Source of the DNA: Sphingobacterium thalpophilum
GTDB taxonomy: Bacteria; Bacteroidota; Bacteroidia; Sphingobacteriales; Sphingobacteriaceae
Length of the DNA stretch: 64,000 nt
Direction of reading: 5' to 3'
NCBI GenBank assembly: GCA_945868825.1
Contig: CAMBMM010000001.1
Coordinates: forward strand, 186,001 to 250,000
The notes below the pieces were generated by a model. It made no database searches. It saw only the letters and a program-made list of their open reading frames with translations, and was not told the origin of the DNA. Below, one piece after another: positions 1 to 64,000 of the stretch (its first letter is position 1; each line of letters begins with the position of its first letter). Both the position numbers and the translations under genes were made by a program.

Positions 1-105
1 TATAAAAATAACCCGAGTAATGCATCTTTCTATAAAATAGTGCTCACCAGGTTGCTTGCTTTTTATAAGTATTTAATGAATTTAGCCGAGTATCAGTTAA
101 CCTAG
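1..105 (+). CDS. C-terminal fragment of a DUF1800-family protein (truncated by window start)
   Basis: Frame 1 is open from base 1 to TAG at 103-105: ...FYKYLMNLAEYQLT*. The ending resembles DUF1800 'PEYQL' tails, and it sits 2 nt upstream of a DUF1501 gene, its usual partner. Confidence 0.6.
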   Translation, partial: YKNNPSNASFYKIVLTRLLAFYKYLMNLAEYQLT

Positions 106-107
106 CT

Positions 108-1697
108 ATGAAAAGAAGAGCGTTTATAAGAACAGCTGTACCAGCTGCCGTTATTCCTTCATTAATTGGGGGCTTTACTTTCGAGGCAATTGGAGCTACA
201 TCGTGGCTCTCGGCTCTAACTGCGGCCAATACCGAGACCGATCATGTATTGGTGCTTATTCAGCTAAATGGTGGTAATGATGGTTTAAATACCGTTATCC
301 CGATTGATCAATATAGCAATTTATCCTCGGCTAGGTCTAATATCATACTCCCAGAAAATAAAATTTTGCCTTTAGCAGGATTTGCTACCACGGGCTTACA
401 CCCAGCTATGACGGGTCTAAAAACCCTATTCGATGAGGGGAAATTGGCCGTTTTACAATCTGTGGGCTATCCATCGCCCAACTATTCGCATTTTAGAGCA
501 ACAGATATATGGCTTACCGCATCAGATAGTAACCAAGTATTATCATCTGGCTGGGCAGGCCGTTATTTAAACGAAGAATATCCGAATTTTCCAGTAGGTT
601 ATCCGAATGCAACCATGCCTGATCCTTTAGCTATTCAAATTGGATCGGTAGTTTCTCCTGGTTTACAAGGTCCGGGTGCCAATATGGGTATGGCCATTTC
701 AGATCCGAATAATTTTTACAACTTGATTAATGGCGTGCAAGATGCAGCGCCAAATACGCCTGCAGGGAAAGAGCTAACCTACATCAGACAGGTAACACAG
801 CAAACGCAACAATTTGCTACGGTAATTAAAGCTGCGGCTGCAAAAGTAACTCAGCAAGTGCCCTATCCCACTTCTAATTATTTAGCCGATCAACTTAAAA
901 TTGTATCACGTTTAATAGCAGGTGGCTTAAAAACCCGTATTTATATGGTAAGTATCGGTGGTTTTGACACCCATGCAGGCCAAGTAGATGCTACGCAAAA
1001 AGAATTGGGCTTTCATGCTAGTTTATTGCAAAAAGTATCCAATGCGATTAAGGCTTTCCAAGATGATTTAACGTATTTAAAAGTTTCAAATCGTGTTGTT
1101 GGTATGACTTTTTCTGAGTTTGGCCGACGTGTTAAATCGAATTCTAGTGGTGGTACCGACCATGGTGCGGCTGCACCTTTATTTGTGTTTGGCGATCCGG
1201 TTAAAGGCGGTGTGCTAGGTACCAATCCGGTAATTGGAACTACGGTAAATGAATACGATAATTTACCTATGCAACACGATTTCCGCTCGGTATATGCAAG
1301 CTTACTCCAAAAGTGGTTTTGTGTGCCAACAAGCACCCTTAACAATGTAATGTTGAAAAATTTTCAATCCTTAGATCTTATCAAGCCAAGCTATACCTGC
1401 TCAACTGGGGGTGTTATAACCAACCCGAACCTAAATGCAGGGAAAAAACTAATTTCAAATTATCCCAACCCATTTACAGGTAGTACTACCATCGAAATTA
1501 TTACCACTGCAGGATTTACTTTGGTGCAAGTGTTTAATGTACAAGGCCAGTTAATAAAAGTGTTGCACGATGGGGTTATGACAGCCGGTACGCACCAATT
1601 AACTTTTGAAGATGAAGGTTGGGGTCCTGGAATTTATTATGCCCGTTTGCAGAATGGAAGTATCCAGCAAATGCGTACCCTTGTTATAGCTCGATAG
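108..1697 (+). CDS. DUF1501 domain-containing secreted protein with twin-Arg-like signal and T9SS type A C-terminal sorting domain
   Basis: N-term MKRRAFIRTAVPAAVIPSLIGG; VLVLIQLNGGNDGLNTVIP motif; C-term NYPNPFTGSTTIEI...VFNVQGQLIK...GIYYARL typical of Por secretion domains. Confidence 0.9.
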   Translation: MKRRAFIRTAVPAAVIPSLIGGFTFEAIGATSWLSALTAANTETDHVLVLIQLNGGNDGLNTVIPIDQYSNLSSARSNIILPENKILPLAGFATTGLHPAMTGLKTLFDEGKLAVLQSVGYPSPNYSHFRATDIWLTASDSNQVLSSGWAGRYLNEEYPNFPVGYPNATMPDPLAIQIGSVVSPGLQGPGANMGMAISDPNNFYNLINGVQDAAPNTPAGKELTYIRQVTQQTQQFATVIKAAAAKVTQQVPYPTSNYLADQLKIVSRLIAGGLKTRIYMVSIGGFDTHAGQVDATQKELGFHASLLQKVSNAIKAFQDDLTYLKVSNRVVGMTFSEFGRRVKSNSSGGTDHGAAAPLFVFGDPVKGGVLGTNPVIGTTVNEYDNLPMQHDFRSVYASLLQKWFCVPTSTLNNVMLKNFQSLDLIKPSYTCSTGGVITNPNLNAGKKLISNYPNPFTGSTTIEIITTAGFTLVQVFNVQGQLIKVLHDGVMTAGTHQLTFEDEGWGPGIYYARLQNGSIQQMRTLVIAR

Positions 1698-1735
1698 TTT
1701 TTATTTTAGATAAAGCTTTTTTAGCTTCATTCTCC

Positions 1736-1743
1736 TACATTTG
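1736..1743 (+). promoter_or_regulatory. Putative -7 element TACATTTG immediately before accC
   Basis: TAnnTTTG match ending 5 nt before ATG 1749. Confidence 0.5.
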
Positions 1744-1748
1744 TTTGA

Positions 1749-3230
1749 ATGAAAAAATTGTTGATAGCCAATAGAGGTGAAATTGCTTTGCGCATTATGC
1801 GTTCGGCAAAAGAAATGGGCATTGCTACGGTAGCAGTCTATTCAGAGGCCGATCGCAATGCACTACACGTACGTTATGCCGACGAGGCGATATGCATTGG
1901 TCCGGCAGCTTCCAATCAATCTTATTTAGTAATTGAGAAAATTATCGATGCCTGTAAACAAACAGGTGCCGAGGCCATTCACCCGGGTTATGGTTTTTTG
2001 TCGGAGAATGCTGCTTTTGCTAGAGCCGTACAAAAAGCTGGCTTAGTGTTAGTGGGGCCATCGCCCGAAGCCATGGAGATGATGGGGAATAAATTATCGG
2101 CAAAGGCTGCAGCCCAAAAATACAATATTCCGATGGTTCCCGGAACAGAAGAAGCCATTTCGGATATCGAGGTAGCGAAAAAAAGAGCTATTGAGGTTGG
2201 TTTTCCAATTTTGATTAAAGCGGCTGCTGGTGGCGGTGGTAAGGGCATGCGTATTGTAGAGGGTGCCGCCGATTTTGAAGAACAAATGCACCTAGCCGTT
2301 TCTGAAGCGACTTCTGCCTTTGGTGATGGGGCGGTGTTTATAGAACGTTATGTAGGCTCTCCACGCCATATTGAAATACAAGTTTTAGGCGATAATTACG
2401 GCAATATTGTGCATTTATTTGAACGAGATTGTTCCGTACAACGTCGTCACCAAAAGGTAATTGAAGAAGCACCTTCTGCCATTCTTACGCCTGAAATTCG
2501 CGAAAAAATGGGAAAATGTGCTGTAGATGTAGCCCGTTCGTGTAACTATACCGGTGCCGGAACGGTTGAATTTATATTGGATGAAAATCTTGATTTCTTT
2601 TTCTTAGAAATGAATACCCGCTTGCAGGTGGAACATCCGGTAACCGAATTGATTACAGGTTTAGATTTGGTAAAAGAACAACTAAAAATTGCTCGTGGCG
2701 AAAAATTGAGCTTTACTCAAGAAGACATTGCCATGAAAGGCCATGCCATTGAATTGCGGGTATATGCCGAAGATCCGGCGACGAATTTTTTACCCGATAT
2801 AGGCACCTTAGAAACTTACCGCTTGCCACAAGGCCCCGGTGTTCGGGTAGATGATGGTTTTGAAGAGGGCATGGAAATTCCGATTTATTACGACCCCATG
2901 ATTGCCAAATTAATCACCTATGGCGAAAATAGAGCGCAAGCCATAGAGCGCATGATTCGTGCTATTGATGAATACCAAATTACCGGTATAGAAACTACAT
3001 TAGGCTTTGGGAAATTTGTGATGCAACACGAGGCTTTTACTTCGGGTAATTTCGACACCCATTTTGTAAAAAACTACTTTCAGCCTACTAGCTTGCTGCA
3101 TGAAAATAAGCAAGAAGCGTTTATTGCAGCTTTAGTTGCAGCTCAACTCATGCAAAATCAAACCAAAAAAAGCACTACTGTTAGTCAAACTGTAAAAACT
3201 TCCTATTGGATAAAAAATAGGAAAGTATAG
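1749..3230 (+). CDS. accC: Acetyl-CoA carboxylase biotin carboxylase subunit
   Basis: KKLLIANRGEIALRIMRSAKEMGI, AAAGGGGKGMR, RDCSVQRRHQKVIEEAPS, EMNTRLQVEHPVTE. Confidence 0.95.
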   Translation: MKKLLIANRGEIALRIMRSAKEMGIATVAVYSEADRNALHVRYADEAICIGPAASNQSYLVIEKIIDACKQTGAEAIHPGYGFLSENAAFARAVQKAGLVLVGPSPEAMEMMGNKLSAKAAAQKYNIPMVPGTEEAISDIEVAKKRAIEVGFPILIKAAAGGGGKGMRIVEGAADFEEQMHLAVSEATSAFGDGAVFIERYVGSPRHIEIQVLGDNYGNIVHLFERDCSVQRRHQKVIEEAPSAILTPEIREKMGKCAVDVARSCNYTGAGTVEFILDENLDFFFLEMNTRLQVEHPVTELITGLDLVKEQLKIARGEKLSFTQEDIAMKGHAIELRVYAEDPATNFLPDIGTLETYRLPQGPGVRVDDGFEEGMEIPIYYDPMIAKLITYGENRAQAIERMIRAIDEYQITGIETTLGFGKFVMQHEAFTSGNFDTHFVKNYFQPTSLLHENKQEAFIAALVAAQLMQNQTKKSTTVSQTVKTSYWIKNRKV

Positions 3231-3815
3231 TTATTGCTTTTTTAAGTTGTGAATGAACGTTCTAAGTTCTGTGGTAAATTCATCGAGTTGCATGGCTGAT
3301 TCTTTCATAAAATCACAAATTTCTTTGAGCTCCACTTGATCTAATGTTTCATCCGCTAGTAAATCGGATAAGCCCAAAATGTTTGATACGGGCTGCCCTA
3401 CCTTTATGGACGTCATGTAAAGCATTTCCTCCAATCCTTGTATAAATTTTATACGTTGTTCTTTAGCTTTTTTTCTTTCCGTTACATCCATGGAGAGGAT
3501 ACAAATGCCTTCTGGAACGGGTTGTATCCTTAATTCGAAATATTTCATACTCCCGTCAGAAAAAGAAAAGTCATTTTCAAAACAAGCCGGCTCTCGTTCT
3601 TGCATACAAAAATGGAGCATCTTAAACATGTCGGTTTTTTCAATGCCTGGAAATTTTTCCATCATAGTAAAGCCGAGCAGCTCCTCTTTTTTTCTACATT
3701 TGCTCTGTTTTACAATGGTGTTGTTTACATAGATATATTGCCAGTTAAAATCAATCAGTTGAACTCCCTCCAATAGTTTATCCATTGTTTGAGTACACAA
3801 TTTTCCGATAGTCAT
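3231..3815 (-). CDS. PAS domain protein with degenerate HisKA/DHp-like C-terminus
   Basis: PAS-like core (LIDFNWQYIYVNNTIVKQ...FELRIQPVPEGICILSMDVTERK), then SIKVGQPVSNILGLSDLL, which resembles a histidine kinase H-box without the His. No HATPase domain. Confidence 0.75.
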   Translation of the reverse strand: MTIGKLCTQTMDKLLEGVQLIDFNWQYIYVNNTIVKQSKCRKKEELLGFTMMEKFPGIEKTDMFKMLHFCMQEREPACFENDFSFSDGSMKYFELRIQPVPEGICILSMDVTERKKAKEQRIKFIQGLEEMLYMTSIKVGQPVSNILGLSDLLADETLDQVELKEICDFMKESAMQLDEFTTELRTFIHNLKKQ

Positions 3816-4019
3816 ACCTTTGGTGTTTGGTTTATAATCACAACGGTTTACGCTGTACTTAATCTTGCTTAGATTAAAAACCTAGAAATGAAGCACTAGT
3901 GTAGGTGTTGGATTAAATCTAAGCGAAATAAAAATAAATAAAAAATTAAACTTTTATCACAAAAGATAAAATTAATTTTATATAAAAATTATTAATAAAA
4001 AAGAAGTTATTTATCTTAA

Positions 4020-5876
4020 TTAATCAATTTGTTTGCCATTCATGGCAGTAGCAATGGCTACATCCATTACTCGTTCGGCAAAGGGGCGGGTGTATTCATT
4101 CAGTGCTTCCACTTGTTTCAGCATTAAATCCTTATCTCCAGAGTTTAAACTTGCTCGTAATTGTTCAAGCAATTGGCGGCTTTGTGCAATTTCAAAATCT
4201 TGTAAAAATTGAGCGTTTTTAGCTAAGAAACGGTCAGCGGTATAAGCCATTTGTTCGGCCTCGGTGCGAGCTTCAATGAGCATGCGTTGGGCTACATCTT
4301 CTTGCGCATGTGCAATGCTATCTAGTAACATTTGTTCCACTTCTTCATCGCTAAGGCCGTAAGTTGGTTTTACTTCAACTTCTTGCTTTACACCCGAACG
4401 TAATTCTATGGCTTGCACGGTTAAAATACCATCGGCATTCAGCAAAAAATTAATATCTATTTTGGGTAATCCTGCAGGCATAGCCGGAATTCCTTTCAAG
4501 TCAAATTCGGCTAATTTTCTATTTTCTTTTACCAAATCACGTTCGCCTTGGAAAACCGAAATTTTTAGGTTCACTTGCCCATCTACCGAGGTGGTGTACT
4601 GGCGGCCAGCCTTGGTAGGTATTTTGGCATTTCGTGCAATAATTACATCCATCAAACCGCCCATGGTTTCTATTCCTAATGATAAGGGGGTTACATCCAA
4701 TAATAAAATATCGGAGCGGTTACCCGCTAAAATATCCGATTGAATGGCTGCACCCAGGGCTACTACCTCATCTGGATTTAGCTCATCGTGTACAGGTTTG
4801 CCAAAAAATGCGGCAACGGCTTGTTTTACGGATGGGGTTCGGGTAGAACCACCCACCATAATGACTTCGTCGATATTTTCTGCCTTTAAATTCGCATCAC
4901 TTAGAGCTTTTTGGCAACACGCTAAAGTTTCGGCTAATTTAGGTTGTATAAGTTCTTCGAATTTTTGTTTGCTGATGGCCAATGGAATCCCGTTTAAGCT
5001 TTCATTAAACAGATTTTGGGTGCCTAATGCTTTTTTGGCTTCTTCGGCTTTTAGGCGTAGGCCTTGTGCCAATTCTTGGTTTTCGCTTAGGCTTTTTAAG
5101 TCGAGTTTATTTTCTTGTACCCAAAAGTCAACAATAGCTCTGTCAAAATCGTCGCCACCTAAAAAAGTATTGCCATTGGTGGCCAATACCTCAAAAATGC
5201 CATTTTGTATGTGTAAAATAGAAACGTCGAAGGTGCCTCCGCCTAAATCGTATACCGCGATGGTTTTTTCCTCATCGGCTTGTAAGCCAATGCCGTAAGC
5301 CAAGCTGGCGGCGGTGGGTTCGTTTACCATGCGCAACACATCCAATCCGGCTAGTTTTCCGGCATCACGGGTGGCTTGGCGTTGGCTATCGTTAAAATAA
5401 GCGGGTACCGTAATTACCGCCCGGGTAACCGGCGTTTTTAGCGCATGTTCGGCCCGTTCTTTAAGCTCCTTTAAAATTAATGCCGAAAGCTCAATGGGCG
5501 TATAAAATTTTTCGCCCACCATTATTTTTACCAAGCTTTCTTGGTTATCGTCAATCACCTTGTACGAAAAAAAATCGCGATGCGCCGCAATATCTCCAAA
5601 CGATCTGCCAAGCAATCGTTTTACAGAAAATATAGTGTTTTGGGGATCGGTAGTTAAAAATTCTTTCGCTTGGTTGCCAACTACTAGGCTGCCATCTTTC
5701 GCAAAATGTATAATCGATGGCACCAATTCGCCTTTGCCCGTGTCGTTAATTACTTGGGCTTTACCATCGGGATTGATAAATGCCACCAAGCTATTGGTGG
5801 TTCCCAAATCTATACCCACAATAAGGTCTTCTTTTTGCAAAGAGCCGGTTGCTAAATTGATGGATACTTTTGCCAT
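4020..5876 (-). CDS. hscA: Fe-S protein assembly chaperone HscA (Hsp70 family)
   Basis: [56 protein letters not shown]. HscA-like N-terminal extension; hscB, fdx and iscX are elsewhere in the window. Confidence 0.85.
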
Positions 5877-6024
5877 GGGGGTGAATTAATTGGAGTTCAA
5901 AGGTAGCTATTTAGATTGATTCTAAAAAGAATGCCTTCCTTGTTTTACATATGCTTAAGCCATGCATCCTCATGTGTTAGAATAATCTATTTAGCGAATA
6001 CAAACGTATTGGAGCGTAAAAATG

Positions 6025-6032
6025 TATCTTTG
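6025..6032 (+). promoter_or_regulatory. Putative -7 element TATCTTTG before DEAD-box helicase
   Basis: TAnnTTTG match ending 5 nt before ATG 6038. Confidence 0.5.
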
Positions 6033-6037
6033 CGCCA

Positions 6038-7372
6038 ATGGCCACCAATTTCGAAGATTTTAAATTAAACAGACAGCTCTTAAATGCGATAGAAGAGGCT
6101 GGTTATACCCAGCCTACACCTATTCAGCAGAAGGCCATTGCACCTATCTTATCGGGTCAAGATATGATGGGCATTGCGCAAACAGGCACCGGTAAAACGG
6201 CTGCCTATGTGTTGCCTCTGCTTATGAAATTAAAGTACGCTCAGGGACAGCATCCTCGAGCATTAATTTTGGCACCTACACGGGAGTTGGCCATGCAAAT
6301 AGAAGAAAACATCATTTCTTTCGCTAAATACACCGATTTACGCACCGTGGTTATTTACGGAGGCCTTGGTCCTAAAACACAAATTGCAGCTTTAGAAAAA
6401 GGTGCCGATATAGTGGTTGCCACCCCTGGCCGCTTTTTAGACTTATACTTAGCCGGACATATTGTTACTAAATCTATACAGTTTTTGGTATTAGATGAGG
6501 CTGATAAAATGATGGATATGGGCTTTATTGGCTCTATTCACCGCATTTTAGAAGTAGTACCCCGCAAGCGCCAAAATTTGCTTTTTTCGGCAACTATGAG
6601 TGAATTGGTGCATAAAATTTCGGGCGATTTCTTAAAATTCCCTTTAATAATAGAGGTGGCTGCACAAGCCACACCAGCCCATACGGTAAGCCAAGTTTTG
6701 TACCGGGTGCCTAACTTAAAAACCAAGTTAAACTTGTTGCAAGAGCTGCTTAAAGATGATGAACGTTTTCATCGCTTGATTGTGTTTTGCAAAACCAAAA
6801 CCGTAGCCGATAATATTTTTCATTATTTAGAACGTCGTTACGGCGCCGGACAAGTGCGGGTAATTCATGCCAACAAAGGGCAAAATACCCGTATAAATTC
6901 TATAAATGCATTTAAAGAGGGCAATATTAGAATGTTGGTGGCTACCGATGTGGCTGCTAGAGGCTTAGACGTAGCCGATGTGAGTCATGTAATTAATTTT
7001 GATGTGCCCATTATTATTGAAGATTATGTACACCGAATTGGCCGTACCGGCAGGGCGTACAAAAGTGGCGAAGCCATTACTTTTTGTGCCGAATCGGAAG
7101 AGTTTTACATTAAAAAAATAGAAAAGTTAATGCGCCAAACTATTCCTGTGGCCGAATTGCCAGCTGCGGTTTTTGTTGAAGAAACACCTTACGAAGAGCG
7201 CCAAGTTATGGCTCGTGAAATAGATTTACAAAAACGTAAAGATAATCCGGATTTTCAGGGAGCCTTTCACGAGAAAAAATTAAAAAACACTAAGGGCGAC
7301 CGCCCTAAACCAAAAGCTAAAGGCCCGACAAAGCCCGGAGCTCCCAAAAAGAAATCGAAACGATTTGACTAA
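6038..7372 (+). CDS. DEAD/DEAH box RNA helicase
   Basis: AQTGTGKTAAYVLP, PTRELAMQ, VLDEADKMMDMGF, SATM, HRIGRTGR; basic C-terminal tail. Confidence 0.95.
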   Translation: MATNFEDFKLNRQLLNAIEEAGYTQPTPIQQKAIAPILSGQDMMGIAQTGTGKTAAYVLPLLMKLKYAQGQHPRALILAPTRELAMQIEENIISFAKYTDLRTVVIYGGLGPKTQIAALEKGADIVVATPGRFLDLYLAGHIVTKSIQFLVLDEADKMMDMGFIGSIHRILEVVPRKRQNLLFSATMSELVHKISGDFLKFPLIIEVAAQATPAHTVSQVLYRVPNLKTKLNLLQELLKDDERFHRLIVFCKTKTVADNIFHYLERRYGAGQVRVIHANKGQNTRINSINAFKEGNIRMLVATDVAARGLDVADVSHVINFDVPIIIEDYVHRIGRTGRAYKSGEAITFCAESEEFYIKKIEKLMRQTIPVAELPAAVFVEETPYEERQVMAREIDLQKRKDNPDFQGAFHEKKLKNTKGDRPKPKAKGPTKPGAPKKKSKRFD

Positions 7373-7396
7373 AAAGATATAAATCTTCATTGAGAT

Positions 7397-7732
7397 ATGA
7401 AAAAAGCTGAAATAAAACTCACCATCGAACTAGACGATCAAAACATTCCGGAAAGCATTTTATGGGAATCAACCGATTCGCAAAATAAAGAGGCCCTGCC
7501 GGTAAAATCTATGATGTTGGCCCTCTGGGATCATAACTATAAAAACTCGTTGCGCATTGATTTGTGGACAAAAGATATGCCAGCCGATGAAATGAAGCGG
7601 TTTTTTTACGAAACCCTACAAACCATGGGTGATAGCTTTTTGCGGGCTACTGGCGAAGAGGCCATTGTAGGCGATTTGCGTGATTATTGCGCTCATTTTG
7701 CCGATAAAATGGAACTGAAAGTTGGGCAATAA
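7397..7732 (+). CDS. gldC: Gliding motility protein GldC
   Basis: KKAEIKLTIELDDQNIPESILWESTDS...KSMMLALWDHNYKNSLRIDLWTKDMPADEMKRF matches the GldC family pattern. Confidence 0.9.
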   Translation: MKKAEIKLTIELDDQNIPESILWESTDSQNKEALPVKSMMLALWDHNYKNSLRIDLWTKDMPADEMKRFFYETLQTMGDSFLRATGEEAIVGDLRDYCAHFADKMELKVGQ

Positions 7733-7775
7733 TAATTTTTGTTTTCACAATTTTCCGTATCTTCAATCCTAAATT

Positions 7776-8807
7776 TTGATGATGCAAACTGTACAAACAA
7801 ACTCTCTTAGAAACTGGAAATATTTTCTCAACCTTTTTCCGGTAGCTTTTGTGCTGCTCGGTAATTTAAATGGAGGTTGGTATACCTTGAGTAATTTTGC
7901 TTTTACCTTTGTGGTGCTGGCCTTAGGCGAACTGCTATTGCCCGAAGATAAAAGCAATGAAGCTGGCGAAGATGATGTACTGCCCGACCTTTTGCTATTT
8001 TTTGTAGTTGTTGGACAGTTATTGGCTGTAACCAGTTTAATTTATGGGGTTTATACGCAAATCATAAGTGGCTACTGGATTTTATTGGCGGCACTTTCTA
8101 CTGGTACAGCTACTGGCTCCATGGGTATTATTGCTGCGCACGAACTCATCCATCGCAAAGCAAAATTCTGGAATTTTTTAGGCCGACTTTTATTGTTTAC
8201 GGTATTAAACCCGTATTTCTATGTACATCATTTACGTATTCATCATAAATCGGTAGGTACTGCTGCCGATCCGGTTAGTGCCCTTAAAGGCGAAACGGTA
8301 TATGCTTTTGCTTTTCGCTCTATATCTGGGCAATTGCTGCAATCGCTAGCCCTCGAAAAAATTAGATGTGATAAAGCGGGTAAATGGGGCTATGGTTTAC
8401 ACAACTATGTGGTAGCCGTGTATGCAGGAGGTTTTTTACTATTGAGCGCCTTAACCTATTTTTTTGGTATTTGGGTAGCCGCCGCCTACTTGTTGCAAGC
8501 TACAGTTGCGAATTTATTATTAGAATACACCAATTATATAGAGCATTATGGCTTACGCCGTAACGAAAAAGAACGGGTAAACGAGCTTCATTCTTGGCAA
8601 AGTGATAAGGTAGTTAGCCGCTATTTTTTAATTGATTTAAGCCGACATTCCGATCATCATTTTCATGCGGCCAAGTCTTTTAATACCTTGCTTACTTATG
8701 AGAATAGCCCCGTATTGCCAGGGGGTTACGCCAGTATGTTTTTGCCGGCCCTGTTTCCGCCACTTTGGTTTAGCTTGGTTGATAAGCGTATTCCTAAAAT
8801 AAGCTAG
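7776..8807 (+). CDS. Membrane alkane 1-monooxygenase / fatty acid desaturase family (AlkB-like)
   Basis: His motifs HELIHRK, HHLRIHHKSVGTAADP, EHYG, DHHFHAAKSFNTL; multiple TM helices. Confidence 0.85.
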   Translation: MMMQTVQTNSLRNWKYFLNLFPVAFVLLGNLNGGWYTLSNFAFTFVVLALGELLLPEDKSNEAGEDDVLPDLLLFFVVVGQLLAVTSLIYGVYTQIISGYWILLAALSTGTATGSMGIIAAHELIHRKAKFWNFLGRLLLFTVLNPYFYVHHLRIHHKSVGTAADPVSALKGETVYAFAFRSISGQLLQSLALEKIRCDKAGKWGYGLHNYVVAVYAGGFLLLSALTYFFGIWVAAAYLLQATVANLLLEYTNYIEHYGLRRNEKERVNELHSWQSDKVVSRYFLIDLSRHSDHHFHAAKSFNTLLTYENSPVLPGGYASMFLPALFPPLWFSLVDKRIPKIS

Positions 8808-9270
8808 CTTGCCCAATACCAGTCATTTTGGTTTCGTGTTTCAGTAACCATTCTTTGCGCCAAAGTTCGCCTGCGTAGCCCACTAAATCGCCTTTGCTGC
8901 CAATTACCCTGTGGCAGGGTATAGCAATTAAAAGTTTATTTTTTCCGTTTGTAGCGGCAATTGCCCGAATGGCCAAGGAGTTTTGTAACCTTTTTGCTAA
9001 CTCGGTATAGCTTATGGGGTGGCCGGGTTTAATTTGCTGGAGTTCTTGCCAAACCCCTTGCTGAAAAGGGCTGCCATTCTGTTGCATGGGGAATGTAAAT
9101 GTGCTCAATTTACCCTCAAAATAAGCCGAAAGCTCAATTTTAGCCCATTCGGTTAATTCACTCGGATCTTGTCTTATTTCATTTTCTACAAATTGAATAC
9201 TCCGAACAGATACTTCATCTGCTTCTATGAGCAAGATGCCAATGGGGCTATGCAGATTTGAACTATACAT
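8794..9270 (-). CDS. ogt: Methylated-DNA--[protein]-cysteine S-methyltransferase
   Basis: Active site IPCHRVIGSKGDLVGYAGELWRKEWLLKHE. Confidence 0.9.
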   Translation of the reverse strand: MYSSNLHSPIGILLIEADEVSVRSIQFVENEIRQDPSELTEWAKIELSAYFEGKLSTFTFPMQQNGSPFQQGVWQELQQIKPGHPISYTELAKRLQNSLAIRAIAATNGKNKLLIAIPCHRVIGSKGDLVGYAGELWRKEWLLKHETKMTGIGQASLF

Positions 9271-9319
9271 GAGTATTGAAATTACGCATTTTACTTTTAG
9301 TAGCTAGGCAAATTAAAAT

Positions 9320-9327
9320 TATCTTTG
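9320..9327 (+). promoter_or_regulatory. Putative -7 element TATCTTTG before ccmB
   Basis: TAnnTTTG match ending 4 nt before ATG 9332; TTTT about 21 nt upstream. Confidence 0.5.
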
Positions 9328-9331
9328 TGGC

Positions 9332-9994
9332 ATGAGCTTGATACACCAAGTGAAATCTCTTATAGCTAAAGAACTCATTTTAGAATGGCGTTCGCGGTAT
9401 GCCTTAAATGGTATATTGTTGTATGTAGTTTCAACCATTTTTGTGTGTTATTTATCGTTTAAAGGAGGCATACAAGGCCCAACCTGGAACGTGTTGTTTT
9501 GGATTATTCTTTTGTTTGCCTCTATTAATGCCCTGGTAAAAAGCTTTGTGCAAGAGCCGGCAGGCCGACACTTGTATTTGTATACCTTGGCATCACCTCA
9601 AGCCATTATTCTTTCTAAAATTATTTACAACTGCTTGCTCATGCTGCTGTTGTCTAGCTTAGCACTATTCTTCTATCAAGTTGTGTTTTCAAATCAGGTT
9701 CAAGACCTTGTATTTTATTTTTTGGCGGTACTGTTAGGTAGTATAAGTTTTGCCAGTGTATTTACTATGATTTCGGGTATTGCAGCAAAAGCGAATAACC
9801 CCGGCAATTTAATGGCGGTACTTAGTTTTCCGGTTATTATTCCTTTACTCATTTTGCTTATCAAATTTTCTAAAAATGCCATGGATGGTTTGGATAGGGC
9901 TGTGAGTTACGATGAGATAGTCATTTTGCTTAGTTTGAATGTACTAGTTATTGCATCCTCTTTGGTTTTGTTTCCTTACCTTTGGCGTGATTAA
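9332..9994 (+). CDS. ccmB: Heme exporter / cytochrome c maturation protein CcmB
   Basis: About 6 TM membrane protein starting IAKELILEWRSRYALNGILLYV, directly upstream of ccmC. Confidence 0.85.
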   Translation: MSLIHQVKSLIAKELILEWRSRYALNGILLYVVSTIFVCYLSFKGGIQGPTWNVLFWIILLFASINALVKSFVQEPAGRHLYLYTLASPQAIILSKIIYNCLLMLLLSSLALFFYQVVFSNQVQDLVFYFLAVLLGSISFASVFTMISGIAAKANNPGNLMAVLSFPVIIPLLILLIKFSKNAMDGLDRAVSYDEIVILLSLNVLVIASSLVLFPYLWRD

Positions 9995-10004
9995 TCTCCC
10001 CTAT

Positions 10005-10658
10005 ATGACTAAAAATTGGTGGAAAATTTTAGCGGCTATACTCCTGATTTATTCCTTTATAGCAGGCCTATTAGTAGCAGTCCCTAGATTGCCCATTTTG
10101 CACGAAACTATTCGTAATCTATATTTTCACGTGCCTATGTGGTTCACCATGATATTCCTTTACCTTCTTTCGGTAATTAATAGCATTAAGTACTTGTCGT
10201 CTGCTGATGAAAAGCACGATTTTATGGCCGTTGAAACTGTAAATACGGGTATTGTATTTGGTTTTTTAGGCTTAGGTACTGGCATGATTTGGGCAAATTT
10301 TACATGGGGAGCCCCTTGGCCCAATGATCCGAAATTAAATGGTTCCGCCATATCTACCCTGATGTATTTAGCCTATATCGTATTGCGGAGTTCTATTGAT
10401 GAATCGCAGAAAAGAGCTAAAATCTCTGCCATCTATAATATTTTCGCCTTTCCTATTATGGTTGTATTGTTATTTATACTACCCCGAATGACAGACTCCT
10501 TACATCCAGGAAACGGAGGTAACCCAGGCTTTAACTCGTACGATTTGGATAGCAATATGCGTTTGGTATTTTATCCGGCCGTAATTGGGTGGATCTTACT
10601 TGGAGTTTGGCTGAGTAACATTCGGTACCGCATCCGTTTATTACAGCATCAATTTTAG
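10005..10658 (+). CDS. ccmC: Cytochrome c biogenesis protein CcmC (CcsA family)
   Basis: RNLYFHVPMWFTM, ANFTWGAPWPNDPKLNGSAIS, SLHPGNGGNPGF. Start at ATG 10005 is preferred over the track start at 9951, which overlaps ccmB. Confidence 0.88.
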   Translation: MTKNWWKILAAILLIYSFIAGLLVAVPRLPILHETIRNLYFHVPMWFTMIFLYLLSVINSIKYLSSADEKHDFMAVETVNTGIVFGFLGLGTGMIWANFTWGAPWPNDPKLNGSAISTLMYLAYIVLRSSIDESQKRAKISAIYNIFAFPIMVVLLFILPRMTDSLHPGNGGNPGFNSYDLDSNMRLVFYPAVIGWILLGVWLSNIRYRIRLLQHQF

Positions 10659-10663
10659 TAATT

Positions 10664-10882
10664 ATGATAAAAAAATTAAGTTTATTAACGTTGCTTTCTG
10701 CAATCTCATTATCAGTTTTGGCCCAATCGTCGTCTGTTGAAATGGCCGATGGCTTAAGAAGTTCGGGTAAGATTTATGTGGTAGTCAGCGTGATGTCGGT
10801 TATTTTAGCGGGCGTTTTAGTTTTTTTATTTTCTATAGATAAGAAAGTAAGTAAACTAGAAAAAAACGGCACTAAAATATAA
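10664..10882 (+). CDS. CcmD family protein
   Basis: 72 aa with signal-like N-terminus and one TM (IYVVVSVMSVILAGVLVFLFSIDKKVSKLEK), directly after ccmC. Confidence 0.75.
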   Translation: MIKKLSLLTLLSAISLSVLAQSSSVEMADGLRSSGKIYVVVSVMSVILAGVLVFLFSIDKKVSKLEKNGTKI

Positions 10883-11008
10883 TTGGCTCTGTTTTGTTAA
10901 TTTTTAGCAAATGTGTAAGCCATACACTAACAATTTTTTATTTGCAAGAGTGATATTTTTTCACTCAACTTTGCATCGAACTAATCAGTCAATTAATACA
11001 AACAAAAT

Positions 11009-12445
11009 ATGTCAACAAAATCAGGAGCAGCCTCTGAAGAACTAACTTTTTTCGGAGACGTATGCCAATTCTTTGATCATGCGGCACAGTTTACCAATCA
11101 CCCTGCCGGTTTATTAGATCAAATTAAATCGTGTAACAGTGTGTACCGTTTCCGTTTTCCTATTAGAAAAGGCGATGGTTTAGAAGTAATAGATGCGTGG
11201 CGTGTAGAGCACTCTCATCACAAATCGCCAACCAAAGGCGGTATTCGTTACAGCGAAATGGTAAATGAGGATGAAGTAATGGCTTTAGCGGCTTTAATGA
11301 CTTACAAATGTGCCATTGTCAACGTACCCTTTGGTGGTGCAAAAGGTGGTATTAAAATAAACCCGAAAAATTATACACTTGCTGAATTAGAAAATATAAC
11401 CAGACGTTATACCGTAGAATTGGTTAAGAAAAATTTTATTGGTCCGGGTATTGATGTTCCTGCCCCCGATTACGGTTCTGGTGAGCGTGAAATGAGTTGG
11501 ATTGCAGATACCTACCAAACCATGAACCCAGGCCAATTAGATGCCCTTGGTTGTGTAACTGGTAAACCCATTGCCTTACACGGTATTGCCGGTCGTCGTG
11601 AGGCAACCGGTAGAGGCGTAGCCATTGCGGTTCGCGAATGCGTAAGCGTTGCAGAAGATATGAAAGCGCTAGGTTTAAGCCCAGGTTTGGCCGGTAAACG
11701 AGTAATTGTACAAGGTTTAGGAAATGTAGGCTATCATTCTGCTAAATTTTTAGCCGAGTTTGGTGCCATTATTGTTGGCCTTTGCGAATTTGAAGGGGCT
11801 ATTTACAACGAAAAAGGCTTAGATCTAGATGAGGTTTTCAATCACCGCAAAGCCACCGGGTCTATATTAGGATTTAAAGGAGCCCAAAAAGAATTCAAAA
11901 AATCGCTCGAAGGATTAGAGCAACCTTGTGATATTTTAGTGCCAGCTGCTTTAGAAAATCAAATTACAGAAGAAAACGTTGTACGTATTCATGCAAAAAT
12001 TATTGCCGAAGGAGCTAACGGCCCAACTACCCCAGCTGCAGAGGAAATGTTTGTAAAACAAGGCGGTATCATTATCCCTGATATGTATTGCAATGCAGGC
12101 GGTGTAACGGTTTCGTATTTTGAATGGTTGAAAAATCTTTCACATGTTGCTTTTGGTCGTATGGATAAACGCTATGAAGAAACTGCCAACGAAAACATAG
12201 TAAATATGGTGGAAACAACTACTGGTGTAAAATTAAGTCCAGAGCAGCGTAGCGTTATTGTTAAAGGTGCTACAGAGCTAGAATTGGTTAATTCTGGTTT
12301 AGAAGATACCATGATACGTTCTTACCACGAGATTAGAGATGTGAAAATGGCTAATCCGAAAATTAAAACCTTACGTATAGCTGCCTTTGTGAATGCTATT
12401 GATAAAATAGCCGTATCGTACTCAAACATGGGTGTTTGGCCATAA
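11009..12445 (+). CDS. Glu/Leu/Phe/Val dehydrogenase (glutamate dehydrogenase)
   Basis: [53 protein letters not shown]. Confidence 0.95.
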
Positions 12446-12468
12446 ATACAGCTAAGTTCATGTAAAAA

Positions 12469-12497
12469 GGGAAGCCGTGCACGGCTTCCCTTTTTTT
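12469..12497 (+). terminator. Rho-independent terminator after gdh
   Basis: Perfect 22-nt palindrome GGGAAGCCGTGCACGGCTTCCC followed by T7, preceded by A5. Confidence 0.9.
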
Positions 12498-12605
12498 GTG
12501 TATAATTTGGGTAAAAATTCGGGAATTAAAGCCATAATTATTCGTTTTCTCCCTCGGATAATCCTTATTTTTGTGGTACTATTTTGAATCAATTATACAG
12601 CTAGT

Positions 12606-13007
12606 ATGAAAAAAAGTGCCATTCTTTTAATAGGTATTATTGCAGTAGCCATTGGCGTTATCATTTCTACCTATGCCGATTCTAGTACCTATGGAAGTTT
12701 TAACGATGCCAAAGACTCCGCAGCCGAATTACATGTGGTTGGCCGTTTAGATTTGGCCAAGGATATGGTTTATAATCCGAAAAAAGATGCCAATTATTTT
12801 TCATTTTATGTAAATGATAATAAGGGCACGGCATGTAAGATTGTTTTTACGGGTACTAAACCGCAAGACTTTGAACGTTCAGAACAAATTGTCTTAACCG
12901 GGAAAATGGTAGGTGAGGAGTTTCATGCTTCTAAAATTTTGATGAAATGTCCTTCCAAATACAATAAAGATCAGGTTGAAGTGAAATCTACTCTACAGCA
13001 AAGCTAA
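12606..13007 (+). CDS. ccmE: Cytochrome c maturation protein CcmE
   Basis: Single TM anchor, OB-like fold pattern, lies immediately upstream of ccmF. Confidence 0.8.
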   Translation: MKKSAILLIGIIAVAIGVIISTYADSSTYGSFNDAKDSAAELHVVGRLDLAKDMVYNPKKDANYFSFYVNDNKGTACKIVFTGTKPQDFERSEQIVLTGKMVGEEFHASKILMKCPSKYNKDQVEVKSTLQQS

Positions 13008-13010
13008 AAT

Positions 13011-15455
13011 ATGGATACTGTTTTTATAGGTGAACACCTTTGGCCGGGTAAATTAGGTCAGTTTTTTGTCGTATTATCATTTGCTGCTGCACTACTAGCT
13101 ACTCTCAGTTATTATTTTGAAACCATAAAAGATAAGCCCGATGGCTCGTGGTTAAAAATTGCCCGTTCGGCTTATTTCGTCAATTTAATGGCCATTATAG
13201 GCATTGGTACCTGCTTATTTTATATAATTTACAATCATCTTTTCGAATACCATTATGCTTGGGCGCACTCTTCAAAATCTCTACCCGTATATTACATTAT
13301 TTCATGTTTTTGGGAAGGGCAAGAGGGTAGTTTTTGGCTCTGGACCTTTTGGCAATCTGTTTTAGGCTTTGTATTAGTACGTAAAGCAAAATCGTGGGAG
13401 CCACCGGTAATGGCGGTGATTATGTTATCACAAACATTTTTGGCTTCTATGTTGTTAGGCGTTGAAATTTTAGGCATCCGTGTAGGTAGTTCACCCTTCA
13501 TTTTATTAAGAGATGCCGTACAGGCCCCTATTTTTGCCCGCCCGGATTATTTAAGCATGGTTGCTGATGGAAATGGCCTCAATCCATTGCTTCAAAACTA
13601 CTGGATGGTTATCCATCCACCCACTTTATTTTTAGGCTTTGCCTCTATGATTGTTCCCTTTGCCTATGCCCTAGCAGGCTTGTGGCAAAAACGTTATACC
13701 GAGTGGATTAGCATGGCTTTGCCTTGGGCATTATTTGCCGTAATGGTTTTAGGAGCGGGAATTATTATGGGTTCCTTTTGGGCATATGAAGCGCTCAATT
13801 TCGGTGGTTTTTGGGCTTGGGATCCTGTAGAAAATGCCTCCCTCATTCCGTGGATTACACTAATTGCCGCTGTACATGTTTTATTAGCCTACAAACATTC
13901 TGGACAAGCCTATTTTACCGCTACCTTTCTTACGCTGGTAAGTTTTGTGTTGGTATTATATGCTTCTTTCTTAACACGAAGTGGCATTTTGGGTGAAACC
14001 TCTGTGCATTCATTTACCGATTTAGGCATGTTTTGGCAATTGCTCGTATTTATTAGTGTATTTACACTTATTGCCATTATATTGGTTCTAATACGCTGGA
14101 AATACATGCCATTTTCTGCAAAAGAAGAAGAAACATACTCACGTGAGTTTTGGTTATTTGTTGGCGCCATAGTTCTCGGGTTAGCTTGTTTGCAAATTTT
14201 GGCAACCACATCTATCCCTGTTTTTAATAAAATTTTTGGTACCGAAATTGCCCCACCCACTCAAGTAATTGCCCATTATAATAAGTGGCAATTGCCTTTT
14301 GCATTGGTAATTGCATTTATTTCGGGCTTTAGTCAATTTTTAAAATACAAAAAAACAGATATACGCTCATTTTATATTCAGTTAGGCCGAGCAGCACTTA
14401 TTGCCGCCGTACTAACCGGTTTAGCAGGCTATATTGGTGGTATTTATACCAACCCTATGTTTATGTTGCTCATGTTTAGCTCCATATTTTCTGTAGTGTG
14501 CAATGCCGGTATTTTGTATAATGCTATTTTGGGTAAATGGAAACTAGCGGGTTCAGCCCTAGCGCACATAGGTTTTGCACTTTTATTGATTGGTGCCATG
14601 GTGGCTGCAGCAACCAATAAAGTTATTTCAGTGAATACTTCTGGAATTGGCTTTGGGCAAGAGTTTGCTAAAGATAATAACCCGAGAGAAAACATCATTT
14701 TGTATTTAAACGAGCCCATACAAATGGATAAGTATACGGTTACTTATTTGGGAGATTCGGTAAGTGGTCCCAATACCTTGTACCGGGTAAATTATCAAGT
14801 AATTGACCCCGAAACGGCTAAAGTAACAGAGAATTTTGATTTGTACCCGAATGCGCAACAAAATGTTAAAATGCGCCAAATCATTGCTTCGCCAGATACC
14901 CGCCATTACCTCTGGAAAGATATTTATACGCATGTAAGCAGCGTGCCTTTAAAGGAAGAAGCTGCACACGAACCACATGAAGGCCATAGCGAAGAGGAAG
15001 ATTTTGGAAAGCCTAGTATTCGTGCTGTAAAGTTAGGAGATACCATTGCTGTTCGTGATGCTAAAATTGTGGTAAAAGCAATTAAAAAAGGAGTGTATGT
15101 AAACAATATGGCATTAAGCGCAAACGATGTATCTGTAGCACTTAGTCTAGAAGTGTTATCAAAAGCTAAGAAACAAGTGGTTGATCCTGTATTTGTTATA
15201 AAAGATGGTAATGTATACGACTTTGGTAAAACCATTGAAGAACTAGGATTAAAAATACGTTTCACCAATATTAACCCTAAAAGTAATAGTCTAGAATTAA
15301 CCGTTTTTCAACGCCCTCCGGCCGAGAAAAAATGGATTGTAATGAAAGCAGTCGTTTTCCCTTATATCAACTTTTTTTGGGGTGGCACCATACTGATGAC
15401 CATTGGCTTTTTCTTGGCTATTTTGCGTAGACGTAACGAACTTAAAACTACGTAA
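13011..15455 (+). CDS. ccmF: Cytochrome c biogenesis protein CcmF/CcsA
   Basis: CFWEGQEGSFWLWTFWQ, MVIHPPTLFLGFAS, GSFWAYEALNFGGFWAWDPVENASLIPWI (WWD domain). Confidence 0.95.
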   Translation: MDTVFIGEHLWPGKLGQFFVVLSFAAALLATLSYYFETIKDKPDGSWLKIARSAYFVNLMAIIGIGTCLFYIIYNHLFEYHYAWAHSSKSLPVYYIISCFWEGQEGSFWLWTFWQSVLGFVLVRKAKSWEPPVMAVIMLSQTFLASMLLGVEILGIRVGSSPFILLRDAVQAPIFARPDYLSMVADGNGLNPLLQNYWMVIHPPTLFLGFASMIVPFAYALAGLWQKRYTEWISMALPWALFAVMVLGAGIIMGSFWAYEALNFGGFWAWDPVENASLIPWITLIAAVHVLLAYKHSGQAYFTATFLTLVSFVLVLYASFLTRSGILGETSVHSFTDLGMFWQLLVFISVFTLIAIILVLIRWKYMPFSAKEEETYSREFWLFVGAIVLGLACLQILATTSIPVFNKIFGTEIAPPTQVIAHYNKWQLPFALVIAFISGFSQFLKYKKTDIRSFYIQLGRAALIAAVLTGLAGYIGGIYTNPMFMLLMFSSIFSVVCNAGILYNAILGKWKLAGSALAHIGFALLLIGAMVAAATNKVISVNTSGIGFGQEFAKDNNPRENIILYLNEPIQMDKYTVTYLGDSVSGPNTLYRVNYQVIDPETAKVTENFDLYPNAQQNVKMRQIIASPDTRHYLWKDIYTHVSSVPLKEEAAHEPHEGHSEEEDFGKPSIRAVKLGDTIAVRDAKIVVKAIKKGVYVNNMALSANDVSVALSLEVLSKAKKQVVDPVFVIKDGNVYDFGKTIEELGLKIRFTNINPKSNSLELTVFQRPPAEKKWIVMKAVVFPYINFFWGGTILMTIGFFLAILRRRNELKTT

Positions 15456-15457
15456 CT

Positions 15458-16216
15458 ATGGAAGTGGTATTTTTGGGAAGTGGTAAAGTAGCTACGCAAG
15501 TTGGTAAAGCTCTGCATAATGCGGGTATATTGATTGCGCAGGTATATAGTCCTACACTTGCACATGCGCAAACTTTAGCCTTACAAGTACATGCCAAAGC
15601 TATAAGTGATTTGGCCGAATTGACAAAAAATGCCGATGTATACATCATTTCTGTAAATGATGATGCTATTCTTTCTTTAGTTGAACACTTAGATTTAGAC
15701 GACAAGATAGTGCTTCATACCTCAGGCTCTACAGCTATGGATGTACTAAAAGCTGCAAGCACTAATTACGGAGTTTTATACCCCTTGCAAACTTTTTCTT
15801 TCGACAAAGCGGTAGATTTTAGCCAAGTACCCATTGCGGTAGAGGCCTCTTCGCCCGAAGTATCAAAACAAGTAGAAGCCCTGGCGCATAAGTTATCGCC
15901 AAAAATCGTGCAAATGAGTTCGGAGCAACGCTTGGTCTTGCACATTGCAGCCGTATTTGCTTGCAATTTTAGCAACCATGTTTATGCCATAGCCCAACAA
16001 TTGGTAGAAAGCAATGGACTTTCTTTCGATTATTTACGCCCACTCATTGCCGAAACTGCAGCGAAAGTACAACAAGTGCTACCTAGCGAAGTGCAAACCG
16101 GTCCGGCTATTCGTAAGGATGAAAAAATACTCCAAAAACATCTTGATTTCCTGAAAGAACAATCACAATTACAAGAAATCTACCGTTTGCTAAGTCAAAG
16201 CATAGTTAATTTATAG
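15458..16216 (+). CDS. Rossmann-like / DUF2520 domain-containing protein (ProC-like NAD(P)-binding)
   Basis: MEVVFLGSGKVATQVGKALHNAG..., VLHTSGSTAMDVL, GVLYPLQTFS. Confidence 0.85.
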   Translation: MEVVFLGSGKVATQVGKALHNAGILIAQVYSPTLAHAQTLALQVHAKAISDLAELTKNADVYIISVNDDAILSLVEHLDLDDKIVLHTSGSTAMDVLKAASTNYGVLYPLQTFSFDKAVDFSQVPIAVEASSPEVSKQVEALAHKLSPKIVQMSSEQRLVLHIAAVFACNFSNHVYAIAQQLVESNGLSFDYLRPLIAETAAKVQQVLPSEVQTGPAIRKDEKILQKHLDFLKEQSQLQEIYRLLSQSIVNL

Positions 16217-16245
16217 CGGTACATTATTTGCCAAGCTAATTTTAG

Positions 16246-16253
16246 TATTTTTG
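16246..16253 (+). promoter_or_regulatory. Putative -7 element TATTTTTG before fdx
   Basis: TAnnTTTG match ending 7 nt before ATG 16261; TTTG at 16227-16230. Confidence 0.5.
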
Positions 16254-16260
16254 CATCGAA

Positions 16261-16593
16261 ATGAACATTTTTAACATTAAAATTAATTTCGAAGAGGCTG
16301 GAAAAGAGCCCTTAGAACTTCAAATAGCCAAAGGCGAATCGGTGCTGGATGTGTGCATGGATCACGGTATTGACTTACAACACAATTGCGGTGGCGTTTG
16401 TGGATGCAGTACCTGCCACATTTATGTGAATAAAGGCATGGATTTTTTGCAAGAAATATCCGATAAAGAAGAAGATTTTATTGATCGTGCAGTAAACCCA
16501 CACATCACCTCACGTTTAGGCTGCCAATGTGTAGCCATTAATGGCGATATTGAAGTAACCTTACCCGATCAAAGCCAATTTTTAGGACACTAA
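16261..16593 (+). CDS. fdx: 2Fe-2S ferredoxin (Isc-type)
   Basis: HNCGGVCGCSTCHIYV and LGCQCV Cys pattern of adrenodoxin-type ferredoxins. Confidence 0.9.
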   Translation: MNIFNIKINFEEAGKEPLELQIAKGESVLDVCMDHGIDLQHNCGGVCGCSTCHIYVNKGMDFLQEISDKEEDFIDRAVNPHITSRLGCQCVAINGDIEVTLPDQSQFLGH

Positions 16594-16595
16594 TT

Positions 16596-16838
16596 ATGAT
16601 ACAAGATAAATACGCCTTACCCATTCATTGGAACGATTACGAAGACATTGCAATGGGCTTATACGAGAAATTTGGCGACGAATTTACCGAGTCTAAAATA
16701 TACCGCATTCGTTTTACCGAATTGATAGAATGGGTACTAAGCTTACCCGCTTTTGCAGGCACTCGTGAAGAATGTAACGAAGGCCATTTAGAGCAAATTC
16801 AATCGGCTTGGGTATACGAATGGCGTGATAACCAATAA
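16596..16838 (+). CDS. iscX: Fe-S cluster assembly protein IscX
   Basis: IHWNDYEDIAMGLYEKFGD...IRFTELIEWVLSLPAF...LEQIQSAWVYEW. Confidence 0.9.
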   Translation: MIQDKYALPIHWNDYEDIAMGLYEKFGDEFTESKIYRIRFTELIEWVLSLPAFAGTREECNEGHLEQIQSAWVYEWRDNQ

Positions 16839-16843
16839 ACACC

Positions 16844-17359
16844 ATGCTAGCCAAGCTTTCTCAAATAACCGCTTTTGTTTTTGATGTAGATGGTGTGCTT
16901 ACCGATGGCACCGTATTGGTTACCGAAAGTGGTGAGCAATTACGCCGATTTAGCATTAAAGATGGCTATGCCTTGCAATTAGCCGTAAAAAGAGGATTTA
17001 AGATTGCCATAATTACCGGCGGCCGTTCGCAAAGTATTGTAAGCCGTTTAACCAGCTTGGGCATTAGCGATGTCTATTTAGGCGTAGAGCATAAAACAGA
17101 AAAGTTTGAAGAATTTTTGTTAGCCTACGATTTAAGTGCCGATCAGATTTTATACATGGGCGACGATGTGCCCGATTATCCAGTAATGAAATTGGTAGGT
17201 TTAGCCACTTGCCCCGCCGATGCTGCCGAAGAGATAAAAGCCATTTCGGCATATATTTCCCCAGTTAAAGGTGGACAAGGTTGCGTTCGCGATGTCATAG
17301 AAAAAGTATTAAAGGTACAAGGCCTATGGGCCGATGAAGATCCTTCGGCAAAAGCTTAA
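16844..17359 (+). CDS. kdsC: KdsC-like HAD phosphatase (3-deoxy-D-manno-octulosonate 8-phosphate phosphatase)
   Basis: FVFDVDGVLTDG, IITGGRSQSIVSR, YMGDDVPDYPVM. Confidence 0.85.
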   Translation: MLAKLSQITAFVFDVDGVLTDGTVLVTESGEQLRRFSIKDGYALQLAVKRGFKIAIITGGRSQSIVSRLTSLGISDVYLGVEHKTEKFEEFLLAYDLSADQILYMGDDVPDYPVMKLVGLATCPADAAEEIKAISAYISPVKGGQGCVRDVIEKVLKVQGLWADEDPSAKA

Positions 17360-17361
17360 TC

Positions 17362-17931
17362 ATGAATTTTCCTCCACTTATTTTAGCTTCTAAATCGCCA
17401 CGCAGGCAAGAATTACTTTCTCTTTTAGGCCTCGATTTTAGGGTGGTACTCAAAGATGTAGATGAAAGTTACCCCGAGGAATTAACCCCCGAGGAAGTAG
17501 CCGTTTATATTGCCGAAAAAAAAGCCAAAGCTTTTGATGAAGATACAACTGGTGAAGTGGTTATTACCGCAGATACCTTGGTGGTTATTGATGGGCAAAT
17601 TTTGGGCAAACCCGATGATGCAGCTCATGCTTTTGCCATTCTTTCGCAATTAGCTGGCCGTAAACATGAAGTAATTACCGGCGTTTGTATTCTAAAAGAC
17701 CATCAATTTCATTCTTTTTATGAAAAATCGGAAGTGTATTTTAAGCCCTTAACACCCGAGCAAATTCAATATTATATAGCCACCGGCCAACCTATGGATA
17801 AAGCAGGCGCTTATGGCATTCAAGAATGGATAGGTTTGGTGGGTATTGATAAAATAGTGGGCTCTTATACCAATGTGGTAGGTTTACCCACACACCGTTT
17901 ATACGAAGAGTTGGTAAAATTACACCGTTAA
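17362..17931 (+). CDS. maf: Maf-family nucleoside triphosphate pyrophosphatase
   Basis: LILASKSPRRQELLSLLGL, ITADTLVVIDGQILGKP, DKAGAYGIQEW. Confidence 0.95.
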   Translation: MNFPPLILASKSPRRQELLSLLGLDFRVVLKDVDESYPEELTPEEVAVYIAEKKAKAFDEDTTGEVVITADTLVVIDGQILGKPDDAAHAFAILSQLAGRKHEVITGVCILKDHQFHSFYEKSEVYFKPLTPEQIQYYIATGQPMDKAGAYGIQEWIGLVGIDKIVGSYTNVVGLPTHRLYEELVKLHR

Positions 17932-18597
17932 CAACTGCTCAAAAAATCCACCAAACTCTCTTTTGGGGTTTATTAAGTGAATTTCTAATATCCAATTTCT
18001 AACATTTCCCGATGCATCTTTAGCAAATAAATCGGTGTGGTTATCGCGGTGGATGTAATGGTCTTTCACTTCTTTTTCTAAGCGTTCGTGCGGAAATTTT
18101 CCGATAATGTGGCCACCAATTTCGCTGCCAAACAACCAGCCATACCGCTCGGCGATGTGCACAATTTCTTTATAATATTCGGTACCTGTTAGCGAAGTTT
18201 TGCTGTCGAAAAAAGCCTTACACTCCTCCCAAACCGGGTATAAATCGGCTTGAAGTTTTAATTTTTCGGCATCGTTGCCTAACACAAAGGTTCTTCCAAA
18301 ATCAGCTTCCCATTCATCAAATATGGGCCCAAAATCGAAAAATAATATATCGTTTTCCTGAATCATCAGGTTGGGTGGATTTTCGTTATAAGGCAGGAGG
18401 GTGTTTTTGCCTGCACGAATAATGCGCTTATGCCAGTATTTTTCTATCCCAAATAAAGAAAAAGCCAGTTCGAAAACTTCTTTGTTTAATTCTTCTTCGC
18501 TAATGCCTGCACGAATAAGGCCTAGCTTTTCTATTTCTTGAAATAGAGCCAAGGCTTTTGCCTCGGCGGCAATTAAATTCTTCTTCGCTTGATCCAT
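17920..18597 (-). CDS. M24-family metallopeptidase (aminopeptidase P-like)
   Basis: DILFFDFGPIFDEWEADFGRTF, GSEIGGHIIGKFPHE, EFGGFFEQLL metal-ligand pattern. Confidence 0.85.
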   Translation of the reverse strand: MDQAKKNLIAAEAKALALFQEIEKLGLIRAGISEEELNKEVFELAFSLFGIEKYWHKRIIRAGKNTLLPYNENPPNLMIQENDILFFDFGPIFDEWEADFGRTFVLGNDAEKLKLQADLYPVWEECKAFFDSKTSLTGTEYYKEIVHIAERYGWLFGSEIGGHIIGKFPHERLEKEVKDHYIHRDNHTDLFAKDASGNVRNWILEIHLINPKREFGGFFEQLLTV

Positions 18598-19908
18598 TTA
18601 CTCTTTATAAAACAACCATTTGGCCAATTCTTTATAGCTTGCTTTTTTGCCGTACATTAAAATACCTACACGGTAAATTTTAGCGGCAATCCAAGTGGTG
18701 AGAATAAAACCACCAATTAATAAAATTATGGAAAGGGCCAATTGCCAATCAGGCACCCCAAAGGGTAAACGAACCATCATGGCAATGGGAGAAGTGAACG
18801 GTATAATACTCAACCAAAAGGAGAGGCTGCTATCCGGGTTATTGAGAATAAAAGTGAAGGACATGATGTAGGTAAAGAGCAAGGGTAGGGTAATGGGTAG
18901 CATAAATTGCTGCGTTTCTGTTTCGTTATCTACAGCCGAACCTACCGCGGCAAACAAGGCACTATAAATTAGGTATCCACCTAAAAAATACACCAAAAAA
19001 CAACTGAAAATGTAGGTCAGGTTTAGTGTTTTCACAGCATTAATAACCGTTAATGCTGGGTTAGTACTGGCCTCTGCAATGGCTTTGTTTTGTTTGCCTT
19101 CTACCAATTCTGTTTTTACGCTACTCACCTTGTCTTTTAACAAAATTTTACTGGCTGTGCCTACCAAGGTGGTAGATAACACAATCCACAAGGTAAACTG
19201 GGTAAGCCCAACCAAGCCAATGCCAATAATTTTACCCAACATGAGTTGGAATGGTTTTACCGATGAAATAATTACTTCTACAATGCGGCTTGTTTTTTCT
19301 TCGATAACGCCACGCATTACTTGGGAGCCATAAATAAATAGCGACATGTAAATGAGAATGGCGGCAGCAAAGCCAATGGCATAAGCTGCACCGGCACTGC
19401 TATCTTTTTCACCTTCTGCCGTTAATTCTTTAGAATCTATGCTGATATCGGGTTTGATAGTTGCTAGGGTTTTGGCATCAATGCCAGCATCCTTCAATTG
19501 TTTGTTCCGTAAAATTTCTTCTAACTGGTTATTTATGGTACTCAAAGTAGATAAACCCAATTTCTTTTTCGAGTACAATTCTACTTTGCTCAATTGTTCA
19601 ATATCTTTCGGAATATGCAAAATAAAGCCTTCCTCGTTGGTAGCCGCTTCTTTTTTAGCTTCTGCAAATGATGTTTTTCCAGCGCTAAAACTTACAGTTT
19701 CGGTATTTTTAAATTCCGATGTAAAAATTTCACTTTCGTCATATACCTGAACTTCGGTGGCCTTATCTGCTCCGTTTACCGATAAGTAGGCAATAAGCGC
19801 ATACATACCAATAATAAGGGCGGGCACCAAAAAAGTCATCAATAAAAACGATTTCTTTTTTACACGTGTGAGGTATTCACGCTGAATGATGAGTAAAACT
19901 TTGTTCAT
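18598..19908 (-). CDS. ABC-2 type transporter permease (NatB-like)
   Basis: IIQREYLTRVKKKSFLLMTFLVP, VMRGVIEEKTSRIVEVIISSVKPFQLMLGKI; multiple TM helices; paired with an ATPase gene. Confidence 0.9.
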   Translation of the reverse strand: MNKVLLIIQREYLTRVKKKSFLLMTFLVPALIIGMYALIAYLSVNGADKATEVQVYDESEIFTSEFKNTETVSFSAGKTSFAEAKKEAATNEEGFILHIPKDIEQLSKVELYSKKKLGLSTLSTINNQLEEILRNKQLKDAGIDAKTLATIKPDISIDSKELTAEGEKDSSAGAAYAIGFAAAILIYMSLFIYGSQVMRGVIEEKTSRIVEVIISSVKPFQLMLGKIIGIGLVGLTQFTLWIVLSTTLVGTASKILLKDKVSSVKTELVEGKQNKAIAEASTNPALTVINAVKTLNLTYIFSCFLVYFLGGYLIYSALFAAVGSAVDNETETQQFMLPITLPLLFTYIMSFTFILNNPDSSLSFWLSIIPFTSPIAMMVRLPFGVPDWQLALSIILLIGGFILTTWIAAKIYRVGILMYGKKASYKELAKWLFYKE

Positions 19909-19912
19909 AAAA

Positions 19913-20800
19913 TTAATTGCTTACTTTTTGAATAAAAATATCATTTATGCTAGGTATCACTTCGCTTAGTTGCTGAATTTGAATGTGTGGCAATAGGTAG
20001 CTTAACACCTCGTTAGGCGTTTTGCCCTCCGTTATTTTAATATGAATTTCGTGTGGCTTGCCCGTAGATACAATGCTAAATAAATCCGCTTTTTCGGCAG
20101 GAAATTGTCCCGTAAATTCGATACGAAAGGTATTGTTAAGGTAGCTATTTTTAATGTCACTTACCTTACCATCTAAAATTTTATGCGATTTGTTAATCAA
20201 GGCAATGCTGTCGCACAGTTGCTCTACCGATTCCATGCGGTGGGTAGAAAAAATAATGGTTGCACCTTTTTGGTTTAACTCTAAAATTTCTTGGGTAATA
20301 ATTTCGGCATTTACCGGATCGAAACCAGAAAAAGGTTCATCCAAAATAATCAGTTCCGGTTCGTGCAATACAGTAGCCACAAACTGTACCTTTTGTTGCA
20401 TGCCCTTACTTAAATCTTCCACTTTTTTGTTCCACCAGCCCTGCATGTCCATTTTTTCGAACCAATATTTTATGCGCTTGGTGGCCTCTGCTCTAGAAAG
20501 TCCCTTGAGCTGGGCTAAGTACAGGGCCTGTTCGCCAATTTCCATTTTTTTGTATAGGCCTCTTTCCTCGGGTAGGTAGCCAATTTTGGCAATGTGCTTG
20601 GGGTTTAGCTTTTCTCCGTTAAAAAATACGTCGCCACTATCGGGTGCGGTAATTTGGTTGATAATGCGAATAAGAGAGGTTTTTCCTGCACCATTCGGAC
20701 CTAATAGCCCAAAAATGCTGCCTTTTTCAATATCCATGCTCACATCATCGAGGGCACGGTGTTGGGCATATTGTTTTACAATGTGTTGGATGCGTAACAT
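19913..20800 (-). CDS. ABC transporter ATP-binding protein (NatA-like)
   Basis: GLLGPNGAGKTSLIRI, DLSKGMQQKVQFVATVLHEPELIILDEPFSGFDP. Confidence 0.92.
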   Translation of the reverse strand: MLRIQHIVKQYAQHRALDDVSMDIEKGSIFGLLGPNGAGKTSLIRIINQITAPDSGDVFFNGEKLNPKHIAKIGYLPEERGLYKKMEIGEQALYLAQLKGLSRAEATKRIKYWFEKMDMQGWWNKKVEDLSKGMQQKVQFVATVLHEPELIILDEPFSGFDPVNAEIITQEILELNQKGATIIFSTHRMESVEQLCDSIALINKSHKILDGKVSDIKNSYLNNTFRIEFTGQFPAEKADLFSIVSTGKPHEIHIKITEGKTPNEVLSYLLPHIQIQQLSEVIPSINDIFIQKVSN

Positions 20801-20844
20801 GCGATCTTTTTATTATTTAGATGTTTTAAGTGAATTTAAGTTAC

Positions 20845-20876
20845 AAAAAACCCATCCTTTTCTAAGATGGGCTTTT
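20845..20876 (-). terminator. Rho-independent terminator downstream of dnaJ
   Basis: GCCCATCTTAGAAAAGGATGGG followed by T6 on the minus strand. Confidence 0.8.
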
Positions 20877-20880
20877 CTTA

Positions 20881-22038
20881 TTAACCAAAATATTCTCTCA
20901 TCCGTTCGAAAAAGCTTTTTTCGCCTTTGCCCGGTTGGGGTTTAAAATTAGGCGATGCTTGTAACTTTTCTACAAGCTCTCGTTCTTCTTTGGAGAGGGC
21001 TTTGGGTGTCCAAATGTTTACATAAATTAATTCGTCGCCACGGTGGTACGAGTTTACCTCCGGGATGCCCTTTCCTTTTAAGCGCAATATTTTTCCGGCT
21101 TGGGTACCGGCATCAATTTTTAATTTGGCTTTGCCATCAATGGTAGGCACTTCTACACTGGCGCCCAAGGCAGCATCGGCAAAACTGATGTATAAATCGT
21201 AAACAATATTAAAGCCATCACGTTTCAAGGTTTCGTGCTCAATTTCTTCAATCAAAATAATTAAGTCGCCGGGTACGCCACCACGAGGGGCTGCATTGCC
21301 TTTGCCACTCATAGACAGTTGCATGCCTTCGCTTACGCCAGCCGGAATTTGAATGCTGATGGTTTCTTCGCCACGGCTCAAGCCTTCGCCATGGCAGGTA
21401 CCGCATTTGGCGGTAATTTCAGAACCTTCGCCATTACAAGTAGGGCAGGTGCTGGTAGTTTGCATTTGGCCCAAAATGGTATTGGTTACTCGGCGTACAG
21501 CACCACTACCGCCACAGGTACGGCAGGTGCTTACCGACGATTTGTCTTTTGCCCCCGAACCGCTACAGCTTTGGCAAACCACTTGCTTGTTTACTTTTAT
21601 CTTTTTCTCAACTCCCTTGGCAATTTCTTCGAGGGTGAGTCTTACTTTAATGCGCAAATTACTGCCACGTGCTACACGGCGTCCGCCACGTGTAGATTGC
21701 CCACCGCCAAAAAAACTATCGAAGGGGCTACCGCCACCACCACCGAAAATATCGCCAAATTGGCTAAAAATATCTTCCATGTTCATGTTTCCGGCACCGC
21801 CAGAGCCACCTTGTCCAGCTCCAGCATGGCCAAATTGGTCGTAGCGCTGTTTTTTCTCTGCGTTGCTTAATACCTCGTAGGCCTCGGCACCTTCCTTAAA
21901 TTTATCTTCCGCAGCTTTGTCGTCGGGGTTTTTATCTGGATGGAATTTGATGGCTAATTTGCGATAGGCCTTTTTAATTTCATCGGCCGAAGCGCTTTTG
22001 CTTACACCGAGTATGTCGTAATAATCTCTTTTAGCCAT
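20881..22038 (-). CDS. dnaJ: Molecular chaperone DnaJ
   Basis: [34 protein letters not shown]; four CxxCxGxG zinc-finger repeats. Confidence 0.97.
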
Positions 22039-22042
22039 ATAC

Positions 22043-22534
22043 TTATTGTCCTACTACTACTTTGGCAAAACGGATTACTTTATCGTTTAGGTAATAGCCT
22101 TTTTCTAGTTGATCTACTATTTTTCCTTTCAATGCATCGCTTGGGGCCGGTATGTTTGTGATGGCCTCGTGAATATCGGCATCAAAAACCTGACCCTGCG
22201 TATCCATTTCTTTAAGCCCCAATTGGCTTAGGGTATTTTTAAATTTATGCTGAACCAAGGCAATACCCTCTTTAATAGGGGTTACTTCGGTGGCTTGTTC
22301 CATCGATTTAAGTCCACGTTCAAAATCGTCTAATACGGGCAATAGGGATATAATGACTTCTTTGCCCGCAGTTTGCAACAATTCTATACGCTCTTTGCTG
22401 GTACGGCGTTTAAAATTATCAAACTCGGCGTATAAACGCAGGTATTTATCGTTTGCTTCGGTTACTTGTGCTTGCAATGCTTCTAAGGGATCAACCGCTT
22501 TTTCTGCTTTGCTGCTTTTTTTTGTTTTAGACAT
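22043..22534 (-). CDS. grpE: Nucleotide exchange factor GrpE
   Basis: [40 protein letters not shown]. Confidence 0.95.
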
Positions 22535-22635
22535 ATTTCAATTCCTTTTTCTCTTGCGTACCAAAATTGTTGCCAAAGCTATTTTCCCGACAAGCTGTCA
22601 GTGCTTTTCAGTGGTATTACACAAATTGTCGGCTT

Positions 22636-23316
22636 TTAAATGCTGGCTTTTTCTTGTACTTGTCCGTTATCGCAGTTAAGTATGCGTGCCGGGTGGGTGC
22701 GTATAATGTGGTAATCGTGCGTGGCCAAAACCACAGCCGTACCAGTTTGGCTAATTTGGTGTAGTAATTGGGCAATTTCTTCCGAAGTTTCCGGATCGAG
22801 ATGGCCAGTGGGTTCATCGGCTAAAATTACTTCTGGGTTGTTTAGTAAAGCACGGGCAATAACTACACGTTGCTGCTCTCCACCCGATAATTCGTGTGGC
22901 ATTTTACTGATTTTTGAGCGTAAGCCCACTTTATCTAATACTTCGCGAATGCGGGCCGAAATTTCTATTTCGTTCGTCCATGCGGTGGCACGTAGTACAA
23001 ATTCCAGGTTTTTTTCTACGCTGCGGTCGGTAAGCAATTGAAAATCTTGAAATACAATACCAATTTTTCTCCGTAAAAAGGGCACTTCAGATGCGGTTAA
23101 TTTCTTTAAATCGTAGCCAGCCACTACACCTTCACCGGTTTTTATATGCAAATCGCCATACAATACTTTTAATAAACTACTTTTCCCAGAACCGGTTTGG
23201 CCAATAAGGTATACCAATTCGCTCTTGTTTACTTCGAAATTTACTCGAGAAAGTACCAATTGATTTTGTTGAAAAATATCTACGTTGGTTAGTCTAATAA
23301 CGGCGTTTGTAAACAT
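22636..23316 (-). CDS. ftsE: Cell division ATP-binding protein FtsE-like ABC ATPase
   Basis: LIGQTGSGKSSLLKVLYGDL, ELSGGEQQRVVIARALLNNPEVILADEPTGHLDPE. Confidence 0.85.
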   Translation of the reverse strand: MFTNAVIRLTNVDIFQQNQLVLSRVNFEVNKSELVYLIGQTGSGKSSLLKVLYGDLHIKTGEGVVAGYDLKKLTASEVPFLRRKIGIVFQDFQLLTDRSVEKNLEFVLRATAWTNEIEISARIREVLDKVGLRSKISKMPHELSGGEQQRVVIARALLNNPEVILADEPTGHLDPETSEEIAQLLHQISQTGTAVVLATHDYHIIRTHPARILNCDNGQVQEKASI

Positions 23317-23317
23317 A

Positions 23318-23521
23318 TTAAAGATCTAGTTTTAAGATTTGTCCGAAAGGAGTTTCGTTTACTAATTTCATGATGTATTCTGCTCTGTCGGCTAGCCCTA
23401 TTTTTTCTAAGGATTTTTCAGGTCTATCTACCCGAAAATAGGCCAATAGTGTGAAAGAATCGTCTCTCAACTGCACATAGTCGGGTATTTTGGCTACACC
23501 TTTTACTTTAATTAAATACAT
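23318..23521 (-). CDS. Small conserved hypothetical protein (67 aa)
   Basis: Tightly packed between ftsE and the LuxC-like gene; MYLIKVKGVAKIPDYVQLRDDSFTLLAYFRVDRP. Confidence 0.65.
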   Translation of the reverse strand: MYLIKVKGVAKIPDYVQLRDDSFTLLAYFRVDRPEKSLEKIGLADRAEYIMKLVNETPFGQILKLDL

Positions 23522-23534
23522 CCTTTCAAAGGTA

Positions 23535-24602
23535 TTAATTTCTGCTAAAATTTGGGAGTTCTTCGCATAAGAATTGCATCACATCGCGGCCATCGGCATA
23601 GTCCCATAACCTTGGGAATTGCGTATAGCCAAAGGGCACCACTTGGTTGCTCAGGTTAAGAGAAGACATGCTGGCTACACATTGAATTTCTTCTGTAATG
23701 GTTTGTAAGTGTTTTTCTAAGTCTGCTTTGCTAGCATACTCTTCAGTAAAAAGTACGGCCAGGGGCGAATGCAAGCTAGTATCGGGCTTGGTGAGTAAAA
23801 ATCCATTGTCTAAATGTGCATCGCTGTTTACCAAGTAAATAGACTTGTTGTACTCGTAATTGTTTAAGTATTTATGATGCTGAATTATGGAATTGTATGA
23901 CTCTATCGGTTCAAAAAAATGAGCCATATCATAGCTTTTAGGTATATATATTTTGGATACATTGCGGCAACCCAATCCGAAATAAGAAAAAATATCGACA
24001 CCTAATTGCTGCATTTCTTCCTCCGATTCGTTGCCATTAATGAATGCTACACTGGTTCTGTTTTTGCGGATAATGTGTGGAACTTTGCCAAAATAGTACT
24101 CAAAATACCGCGAACTGTTGTTGCTGCCGGTAGCGATTACGGCATCGAAATTGGCTAGACGTTCTACATAGGAAATGCGTTCAGCAAACCCAGGTTCTAG
24201 GGCAATTAATTGATCGAGTACATAAGGGATGAGTACTTTATCTTGCGACGAAAGTTTAATGAGCGCCGTATGTCCGGCGGCCAATACACAAACCACATCG
24301 TGGAAACCCACCATAGGAATATTTCCGGCTAAAATAAGTCCCACTTTTTTTGGAGCGTTAACTTCAGGGAAATTACTCCACTGCTTGGCCCAAGTGGCTA
24401 AGCTTTCTGCTTGGAGCATGGTGCCGATAGCTGCAACAGCTTTTTCTATGTTTTCGGTGCTAAACCACGCATTTTCTTGTTTAGCTCTTTGGCTGATGTC
24501 TATGAAACCTTCGCTTTGTGCTTGTATACTTGCTGCCCATTTTGTAAGTGCAGCTAGTCTTTTTTCTGTAGTCAATAGGGGGCTCATACTCGTTTTAATC
24601 AA
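23535..24602 (-). CDS. LuxC-like acyl-CoA reductase
   Basis: KVGLILAGNIPMVGFHDVVCVLAAGHTALIKLSS, SRYFEYYFGKVPHIIRKNRTSVAFING, FGLGCRNVSKIYIPK (catalytic Cys). Confidence 0.88.
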   Translation of the reverse strand: MIKTSMSPLLTTEKRLAALTKWAASIQAQSEGFIDISQRAKQENAWFSTENIEKAVAAIGTMLQAESLATWAKQWSNFPEVNAPKKVGLILAGNIPMVGFHDVVCVLAAGHTALIKLSSQDKVLIPYVLDQLIALEPGFAERISYVERLANFDAVIATGSNNSSRYFEYYFGKVPHIIRKNRTSVAFINGNESEEEMQQLGVDIFSYFGLGCRNVSKIYIPKSYDMAHFFEPIESYNSIIQHHKYLNNYEYNKSIYLVNSDAHLDNGFLLTKPDTSLHSPLAVLFTEEYASKADLEKHLQTITEEIQCVASMSSLNLSNQVVPFGYTQFPRLWDYADGRDVMQFLCEELPNFSRN

Positions 24603-24682
24603 GAAAATAGTATCTTTGTACGTTATTAAAATCTTGTGGATTTTAAGTCTGCAAAATTAAGCTAAAATTTAGTATTTGACCC

Positions 24683-25033
24683 ATGGCTATTAAAATTACC
24701 GACGAATGTATTAACTGCGGAGCTTGCGAACCGGAGTGCCCCAATAACGCTATTTACGATGCTGGCGCTACCTGGCGCTTTGCCGATGGTACCGGCTTAC
24801 GAGGATTGATTGACTTTAAAGGAAGCGAAGTGAATGCCGAAGAAGTACAAGCTGCGGTTTCTGATGAAGTATATTATATTGTTTCTGATAAATGCACCGA
24901 GTGTGTGGGTTTTCACGATGAACCTCAATGTGCGGCTGTTTGCCCAGTAGATTGTTGCGTTGATGATGAAAATGTTCGCGAAACTGAAGAAGAATTATTA
25001 GCTAAAAAAGAGTGGTTGCATTTAGAAGCATAA
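24683..25033 (+). CDS. 2x[4Fe-4S] ferredoxin
   Basis: CINCGACEPECPNNAI and CTECVGFHDEPQCAAVCPVDCC. Confidence 0.92.
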   Translation: MAIKITDECINCGACEPECPNNAIYDAGATWRFADGTGLRGLIDFKGSEVNAEEVQAAVSDEVYYIVSDKCTECVGFHDEPQCAAVCPVDCCVDDENVRETEEELLAKKEWLHLEA

Positions 25034-25055
25034 GTAAGAATTATTACGATTTTTA

Positions 25056-25086
25056 AAAAGCCTCGAAACTGTTCGGGGCTTTTTTT
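25056..25086 (+). terminator. Rho-independent terminator after ferredoxin
   Basis: GCCTCGAA-ACTG-TTCGGGGC followed by T7. Confidence 0.85.
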
Positions 25087-25176
25087 ATGCCGTTCGTCTA
25101 TCTTTTCTGTTTGTTCGTCGGAAATATCTATAGTAAAAAGTGGAGAGGATGTATTATTGAAAAAAATATAATTCTT

Positions 25177-25593
25177 ATGAAAAAGCTCTTAGTACTATCC
25201 GTTTTATTATCAAGCTTACTTTTTAGTTGTAAAAAAGATGAAGCACCTACCCAAGAACAAATTGTTAAAAATCAGCTGCTAGGTAAATGGAACCAAACAC
25301 AAACGAGTGTAGAAGTTCCCCTTGGTTCTCCTGAAGTTATTAGTGTTTCATCGGGTGTTACCTATGAATTTCTAGAAAATGGCAACCTGATTTTAACTAG
25401 TTCAGGCATCCCAACTACCTTTACATGGTCTGGTTTAGATGCATCTACCATCAAATATGTGTCACTTGATCTGACTACTGAATTTATTTATACGATTGTA
25501 CAAGTAGATGCTACTACCTTGAAACTATCATTTATTTATTTTCAAAATGGGGTGGAGGGTAAAAAGTATAAATATTTCACCAAAATCCCTTAA
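25177..25593 (+). CDS. Hypothetical lipoprotein (lipocalin-like)
   Basis: Lipobox LSSLLFSCKKDEAPT; LLGKWNQTQ...YEFLENGNLILTSSG. ATG 25177 gives a proper signal peptide; the track start at 25087 is less likely. Confidence 0.75.
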   Translation: MKKLLVLSVLLSSLLFSCKKDEAPTQEQIVKNQLLGKWNQTQTSVEVPLGSPEVISVSSGVTYEFLENGNLILTSSGIPTTFTWSGLDASTIKYVSLDLTTEFIYTIVQVDATTLKLSFIYFQNGVEGKKYKYFTKIP

Positions 25594-25618
25594 TGGCTTT
25601 GCTTATTTAAATCTAAAT

Positions 25619-25650
25619 AACCTCTCGAAACACATTCGGGAGGTTTTTTT
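25619..25650 (+). terminator. Rho-independent terminator
   Basis: AACCTCTCGAA-ACACA-TTCGGGAGGTT followed by T-run. Confidence 0.85.
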
Positions 25651-25694
25651 GTGCTCATTCCAATCGTAATTTTAAAAATCTTTACATTCGTACT

Positions 25695-26495
25695 ATGAAT
25701 GTTGCTTACGGCGTATGTAATTTAACTGTAATACCCCTGCGGGCCGAACCGTCTGATAAAGCAGAAATTAAAACCCAATTGCTATTTGGCGATGCCTTCA
25801 AAATTTTAGAGCGTCAAGAAAAATGGATATGGATTGAAACCATCTATGAAAATTACCAAGGGTGGATGGACCCTAAGCAATATACGCCCATTTCGGAAGC
25901 CGATGCCCAAGAGTGGTTGCAGCAAAAAGCTATTGTTGATTTAACTTTAACTGCTTCGGTGCAAAAACTCAATGGCGAAACCATCCAATTGGTGCCGGGC
26001 TGTACCTTACCTTTTTTGAAAGATAAGCAGCTGCGTTTAGGTGAAACCACCTATACTTTTAATGGAGCGGAACGTTTGCCTAATGCTGAACATTTTGACC
26101 AGGAAGTGGCTGCTGTAGCTAAATTTTTCTTAAATGCGCCTTATTTATGGGGTGGCCGTACGCCTTGGGGAATAGATTGCTCGGGTTTAACACAGCAGGT
26201 GTATAAACATTTTGGTACGGCTATTCTTCGTGATGCATCACAGCAGGCTACCCAAGGTGAAACCGTTAATTTTTTAGCAGAGGCAAAGCCTGGAGATTTG
26301 GCTTTTTTTGACAATGCAGAGGGCCGAATTATTCACGTAGGTATTCTACTAAGTCCCGAAGAAATTATTCATGCCTCGGGCAGGGTAAAAATAGACCGCA
26401 TAGATAATGAGGGCATTTACAGCGAAGAACTAGGAAAGCGCACGCATCAATTGCGCATTATAAAACGATTTTACCAAACTCAAGGGTATCAATAA
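25695..26495 (+). CDS. C40 (NlpC/P60) peptidase with SH3 domain
   Basis: [55 protein letters not shown]. Confidence 0.93.
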
Positions 26496-26694
26496 ATAGC
26501 TTTTCTACTTTTTTGCGGGCCCAGTCTGTTTTTCGTAAAAATTTCAGGCTCGATTTTAAACTCGGGTTGGAGTGAAAACAATTAATACGCACCAATTCGT
26601 CCAATTCTTCCCAGGTGTAGGTCATGAGCAAGTAGCGTAAAATGTGCTCTAAGGTTTTTCCGTGTAGCGGATTGTTTTTTTGTATTTCTTCCAT
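26458..26694 (-). CDS. VF530 / DUF2132 family DNA-binding protein
   Basis: [17 protein letters not shown]...[27 protein letters not shown]. Overlaps the upstream convergent CDS by 38 bp but the family match is strong. Confidence 0.88.
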
Positions 26695-26695
26695 C

Positions 26696-27613
26696 TTACT
26701 CTTCGGCTGAAATTGCCCAGGTTAAAATTATACGATCGTCGCCCACCGAAATTAATTCGTTGTTAAAAGTGCTCCAAGCCAATTTGTTTACCGAGTGGCT
26801 ATGGCTATCAAACCCTTTTTCTCGACTGATGGTTTTAAGAAGTTTAAAGGTTTCTGCATCCCAAATCTTAATGCTTTTATCGCGACTTGCTGTAGCAAAA
26901 TAGTCACCATTGGGGCTATATTCAATATCGTAAATGGCAAATAAATGCGCCGGAATATTCTCTTTTAAGCTAAGAGTACTTAAATCCCATACTTTTAATT
27001 GTGCATCTCTGCTGCCCGAAAGTAAATAGCGCCCGCAAGGTGAAAACGCTAGTGATGTAATGGGTAGAGTATGACCTTTTAAAACACATGTCAAGCTATA
27101 ATTGTGGGTAGTGTAGAGGTAAATATTGTTGTCTTTACAGCCGGCAGCTATATAATGTTCATCCGGGCTGGTGCTGAGACAGCGCACGGTGTGGCTGCCT
27201 ACTTGTATGTGTTTTTTTTGGGCAAAGGTTTCTAAATCCCAAATGCTGATGCTTCCATCTTCAGAGGCTACAGCCAGCTCTTTACGATTAGTTAATGAAG
27301 TAATATCAAAAATTGGCTGTTGGTGAAAGGTAATTTGGTGGCTAAGCTCTTGACTGATGAAGTTAAATACACTGAGTTTACCACTTCGTTCACCAGAAAC
27401 AAGCACCGGCGCTGCTTCGGGGCAATGCAGGGCATAAACCGATTGTTCTACCGGGAACATTACTTTTACCAAATCGTGCGTTTTCAGGCTCCATTCCACC
27501 ACTCCCTTATCATTTCCAGCTGTAAAAAAGATATGTGCTTTCTGCGAATTTACCACCGTGTAAATGGGTTCTCGGTGGCCCACCAGCTTGGCGCTTTGTT
27601 GTACCTGTATCAT
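26696..27613 (-). CDS. WD40 repeat protein
   Basis: Repeated GH...V..L..SP....L.SGS.D..I.VWD units. Confidence 0.92.
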
Positions 27614-27618
27614 GTATA

Positions 27619-27647
27619 CAAAACTATTCTTTTTTTGCGTATACCAA
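27619..27647 (-). promoter_or_regulatory. Bacteroidota -33/-7 promoter for WD40 gene
   Basis: Minus strand TTGG-N16/18-TAGTTTTG, ending 5 nt before the ATG of the WD40 CDS. Confidence 0.6.
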
Positions 27648-27691
27648 TTTCGTAAAACCAGCTAAAAAAATTCTTTTTTCATATTTTTTCG

Positions 27692-27699
27692 TACTTTTG
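27692..27699 (+). promoter_or_regulatory. Putative -7 element (TACTTTTG) for the dihydroorotase-like gene
   Basis: Matches TAnnTTTG; about 158 nt upstream of ATG 27858. Confidence 0.5.
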
Positions 27700-27857
27700 G
27701 GTTTAATGAGAGGCCACCAGTTTTTCGTATCGCTACTGAATCTACACCAGTTTGTCGATTATTGCACTCATTCCTTCGTTTTCATCCCTTTAATCTCTCC
27801 ATTAACCCCGTTTCGAGCGCATCCGTATTTGCTTGTTCCGAGAAACCCCATTGCCCT

Positions 27858-29123
27858 ATGAAAAAAATATTGATACAATCGGCAACACTCATAGATAGCC
27901 AATTAAAAAGCTATCCAAATACCGATGTATTGGTGGTAGATGGAAAAATAGCGGCCATTGGCAAAGACTTAGCGTTGCCTGACAATGCGGAGATTATAGA
28001 AGCCGTAGGTGCTATTTTAGCCCCCGGATTTTGCGATTTAAATGTAAATGCCGGAGAACCCGGTTTTGAAACCAAAGAAGATTTACAAAGCTTGGCTCGT
28101 GCCGCCTTTGCAGGAGGCATTACTGCCTTAGCTTTACAACCCAATACCAATCCGCCTTTATATTCAAAGGCCCAAATATCATACATCTGCTCTTCTGCGG
28201 CAGATTTACCAGTGGCTATTCATCCATTGGGTACCATCAGCTACGAACGTAAAGGAGAGGCCTTGGCTGAACTTTTTGATATGCACCAAGCCGGAGCCTT
28301 GGCTTTTACCGATGGCGATAAACCCCTAGCTCATGCCGGAGTAATGAGCAGAGCGCTCTTATATACTAAGGGCTTTGGCGCCCGAATTTTTTCGTATGCC
28401 GAAGATGCCAGCATGGCAGCCCATGCTATGGTAAATGAAGGTGTAGTAAGTACCTATTTAGGTTTAAAAGGAAATCCGGCCTTGGCCGAAGAATTAATGA
28501 TTTCACGAGATATTGAACTGGCGGCCTATAATCAAAGTCCGATTCATTTTAGTACCATTTCCTCCGCTAAAAGTGTGCAACTCATTCGTGAGGCCAAAGC
28601 AAAAGGAATAGCCGTAACCTGTGATGTGGCTGCCCATCACTTGGTACTTACCGAAGAAGCTTTGCTTGGTTTTGACTCAAACTATAAAGTAAAACCGCCC
28701 TTGCGTACCGAAGAGGACAGAAACGCACTCTTAGCCGGCTTAGCTGATGATACCATCGATGCGGTGGTTTCGCAACATACCCCTCACGAAATTGAATTTA
28801 AAGCGCTCGAATTTGGTTTGGCCGCTTATGGAATTATAGGCCTACAGACGCTATTGCCTCTAGTACTTAAAGCGGGCTTAACTACCCGAGATATCATAAA
28901 AAAATTAGCCCTGGAGCCACGAAAAATTTTAGGTCTAGCCCTCCCAAAAATTGCCGAAGGCGAATCTGCGGATTTGGTTTTGTTCGATCCGAAAGCACGT
29001 TGGGTGTTTGATGAACAAACAAATGCCTCTAAATCAGCAAATAGTCCGTTTATGGGGCACGAATTTACAGGCCAAGTACGTTGGGCTTGTGCCAACAATC
29101 AGTATTACACCTTAAAAAATTAA
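27858..29123 (+). CDS. pyrC: Dihydroorotase homologue, likely non-catalytic
   Basis: EPGFETKEDLQSLARAAFAGGITALALQPNTNPP, VKPPLRTEEDRNALLAGL, SQHTPHEIEFKALEFGLAAYGIIGLQT; see findings for missing catalytic residues. Confidence 0.88.
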   Translation: MKKILIQSATLIDSQLKSYPNTDVLVVDGKIAAIGKDLALPDNAEIIEAVGAILAPGFCDLNVNAGEPGFETKEDLQSLARAAFAGGITALALQPNTNPPLYSKAQISYICSSAADLPVAIHPLGTISYERKGEALAELFDMHQAGALAFTDGDKPLAHAGVMSRALLYTKGFGARIFSYAEDASMAAHAMVNEGVVSTYLGLKGNPALAEELMISRDIELAAYNQSPIHFSTISSAKSVQLIREAKAKGIAVTCDVAAHHLVLTEEALLGFDSNYKVKPPLRTEEDRNALLAGLADDTIDAVVSQHTPHEIEFKALEFGLAAYGIIGLQTLLPLVLKAGLTTRDIIKKLALEPRKILGLALPKIAEGESADLVLFDPKARWVFDEQTNASKSANSPFMGHEFTGQVRWACANNQYYTLKN

Positions 29124-29125
29124 GT

Positions 29126-29800
29126 ATGCAAAAAGCTATAAAAGCCGCCTTGGGCGCATTTTTATCTTCCTTTACAAAAACATCAGGTATAGATACCACG
29201 GGCATTTTATCTGAACTTTATTCGGCTTTCGAATCTAATCCAGATTTTATGGCTAAGGTAGCAGCCGTAGATAAAGTAATTGATGAGCAACCGAAATTAG
29301 AGGAATTGAGAGAGTATATCATCGATTTATTGTTCATCCATTTCTTCACCGATGATGTAAAGAAATTGGAAGAAGATTATTTGGATTCGCCGGAATGGGA
29401 AGCTATTGAAGAAGAAACCTTAGATAGAGGCACTGAACTGCTCAACGTATTGTTATACCTAAAAGAGTGCCATGACGAAGATATTGAGCCAGAATTGAGT
29501 GATTTTTTGAAAGAATTTTTATTGGTAGATGAAGACGAGTTTCAAGATGAACACCGCATTTACGAGTCCGTAATTTCCAACCAAATTTTATTGGAAAGCT
29601 CAGCAGCCGAAATAGCTAAGGTGGCCAATGGCTTGGCAGAAGATGACGAAATAAAAGAGTTGTTTTACGCCATACTGTGTTTCTTCCGAAATCCATACCC
29701 ATCGGTAGCGGAACAAGAGGAAGTATTGGCAGCTAGCGCCCAACCCGAAACCGACCTTGCCGTTTATCAACTTTTACTTAACTTTAATAAACCAATTTAA
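29126..29800 (+). CDS. Conserved hypothetical acidic protein
   Basis: ATG 29126 directly follows pyrC; acidic, helical, no recognised domain. Confidence 0.7.
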   Translation: MQKAIKAALGAFLSSFTKTSGIDTTGILSELYSAFESNPDFMAKVAAVDKVIDEQPKLEELREYIIDLLFIHFFTDDVKKLEEDYLDSPEWEAIEEETLDRGTELLNVLLYLKECHDEDIEPELSDFLKEFLLVDEDEFQDEHRIYESVISNQILLESSAAEIAKVANGLAEDDEIKELFYAILCFFRNPYPSVAEQEEVLAASAQPETDLAVYQLLLNFNKPI

Positions 29801-29805
29801 TTACT

Positions 29806-30360
29806 ATGGAATCAAATTCTAACCAATTAGCCATCAATAACGGATTGTTTATCGGTGGTATCTCTATAATTTTAGGCATTTTGGTGTACTATGTATCACC
29901 ACAATTATTGGCTTCTTTCGGTTTCGGCATTTTAATAGCTTTAATTTCTTTGGGTCTATTCATTTTCTTTACACTCGATTTAAGAAAAAAAGTAGGGGGC
30001 TTTTGGTCCTTCCGCGAAGCCTTAAAAGGCATCTTTTTGATGTCCTTTATTGCCGCTTTAATAAACATTTCGGTCAATTTTGTGTTTTATAAATTTATTG
30101 AGCCGGGCGCTTACGATAAGGTTTCGGAGATTTTGACTCAAAACTTAAGTGCTAATTATGAAAAATTAGGAATGGATCAGGCCGCTATTGATCAAGCCAT
30201 TCCGATGGTTTTAGAAAAAATGAAAACACAATTCGATCCAAGTTTTACCGATTTAATTAAAAGCTTAGGTGGAAGCATATTATTTGGATTTGTGATGTCG
30301 CTTATTTTTGCAGCCATTTTCAAAAAAGAACAACCTATTTTTACGTCAACCGAAGAATAA
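29806..30360 (+). CDS. DUF4199 domain-containing membrane protein
   Basis: NNGLFIGGISIILGILVYYVSP, KKVGGFWSFREALKGIFLMSFIAALINISVNFVFYKFIEP typical of DUF4199. Confidence 0.85.
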   Translation: MESNSNQLAINNGLFIGGISIILGILVYYVSPQLLASFGFGILIALISLGLFIFFTLDLRKKVGGFWSFREALKGIFLMSFIAALINISVNFVFYKFIEPGAYDKVSEILTQNLSANYEKLGMDQAAIDQAIPMVLEKMKTQFDPSFTDLIKSLGGSILFGFVMSLIFAAIFKKEQPIFTSTEE

Positions 30361-30432
30361 TTTAAAAGCCGTTTACAGCGTGCTCATTTTATCTATATTT
30401 TGATGAAATTTGCACGTTTGTTTTTCACACCT

Positions 30433-31383
30433 ATGGATATATCGTTAGTAATACCCTTATACAACGAAGCAGAATCGCTGCCCGAATTGTGCGCTTGGAT
30501 TAAACGAGTGCTTGATGCGCAAGGGTATTCCTACGAAATTATTTTGGTAGATGATGGCAGTAATGATAGCTCTTGGGCTGTTATACAATCGTTAAAAAAC
30601 GATATTCCTGAAATTTCGGGTATCCGTTTCCGCAGAAATTACGGTAAATCAGCGGCTTTAAATGTGGGCTTTGAAGCGGCAAAAGGCGATGTGGTAATTA
30701 CTATGGATGCCGATTTGCAAGATAGTCCCGATGAAATTCCGGTACTTTTTCAACGCATTAAAGAAGAAAATCTCGATGTCATATCCGGCTGGAAAAAGAA
30801 ACGCTACGATCCGCTTACCAAAACCATTCCTACTAAATTGTTCAATGCTGTTACCCGAAAAATGTCGGGCATACATAATCTCCACGATTTTAACTGCGGT
30901 TTAAAAGCCTACAAAAACGAGGTAGTTAAAAGTATTGAAGTATATGGCGAAATGCACCGCTACATACCGGTTTTAGTCAAATGGGCTGGTTTTACCCAAA
31001 TTGCAGAGCAAGTGGTAGAACACCGTGCTCGTAAATACGGTACCACCAAATTTGGCTTTAGTCGCTTCGTAAACGGATTTTTAGATTTACTTTCCATCTT
31101 TTTTGTAGGCAAATTTGCTAAACGCCCCATGCACTTTTTTGGTACCATGGGCATGCTTAGCTTTTTGGGTGGTTTAGCTATCACCTTCTGGCTAATTGTA
31201 GATAAATTAATAGACATTTCTAAAGGCCTATCTTACCGCAATGTAACCGATCAGCCTCTGTTTTATATTGCCTTGGTGGCTATTATTGTAGGATTTCAGT
31301 TGTTTTTAACTGGCTTTATTGCCGAGCTGGTATCTCGTAATGCTCCAGAACGCAACCATTATCACATTGGCGATAAGGTATAA
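30433..31383 (+). CDS. Family 2 glycosyltransferase (DPM/GtrB-like, membrane-anchored)
   Basis: ISLVIPLYNEAESLPELCAWI, VDDGSNDSSW, TMDADLQDSPDEIP; two C-terminal TM helices. Confidence 0.93.
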   Translation: MDISLVIPLYNEAESLPELCAWIKRVLDAQGYSYEIILVDDGSNDSSWAVIQSLKNDIPEISGIRFRRNYGKSAALNVGFEAAKGDVVITMDADLQDSPDEIPVLFQRIKEENLDVISGWKKKRYDPLTKTIPTKLFNAVTRKMSGIHNLHDFNCGLKAYKNEVVKSIEVYGEMHRYIPVLVKWAGFTQIAEQVVEHRARKYGTTKFGFSRFVNGFLDLLSIFFVGKFAKRPMHFFGTMGMLSFLGGLAITFWLIVDKLIDISKGLSYRNVTDQPLFYIALVAIIVGFQLFLTGFIAELVSRNAPERNHYHIGDKV

Positions 31384-31395
31384 AAATACATCGCC

Positions 31396-32364
31396 ATGTT
31401 TTTCTCCATCATCATTCCCCTATACAATCGTCCGCAAGAAATTGACGAATTGTTGCATACCCTTACCCAACAAGAATATACAAATTTTGAGGTATTGGTG
31501 GTAGAAGATGGCTCTACCCTCGATGCTCGGAGCTTGGTAGAAAGCTACCAATACACCCTCAACATCCGCTACTTTGTAAAAGAAAACGAAGGCCAAGGCT
31601 TTACCCGAAATTTTGCCTTTAAAGAAGCTAAAGGTGATTATTTTGTGATGTTCGATTCCGATTGCCTTATCCCAACAGATTATTTAGCTACCGTAAAAGC
31701 ACATTTAGAACGTAATTGGCTAGATGCCTACGGTGGTCCAGATGCTGCACATGCGTCGTTTACGCCTACCCAAAAAGCCATTAGTTATGCCATGACTTCT
31801 ATTTTTACCACCGGTGGCATAAGAGGAAATAAAAAGCATGTGGGCCAGTTTCATCCACGTAGTTTTAACATGGGAATATCTAGAGCTGTTTGGGAAAAAA
31901 CAGGTGGTTTTATGCTTACCCGTTTAGGAGAGGATATAGAATTTAGCATCCGCATTCAATCCCTCGGTTTTAAAATTGGCTTAATACCAGAAGCCTTAGT
32001 TTTTCATAAACGCCGCACCAATTTTGCACAATTCTATAAACAATTGCATTTTTTTGGACGTGCTCGTATCAATATTTACAAACACTTTCCGGCCGAGCTC
32101 AAATTGGTTCACTTTTTTCCGAGCGCTTTTGTACTCTTTTTAGTGGCTAGCGCTGTACTCAATCTAGTTCAAAGCCCTTTGGCAACGTCGTGCAAAATAC
32201 TATTAGCCTTGTACATATTGTTAATATTTTTTCATTCTTGGGGTCAAAATAAATCGGCAAAAGTTGCATTTTTGAGTATTATTGCAGTGTTTGTACAGCT
32301 CAACGCGTATGGCTTTGGGTTTATGCAAGATTTTTGGAAACGAATCGTATTAAAACAACCATAA
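31396..32364 (+). CDS. Family 2 glycosyltransferase
   Basis: FSIIIPLYNRPQEIDELLHTL, VVEDGST, FDSDCLIP. Confidence 0.93.
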   Translation: MFFSIIIPLYNRPQEIDELLHTLTQQEYTNFEVLVVEDGSTLDARSLVESYQYTLNIRYFVKENEGQGFTRNFAFKEAKGDYFVMFDSDCLIPTDYLATVKAHLERNWLDAYGGPDAAHASFTPTQKAISYAMTSIFTTGGIRGNKKHVGQFHPRSFNMGISRAVWEKTGGFMLTRLGEDIEFSIRIQSLGFKIGLIPEALVFHKRRTNFAQFYKQLHFFGRARINIYKHFPAELKLVHFFPSAFVLFLVASAVLNLVQSPLATSCKILLALYILLIFFHSWGQNKSAKVAFLSIIAVFVQLNAYGFGFMQDFWKRIVLKQP

Positions 32365-32368
32365 ATTA

Positions 32369-33118
32369 ATGAATACCTCTTTCTCTATCAGCGAAACTTT
32401 AAGCACCGCTTGGGCCATAGCTAAAAAAAATGCGTGGATTGTAATGGGCTTTACCGCTGTACAATTTGTAGTGATGTTTGTGTTTACCACAATCATAGCC
32501 CTTTTCTTAAACGAAACGAGTACTACTGGTGCCTTGGTGCAAAACGTCATTATTCAGCTGGCCGATACCTTTATTGCGGTAGCCATGTATCAAGTTTTTT
32601 TTAAATTATTAGACGATGAAGGAGAAATTGAATTCCCCGATTTTGTGCCCAATTTCTTAAAAGCCATCAATTTTTTATTGGTTAAGTTGATTATGGGAGC
32701 CATCGCAGTGGTAATTATATCGGTATTGGCAGGTTTGTATTTTATGAATACCCCCGATATTGATACTTCTAACCCTTTAAGCTGGAAAATGTTACCTATA
32801 TTGGTTCTCATTATCATTCCTGTTTTTTACATGACCATTCGTTTGTTCTTTGTATTGTGTTTTATTGTCGATCAAGAATCGGGTGCTACCGAATCTATTA
32901 GCCAAAGTTGGACCATTACCAAAGGGAACTTCTGGGCTTTATTCTCCTTGTTTTTGGTCATTTTAGGCATCAATATTTTAGGAGCATTGGCCCTATTTGT
33001 CGGCTTGTTGTTTACTATTCCGTTTTCTAGTTTAATTCTCATGGTAGCGTACCGCCAGATGGTAAATAACTATACCGACGAAGAAGAAATTCTTATTGAG
33101 GGTGTAGATAAAAACTAA
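32369..33118 (+). CDS. Hypothetical polytopic membrane protein
   Basis: Multiple TM segments; contiguous within a co-directional gene run. Confidence 0.75.
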   Translation: MNTSFSISETLSTAWAIAKKNAWIVMGFTAVQFVVMFVFTTIIALFLNETSTTGALVQNVIIQLADTFIAVAMYQVFFKLLDDEGEIEFPDFVPNFLKAINFLLVKLIMGAIAVVIISVLAGLYFMNTPDIDTSNPLSWKMLPILVLIIIPVFYMTIRLFFVLCFIVDQESGATESISQSWTITKGNFWALFSLFLVILGINILGALALFVGLLFTIPFSSLILMVAYRQMVNNYTDEEEILIEGVDKN

Positions 33119-33120
33119 GT

Positions 33121-34623
33121 ATGGGACTAAAGTCGGCACTAAGTAAGCCCTTTGCGGCCTGGGTGAACCGGCAAGTACTCCGCTGGAAAAACAACCCCAT
33201 TTTAGCGCAAGATAAGGTTTTTCGTGCCTTGCTTGCTAAGGCAAAATCTACGGCCTTTGGGCAAGATCATGGTTTTGAAACTATCCATAACTATTCAGAT
33301 TTTAAGAAAAAAATTCCTATTCGCGATTACGAGCAATTACGCCCCTATATCGATCGGGTAGTAGCCGGCGAATCCAACGTGTTGTGGCCCGGAAAACCGT
33401 TGTATTTTGCTAAAACATCAGGCACTACATCTGGCGTAAAATATATCCCCATTTCTAAAGAATCTATGCCCGAGCATATTAAGGCTGCTCGGAATTCACT
33501 ATTGGGCTATATTCATGAAACTGGCGATACCTCATTTGTAAATGGCAAGATGATTTTCTTACAAGGAAGTCCGGTTTTGGAAAAAAAATCCGGAATAGAT
33601 ACCGGCCGACTTTCGGGCATTGTAGCCCACCACGTGCCTGCTTATCTGCAAAAAAACCGTTTACCCTCTTACCACACCAATTGTATAGACGATTGGGAAA
33701 CAAAAGTAGATGCCATTGTGACCGAAACCATTCACCAAGATTTGCGCCTTATTTCGGGCATACCGCCTTGGGTACAAATGTATTTCGATAAGCTTACTCA
33801 GGTTTCGGGCGGCAAAAAAGTGAAAGATATTTTCAAGAACTTCAGCTTATTTGTTTACGGAGGCGTAAACTTTGAACCCTATCGGGCTAAACTAGAAGAA
33901 GCCATTGGTAAAAAAGTGGCTAGCATCGAAACCTATGCGGCATCGGAGGGGTTTATTGCCTACCAAGATTCTCAAACAGATAAGGGCTTATTATTGCTAG
34001 CAGATGCAGGTATCTTTTTTGAATTTATTCCGGTTTCTGAATATTTCAATGAAAATCCTACCCGACTAAGCTTAGCCGATGTAACCCTCGATACCAATTA
34101 TGCCTTAATACTGAACACCTCGGCCGGTTTATGGGGATACAGTATTGGCGATACTGTGAAATTTATTTCCAAGTATCCGTTTAAAATTGTGGTTACCGGC
34201 CGTATCAAACATTTTATATCTGCTTTTGGCGAACATGTAATTGCCGAAGAGGTGGAAGCTGCTTTGTTAGAGGTGGCAGCCAAACAAGCAGTTCAGATTA
34301 CTGAGTTTACAGTGGCTCCGCAAGTAATTCCACCAGAAGGTGGTTTGCCTTACCACGAATGGTTTATAGAATTTGTGCAGCCTCCAAAAGAGTTGGCCGC
34401 TTTTGCAGCAGCTTTAGATAAAGCCATGCAGCAAAAAAATGGGTATTATCATGATTTGATAGCCGGTAAAATTTTGCAACCTTTACACATTCGCTTGGTA
34501 CAAAAAAATGGATTCATTGAATACATGCGTACGCAAGGCAAACTAGGTGGCCAAAACAAGGTACCTCGTTTAGCCAACGATAGAGCATTGGCCGATGACT
34601 TAAATAACTACCTTAAAAACTGA
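33121..34623 (+). CDS. GH3 auxin-responsive promoter family protein (acyl-adenylating)
   Basis: FAKTSGTTSGVKYIPISKESM, YAASEGFIAYQ, VVTGRIKHFISAFGEHVIAEEVEAAL. Confidence 0.92.
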   Translation: MGLKSALSKPFAAWVNRQVLRWKNNPILAQDKVFRALLAKAKSTAFGQDHGFETIHNYSDFKKKIPIRDYEQLRPYIDRVVAGESNVLWPGKPLYFAKTSGTTSGVKYIPISKESMPEHIKAARNSLLGYIHETGDTSFVNGKMIFLQGSPVLEKKSGIDTGRLSGIVAHHVPAYLQKNRLPSYHTNCIDDWETKVDAIVTETIHQDLRLISGIPPWVQMYFDKLTQVSGGKKVKDIFKNFSLFVYGGVNFEPYRAKLEEAIGKKVASIETYAASEGFIAYQDSQTDKGLLLLADAGIFFEFIPVSEYFNENPTRLSLADVTLDTNYALILNTSAGLWGYSIGDTVKFISKYPFKIVVTGRIKHFISAFGEHVIAEEVEAALLEVAAKQAVQITEFTVAPQVIPPEGGLPYHEWFIEFVQPPKELAAFAAALDKAMQQKNGYYHDLIAGKILQPLHIRLVQKNGFIEYMRTQGKLGGQNKVPRLANDRALADDLNNYLKN

Positions 34624-34627
34624 AAAA

Positions 34628-35782
34628 TTGAGTAGCAAAACCATAGCCATTATAGGTTCTACTGGGAGTATAGGCACGCAAGCCCTAGAGGTAGTGCGCC
34701 AAAACGCTCAGCGTTTTTCGGTGGCTTTGCTTAGTGCGCAGCAAAATGTCGATTTGTTGGCAGCCCAAGCATTAGAATTCAATCCAAAACAGGTAATTAT
34801 TGGTGATGAAAGCAAATTTACGGAGCTAAAAGCACGTTTATCAGGCACCTCCATTCACATTTCGGCAGGGGCAGCAGCACTTGTGGAAGCAGTAACAATT
34901 CCCGATATTGATTTGGTGCTTACCGCTTTGGTGGGCTTTGCCGGCTTAGAACCTACGCTTGCCGCCATTACCGCCGGTAAAGACATTGCCTTAGCCAATA
35001 AAGAAACCTTGGTGGTTGCCGGGGATTTGGTAACCCGTTTAGCCAAACAGCACGGCGTGCAAATTTTACCCGTTGATTCTGAACATTCGGCTATTTTTCA
35101 ATGCCTAGTAGGGGAGCAGCAACCTATAGAAAAACTTATTTTAACCGCATCTGGTGGTCCATTTAGAGGAAAAGATGCTTCATTTTTGTCATCTGTAACA
35201 ACCGAGCAGGCCTTAAAACACCCCAATTGGGTAATGGGTGCCAAAATTACAATCGATTCGGCTTCGCTAATGAATAAAGGTCTGGAAGTAATTGAAGCCA
35301 AATGGTTATTTGATGTAGCACCCGAACAAATTGAAGTAGTGGTACATCCACAATCCATTGTGCACTCATTAGTGCAATTTACAGATGGTTCTATAAAAGC
35401 ACAGTTGGGTTTGCCCGATATGAAATTGCCTATTCAATATGCTTTGGGTTATCCGGAACGTATTGCCAATACCTTTAAACGCTTTAATTTTGTAGATTAC
35501 CCAACGCTAAGCTTTGAGCAAGCTGATACCACCACCTTCAGAAATCTAGGCTTGGCTTATGCCGCCATTGATCGTGGAGGAAACGTTCCTTGTATATTAA
35601 ATGCAGCAAACGAAGTGGTTGTGGCTGCTTTTTTAGCTAAACGTATAGGCTTTTTACAAATGAGCGATGTAATTGCTACCTGCTTAGATAAAATAGCCTA
35701 TATTCCATCGCCTACTTTAGACGATTATTTACAAACCGATATCGAAGCTAGACAATTGGCAGAGCGTTTGGTAACTAATTAA
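34628..35782 (+). CDS. dxr: 1-deoxy-D-xylulose-5-phosphate reductoisomerase
   Basis: AIIGSTGSIGTQALEVV, LANKETLVVAG, PVDSEHSAIFQCL, TASGGPFRG. TTG start. Confidence 0.96.
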   Translation: MSSKTIAIIGSTGSIGTQALEVVRQNAQRFSVALLSAQQNVDLLAAQALEFNPKQVIIGDESKFTELKARLSGTSIHISAGAAALVEAVTIPDIDLVLTALVGFAGLEPTLAAITAGKDIALANKETLVVAGDLVTRLAKQHGVQILPVDSEHSAIFQCLVGEQQPIEKLILTASGGPFRGKDASFLSSVTTEQALKHPNWVMGAKITIDSASLMNKGLEVIEAKWLFDVAPEQIEVVVHPQSIVHSLVQFTDGSIKAQLGLPDMKLPIQYALGYPERIANTFKRFNFVDYPTLSFEQADTTTFRNLGLAYAAIDRGGNVPCILNAANEVVVAAFLAKRIGFLQMSDVIATCLDKIAYIPSPTLDDYLQTDIEARQLAERLVTN

Positions 35783-35818
35783 ACATTTACACATCTAAAT
35801 AAAAAAGAAACAGACTAC

Positions 35819-37144
35819 ATGGACGGATTAATTATGGCAGGCCAACTGCTACTCGGACTTTCAATTTTAGTTATTTTACACGAATTAGGCCATTTTTTAA
35901 CTGCTAGAGCCTTTGGTATTAAGGTTGAAAAATTCTATTTATTCTTTGATGCTTGGGGTGTAAAACTCCTTCACTTCAACTATAAAGGCTGTGAGTATGG
36001 TATTGGATGGTTGCCTTTAGGTGGTTATGTAAAAATTGCCGGCATGATTGATGAGTCGATGGATACCGAACAATTGGCCGGTCCACCGCAAGAATGGGAA
36101 TTTCGTTCAAAACCAGCTTGGCAACGCTTAATAGTAATGTTGGGCGGCGTAACGGTAAACATTGTGTTGGGTATTTTTATTTTTTGGATGCTTACGCTGA
36201 AGTACGGCGAAACCTATATCCCTAATGATAAATTACCCTTTGGAATAGCTCCAGGAAGCGTAGGGCGAACCATTGGTTTGCAAGCCGGCGATAGAATTGT
36301 AGCTGTAAATGGAAAACCCATTGTTCGTTTCGAGGAAGTGAGCAGCTCCAAAGTATTGTTGGGCAATAGCCAACTAACCATCCTTAGAAATGGCGTAGAA
36401 AAGCAAATTCAAGTACCTGGCAATATTTTAAACCAAGTGGCCGACGAAGGCATTGCCGAATTTATTCAACCACGTATTGCACTTAAGCCCATAAAAGAAG
36501 TTGCCGTGGGTAGCCCTGCCGAGAAAGCCGGTATGAAGGCTGGCGATCTCATTGTACAGGTAAATGGCCAAGCCGTAAACTATATTGACGAATATCAGCA
36601 ACAGCTTAAAGTACTAAAAAACAAAAACGTAAAAATTGGTTTAGTTCGTGGAGTAGATACGCTTCAGGTAAATCCGCTTGTGGCTGCCGATGCTACCTTG
36701 GGTCTTGGCCTTTCTCGTGAAGGATTGCCCACAGAAACAAAAAAATATGGTTTTGTGCAAGCCCTGCCTATTGGAGCTAGCAAAGCATGGGGCTCTTTTG
36801 CCGATAATGCAAAAGGAATTGGGAAAGTAGTAACCGGCCAAGTTAAAGCCAATAAGGCTTTTACCGGACCTATTGGTATTGCAACTATGTTTGGCAGTAC
36901 GGTAAATTGGGTTAAATTTTGGAGTTTAGTAGGTCTTTTATCAATGGCTCTAGCCTTAATGAATTTATTGCCCATACCAGCGTTAGATGGCGGCCATGCA
37001 GTGTTTCTTTTGATAGAAATGATTAAGGGCAAACCCCTAAGTGATAAATTTATGGAACGTGCCCAACTGGCAGGTTTTATAATTTTAATGACTTTAATGG
37101 CTTTTGTATTTGGTAACGATATTTTTAAGTATATCATCAACTAG
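35819..37144 (+). CDS. rseP: RIP metalloprotease RseP (site-2 protease)
   Basis: VILHELGHFLTARAFGIKVEKF, PDZ domains, NLLPIPALDGGHAVFLLIE. Confidence 0.95.
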   Translation: MDGLIMAGQLLLGLSILVILHELGHFLTARAFGIKVEKFYLFFDAWGVKLLHFNYKGCEYGIGWLPLGGYVKIAGMIDESMDTEQLAGPPQEWEFRSKPAWQRLIVMLGGVTVNIVLGIFIFWMLTLKYGETYIPNDKLPFGIAPGSVGRTIGLQAGDRIVAVNGKPIVRFEEVSSSKVLLGNSQLTILRNGVEKQIQVPGNILNQVADEGIAEFIQPRIALKPIKEVAVGSPAEKAGMKAGDLIVQVNGQAVNYIDEYQQQLKVLKNKNVKIGLVRGVDTLQVNPLVAADATLGLGLSREGLPTETKKYGFVQALPIGASKAWGSFADNAKGIGKVVTGQVKANKAFTGPIGIATMFGSTVNWVKFWSLVGLLSMALALMNLLPIPALDGGHAVFLLIEMIKGKPLSDKFMERAQLAGFIILMTLMAFVFGNDIFKYIIN

Positions 37145-37155
37145 TAGGGCTAAGT

Positions 37156-37686
37156 ATGAATTATTTCGAGTGGTTTAGCTTGCCCATTTCTTTTAACCCC
37201 GATCAAGCGGTGGTAAAAAGGAAATTTTATGAGCTAAGTAAAAAATACCATCCCGATTTTTACATCAACCAGCCGGTTGAAAAGCAAGAAGAAATTTTAG
37301 AACAAGCAACCCTTACCAATAAGGCTTACCAAACTCTTTCTAAACCGGAGTTATGTTTACCTTATGTGCTAACGCTGAAAGGTTTATTGCAAGAAGGCGA
37401 ACAGGTGCAGCTCCCTCCAGATTTTTTGTTAGAAATGATGGAGATTAACGAAGCCTTAATGGACCTAGAGTTTGATGCTGATGTGCAAAAGCTAGCAGCA
37501 TTAGAAGTAGAAATAGGACAGCTTGAACTAGCTTTGGCTAAAGAATTTGAGCAGTATGCCCGTAATTTTGAAAGCCTGCCTGAAGAAAATCAAGCTGCTA
37601 GCTTAGAAAAAATAAAAGACGCTTATTTCCGACAAAAATATGTGTTGCGAATTCGCGATAGTTTAAATAGATTTGCTTCCCGCTGA
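37156..37686 (+). CDS. hscB: Fe-S protein assembly co-chaperone HscB
   Basis: NYFEWFSLPISFNPDQAVVKRKFYELSKKYHPDFY; C-terminal HscB helical domain. Confidence 0.88.
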   Translation: MNYFEWFSLPISFNPDQAVVKRKFYELSKKYHPDFYINQPVEKQEEILEQATLTNKAYQTLSKPELCLPYVLTLKGLLQEGEQVQLPPDFLLEMMEINEALMDLEFDADVQKLAALEVEIGQLELALAKEFEQYARNFESLPEENQAASLEKIKDAYFRQKYVLRIRDSLNRFASR

Positions 37687-37694
37687 AAAGCAAT

Positions 37695-37774
37695 GCCCAG
37701 CTGGCGGAATTGGTAGACGCGTCGGTCTCAAACACCGATGGGAAACCGTGCCGGTTCGACTCCGGCGCTGGGTA
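37695..37774 (+). tRNA. tRNA-Leu (anticodon CAA)
   Basis: Acceptor GCCCAGC/GCTGGGT, anticodon arm TCGGT-CTCAAAC-ACCGA, T-arm GCCGGTTCGACTCCGGC, long variable arm. Confidence 0.95.
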
Positions 37775-37783
37775 CATAGATAG

Positions 37784-37815
37784 AAGAGCTAACCTTTCGG
37801 GTTAGCTCTTTTTTT
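37784..37815 (+). terminator. Rho-independent terminator after tRNA-Leu(CAA)
   Basis: AGAGCTAACC-TTTC-GGGTTAGCTCT followed by T-run. Confidence 0.88.
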
Positions 37816-37950
37816 ATGGTATAAAATCATATTTTGGTACAAGATTTATTGAAATGAGTATGACCATTTGGGTTATATTAAACTTTCTAACAGATATATT
37901 TGATATGCTGTTGCATAATCGAGCAATAAAGACCATTATACAGAGATTAC

Positions 37951-39108
37951 ATGACTCATCTGCTGCCCGCTTTCTATTTTGGATTATTTTTGGTAGGTCT
38001 GTTAATAGGCTTGGCGCTTATATTAAGAAACAGACATTCTTTAGCCTATACGTATTTTGGCATCTATAATCTAATTACTGCATGGGGTTTCTTTGTGTCT
38101 TTTATGTTGGTGAGTGGCTTAATTATGCAGTTCCCTTCGTTTTTTAGAACTGCAGCGCCGCTGCATTATCTTTGGGGGCCACTTTGTTATTTGTTTGTAC
38201 GCAATTTACTTAACTCAAATAATCGCTTTTATAAAACAGATATTCTCCATTTTTTGCCATTTATAATCCATTTCGTGGAGCTGTTACCCTTCTATTTAAC
38301 TGCTCGGGAATATAAAATTCAGGTATTAAGTGGGATGTTTTCAAGTGGCGATCGCTTTGGAATTTACGAGGGTTTGCTTACCTCTTATTGGCATAGTATT
38401 TTAAAATTCAGCCACATGTTAATTTATAATATCCTACAGTGGCGCATATTATACCTCTTTAATAGAACTCAGAATAAGTTGTTTAAAGAAAATAATAAGT
38501 TGATCATTAATTGGGTAACGTTTGTTAATATCACTGGTACTGTGATGATTCTATCAGCCCAATTGCATCGAATAATGATGTCTAGACCTGCACTTTTCGG
38601 GATCAGCCTTCCAGATATTTTATTCTATATGTATTATTTAGGCATTTGGTATTACATGCTTGTTAAAACAGAGCTCTTAAGCGGCATTAAGCTAAATCAC
38701 GTAGTGCCGGCTCATGAAGGTTTTGCTATACATGACTCAGGAACATTGATTTCTAGGAGAACCCAGGAATATGTGGAGCTAATTATAAAAATGGAAACTC
38801 AAATGCAAGCGCATCAACCTTTTTTAGAGGAGAAGTTTAATATTGCCCTGTTATCAAAGCAAGTGAATTCCCCAGAATATAAGATTTCTAAAGCCATAAA
38901 ATTTAAATTTGGTATACACTTTCCCGAGTATGTAAACCGTTATCGAATTGATTATATTGAGTATAATTTTAGTAAAAATCCGGAATGGAAAAAGTATACC
39001 ATTGATGGTATGGCTTTGAGTGCAGGGTTTAACTCTAGAAATGCATTTTACGCTGCCTTTAAGAAAATCAAGGGCATCACGCCAACTGTTTTTTTTAATC
39101 GTTCTTAA
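37951..39108 (+). CDS. Membrane-anchored AraC-family transcriptional regulator
   Basis: N-terminal ~7 hydrophobic segments; C-terminal HTH: VNSPEYKISKAIKFKFGIHFPEYVNRYRI...MALSAGFNSRNAFYAAFKKIKGITPTVF. Confidence 0.88.
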   Translation: MTHLLPAFYFGLFLVGLLIGLALILRNRHSLAYTYFGIYNLITAWGFFVSFMLVSGLIMQFPSFFRTAAPLHYLWGPLCYLFVRNLLNSNNRFYKTDILHFLPFIIHFVELLPFYLTAREYKIQVLSGMFSSGDRFGIYEGLLTSYWHSILKFSHMLIYNILQWRILYLFNRTQNKLFKENNKLIINWVTFVNITGTVMILSAQLHRIMMSRPALFGISLPDILFYMYYLGIWYYMLVKTELLSGIKLNHVVPAHEGFAIHDSGTLISRRTQEYVELIIKMETQMQAHQPFLEEKFNIALLSKQVNSPEYKISKAIKFKFGIHFPEYVNRYRIDYIEYNFSKNPEWKKYTIDGMALSAGFNSRNAFYAAFKKIKGITPTVFFNRS

Positions 39109-39187
39109 GGTTTTCCAAAATTATGACAATGGTATTATGGCTGTTTAAACATCTATTAATACTTTTGCAATTCACTCTAGAAACATC

Positions 39188-39820
39188 ATGAGCAATTACA
39201 TAGAAAAATTAAATTGGCGTTATGCCACCAAGCGTATGAACAATACGCCCATAGCCGAAGATAAATTGGCTAGAATTGTAGACGCCATTCATTTAGCACC
39301 AACTTCTGTGGGTTTGCAGCCCTTTAATTTATTAGTAATTAAAGATGCCGAAACTCGTGCTAAAATTGCTCCGGCTATTTACAACCAACCGCAAGTTAAA
39401 GAAGGAGCAGCCGTATTGGTATTTGCTGTTTGGGCAACTGCCGGCGAAGCAGAAGTTGATGCGTATATGAACCAAATTGCACAAGAACGTAATGTTCCGT
39501 TAGAAACGTTGGCCGATTTCAGAGCTATGGTTTCAGGTGCAGTAAAAGGAAAATCTCCAGCTGAATTACATACCTGGTTCGCCAACCAAACCTACATTGC
39601 TTTAGGTTTTGGGCTAGTGGCTGCCGCCATTGAAAACGTTGATAGTACCCCAATGGAAGGCTTTAACCCTGCCGCTTTAGATGAAGTATTAGGTTTAGCA
39701 GCAAAAGGCCTAAAAAGTACGGTAGTATTGGTATTGGGTAACCGCGATGAAGCAACCGATTATTTAGTGAATGCTAAAAAAGTACGCCGCCCGAAAGCGG
39801 AATTTGTAGAATATATTTAA
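39188..39820 (+). CDS. NAD(P)H-dependent oxidoreductase, nitroreductase family
   Basis: LNWRYATKRMNNTPIAEDKLARIVDAIHLAPTSVGLQPFNLLVI. Confidence 0.93.
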   Translation: MSNYIEKLNWRYATKRMNNTPIAEDKLARIVDAIHLAPTSVGLQPFNLLVIKDAETRAKIAPAIYNQPQVKEGAAVLVFAVWATAGEAEVDAYMNQIAQERNVPLETLADFRAMVSGAVKGKSPAELHTWFANQTYIALGFGLVAAAIENVDSTPMEGFNPAALDEVLGLAAKGLKSTVVLVLGNRDEATDYLVNAKKVRRPKAEFVEYI

Positions 39821-39844
39821 GTTAGGTTTATAAGGTTTGTTTAG

Positions 39845-39877
39845 AAACTCCTGAGTTAGAGGCTCAGGAGTTTTTTT
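39845..39877 (+). terminator. Rho-independent terminator after nitroreductase
   Basis: AAACTCCTGAG-TTAGAGG-CTCAGGAGTTT T-run. Confidence 0.88.
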
Positions 39878-39936
39878 ATTCGTTTAACCCAGCCATTATC
39901 TGTATTTTGGTAATATTGTTTAAACAGCAATTATTC

Positions 39937-41997
39937 ATGAAAAAATTAGTGTTAGTGCTTTTCTTGGTAACCAGTTTTGGCTTAAGTATAGCCCAAGAAA
40001 TTAATCCCAAAAACATTCAAATTGCCCGTGATAAATGGGGTGTGCCACATATTTTTGGCAAAACCGATGCCGAAGTGGCTTATGGTTTGGCTTGGGCACA
40101 TTCCGAAGATGATTTTGCCACCATACAAACTTCTTATTTGGCTGGAAAAGGCATGTTGGGTTTGTTGAAAGGAAAACAAGGCGCACAAATTGATTATGTT
40201 GTGCAACTTTTTAGAGCTAAAGAACTGGTAGAAGCTAGGTACGAAAAAGACATAAGCCCACAATATAAGGCGGTACTATTGGGTTATGCCCAAGGTTTTA
40301 ATGCCTATGCCAAAGCACATAAAAAACAGGTATTGGTTCCCGATTTGTTTCCGGTTACGCCAAAAGATATGTTGGCATTCTCGGTTTTGCAGTTAGCCAT
40401 TAGCTCTGGTGCCGACCAAGCACTAAAAGCAATTTTTGATGGTAAGGTAGCTACTCTCGATTTTCTAAAACCAGGTGGATCCAATGCCTTTGCCTTTAAT
40501 TCGGCTAAAACCACAGATGGTAGCGTGTACTTGGCTATCAATGCCCATCAGCCTTTAGAAGGGCCCGTAGCTTTTTACGAAGCACAGTTGTGTAGTGAAG
40601 AAGGTTGGAACATATTAGGAGCGCTATTTCCGGGTGCGCCTAGTATTTTACATGGCGTAAACGAAAATTTAGGTTGGGCACATACCGTAAACTACCCCGA
40701 TAAATTAGATACCTACCAATTAGAAATAAATCCTCAAAACCCTAAACAATACAAGTTTGATGGGCAATGGGTAAACTTAGAAGAAAAGAAAATCCCCTTA
40801 AAAATTAAACTAGGTGGATTAGTTCCTATTACGGTGCAAAAAGATGCGTATTGGAGTAAATATGGTCCTACGGTTATTTCTAAAAAAGGCACATTTAGTA
40901 TTCGTACCGGTGCTTTTGATGAAATTAGAGGCCTAGAGCAGTGGTACAACATGAACAAGGCTACCAATTTTACCGAGTTTAATAAAGCGCTACAAATGGT
41001 TGCCATACCGGGTTATAATATTGTTTATGCCGATAAAAGAGACACTATTTTTTACATCAGCAATGGCAAATTACCTCTTCGCGATTCAAGTTATGCTTGG
41101 AAAGGAACCTTGCCGGGGAATACTTCTAAAACACTGTGGACGGAGTATCACAAATTAAGCGACTTACCTCAAGTGTTAAAACCAGCGTCGGGTTATGTGT
41201 TTAATACGAATCACAGTCCCTTTAATTCCACCGCCCCAGCAGAGAACATTTCGGTAAAAAATTACGACAAAACTATGGGTTATGAAACTTGGGAAAATAA
41301 CCGCAGTGTACGCTTTATGGAGCAGGTAGCGGTCAAAGATAAATTTACATTTGAGGAATTTAAGCACATCAAATTCGATCACCAATTGCCGCAAAAATTA
41401 GCTTTTTTTACCAATACTGATAGTCTATTTCTATTAGAGGAAGCAAAAAATTCGGAGATAGCCGATGTGTTACACATTTTAAAAACGTGGGATCGGAAGG
41501 CCGATACCAGTAGTATTGGCGCCAGCATCTTTATTCATACCTATTACTATCTAGAAAAAATATTGAAACAAAAAGGTATTGTTTATGGCGTGTTAACAAG
41601 TGCTACAGCACGGGCTGCATTACTAGAAACCAAAAACTATTTCAACAAATACTACAGTTCGGTGAATGTGCCTTTGGGGAATTACCAGCGCTTAATTCGT
41701 GGTAACGTTAGCATGGCAGTAGTGGGTATGCCCGATGTTTTAGCAGCGGCTCATGCCGAACCCTATAAAAATGGGCAAATAAAAGTTAATCAAGGCGATG
41801 CCTATATTGAATTGGTTCATTTTACCAAAGATGGTCCAGAGATAGAGAGTATAAATTGTTATGGGGCATCGGCTGATCCGAAAAGCCCGCATTATACCGA
41901 TCAAATGCCTTTATTTGTGAAACAGCAAACCAAAAAAATGACCTTGAATAAAACTGAGGTGTTGCGTACAGCCGAACGTATTTATCATCCACAGTAA
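39937..41997 (+). CDS. Penicillin acylase family Ntn-hydrolase (acylase)
   Basis: Signal peptide MKKLVLVLFLVTSFGLSIAQ; IARDKWGVPHIFGKTDAEVAYGLAWAHSEDDF; processing site GGSNAFAFNSAKT; NAHQPLEGPVAFYEAQL. Confidence 0.9.
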   Translation: MKKLVLVLFLVTSFGLSIAQEINPKNIQIARDKWGVPHIFGKTDAEVAYGLAWAHSEDDFATIQTSYLAGKGMLGLLKGKQGAQIDYVVQLFRAKELVEARYEKDISPQYKAVLLGYAQGFNAYAKAHKKQVLVPDLFPVTPKDMLAFSVLQLAISSGADQALKAIFDGKVATLDFLKPGGSNAFAFNSAKTTDGSVYLAINAHQPLEGPVAFYEAQLCSEEGWNILGALFPGAPSILHGVNENLGWAHTVNYPDKLDTYQLEINPQNPKQYKFDGQWVNLEEKKIPLKIKLGGLVPITVQKDAYWSKYGPTVISKKGTFSIRTGAFDEIRGLEQWYNMNKATNFTEFNKALQMVAIPGYNIVYADKRDTIFYISNGKLPLRDSSYAWKGTLPGNTSKTLWTEYHKLSDLPQVLKPASGYVFNTNHSPFNSTAPAENISVKNYDKTMGYETWENNRSVRFMEQVAVKDKFTFEEFKHIKFDHQLPQKLAFFTNTDSLFLLEEAKNSEIADVLHILKTWDRKADTSSIGASIFIHTYYYLEKILKQKGIVYGVLTSATARAALLETKNYFNKYYSSVNVPLGNYQRLIRGNVSMAVVGMPDVLAAAHAEPYKNGQIKVNQGDAYIELVHFTKDGPEIESINCYGASADPKSPHYTDQMPLFVKQQTKKMTLNKTEVLRTAERIYHPQ

Positions 41998-42013
41998 AAT
42001 ATTCCTTTTTCAT

Positions 42014-42043
42014 TTTGTAATCACTTAAAAAAGCGTAATTTTG
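42014..42043 (+). promoter_or_regulatory. Bacteroidota consensus promoter for tRNA-Leu(TAG)
   Basis: TTTG (42014-42017) - N18 - TAATTTTG (42036-42043), 21 nt before the tRNA 5' end. Confidence 0.7.
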
Positions 42044-42064
42044 CAGTCCAAATAATCCTAAAAT

Positions 42065-42149
42065 GCGGATGTGGCGTAATTGGTAGCCGCACCAGACTTA
42101 GGATCTGGCGCTTCACGGCGTGGGGGTTCGAGTCCCTTCATCCGCACCA
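42065..42149 (+). tRNA. tRNA-Leu (anticodon TAG)
   Basis: Acceptor GCGGATG/CATCCGC, anticodon loop CTTAGGA flanked by CCAGA/TCTGG, GGGTTCGAGTCCC T-arm, encoded CCA. Confidence 0.95.
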
Positions 42150-42205
42150 AATCCCTCCAATAAAACGGGGGGATTTTTGTATCAACTTAAACAAAAGGTT
42201 TAAAA

Positions 42206-43555
42206 ATGAATATCACTCAGCAAAAAATCGATCAACTAAACGCTATCATCAACGTAAAAATTTCGCCTGCCGATTATCAAGAACGGGTAGAGAAAGCTAT
42301 TAAAGAGCAAGCTAAAAAGGCTAAAATTCCAGGATTTCGTCCCGGTATGGTGCCTGCCGCACACATTAAAAAAATGTATGGTAAGAGTATTTTAGTAGAT
42401 GAAATTAATACCTTATTGAGCGATACAGTTAACACGTACATTACAGACAACAAAATAGAAGTATTGGGCCAGCCATTGCCTAAAATGGACGATAGCAAAG
42501 AGCCTAACTGGGATTTTAACGACGAGTTTGAGTTTGAATACGAATTGGGCCTAGCACCTGAGTTTGCATTAAGTTTTACTGCAAAAGATAAATTGCCCCA
42601 CTACAAAATTAAAGTGGATAAAGAAACCTTGGCTTCACGTACCAAAAACCTACGTAAAAGCTATGGTAAAATGACCAACCCTGAAGTAGCTGCAGGCGAT
42701 GATGTGCTCTTTGGAGAATTGCTGCAATTGGCTAAAGACGGTTCGCCTTATGAAGGCGGTTTTGGTAACGATAAAGCTTCTATTCGTTTAGATTTAGTAG
42801 CCGATACAAAAATTAAAAAGTCACTTATAGGCCTCGAAAAAGGTGCGATAGTAACCTTAGATTTGAATAAAGCTTTTGAAGGTGATGCTACTCAACTGGC
42901 AAAATTATTAAATGTAGAAGAAGAAGCGGTAAACGGCTTAAAATCCGATTTTCAATTCACCGTTAAAAATATCAATCGTTTAGAAGAAGCCGATTTAACA
43001 CAGGAGTTTTTTGATAAACTATTCGGTCCGGACACCATTAAAACCGAAAAAGAATTTGAGGCCAAAATTACCGAAGAGTTAGAAAGTATGATGCAGCAAA
43101 ATGCAGAGCAACGCTTACAAAATGATTTATACAAATTTGGTACCGAAAAAGTTAAATTAAATTTGCCAGATGCCTTTCTAAAGCGTTGGCTAATAGCTAC
43201 AAATGAGAATTTAACTGCCGCCGAAATTGATGCCGATTACGCCAATTTTGCTCAAAATTTAAAATGGACCTTAATTGAAAACAAGATTATTAAGGACAAT
43301 GCCATTGAAATTAAATACGAAGACGTTTTTAAAGCGGCAAAAACCCGTTTAGATGGTCAGTTTCGTATGTATAGCCCACAAGCACTGCCAGAAGAGCAGT
43401 TGGCCGAATACACGGTACAGTTTTTGCAGAACAAAGAAAACGCCAACCGAATCTTTGATGAAGTAAAGGCAGTAAAAGTATTTGATTATTTAAAATCTGT
43501 AGTTACCTTAGATACTAAGGAAATTGCTTACAACAAGTTCTTAGAACTTGCCTAA
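42206..43555 (+). CDS. tig: Trigger factor
   Basis: N-terminal ribosome-binding region IPGFRPGMVPAAHIKKMYGKSILVDEINTLL; adjacent to clpP and clpX. Confidence 0.92.
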   Translation: MNITQQKIDQLNAIINVKISPADYQERVEKAIKEQAKKAKIPGFRPGMVPAAHIKKMYGKSILVDEINTLLSDTVNTYITDNKIEVLGQPLPKMDDSKEPNWDFNDEFEFEYELGLAPEFALSFTAKDKLPHYKIKVDKETLASRTKNLRKSYGKMTNPEVAAGDDVLFGELLQLAKDGSPYEGGFGNDKASIRLDLVADTKIKKSLIGLEKGAIVTLDLNKAFEGDATQLAKLLNVEEEAVNGLKSDFQFTVKNINRLEEADLTQEFFDKLFGPDTIKTEKEFEAKITEELESMMQQNAEQRLQNDLYKFGTEKVKLNLPDAFLKRWLIATNENLTAAEIDADYANFAQNLKWTLIENKIIKDNAIEIKYEDVFKAAKTRLDGQFRMYSPQALPEEQLAEYTVQFLQNKENANRIFDEVKAVKVFDYLKSVVTLDTKEIAYNKFLELA

Positions 43556-43565
43556 CTCTACACCT

Positions 43566-44267
43566 ATGAACATAGATAAAAATGAATTTCGTAAATATGC
43601 GGTAAAACACCACCGCATTGGTAGCCAACACGTAGATAGCTTTATGGCTCGAGTAGAGCAAAGTGCTATACCTATGTCTATGACGCCTTATATTATTGAA
43701 GAACGCCAATTAAACGTGGCCCAAATGGATGTATTTTCTCGATTAATGATGGACCGCATCATTTTCCTGGGCGATGCCATTTACGATAATATTGCCAATA
43801 TTATTCAAGCTCAGTTATTGTTTTTGCAATCAACCGATGCCAAACGTGATATTCAAATTTATATCAATTCGCCAGGCGGTTCGGTATATGCCGGTTTAGG
43901 CATTTATGATACGATGCAATACATTAGCCCCGATGTGGCTACCATTTGTACCGGTATGGCAGCATCTATGGCAGCCGTATTGTTATGCGCCGGAGCCGAT
44001 GGCAAACGTGCGGCCTTAAAACACTCACGTGTAATGATTCACCAACCCTTGGGAGGTGTTCAAGGTCAGGCTTCTGATATTGAAATTACCGCTCGTGAAA
44101 TTTTAAAATTGAAAAAAGAATTATACGAAATTATTGCCAATCACTCGGGTGCTCCGTACGAGAAAGTACACGATGCTTCCGACCGCGATTATTGGATGAT
44201 TGCACAAGAAGCCAAAGACTTTGGTATGATTGATGAAGTATTGGCAAGTACCCCTGCAACAAAATAA
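43566..44267 (+). CDS. clpP: ATP-dependent Clp protease proteolytic subunit
   Basis: [65 protein letters not shown]. Confidence 0.96.
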
Positions 44268-44268
44268 G

Positions 44269-45510
44269 ATGAGTAAACAACATTCAAAAGATATTATCTG
44301 CTCTTTTTGTGGCTCCAGTAAGCAAGATACCCTCATGCTTATTGCCGGCCTCGATGCACATATCTGCGATAAATGCGTTACCCAAGCTAGCCAAATCGTA
44401 TCCGAAGAATCGGCAGTACGTACTAAAAAATCGGCACAATCGGCTATTAATTTATTAAAACCGATAGAAATTAAGCAACACCTCGACCAATACGTAATTG
44501 GCCAAGATGAAGCCAAAAAAGTGCTAGCCGTAGCGGTTTATAACCACTATAAACGCTTAAACCAAAAGGTAACTGCCGATGAGGTGGAGATTGAAAAATC
44601 GAATATCATGATGGTGGGCGAAACCGGTACCGGAAAAACCTTGTTGGCTAAAACCATTGCCAAAACCTTACACGTACCTTTTTGCATTTGCGATGCTACT
44701 GTTTTAACCGAAGCCGGTTATGTAGGCGAAGATGTAGAAAGCATTTTAACCCGATTGTTGCAAGCAGCCGATTACGATGTAGCCGCCGCCGAACGGGGTA
44801 TAGTATACATTGATGAAGTAGATAAAATTGCTCGTAAAAGCGACAATCCATCTATCACCAGAGATGTATCGGGTGAAGGGGTGCAGCAAGCGCTCTTAAA
44901 AATATTAGAAGGAACCATTGTAAACGTACCACCTCAAGGCGGACGTAAACACCCGGATCAGAAAATGATTCCAGTGAATACCGATAATATCTTATTTATT
45001 TGCGGTGGAGCTTTTGATGGCATTGAGAAAAAAATTGCCAATCGCTTGCGTACCCAAACCGTAGGCTATAAAGTAGAGAAAGAAAACAACGAAGTAGATA
45101 AAGAAAATCTCTACAAATACCTTAGTCCGCAAGATTTAAAAGCCTTTGGCTTAATACCCGAGCTAATTGGCCGAGTGCCGGTGCTTACGCACTTAAACCC
45201 GCTAGATAAAGCCACTCTACGAAGTATTTTAAGTGAGCCTAAAAACTCCTTAGTAAAGCAATATCAAAAATTATTCGAATATGAAGGCGTAGCACTCACA
45301 CTTGAGCCCGAAGTATTGGCGTTTATAGTAGATAAAGCCATGGAATTTAAATTGGGGGCCCGCGGGCTCCGCTCCATTTGCGAAGCCATTATGATGGATG
45401 CCATGTTTGAAATCCCATCAGGAAAACCACTCAAAACCTTGTCCATTAGTTTGGCTTATGCATTAGATAAATTCGAAAAATCTGATTTAAGAAAATTAAA
45501 AGTTGCTTAA
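44269..45510 (+). CDS. clpX: ATP-dependent Clp protease ATP-binding subunit ClpX
   Basis: Zinc finger [51 protein letters not shown]. Start ATG 44269. Confidence 0.96.
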
Positions 45511-45514
45511 CACG

Positions 45515-45539
45515 AACCCCGAACATTCGGGGTTTTTTG
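45515..45539 (+). terminator. Rho-independent terminator after clpX
   Basis: AACCCCGAA-CA-TTCGGGGTTTTTT. Confidence 0.85.
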
Positions 45540-45559
45540 TATAAATTAAATTATACGCT

Positions 45560-46375
45560 ATGAAAAACGAAAAATCAACTGAAACCCCTATAAAAAAAGG
45601 GTTAAAGAGCAAAGAAGAGATTGTAAAAAATTGGCTTCCGAGATATACTGGAAGAGAATTGCATGAGTTTACAGATTATATCTTGTTAACCAATTTCTCA
45701 AAATACTTAACCTTGTTTTCGCAGTGGAACGATAACGCACCTATTATGGGCCTAGACAAACCCATGCAAAGCGTATCGGCTAACGGAATTACGCTCATTA
45801 ACTTTGGTATGGGAAGTGCCATGGCAGCCACCATGATGGATTTATTAAGTGCCATTAACCCCAAAGCAGTATTGTTTTTAGGTAAATGTGGTGGCTTAAA
45901 GAAAAAAAATGCACTAGGTGATTTAATTCTTCCTATTGCTGCGATTCGAGGCGAAGGAACATCAAACGATTATTTCCCCGCTGAAGTGCCAGCCTTACCT
46001 TCTTTTGCTTTACAGAAAGCAATCTCTACAACTATTAGAGATCATGCTTTAGACTATTGGACAGGTACTGTTTACACCACCAACCGCAGGGTATGGGAGC
46101 ACGATAAAGAATTTAAAAAGCACTTACAAACCATTAGAGCCATGGCCGTGGATATGGAAACGGCTACGATTTTTATCACCGGTTTTGCCAACGAAATCCC
46201 TACTGGGGCTTTATTGTTGGTATCCGATCAGCCCATGGTGCCCGAAGGTGTAAAAACGGCAGAAAGTGATTCAAACGTAACAGCACATTATGTAGAAGAT
46301 CATTTAAATGTAGGGATCAATTCGTTAAAACAATTAATTAATGGTGGCTTAACGGTCAAACACTTGAAATTCTAA
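45560..46375 (+). CDS. amn: AMP nucleosidase
   Basis: INFGMGSAMAATMMDLLSAINPKAVLFLGKCGGL, AVDMETATIFITGFANEIPTGALLLVSDQPM. Confidence 0.88.
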   Translation: MKNEKSTETPIKKGLKSKEEIVKNWLPRYTGRELHEFTDYILLTNFSKYLTLFSQWNDNAPIMGLDKPMQSVSANGITLINFGMGSAMAATMMDLLSAINPKAVLFLGKCGGLKKKNALGDLILPIAAIRGEGTSNDYFPAEVPALPSFALQKAISTTIRDHALDYWTGTVYTTNRRVWEHDKEFKKHLQTIRAMAVDMETATIFITGFANEIPTGALLLVSDQPMVPEGVKTAESDSNVTAHYVEDHLNVGINSLKQLINGGLTVKHLKF

Positions 46376-46381
46376 ACGTGT

Positions 46382-47362
46382 ATGTGGTATAAAAACATCC
46401 TCGAAACTATTGGAAATACACCCTTGGTCCAATTAAATAGCATTGTAAAAGGGGTTTCTGCTACGGTATTGGCTAAAATAGAAACTACTAATCCGGGTAA
46501 TTCTATAAAAGACCGCATGGCATTAAAAATGATTGAGGATGCCGAACGCAGTGGCGTGTTAAAACCGGGTGGTACTATTATTGAAGGCACTTCTGGAAAT
46601 ACCGGAATGGGTTTAGCCATTGCAGCGGTGGTAAAGGGTTACAAATGTATTTTTACCACTACCGATAAGCAATCTAAAGAAAAAGTAGATGCCTTGCGTG
46701 CCTTTGGTGCAGAGGTAATTGTATGCCCAACTAATGTTGAGCCCGAAGATCCACGTTCGTATTACTCGGTTTCTAGCCGTTTGGAGCGGGAAGTGCCAAA
46801 TTCGTGGAAACCCAACCAATACGATAATTTATCTAACACTCAAGCGCACTACGAGCAAACTGGGCCCGAAATTTGGGAACAAACCGAAGGGAAAATTACC
46901 CACCTAGTAGTGGGCGTAGGTACTGGCGGCACCATTTCTGGTACGGCTAAATATTTAAAAGAGAAAAATCCGGCAATAAAAATTTGGGGTATTGATACCT
47001 ACGGCTCGGTATTTAAAAAGTATAAAGAAACCGGTGAGTTTGATAAAAATGAGATATATCCCTATGTTACGGAAGGTATTGGCGAAGATTTTTTACCAGC
47101 CAATGTTGATTTTAGCTTAATAGATCGCTTTGAGAAAGTAACGGATAAAGAGGCCGCCCTCATGACCCGTGAAATTGCCCGTAAAGAAGGCATTTTTGCT
47201 GGCAACTCCGCCGGATCGGCAGTAGCGGGCTTATTGCAACTTAAAGGCGAACTTAAAGCTAGCGATGTGGTGGTGATTATTTTTCATGACCACGGAACTC
47301 GTTATTTGGGAAAAATGTACAACGACGATTGGTTACGTGCCCAAGGCTACTTGGAAGATTAA
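46382..47362 (+). CDS. PLP-dependent cysteine synthase family protein
   Basis: NILETIGNTPLVQLN, NPGNSIKDRMAL, EGTSGNTGMGLAI, VGTGGTISGTAKYLKE, HDHGTRYLGKMYND. Confidence 0.92.
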   Translation: MWYKNILETIGNTPLVQLNSIVKGVSATVLAKIETTNPGNSIKDRMALKMIEDAERSGVLKPGGTIIEGTSGNTGMGLAIAAVVKGYKCIFTTTDKQSKEKVDALRAFGAEVIVCPTNVEPEDPRSYYSVSSRLEREVPNSWKPNQYDNLSNTQAHYEQTGPEIWEQTEGKITHLVVGVGTGGTISGTAKYLKEKNPAIKIWGIDTYGSVFKKYKETGEFDKNEIYPYVTEGIGEDFLPANVDFSLIDRFEKVTDKEAALMTREIARKEGIFAGNSAGSAVAGLLQLKGELKASDVVVIIFHDHGTRYLGKMYNDDWLRAQGYLED

Positions 47363-47589
47363 TAACCAGATTTGCGTTTAGTTTTTAAAGTCTGAAAATA
47401 ATGTATTACAAGCAAAATTACTGCAGTAATACAGCAGAGAAAAGATAATCCAAACCCCAAAAAATAGGGAATCATTCCACTCATCTCGTCGAAAATACGA
47501 TTCCCATCGGGAGTGAAAGCACCCCAATAGCCAAATACACCGCAAATAAGGGATACTAGGAATAAAATTTTAGCACTTTTAAGAAGCAT
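47359..47589 (-). CDS. Small hypothetical membrane protein
   Basis: 76 aa with three hydrophobic segments; overlaps the convergent cysteine synthase stop by 4 nt. Confidence 0.55.
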   Translation of the reverse strand: MLLKSAKILFLVSLICGVFGYWGAFTPDGNRIFDEMSGMIPYFLGFGLSFLCCITAVILLVIHYFQTLKTKRKSGY

Positions 47590-47635
47590 ATACTCTTAAT
47601 AATGCTTTTTTTTCAATTTTAGTACTTAGATAAAA

Positions 47636-48961
47636 TTAATGCGAAGGTTTTTCGGCGCTAATACGTTTAATATTGGCTCCTAAAGCTAATAAACGTTCAT
47701 CAATATGTTGATAGCCACGCTCAATTTGTTCGATGTTGTGAATTATAGAGGTTCCTTCGGCAGATAAGGCCGCAATTAACAAAGAAACTCCAGCACGAAT
47801 ATCTGGAGAAGTCATCTCTAAACCCTTTAATTTCACTTTTCGGTCTAAACCAATTACGGTAGCACGGTGCGGATCGCAAAGAATAATCTGTGCGCCCATA
47901 TCAATCAGTTTATCTACAAAGAATAAACGGCTCTCAAACATTTTTTGATGAATGAGTACAGTTCCTTTTGCTTGCGTTGCTACCACAAGAATAATGCTCA
48001 ATAAATCGGGTGTAAAGCCTGGCCATGGTGCATCCGCAATAGTCATGATAGAACCATCAATAAAGCTTTCTATTTCGTAATGTTTTTGAGCCGGGATGAA
48101 TAAATCATCGCCACGACGCTCCATCTGAATTCCTAATCGCCGAAAAATCTCCGGAATAATACCCAATTCCTCGAAATGCACATCTTTAATGGTAATTTCA
48201 GATTGAGTCATGGCAGCTAAGCCAATAAAAGAGCCAATTTCAATCATATCGGGTAACATGCGGTGTTCCGTTCCACCTAATTTTGTTACCCCCTCAATAG
48301 TTAATAAATTAGAACCAATACCCGAAATTTTAGCACCCATGCGGTTGAGCATTTTGCATAATTGCTGCAAATAAGGTTCGCAGGCAGCATTGTATAGGGT
48401 GGTGGTACCTTTGGCCAATACGGCAGCCATGAGCACGTTTGCTGTACCAGTTACCGACGCCTCATCTAATAAAATATACGTACCTTTTAAATTGGTTGCA
48501 TCTACCGTAAAAAAGTTTGTTTTTGCATCGTAATCAAAACGAGCACCTAATTTCTCAAATCCTAAAAAGTGTGTATCTAATCTACGACGTCCAATTTTGT
48601 CGCCACCCGGTTTCGGGATAGCGGCTTTACCAAAACGAGCTAATAAAGGCCCCACAATCATAATAGAACCTCTTAAACTGCCACCTTTTGTTCTGAAAGT
48701 TGCCGATTGAAAGAAATCTAAATTAATATTTTTAGCCTCAAAGGTATAGGTATCTTTGTTTATACGCTCAATCGTTACGCCCAAATCACTCAATAGTTCT
48801 ATGAGTTTATTTACATCTTTAATATCGGGTATATTGCTAATAGTTACCTTTTTTTCGGTTAATAAAACTGCCGAAATAATTTGTAAAGCTTCGTTTTTTG
48901 CGCCTTGAGGAGTTATTTCACCTTTTAGCGGTTTGCCTCCAATAATTTCAAATGCGTTCAT
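47636..48961 (-). CDS. murA: UDP-N-acetylglucosamine 1-carboxyvinyltransferase
   Basis: GGKPLKGEITPQGAKNEALQIISAVLLT, RTKGGSLRGSIMIVGPLLARFGKA, DIRAGVSLLIAALSAEGTS. Confidence 0.95.
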   Translation of the reverse strand: MNAFEIIGGKPLKGEITPQGAKNEALQIISAVLLTEKKVTISNIPDIKDVNKLIELLSDLGVTIERINKDTYTFEAKNINLDFFQSATFRTKGGSLRGSIMIVGPLLARFGKAAIPKPGGDKIGRRRLDTHFLGFEKLGARFDYDAKTNFFTVDATNLKGTYILLDEASVTGTANVLMAAVLAKGTTTLYNAACEPYLQQLCKMLNRMGAKISGIGSNLLTIEGVTKLGGTEHRMLPDMIEIGSFIGLAAMTQSEITIKDVHFEELGIIPEIFRRLGIQMERRGDDLFIPAQKHYEIESFIDGSIMTIADAPWPGFTPDLLSIILVVATQAKGTVLIHQKMFESRLFFVDKLIDMGAQIILCDPHRATVIGLDRKVKLKGLEMTSPDIRAGVSLLIAALSAEGTSIIHNIEQIERGYQHIDERLLALGANIKRISAEKPSH

Positions 48962-48995
48962 ATCTGATTAGAAAGTGAAGAGTGGGTAAATGAGA

Positions 48996-49655
48996 TTAGT
49001 AACGTTTAGCGCCATTGTTGCTACGTTGGCGGTTATTACTATTGTTTTTATTGTTAGAACGGCCTTTATTATGCTGATTTCTAGGTCTAACGGGTGCCGC
49101 CTGACGGTACTCTACTTTATTTAAGTTCACGTTTTCGTTTAGCTGTAATTCGCCGCCAGAAAATTCTTTTAAATCTTTAATAATAGTTTCGTCCGATACA
49201 TTGTCTTTATTCCAAGTTACATAAGCCATTTTCATGAAATTGGCAATAGCCTCTACCAATTGTTGCTTACGTTCTGGATCGGCCATCTCTTTAGCACGAC
49301 TAATCATAATTTCTACCGTTTTACCATAATGCTTATACCGAATGCGTTGTTGCGGATAATTTAGAGGTTTTGGTTTAAAATGAATGGCCTCTGGTAATGG
49401 TTTGGGGTAGGGGGAATCTACATCAATCTTAAAATCAGAAATGATGTGTAAATGATCCCATAATTTATGTTTAAAATCAGCCACATCGCGTAAATGCGGA
49501 TTTAGAAATCCCATCAAATCAATAACCACTTGTGCATATTGGTTGCGTTCTTCCTTGGTAGGCAAATCGCAGATGAAGCCTACCATATTTTGAACATTAC
49601 GTCCATATTCTGAAAGGATTAATTTTTTCCGGGTGCTGTTGTAATCAAATGTCAT
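48996..49655 (-). CDS. DUF4290 domain-containing protein with Arg/Asn-rich tail
   Basis: FDYNSTRKKLILSEYGRNVQNMVGFICDLPTKEERN; C-term RPRNQHNKGRSNNKNNSNNRQRSNNGAKRY. Confidence 0.85.
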   Translation of the reverse strand: MTFDYNSTRKKLILSEYGRNVQNMVGFICDLPTKEERNQYAQVVIDLMGFLNPHLRDVADFKHKLWDHLHIISDFKIDVDSPYPKPLPEAIHFKPKPLNYPQQRIRYKHYGKTVEIMISRAKEMADPERKQQLVEAIANFMKMAYVTWNKDNVSDETIIKDLKEFSGGELQLNENVNLNKVEYRQAAPVRPRNQHNKGRSNNKNNSNNRQRSNNGAKRY

Positions 49656-49848
49656 ATGTGTAACTATTCCGTATGCTACGGAGTTTTTAATGCTTGTAAA
49701 TATACGCTAAATAATCATCAGGTTTAATTCTTATTCATTTATTACACCAGATAAGTTGGTCAACCAGCCATACCAATACGATATAAATTTGGTAAAGCCG
49801 AGTTCCACGATATTATAGAGCAGGCCTTAGCCAAGTACAAAGAAGGTC

Positions 49849-52125
49849 TTAGCCAATAATACGTAGCTTGGCAAATTTTAAAAGCAATTGCTTTTGCCCC
49901 AATTCTTTGAAAAAAATGGTGGCCTTTAGGTCGGGCTTATTTCCTTCCATATGAACCACTTTCCCGAAGCCAAAACGTTCGTGTTCTACTTCCATGCCTA
50001 CTTGCAAACCGCTAGTATCCGAAGGGCTAAAGCCTTCGCTAGGTACATGTGCTTTGGGTAAAATAGATTTACTTTTAAAGCTTGGTGTACTTGCAGGCTT
50101 AGGCTTAGAATAACTATCATTTTGTTTCCAATTATTCCGTTCATCATCAAAAAAAGCGTGCTGATTAGATTTTTGAACAACTTTGAAATCTAAATCTAGG
50201 TATTGTGGAGCTATTTCTTCGATGAAGCGACTTGGTTCGCAATTGGTTAAGCTACCCCAACGGTACCTTGAGGTGGCATAGCTTAAGGTGAGTTTCTTCT
50301 CTGCTCGGGTAATGGCCACATAAAAAAGCCGGCGCTCTTCTTCTAAATCGGTTCTAGAGTTTAACGACAATTGCGAAGGAAACAAATTTTCTTCTAGACC
50401 AACTACATAAACCTGACTAAATTCTAAGCCTTTTGCCGAGTGTATGGTCATGAGCGAAACGGTATCCGCATTGGGGTCTTTATCCTTATCGTCGTTTGTT
50501 AAGAGGGCAATGTCTTGCATAAAAATGTCAAGGCCCCGTTCTTCAATGTCTTCTCGGTCGCTAAACTCTTTTATTCCATTTAAAAGTTCCTGAATATTCT
50601 CATATCTACTTAATCCTTCTACCGATTTATCTTCATAAAGTTCTTTGAGTAGAGCACTGTGTTGCGCAATATGCAGGGCGGTATCGTATGCGGTATTGTT
50701 TTTTGCCAGTGCCTGAAAACTCTGGATTAGTAGCGCAAAATTAGCAATAGGGGTAGCACTTCGGCCATCTAAATACGTGCCTACATTCGTTATAATTTCC
50801 CAAAGTGTTTTCTGATGTTTATCGGCAGCCACGATAACACGCTCTATGCTAGTTTCGCCAATTCCTCTTCTGGGGTAATTGATTACCCGTTTTAGCGCCT
50901 CCTCATCATTGGGGTTAAATGTTAAACGGAAATAGGCAATCAGGTCTTTTATCTCTTTTCGTTGGTAAAAGGACTGTCCGCCATATATTTTATATGGTAT
51001 TCCTAATTTCCGAAGCGCTTCTTCCATTGCCCTTGATTGTGCATTGGTGCGGTAGAGGATGGCAAATTTTCGGTAGTTCAAGCCTTCTGAGGCATGTGTT
51101 TGGGCAATATTTTCGGCAACAATTTTCCCCTCCTCGTTATCGCTAAAAGCTCTCAAAACTTTTATTTTTTCCCCTTGTTCTTTTTCTGAAAATACCGTTT
51201 TTTGAAGCTGATTTTTATTGTTAGCAATCACACTATTTGCTACTTCTACAATATTTTGGGTGGAGCGGTAGTTCTGTTCCAGCTTAAATACGTTTAAATC
51301 CGGGTAATCTTTTTCAAAATTTAGGATGTTTTGAATGTTGGCCCCTCTAAAAGCGTAAATACTTTGTGCATCATCGCCTACTACACAAATATTTTCGGTA
51401 ATGGCCGCTAATTTTTTAACAATAAGGTATTGAGAAAAGTTGGTATCCTGATACTCATCTACCATAATGTATTTAAACCTGTTTTGGTATTTGTACAACA
51501 CATCTGGGTGTTCTTTTAGCAACACATTGGTTTTAAAAAGTAAATCATCAAAGTCCATAGCACCTGCCTTAAAACAACGTTGTGTATAGGCTTGGTATAT
51601 TTCTCCCAATTGTCCTCTTCCGGTTGCACGGTCTTCGCTTAGTATGTGTTCGCTTTGTACATATTCTGCAGAAGAAATGAGGTTGTTTTTGGCGTTTGAA
51701 ATGCGATTGTAAACGAAGTTGGCATTGTACAGTTTATCGTCGAGCTGTAATTCTTTAAGAATACTACGGATTAAACTTTTGCTATCGTCGGTATCGTAAA
51801 TAGTAAAATTTGTTGGGTAGCCTATTTTACCGGCTTCTACACGTAAAATTTTAGCAAAAACAGCATGGAAGGTACCCATCCAGCAATTTTTAGCTTCGGG
51901 GCCAACAACCTTAAATATGCGCTCTTGCATGCTTTTGGCCGCCTTATTCGTAAAAGTGAGTACAAGTATGTTAAATGGATCTATACCTTTTGTAATTAAA
52001 TGCGCCACTCGGTAGGTAATTACTCTGGTTTTCCCAGATCCGGCACCGGCAACAATCATTACAGGTCCTTCGGTTTGCTCTACAGCTGATTTTTGAGAGG
52101 GGTTGAGTCCGTTTAAATAATCCAA
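49849..52125 (-). CDS. UvrD/PcrA-type DNA helicase
   Basis: LNPSQKSAVEQTEGPVMIVAGAGSGKTRVITYRVA, VDEYQDTNFSQY, LMTIHSAKGLEFSQVYVVG. TTG start at 52125. Confidence 0.95.
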   Translation of the reverse strand: MDYLNGLNPSQKSAVEQTEGPVMIVAGAGSGKTRVITYRVAHLITKGIDPFNILVLTFTNKAAKSMQERIFKVVGPEAKNCWMGTFHAVFAKILRVEAGKIGYPTNFTIYDTDDSKSLIRSILKELQLDDKLYNANFVYNRISNAKNNLISSAEYVQSEHILSEDRATGRGQLGEIYQAYTQRCFKAGAMDFDDLLFKTNVLLKEHPDVLYKYQNRFKYIMVDEYQDTNFSQYLIVKKLAAITENICVVGDDAQSIYAFRGANIQNILNFEKDYPDLNVFKLEQNYRSTQNIVEVANSVIANNKNQLQKTVFSEKEQGEKIKVLRAFSDNEEGKIVAENIAQTHASEGLNYRKFAILYRTNAQSRAMEEALRKLGIPYKIYGGQSFYQRKEIKDLIAYFRLTFNPNDEEALKRVINYPRRGIGETSIERVIVAADKHQKTLWEIITNVGTYLDGRSATPIANFALLIQSFQALAKNNTAYDTALHIAQHSALLKELYEDKSVEGLSRYENIQELLNGIKEFSDREDIEERGLDIFMQDIALLTNDDKDKDPNADTVSLMTIHSAKGLEFSQVYVVGLEENLFPSQLSLNSRTDLEEERRLFYVAITRAEKKLTLSYATSRYRWGSLTNCEPSRFIEEIAPQYLDLDFKVVQKSNQHAFFDDERNNWKQNDSYSKPKPASTPSFKSKSILPKAHVPSEGFSPSDTSGLQVGMEVEHERFGFGKVVHMEGNKPDLKATIFFKELGQKQLLLKFAKLRIIG

Positions 52126-52203
52126 AATTGTTCGGGTTTATGAAAGCGCTAAATTAGGAAACAAGCCCCATACTTGATAGGAATGTTCAAAAGTTTAAGC
52201 AAC

Positions 52204-53694
52204 TCAATCATCGTAAAATGGTTTGGCCTTGGGGTTAGCCAATAGGTCGTTAATTCGTTTAATTTTTATTTCTAGTACTTCAACACAAATTTTTAAATTC
52301 CGTACCAATTCTTTGTGCGAAATCATTTTTTCATCATCAAGCTCTATAATCGTTTTTAACGTACTTAAGGGTCCACGTACATCGTGAGGGAGGTGTGTGC
52401 TTAGTTCGTTAATTTTTATGGCATTTATTTTATCAAGCTTAGATTTTTCGTTCACCAAACCTTTCAAGTGTTTATTTATTACCAGTAGCTGATTTTTTTG
52501 CGAATTAATTTCCTCGTTCAAATAGAGAAGTTCTTCATTAGCTCTATTTTTTTGGCGCACACTTCTAACCAATAAAATAATGAGAATAAACAGTAAGCCA
52601 GTAATTATAAGTGAAAACACTAGAATGATGTTTTTCTTTTCTTGCTTCACTCTGTACAATTCGTTTTTTCGTATCAGTTCATTTTTGTGCGATTGATCTA
52701 CAATTAAATCGATTTTTGCAGTTTCATTTTTTCGAAAATTCACACTGTCTTGTTTATATACGAGTTGCAAAAAGTGTAGTGCATTACCGTAATTTTTGCG
52801 TTTAGCCTCCAATTCATAATAGGTATGATTAAAATCATTAACCATCTTCTCATCGTGGGTTTCTTTTGCTAGGCGCATGCCCTCCATGAGGTATTTTCCT
52901 GCTGCAGTGTAATTTTTCTTTGCAATATATATGCTTGCTAAACTTAGGTTTATGCTAGCAATAGATTCGCTAAGATCCTCTTCTTTTGCTAATTTATATG
53001 CTTTAACTAAAAAATTTTCTGCTTGATCAAACATGCTGCGGTCTAAAAAAATCTTCCCACAATTTTGCAAACTATGTACTATGCCTGTTTTGTCGCCCAC
53101 TGCCGAAAACATTTTTTCTGCTTTGATATAATCATCTAAGGCTTGAACGTGGCGTTTTGTTCTAACATTAATGTTGCCCATATTTAAATAGATGTTTGCA
53201 AGCATTCCTGTATCTCTTAAAGGTAGAGCCAGTTTAAGCGCTCGATTGAAATATCCCGAAGCTTTTGTGTAATCTGTTTGAGAATATAGCCCACCTATAT
53301 TGTTTAGGACTTTTGCTTGCCCAGCTTTGTTTTTACTTGCTACAAAAAGCTGTAGTGACTTTAAGTAGTAGCTGATGCTTTTTTCTGTTTCAAACAAATA
53401 ATAGGTTGCTAAACCCATCATGCGGTAGGCTTCGGCTTCTCCTTTGGTATAATGTAGTTGTTTTGCCATGGCCAATGCTTTTTTTGCCCCTTCGAGACTC
53501 AGTTCCGAATTCTTTAGCCTATTAGTAAAGGCACGTTTGTTCAGCGTATCTACCACGCTGCTATCTGCAGGATTGGTAGTGATTTGAATGGCATGGGCAT
53601 GAGGTAGTCCAACACCCCATATTGCGCAAAAGATAGCTGCTATCTGTACTGCGGATTTAATTTTTTGAATCATTTTGGAAAAATAATTATTCAA
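52204..53694 (-). CDS. TPR-repeat sensor protein with TM and HisKA/DHp domain, no HATPase
   Basis: Signal sequence, about 6 TPR units, TM (IILVFSLIITGLLFILIILLV), coiled coil, HLPHDVRGPLSTLKTI H-box, stop 50 residues later. Confidence 0.85.
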   Translation of the reverse strand: MNNYFSKMIQKIKSAVQIAAIFCAIWGVGLPHAHAIQITTNPADSSVVDTLNKRAFTNRLKNSELSLEGAKKALAMAKQLHYTKGEAEAYRMMGLATYYLFETEKSISYYLKSLQLFVASKNKAGQAKVLNNIGGLYSQTDYTKASGYFNRALKLALPLRDTGMLANIYLNMGNINVRTKRHVQALDDYIKAEKMFSAVGDKTGIVHSLQNCGKIFLDRSMFDQAENFLVKAYKLAKEEDLSESIASINLSLASIYIAKKNYTAAGKYLMEGMRLAKETHDEKMVNDFNHTYYELEAKRKNYGNALHFLQLVYKQDSVNFRKNETAKIDLIVDQSHKNELIRKNELYRVKQEKKNIILVFSLIITGLLFILIILLVRSVRQKNRANEELLYLNEEINSQKNQLLVINKHLKGLVNEKSKLDKINAIKINELSTHLPHDVRGPLSTLKTIIELDDEKMISHKELVRNLKICVEVLEIKIKRINDLLANPKAKPFYDD

Positions 53695-53854
53695 TGAATA
53701 AATTAATTATCTATTTACAACAATTATAAGAAATATCTCTCATATATTTTCATTAAAAAATAATTTAATTCTTTTTACAAAAAATTATTAAGCTCAAAAT
53801 CAAATCATTATAATTATTAGGTAATAAAATTAACTATATATAGTTATTATTCTA

Positions 53855-53862
53855 TATATTTG
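53855..53862 (+). promoter_or_regulatory. Putative -7 promoter element TATATTTG for small lipoprotein
   Basis: Exact TAnnTTTG in an AT-rich intergenic region, 48 nt before ATG 53911. Confidence 0.5.
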
Positions 53863-53910
53863 ATAATAATATAACTAAAAATTAAAAATTTACTTTAAAA
53901 TTAAATTCTC

Positions 53911-54057
53911 ATGAAAAAAATCTTATTTTCTCTACTAGTTTTAGGATTCATTGGAATGGTTTCCTGCAAAAAAGACAACAGTGTGCAACCCACAAAATCG
54001 AACAACTCCACATTAACCAATGGAGGTGACAAGCGTGATTTGGGTATGGGTGATTAA
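53911..54057 (+). CDS. 48-aa predicted small lipoprotein (absent from ORF track)
   Basis: ATG...TAA: MKKILFSLLVLGFIGMVSCKKDNSVQPTKSNNSTLTNGGDKRDLGMGD; lipobox MVSC; promoter motif upstream and terminator directly downstream. Confidence 0.75.
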   Translation: MKKILFSLLVLGFIGMVSCKKDNSVQPTKSNNSTLTNGGDKRDLGMGD

Positions 54058-54082
54058 TGCCTCTACCTATTTCATTGATGCG

Positions 54083-54114
54083 AAAACGAGGGTAATTTTT
54101 ACCCTCGTTTTTTT
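54083..54114 (+). terminator. Rho-independent terminator after small lipoprotein
   Basis: AAACGAGGGTAA-TTT-TTACCCTCGTTT followed by T-run. Confidence 0.88.
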
Positions 54115-54187
54115 ATTTCTAAAAGCCCGTTTAGCCAGCTAAATCCTTCGGTGGTATTTAATATATTTGTACCAAACAAAACAGGCT

Positions 54188-55558
54188 ATGGAAACTATAA
54201 AAAACTATGTTGCCCAGAATAAACAACGCTTTTTAGACGAATTATTCGAATTATTGCGTTTCCCATCGGTGAGTGCAGACCCTGCGTATAAAACAGAAGT
54301 ATTAAAAACCGCCGATTTTGTAGCCCGAAAGCTTACAGATGCCGGTGCCGATAAGGTAGAAGTTTGCCCTACTGCGGGTTACCCGATTGTGTATGGCGAA
54401 AAAATAATAGATCCTGCTAAACCTACCGTATTGGTTTATGGCCATTACGATGTACAACCTGCCGATCCCTTGGAATTGTGGCATACACCACCATTTGAAC
54501 CCACCATTCGTGATGAGAAAATTTATGCACGTGGTGCTTGTGACGATAAAGGACAATTTTACATGCATGTAAAAGCATTTGAACTGATGATGCAAACGGA
54601 TACCCTTCCCTGCAATATTAAGTTCATGATAGAGGGCGAAGAAGAGGTAGGTTCTAATAATTTAGGTCTATTTGTACAAGCCAATAAACAGAAATTAAAA
54701 TCGGATGTAGTGCTCATTTCTGATACCTCGATGTTGAGCATGGAGAACCCATCATTGGAAACAGGATTGAGAGGTTTATCTTATTTAGAAGTGGAGGTAG
54801 TAGGCCCTAACCGCGATTTACATTCTGGGGTATACGGCGGTGCCGTAGCCAACCCGGCTACTATTTTGTGCCAACTCATTGCCTCTTTACATGATGAACA
54901 CAATCACATCACCATACCTGGCTTTTACGACGATGTTTTGCCCTTAAGTGAAGCCGATAGAACAGCCTTAAATATGGCTCCATTTGATTTAGAAACGTAT
55001 AAAAAAGACCTTGGTGTAAACGATGTTTGGGGTGAAAAAGGCTACACTACCTTAGAACGTACCGGTACCCGACCAACCCTAGAAGTAAATGGTATTTGGG
55101 GTGGATATACCGGCGAAGGTGCCAAAACCGTTTTGCCATCTAAAGCTTCCGCAAAAATTTCTATGCGTTTGGTACCTAACCAACAATCTGATAAAATAAC
55201 ACAATTATTTACCGAGCATTTCCAAAAAATTGCACCTACTTATGTGAAGGTTAAAGTAAGTGCGCACCACGGTGGCGAACCTGTGGTAACCCCAACCGAT
55301 AGCGTGGCGTACCGTGCCGCACAAAAAGCCATTAGCGAATCATTCAGTAAGGATCCAATTCCTACCCGTGGTGGTGGCAGTATTCCCATTGTAGCATTAT
55401 TTGAAAAAGAATTGGGCATTAAAACTGTACTTATGGGTTTTGGTTTAGATAGCGATAACCTACATTCGCCAAACGAAAAATACGATTTAGCGAATTACTA
55501 CAAAGGCATTGAAACCATTCCCTTGTTTCATAAATATTTTGCTGAACTGAGTAAATAA
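54188..55558 (+). CDS. M20 family dipeptidase
   Basis: [57 protein letters not shown]. Confidence 0.94.
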
Positions 55559-55560
55559 GT

Positions 55561-57564
55561 ATGCCCAATTCGCTTATTCACGAAACGTCGCCGTATTTAC
55601 TGCAGCATGCGCATAATCCGGTTGATTGGTACCCCTGGGGGGCCGAGGCTTTGGATAAAGCGAAGGCAGAAAATAAACTCATTTTAGTGAGCATAGGCTA
55701 TTCTGCCTGTCATTGGTGCCATGTAATGGAGCACGAAAGTTTTGAAGATGAGGCCGTGGCCGACATCATGAACGAACATTTTTTGTGTATTAAAATTGAC
55801 CGAGAGGAGCGGCCAGATATAGACCAAGTTTACATGTTAGCCGTACAATTAATGACTGGATCTGGTGGTTGGCCTTTAAATTGTATCTGTTTGCCCGATC
55901 AACGTCCCATTTACGGAGGTACCTATTTTAAAAAAGAAGATTGGAAAAAGCTCTTACTAAATTTGGCATCCTTTTGGACTGAAAAGCCCAAAGAAGCCGA
56001 AAATTATGCCAATAAGCTCACCGAAGGCATCCGCAAAAGTGAAAAAATAACCTTTTTATCGGAGCAAAAAACCTATACTCAAGAAGATCTTAACGAAATT
56101 TACGAACCTTGGGCCAGTCAATTTGATTGGACCGAAGGAGGCTATACCCGATCACCCAAATTTCCCTTACCAAGTAATTGGACCTTTATGCTTCGGTATG
56201 CGAAACTAATGGGCAACGAACAAGCAGATGCCATTACACATTTTACCTTGCAAAAAATGGCTTTTGGTGGTATTTACGATCAATTAGGAGGAGGCTTTGC
56301 CCGCTACTCGGTAGATGCTAAATGGCATGTGCCGCACTTCGAGAAGATGCTGTATGACAATGCCCAATTGGTGAGTTTATATGCCGAAGCCTATCAGCAA
56401 GAACCCTTGCCGCTCTATCGTAATGTGGTGTACGAAACCATTGATTGGTTAGGTAGAGAAATGAGTGATTCTTCGGGTGGCTTTTATGCAGCTTTAGATG
56501 CCGATAGTGAAGGCATTGAGGGAAAGTTTTATACCTTTGCTAAAGCAGAAATTGATAAATTATTGGGCGATGAATCGGCCGTGTTTTGCACCTATTATAA
56601 CCTCACAGATCTAGGCAATTGGGATGAAGAACATACAAATATTCTGTGCCGAAAAGAATCGGATGTAAAATTAGCCAAGGCATTTAATCTGAGCGTAGAA
56701 GAGCTTTATTTACGCTTAGAAATAGCCAAGAAAAAAGTATTTCAGTACCGCGAAAAACGCATTCGACCGGGATTGGATGATAAAATTTTAACCGCCTGGA
56801 ATGGCTTAACTTTAAAGGCCTTAACTGACGCCTATCGGGTATTTGATGAAGATCGATTTTTACAAATGGCCCTTAAGAATGCTCATTTTTTGCTAAAAAA
56901 TATGCGGGCTATCGATGGTTCTTTATACCGAAACTTTAAAGCAAATAAAGCTACTATTACCGCCTTTTTAGATGATTATGCCTTACTGATAGAAGGGCTC
57001 ATTGCCTTATACGAAACTACTTTTGATGAGCACTGGTTAAACCAAGCCAAAGAATTAACCGACTATGTGGTAGCTCACTTTTACGATGAAGCCAGTGGCA
57101 TGTTTTTCTACACTTCCGATAGTGGTGAAACCCTAATTGCCCGTAAACACGAAATTATGGACAATGTGATTCCGAGCGCCAACTCAGTAATGGCTTATAA
57201 TTTGGCAAAACTTGGTAAGCTCTATCAGAACAAGGTTTACGTAGAGCTTTCGGAGCAGTTGTTACGCAATGTGCATCCACAGATAAAAAATTACGGCTCC
57301 GCCTATTCTAATTGGGCTTCTTTGCTTTTAAATGAAGTTTTTGGTGTGTATGAACTAGCCATAACTGGCCCTGAGAGTTTGCAGAAGCGTCAAGAAATTG
57401 ACAAATTTCACATTCCTAATAAAATTTTATTGGGCGGAAGCAAAGGAAGTTTACCTTTGTTGCAGGATAAGTGGGGCACGCAAACCAGAATTTTTGTTTG
57501 CCACAACAACACCTGTCAACTTCCGGTAACGGCGGTTGCCGAAGCCTTAACATACATTCATTAA
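55561..57564 (+). CDS. Thioredoxin domain-containing protein (DUF255/YyaL, spermatogenesis-associated protein 20-like)
   Basis: [57 protein letters not shown]. Confidence 0.95.
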
Positions 57565-57599
57565 CCACCGAGACCCGTTGGTCTCCCAATTTTTTAAAA

Positions 57600-58097
57600 A
57601 TGACGATTAAACCAAACAGCGTAGTTGCCCTTACCTACGAATTGCACACCACCGAAAACGGCGAAAAAGTATTTGTAGAAAAAGCTACAGAAGAAAACCC
57701 ACTTGTATTTTTATATGGATTGGGTATGATGCTTCCCAAATTTGAAGAATATTTAAACGGATTAGCAGCCGGAGCCACTTATGGTTTCGAACTTTCTGCT
57801 GCCGACGGCTATGGCGAAAAAGATCCTTCGGCTATTACAGAATTGCCATTAGATATGTTTGGCGATATGGAAAAACCAGCAGTAGGTGCTATTTTGCCTT
57901 TACAAGATAACCAAGGTCACCAATTTAGAGCTCTAGTTACCGCTATTAGCGAAACTCTAGTTACGGTTGATTTAAATCATCCGATGGCGGGTAAAGACTT
58001 ACATTTTACAGGCGCTATAATTTCCGTAAGAGAAGCTACTGCCGATGAGTTGGCACACGGTCATGCGCATGGCATTGATGGCCAAGCAGGTCACTAA
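57600..58097 (+). CDS. SlyD-like FKBP-type peptidyl-prolyl isomerase with His-rich tail
   Basis: VVALTYELHTTENGEKVFVEKATEENPLVFLYGLGMMLPKFEEYLNGL; tail ELAHGHAHGIDGQAGH. Start ATG 57600. Confidence 0.9.
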   Translation: MTIKPNSVVALTYELHTTENGEKVFVEKATEENPLVFLYGLGMMLPKFEEYLNGLAAGATYGFELSAADGYGEKDPSAITELPLDMFGDMEKPAVGAILPLQDNQGHQFRALVTAISETLVTVDLNHPMAGKDLHFTGAIISVREATADELAHGHAHGIDGQAGH

Positions 58098-58117
58098 GAA
58101 GGATGTCTTCGTTTAAC

Positions 58118-58148
58118 AAAAAAGCCCCGAGGTTTCTCGGGGCTTTTT

Positions 58149-58150
<2 letters not shown>
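58118..58150. terminator. Bidirectional rho-independent terminator between convergent genes
   Basis: AAAAAAGCCCCGAG-GTTT-CTCGGGGCTTTTTTT. Confidence 0.9.
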
Positions 58151-59798
<1,648 letters not shown>

Positions 59799-59846
59799 TT
59801 ACGCATTTTATTCGCTTATAATACACGTTTCGTAAAACTAGCTGAC

Positions 59847-60677
59847 TTAAAAATTGTTTATCATGATACGGTGCAAGGTTTTTGCATTCCACTTGCCGCT
59901 AGCAATATTTCTGCGAATGGTATAGAGCGGCTCTTTTTCATCACGTTTGGCGGATAATTGAAAAGCGGCTTTAAACCGTCTTTTTTTAAGTTCTGGGATT
60001 CCATCGGCATTCCACAAGCCAAATGGGTAGGCAAAATAGGTAATTTTTTTACCGGTAATTTCTTCTAAGCGCTTAGTAGGTTTATCCACTTGTGCTATCC
60101 AATCTTCGGCGGTGTATTTTTTAAAATTCTGATGATCCCAAGTGTGCGAAGCAATCACATGCCCAGCATCGCTTAAGGATTTTATTTGGTCGCTACTCAT
60201 ATATCGAGGTCGGCCAATAGAAACGGTCATGATAAAAAAAACGCCTTTAAAGTCATATTTTTTTAATTCGGGTGCGGCTAAGGTGAATTGTTCCACATCG
60301 GTGTCATCAAAAGTAAGCATGATGGGTTTTGCTGGTAATTTTGCTCCAGTGCTTAAATAGGCAAGCAATTCATCGGGCAAAATAGTATGGTAACCGCTAT
60401 CTGCTAGCATTTTGATATGTTCTTTAAAGGTTTCAGGAGCCACCACATAATCTTTGGTGCTTTCGGAATCGGCGGCTCTCCAAGCCCTGATTTGGTGATA
60501 GCACAAAATAGGCACTTGCTTTTTGGCTAATATTTCTGGAGCGGTGGCAGTGGGTTTTTTTGTGGCGGGTTGGTGTTCGCTTTGTTTAATAGAAGTGTTA
60601 TTGCAGGCTAAAAAAGCAATAGCGGTAAAAATTAAAAAGGTAAAACGCATGCTTTTATTTTCTCTTTTTAGGTTCAA
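59847..60677 (-). CDS. Polysaccharide deacetylase family lipoprotein
   Basis: VPILCYHQI, KPIMLTFDDTD, HVIASHTWDH, YFAYPFG; lipobox FLACNN. Confidence 0.9.
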   Translation of the reverse strand: MNLKRENKSMRFTFLIFTAIAFLACNNTSIKQSEHQPATKKPTATAPEILAKKQVPILCYHQIRAWRAADSESTKDYVVAPETFKEHIKMLADSGYHTILPDELLAYLSTGAKLPAKPIMLTFDDTDVEQFTLAAPELKKYDFKGVFFIMTVSIGRPRYMSSDQIKSLSDAGHVIASHTWDHQNFKKYTAEDWIAQVDKPTKRLEEITGKKITYFAYPFGLWNADGIPELKKRRFKAAFQLSAKRDEKEPLYTIRRNIASGKWNAKTLHRIMINNF

Positions 60678-61569
60678 TGGGTGTGGGGTCTGTAATTCTA
60701 GTGTCGAGCCAATCTTTTAATCTTCGAGTAAGGGCGGTTCTTTTGTTGCTAAAGGTAATATCCGTATCCCAAATTTCATATTCTAATTTTTCACCTTTTT
60801 CCAGGGGAATCAAGTAATTGTTCGATTCGTGTTCATCGACCACTAGAATGGGTTTGGTACTACTTTTTATGATTTCTTCTAGATTATAGCGTTCTACATT
60901 GGCTAGCATTTCTTTCAAAAAATAGTCGGGGTTAATATTGAGCATATCCAAGGTAGAAAGGTATTCTTTCATACTACTCAGGTTGGCAGTGCCCGATGGG
61001 CTATTGATGATTCGATGGGGATTGAAAAGTGATAAGGTTGCAACTCCTTTTATTCTCGGATCATTTATACCTGCAATAAGGGCAATGGCGCCACCCGTAT
61101 TGTGCCCAAAAAGCGCAATTTTTGAAGTATCTATGCGTAAACGTTCCGCGTTTTCTTCGGCGGTTAAGTAATCAATTACCGCTTTGGTATCGGCAATGTT
61201 ATTTTCAAACGTAAAATCACCTTTGCTACCCCAACTTCCTCTAAAATCGAAATATACCACGTTGTAGCCTCCGGTTTTTCGCAGGTTTTGGGCAATATCT
61301 AAATTACGCTCGTTGCCGGGATTGCCATGTAAAAACACCAAAGTGGGGTGAGGCCCAGGGCCGTTTGCCAAATACTCTAAACCATAAATTTTTACACCAC
61401 CCGAAGGCATTTGCAGTTCTTCCATGCCTGCCGGAAAATCAGGGTCTTGTTCAAAATCTTTCACCAAATAAGCATCAGAAGTTTTGATGGTAGTTTTATT
61501 TTTTTGTTGACAAGCCATGCCAAGGCTAGCCAACAGTAGGGCTAGGCAATAGGTAGTTAATTTGTTCAT
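60655..61569 (-). CDS. Alpha/beta hydrolase-fold lipoprotein, catalytic residues apparently substituted
   Basis: HGNPGNERNLD, VYFDFRGSWGSKGDF, LFGHNTGGAIAL; lipobox LGMACQQ. Start MNKLTT at 61569 (upstream ATG at 61593 possible). Confidence 0.88.
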   Translation of the reverse strand: MNKLTTYCLALLLASLGMACQQKNKTTIKTSDAYLVKDFEQDPDFPAGMEELQMPSGGVKIYGLEYLANGPGPHPTLVFLHGNPGNERNLDIAQNLRKTGGYNVVYFDFRGSWGSKGDFTFENNIADTKAVIDYLTAEENAERLRIDTSKIALFGHNTGGAIALIAGINDPRIKGVATLSLFNPHRIINSPSGTANLSSMKEYLSTLDMLNINPDYFLKEMLANVERYNLEEIIKSSTKPILVVDEHESNNYLIPLEKGEKLEYEIWDTDITFSNKRTALTRRLKDWLDTRITDPTPIEPKKRK

Positions 61570-61731
61570 CTTTTGTAGGTTAATTCGCTTCAATATAAAT
61601 TATTTAACGTTGGTAAACACAAATTGATTGTTTTTAAGATCCAATTTTGTGCTACTTTCTTTATCAACCTTAACTGCTAAAATGGTTTTTGATAATTCAT
61701 TTCTGAATGACTCTTTTTAACGAACTTAGAC

Positions 61732-62133
61732 CTAAGAAAATAGTGCTTTTAGCTTGGCTGTTTGATGATCGGCTAGTTGTTGTAATGGGCCGCTGGCCAA
61801 CATTTTCAACATCATGTTTAATTCTGCCGAAATGGTGTGGGTAGCTTCGGTTGTACCGTTCTCCAAATCTTTTAGTTCCCATTTCAACTCTAAATCAAAA
61901 GGGGCCTCGGCGGATGGGATAGCCACAATTTCTTCATTGGGAATGCGGCTAGTCACTTTGATAGCCAATTTTGCCATGTTTTGAATGGTAAAGGCAGCTT
62001 CATCGGAAGTGGAAGACCAATTGTAAATATTCTCGGGCATTAATTGTTGGTGATTGTTTAAATCGGCCAAAAATGTATAGACTTCTGCAATGGGTTTGTT
62101 TAGTGTAACAGTGCTGGTGATGCTCGTATTCAT
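61732..62133 (-). CDS. SRPBCC (START/Polyketide cyclase-like) family protein
   Basis: TSTVTLNKPIAEVYTFLADLNNHQQLMPENIYNWSS; compact ligand-binding fold pattern. Confidence 0.85.
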   Translation of the reverse strand: MNTSITSTVTLNKPIAEVYTFLADLNNHQQLMPENIYNWSSTSDEAAFTIQNMAKLAIKVTSRIPNEEIVAIPSAEAPFDLELKWELKDLENGTTEATHTISAELNMMLKMLASGPLQQLADHQTAKLKALFS

Positions 62134-62143
62134 GCTTATTAAT

Positions 62144-62785
62144 TTATTTCCCCCAGGTTTCGGGTTTTATGCGCCAATCTTCCAATAGTTTCAGGTCTTC
62201 GGGCTTTATCATTTGGTGTTCGGCGGCATAGCTAATAAGCGCCGAGTAATTGGATAAGGTAAAGTAAGGGCATTTGGCTTCTTTAAAGCTTTCATCGGCT
62301 TTTTCAAAACCATAGGTAAAAATGGCGGCAAGCCCAGCCACTACGCAGCCAGCATCTCGTAGAGCATGCACGGCTTGTAAGCTACTTTTTCCGGTAGAAA
62401 TTAAATCTTCAATAACCACTACCCGTTGCCCTTTTACTACTTCTCCTTCAATTAAGCTACCGGTACCGTGCTCTTTTGCTTTAGCTCGTACATAAATAAA
62501 AGGTAACCCTAATTCTTGCGCAACCAAAACTCCTTGCGGAATTCCGGCAGTGGCTACACCGGCAATACAATCTACCGTGCCAAATTGATCTTGAATAAGG
62601 ACCGTTAATTTCTGACGAATATAGGTTCTGATGCCGGGATGCGATAAGGTAATGCGGTTATCGCAGTAAATGGGAGATTTCCAACCAGAGGCCCAGGTAA
62701 ACGGATTACTAGGTTGTAATTTTATTGCTTTTATTTGTAAAAGGGATTCTGCAATTTTCTGCTCTATTTCTAACTGGTTTACCAT
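62144..62785 (-). CDS. pyrE: Orotate phosphoribosyltransferase
   Basis: PFTWASGWKSPIYCDNR, IAGVATAGIPQGVLVAQEL, VVVIEDLISTGKSSLQAV. Confidence 0.96.
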   Translation of the reverse strand: MVNQLEIEQKIAESLLQIKAIKLQPSNPFTWASGWKSPIYCDNRITLSHPGIRTYIRQKLTVLIQDQFGTVDCIAGVATAGIPQGVLVAQELGLPFIYVRAKAKEHGTGSLIEGEVVKGQRVVVIEDLISTGKSSLQAVHALRDAGCVVAGLAAIFTYGFEKADESFKEAKCPYFTLSNYSALISYAAEHQMIKPEDLKLLEDWRIKPETWGK

Positions 62786-62789
62786 AGCA

Positions 62790-62797
62790 CAAATGTA
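62790..62797 (-). promoter_or_regulatory. Putative -7 element (TACATTTG) of pyrE
   Basis: Minus-strand TACATTTG 4 nt before pyrE ATG; TTTT 21 nt further upstream as a weak -33. Confidence 0.55.
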
Positions 62798-63395
62798 TAG
62801 AATTTATCTCAACGAAGTAAAACTGATTGTTGCCGAAGAGCTGCCCGAAGGTCTGCTTAATTATCAAGTACTTGAAGAAAAGGGCTTTAGCTTACCTAAT
62901 TTTTTTCAAGAAAAATGCTCGGGAAGCCTTCCGCAGAGCTATGTGTTGGTGGTAGCTAATCCCGCAATTTTCTTAAAAAAAGCTAGGCAGCATTTTAAAT
63001 ACATTGAAGCCGCTGGAGGCTTGGTATACAACAATGAAGGTGCTTGTTTGTTTATCTATCGAAGAGATAAATGGGATTTACCAAAGGGCAAAATAGATGC
63101 TGGTGAAAGCCCTATAGAAGCCGCCCAGAGGGAAGTGGAAGAGGAGTGTGGGGTGGTAGTAACAGCGGTGAACGAATTGCTTGCCGAAACCTATCACCTG
63201 TATAGTTTAAAGAAAAAGGTGGTGTTTAAAAAAACCTATTGGTATGCCATGGCCGTTAGCGGAAAGCCCGACTTAATTCCGCAGGCGGAAGAAGATATTA
63301 CGGATGCTTGTTGGCTCTTGAAAAACCAGTTAGCCGAGGTAAAAGCGAATAGCTATCCGCTTATTTTAGACTTGGTAAACGAGCAGTTTAAATAA
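62793..63395 (+). CDS. NUDIX hydrolase
   Basis: NUDIX box GKIDAGESPIEAAQREVEEECGV. Start ATG 62793 (MYRIYLNEVK) preferred to the track start inside pyrE. Confidence 0.92.
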   Translation: MYRIYLNEVKLIVAEELPEGLLNYQVLEEKGFSLPNFFQEKCSGSLPQSYVLVVANPAIFLKKARQHFKYIEAAGGLVYNNEGACLFIYRRDKWDLPKGKIDAGESPIEAAQREVEEECGVVVTAVNELLAETYHLYSLKKKVVFKKTYWYAMAVSGKPDLIPQAEEDITDACWLLKNQLAEVKANSYPLILDLVNEQFK

Positions 63396-63849
63396 ACTCC
63401 AATACTTCTTTGGGTACAAATTGGCTGATATCGCCTTTGTTGCGTAAAATATCACGCACAATGGTAGAGCTGATGGATGAATAGCCCGGTTTACTCACAA
63501 TAAAAATGCTTTCAATTTCGGGTACCAAGGCATGGTTCATTTGCGCAATGGCTTTTTCGTATTCAAAATCAGATACGGTACGAATGCCTCGAATCATGTA
63601 GTTAGCCCCTAGTTGCTTGCAAAAATCAACGGTTAAGCCACTATAGGTTTGAATTTCCACCTTGGGTTCGTCGGCAAAAACTGCTTCTAGCATTTTTTTA
63701 CGAGCTTCAATGGACAATAAAGCCTGCTTGGTGCTATTTATGCCAATACCAATAACCACCTTGTCGAATAACGAAATAGAACGCTTGAGGATATCAACGT
63801 GTGCTTTGGTAACCGGGTCAAAAGAGCCTGGAAAAAGTGCGATTTTCAT
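63388..63849 (-). CDS. coaD: Phosphopantetheine adenylyltransferase
   Basis: IALFPGSFDPVTKAHVDILKRS, YMIRGIRTVSDFEYEKAIAQMN, SSISSTIVRDI. Confidence 0.96.
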   Translation of the reverse strand: MKIALFPGSFDPVTKAHVDILKRSISLFDKVVIGIGINSTKQALLSIEARKKMLEAVFADEPKVEIQTYSGLTVDFCKQLGANYMIRGIRTVSDFEYEKAIAQMNHALVPEIESIFIVSKPGYSSISSTIVRDILRNKGDISQFVPKEVLEFI

Positions 63850-63865
63850 AGTACTAAATTGAGGT

Positions 63866-64000
63866 TTATTTATCGGATTTTAAAACGGTTGGTGGCGCAA
63901 AAAAACTGAAGGAAGAAGAACCGTATACCCGTTGTTCTATAAAAAACGGATGACTGAGCTTTTTCATACTCGGATGTTCTACAATTAAATAGCCGCCAGC
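63866..64000 (-). CDS. C-terminal fragment of a protein resembling RsmD (16S rRNA m2G966 methyltransferase), truncated by window end
   Basis: Minus frame AGGYLIVEHPSMKKLSHPFFIEQRVYGSSSFSFFAPPTVLKSDK*; RsmD-coaD adjacency is common. Confidence 0.55.
   Translation of the reverse strand, partial: AGGYLIVEHPSMKKLSHPFFIEQRVYGSSSFSFFAPPTVLKSDK

Follow-up and report, generated by a model that had tools for sequence, protein, structure and literature searches.

Does a 48-amino-acid lipoprotein serve as the ligand of the membrane-bound TPR sensor that is encoded divergently from it? This question is raised by a locus of Sphingobacterium thalpophilum located at positions 52204 to 54114 of the window, by which we mean the entire 64,000-nucleotide stretch of DNA that was analyzed. 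A first-pass annotation had guessed at such a pairing from the adjacency of the two genes. The two genes are the minimal form of a pair, undescribed so far, that is widespread in Bacteroidota of soil and fresh water. In relatives, arrays of small secreted proteins opposite a receptor-like sensor hold many copies of a single species-specific peptide, which points to a hitherto unknown system of peptide signaling, and we consider it likely that the window harbors a minimal, pheromone-like copy of a peptide-ligand/receptor cassette, with processing, binding and output as the steps that we infer. The lipoprotein side of the locus comprises the following features.

53855 to 53862, plus strand: TATATTTG, a Bacteroidota-type -7 box facing the precursor gene (from its position and from TAnnTTTG in relatives)
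53911 to 54057, plus strand: small lipoprotein gene, candidate peptide precursor, 48 aa (ORF, conservation in relatives, purifying selection)
53911 to 53967, plus strand: signal sequence and lipobox MVSC of the precursor (residues 1-19, the lipobox being residues 16-19; from the sequence)
54028 to 54054, plus strand: DKRDLGMGD at the C-terminus, candidate ligand (in relatives, the motif is conserved and repeated, and precursors of one genome agree in it)
54040 to 54054, plus strand: core LGMGD of the candidate ligand
54087 to 54114, plus strand: intrinsic terminator, a 9-bp hairpin (CGAGGGTAA/TTACCCTCG) with a T-run (from the sequence)

The short ORF encodes exactly the 48 amino acids reported for it by the first-pass annotation, and the lipobox, the upstream element and the strong terminator that had been assigned to it are all present. 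It occurs at the same place in five congeneric genomes with 58-96% identity, and its dN/dS ratio is 0.08-0.34 in unsaturated pairs, synonymous sites being saturated in wider ones; the prospect that the gene might be missing from relatives, or unselected in them, is thereby dispelled. The strongest constraint falls on the C-terminal 10 codons (pN 0.11, pS 0.61). Judged by these sequence comparisons, the ORF is a real gene under purifying selection. It had furthermore been described as a complete monocistronic unit and as surface-anchored. The former holds in the window genus, whereas in other relatives the gene is a member of an array of up to 12 genes; the latter does not apply in general, as many homologues are plain secreted proteins without a lipobox. 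The sensor side of the locus is composed as follows.

52204 to 53673, minus strand: TPR-TM-DHp receptor gene, 489 aa, ATG start (Pfam TPR_12, alignment, AlphaFold model)
52801 to 53571, minus strand: predicted periplasmic TPR superhelix, residues 35-291 (AlphaFold model, Foldseek)
53422 to 53424, minus strand: codon of Arg84, an invariant residue in helix A2 of the TPR groove (98 of 98 linked receptors)
52570 to 52650, minus strand: predicted transmembrane segment, about residues 342-368 (hydrophobic stretch in the long helix 295-447)
52237 to 52425, minus strand: predicted DHp two-helix domain without an ATPase domain, residues 417-479 (model; H-box conserved)
52384 to 52386, minus strand: codon of the phospho-acceptor-type His430 (invariant, 98 of 98)

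Each trait previously ascribed to this divergent neighbor was recovered, namely a signal sequence, TPRs, one TM segment and a DHp without a HATPase domain. The TPRs match Pfam TPR_12 (E=1.6e-23), and the start codon is probably the ATG at 53673, which gives 489 aa, and not the TTG at 53694. The AlphaFold model (pLDDT 86.9) comprises seven TPR-like hairpins at residues 35-291, a single helix (295-447) within which the TM segment lies, and the second helix of the DHp (453-479). A CA (ATPase) domain is absent from this model, Pfam gave no HATPase match, and the protein ends about 60 aa beyond His430, with uvrD as the next gene. Likewise, no HTH or Rap N-terminal output domain was detected by Pfam, alignment or model. 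In all 98 linked receptors, H430, R433, P435, S425, R84 and N125 are invariant; residue 84 is Arg in only one of 14 distant TPR homologues, and it is kept in close paralogues. Along with R84, the Asn residues 124/125/164/204 are conserved in the groove of the receptor and could belong to a putative two-carboxylate clamp (Lys-Asn-Asn-Lys-Arg). In Foldseek, the model matched LGN-peptide complexes, RapF, RapF-PhrF, Rap-CSF and Rap-phi3T with its pheromone, and the predicted TPR superhelix would thus be of the peptide-binding type seen in Rap-peptide complexes.

At a threshold of E<=1e-40, 156 of 401 Sphingobacteriaceae genomes, representing 11 of 25 genera, encode the receptor. When 60 relatives were searched with each of the two proteins, small-lipoprotein matches were found beside receptor matches in other genera as well, and about 90 loci from about 11 genera hold the two genes together. 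The pairing that had been guessed from adjacency is strongly supported by this recurrence in genome sequences, and the suspicion that homologues might never lie next to TPR-DHp genes is laid to rest. The hosts include Mucilaginibacter, Daejeonella, Pelobium, Pararcticibacter, Hufsiella and Paradesertivirga, some Pedobacter (cryophilus, psychrophilus, segetis), and freshwater Sphingobacteriaceae MAGs. A class-wide search returned only two weak TPR-DHp homologues outside the family, and no peptide genes were seen beside either of them. TPR-TM-DHp proteins of other families that lack an ATPase domain were encountered at L320:1501-2988 and L321:1477-3009, one of them followed by a gene resembling a SpoIIE-type phosphatase, which suggests that ATPase-less sensors form a broader class in Bacteroidota.

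We mined 98 receptor loci for precursors. The usual gene order is uvrD-receptor-precursors-M20, with uvrD and the M20 peptidase gene flanking the cassette on both sides in 66 of the 98 loci; a further 30 show at least one of the two, and the majority of these are truncated by the limits of the fetched stretch or by a contig end. In receptor-less genomes, uvrD directly adjoins M20 (L313), an unrelated gene lies between them (L310, L311), or M20 is found in another context; the M20 gene is thus also present in genomes without the cassette. These two genes are the only conserved neighbors: genes for a protease, an exporter, a response regulator or a modifying enzyme do not accompany the cassette, and no linked immunity gene was seen at its loci. 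In 14 whole genomes of Mucilaginibacter, every match to a repeat precursor sits at the receptor locus. The same query gave no matches in 11 receptor-less genomes, a negative result that is weaker because the query is a Mucilaginibacter sequence. A search for plasmid carriage of the receptor gave only generic TPR matches. One genome (G232) carries two tandem receptor paralogues without visible precursors (L328:110-3212) on a contig other than that of its uvrD-adjacent receptor. At two loci where precursors are missing or diverged (L330:4136-5101, L334:3491-4438), the gene of a secreted protein (FGASTV..., by eye resembling an esterase), similar in both, fills the space between M20 and the receptor.

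In these 98 loci, 1-12 small genes (median 4), each encoding a signal peptide or lipobox, stand opposite the receptor. In total, 373 precursors bear the motif, and each of them ends in, or repeats up to 23 times, a genome-specific peptide of the typical form [LIVM]-[GAS]-x-[AGWYF]-D, which in the window reads DKRDLGMGD. Elsewhere we observed KKDIGTAD, KKDVGTAD, KRDLGSAD, NKQDLGQAD, DKKNTGSAD, DKGNLGTWD, NKKDTTQWD and DKRDLGSYD. Position P5 is L, I or V in most precursors, Asp is the sole invariant residue of the core, and the C-terminal residue is exactly Asp in 319 of the 373. At least two peptide copies are present in 144 precursors, with a maximum of 23 among those tallied, and larger repeat genes of 553 and 490 aa exist in L154 and L178. 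A lipobox-like site was found in 133 of the 373, many others being plain secreted proteins; beside the receptor of the window genus, and of many genomes of Daejeonella and the Pedobacter type, stand lipoproteins with a single C-terminal motif. Under a strict rule, 86 of the 98 receptor loci contain at least one motif precursor; most of the 12 that fail it lie at a contig edge, contain giant repeat genes (>400 aa) or have variant tails. Neither Pfam nor NCBIfam provided a convincing family for the precursors, and low-score lipoprotein matches were due to the signal peptide. At L335:5715-6113, two precursor-like genes have a different common tail, PADGGI, and the receptor groove of this locus is changed (N124L, Q203T); it is possibly a diverged peptide-receptor type.

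The peptide is tied to the receptor locus and is uniform within a genome. It ends 314 of 442 small signal-peptide ORFs on the array side, versus 0 of 872 elsewhere in the same loci, and the terminal pentapeptide is common to same-genome precursors that are <35% identical outside the tail. The -2 residue is matched within the locus in 94% of cases as compared to 66% upon permutation between loci (49 loci), with p<=2e-4 for within-locus matching at positions -5 to -2. In L110 and L109 this residue is W, in L120 it is Y, in L121 it is F, and in most Mucilaginibacter it is A; the lipoprotein copies and the divergent distal gene agree on it in every one of these cases. Between genomes the peptide varies, with 43 distinct pentapeptides among 86 loci. 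The tail GGDKRDLGMGD, suspected by the first-pass annotation to be the functional part of the lipoprotein, indeed contains the element that is conserved and repeated across relatives.

The promoter box is placed in the receptor-precursor intergenic region and not before each array gene: TAnnTTTG faces the precursors in 62 of 85 intergenic regions versus 18.4 in shuffles. We rejected a separate promoter for each array gene, since only 5% possess TAnnTTTG within 140 bp, and an enriched upstream motif, 'GCCGACTAA', turned out to be the last part of the coding sequence before it. In Mucilaginibacter, a TAACTTTC element faces the receptor at a distance of about 103 bp; a conserved GAAAGTTA that we had considered as a separate operator in this genus is probably the receptor's own -7-like box (TAACTTTC reversed).

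Peptide and receptor also vary together. Peptide distance correlates with TPR distance (r=0.50), and the partial correlation is 0.33 when controlling for M20 (p=0.0005) and 0.30 given the DHp half, versus 0.095 for peptide and DHp given the TPRs. Helix-A columns, which line the predicted groove, make up 17 of the 37 columns in the top decile (p=0.0075). Only a weak effect remains in disjoint nearest pairs, with p=0.03 for TPR minus DHp, p=0.10 for TPR/M20 and no significant difference between helix A and helix B. Because the signal weakens in these pairs, shared ancestry may contribute, and we regard the sequence evidence for peptide-receptor coevolution as moderate. The groove residues R84/N124/N125/N164/Q203 are altered in five of six motif-lost loci versus six of 92 motif-bearing ones (p=4e-5), in categories that were set after inspection of the data.

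These observations lend themselves to the following model. The small gene of the window would produce a Sec-exported lipoprotein whose C-terminus, DKRDLGMGD with its core LGMGD, would be the ligand, and in relatives such a ligand would stem from arrays composed of lipoproteins, precursors with multiple repeats and proteins that are simply secreted. Of these steps, export of the precursors by Sec and the uniformity of the peptide are read directly from the sequence. A protease probably frees short Asp-ended peptides by cutting after Asp, and C-terminal copies of the peptide may act uncleaved; some precursors run a few residues beyond the last Asp, so that a free C-terminal Asp would there need cleavage. 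The periplasmic TPR superhelix would then take up the peptide in its concave groove, where Arg84 and a ladder of Asn residues (124/125/164/204) would be the likely contacts, and import of the peptide into the cytoplasm would not be needed because the TPRs of the receptor are predicted to be periplasmic. The TM/coiled-coil helix would subsequently change the cytoplasmic DHp. As the DHp possesses an invariant His and no ATPase domain, it cannot autophosphorylate and would have to pass phosphate to or from a response regulator or a different kinase. In the genome of the window, nine HATPase-fold matches (six of them kinase-like) and eight receiver matches above cut-off constitute a small set of candidate partners.

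Genome-specific peptides and their multi-copy production suggest a pheromone or self-density signal. Carried further, lipoprotein arrays and tandem-repeat precursors would be cleaved to give species-specific peptides with Asp ends, which the TPR receptor would detect outside the cytoplasm and relay through the ATPase-less DHp. That this amounts to a new class of peptide pheromones, native to the Sphingobacteriaceae and setting self apart from non-self pherotypes across soil Bacteroidota, strikes us as an evenly balanced proposition.

Three other explanations need to be weighed against a peptide-ligand/receptor cassette, and the strongest arguments against all of them are the repeat-bearing, non-lipidated precursors and the matching of tails within genomes. 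The small lipoproteins could report on lipoprotein or outer-membrane traffic, their tail touching the inner-membrane TPR sensor upon mislocalization or envelope stress in an RcsF- or NlpE-like logic, and no intercellular signal would be involved. The single-motif lipoproteins that many Daejeonella and Pedobacter-type genomes, like the window genus, carry beside the receptor would fit such a surveillance task, as would a receptor predicted to be an inner-membrane protein with a periplasmic domain. However, a lipobox-like site is restricted to 133 of 373 precursors, many being plain secreted, some precursors are tandem repeats with up to 23 motif copies, and species-specific variation of the motif would be unexpected for a stress reporter. 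We judge this explanation to be unlikely.

Alternatively, the repeat peptides could themselves be the product, as a bacteriocin, an entericidin-like lytic peptide, an adhesin or a matrix component, whose production is only regulated or scaffolded by the TPR-DHp protein. The multi-gene, multi-copy output resembles that of high-output secreted products, and pairs of small lipoproteins resemble entericidins. Yet the cassette lacks a conserved immunity gene, exporter or modification enzyme, Pfam and NCBIfam contain no matching small-toxin family, selection is focused on a tail of 5-8 residues that is matched between unrelated precursors, and this tail co-varies with the TPR half of the receptor; a role as effector or structural component is similarly unlikely in our estimation. 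Still less probable, to a degree that makes it hard to entertain, are peptide cores of a RiPP that undergo enzymatic modification elsewhere, with the TPR protein as carrier or sensor. Multi-core repeat architectures occur in some RiPPs, and NCBIfam matched the TPR region weakly to the RiPP protein HaaT (41.7 bits versus a cut-off of 1125), but this match reflects TPR similarity of a generic kind, no maturase is among the conserved flanking genes (uvrD and M20 peptidase), Sec signal peptides or lipoboxes carry the precursors out of the cytoplasm, and no core residue but Asp is invariant. Finally, a chance adjacency of a TPR gene and unrelated lipoproteins with a common signal peptide and lipobox, to which the frequent N-terminal SCKK lipobox region of Bacteroidota lipoproteins and its weak off-locus matches might lend some color, is ruled out for all practical purposes by the 314/442 versus 0/872 control, by the recurrence in about 90 loci and by the joint absence of receptor and precursors in sister genera.

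To our knowledge, no peptide-pheromone system has been established in Bacteroidota. Our literature search by peptide strings and topics, which covered mainly open-access journal articles, yielded nothing relevant on the cassette. The principle of a peptide recognized by a TPR receptor is already known; as far as we could find, what is new is the architecture, periplasmic and ATPase-less, together with the multi-copy arrays. Should the peptide-ligand/receptor cassette prove true, Mucilaginibacter, a major genus of soil and rhizosphere, would possess a peptide-signaling family with cognate and non-cognate peptides ready to be tested, and TPR-peptide recognition would be extended to a periplasmic receptor. 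At the same time, the cassette poses the question how a DHp without an ATPase domain transmits a signal.

Among known systems, the cassette is best read as RRNPP-like (Rap/Rgg/NprR/PlcR/PrgX) in its logic, but as periplasmic and differently wired. Both would use a short linear peptide from a small exported precursor that is encoded beside a TPR protein, and the receptor model matches RapF-PhrF and Rap-phi3T with its pheromone in Foldseek. In RapF, the peptide binds on the concave side and a conserved Asn (Asn227) is needed for binding (PMC3601957), to which the conserved Asn residues on the A helices of our receptor may be compared. In contrast to RRNPP proteins, the receptor appears to be a membrane protein with a periplasmic TPR and a cytoplasmic DHp, without HTH or Rap phosphatase domain; there would be no need for peptide import, the hosts are Gram-negative Bacteroidota, and precursor arrays hold tandem peptide copies. 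With peptide-sensing histidine kinases of the AgrC and ComD type the receptor shares the joining of a membrane receptor to a two-component DHp, but its sensor is a predicted periplasmic TPR superhelix, the CA domain is absent, and no response regulator is linked. The enterococcal pheromones cAD1 and cCF10 derive from lipoproteins, and yeast alpha-factor from a tandem-repeat secretory precursor. The peptide would be similar to cAD1 and alpha-factor in this origin; it differs in its place, which is the C-terminus or repeats of the mature part instead of the signal peptide, and in having an unrelated receptor.

Carboxylate-clamp TPRs bind I/M-EEVD tails, five residues with a hydrophobic P5 and Asp at P1 (PMC8913300). 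The C-terminal five-residue motif of the precursors, with its hydrophobic P5 and its Asp at P1, and the conserved Asn/Arg on the A helices of the receptor recall the dicarboxylate-clamp TPRs of HOP and CHIP that hold Hsp70/90 tails. This is a resemblance only, as P2-P4 here are G/A/S, x and A/G/W versus E-E-V, and the proteins are bacterial and, by prediction, periplasmic. The TPR region is homologous to that of Bacteroidota TPR sensor kinases (FimS-like, 61 bits for FimS; LytS-type with a LytTR regulator), which differ from the receptor in having complete kinase domains and no adjacent peptide array. In Daejeonella, paralogues at L323:4852-6720 and L325:4144-5967 join this TPR region to a LytS-type kinase; they adjoin an apparent LytTR-type response regulator and no peptide array, retain R84/N124/N125/N164, and may read the same peptides as the receptor.
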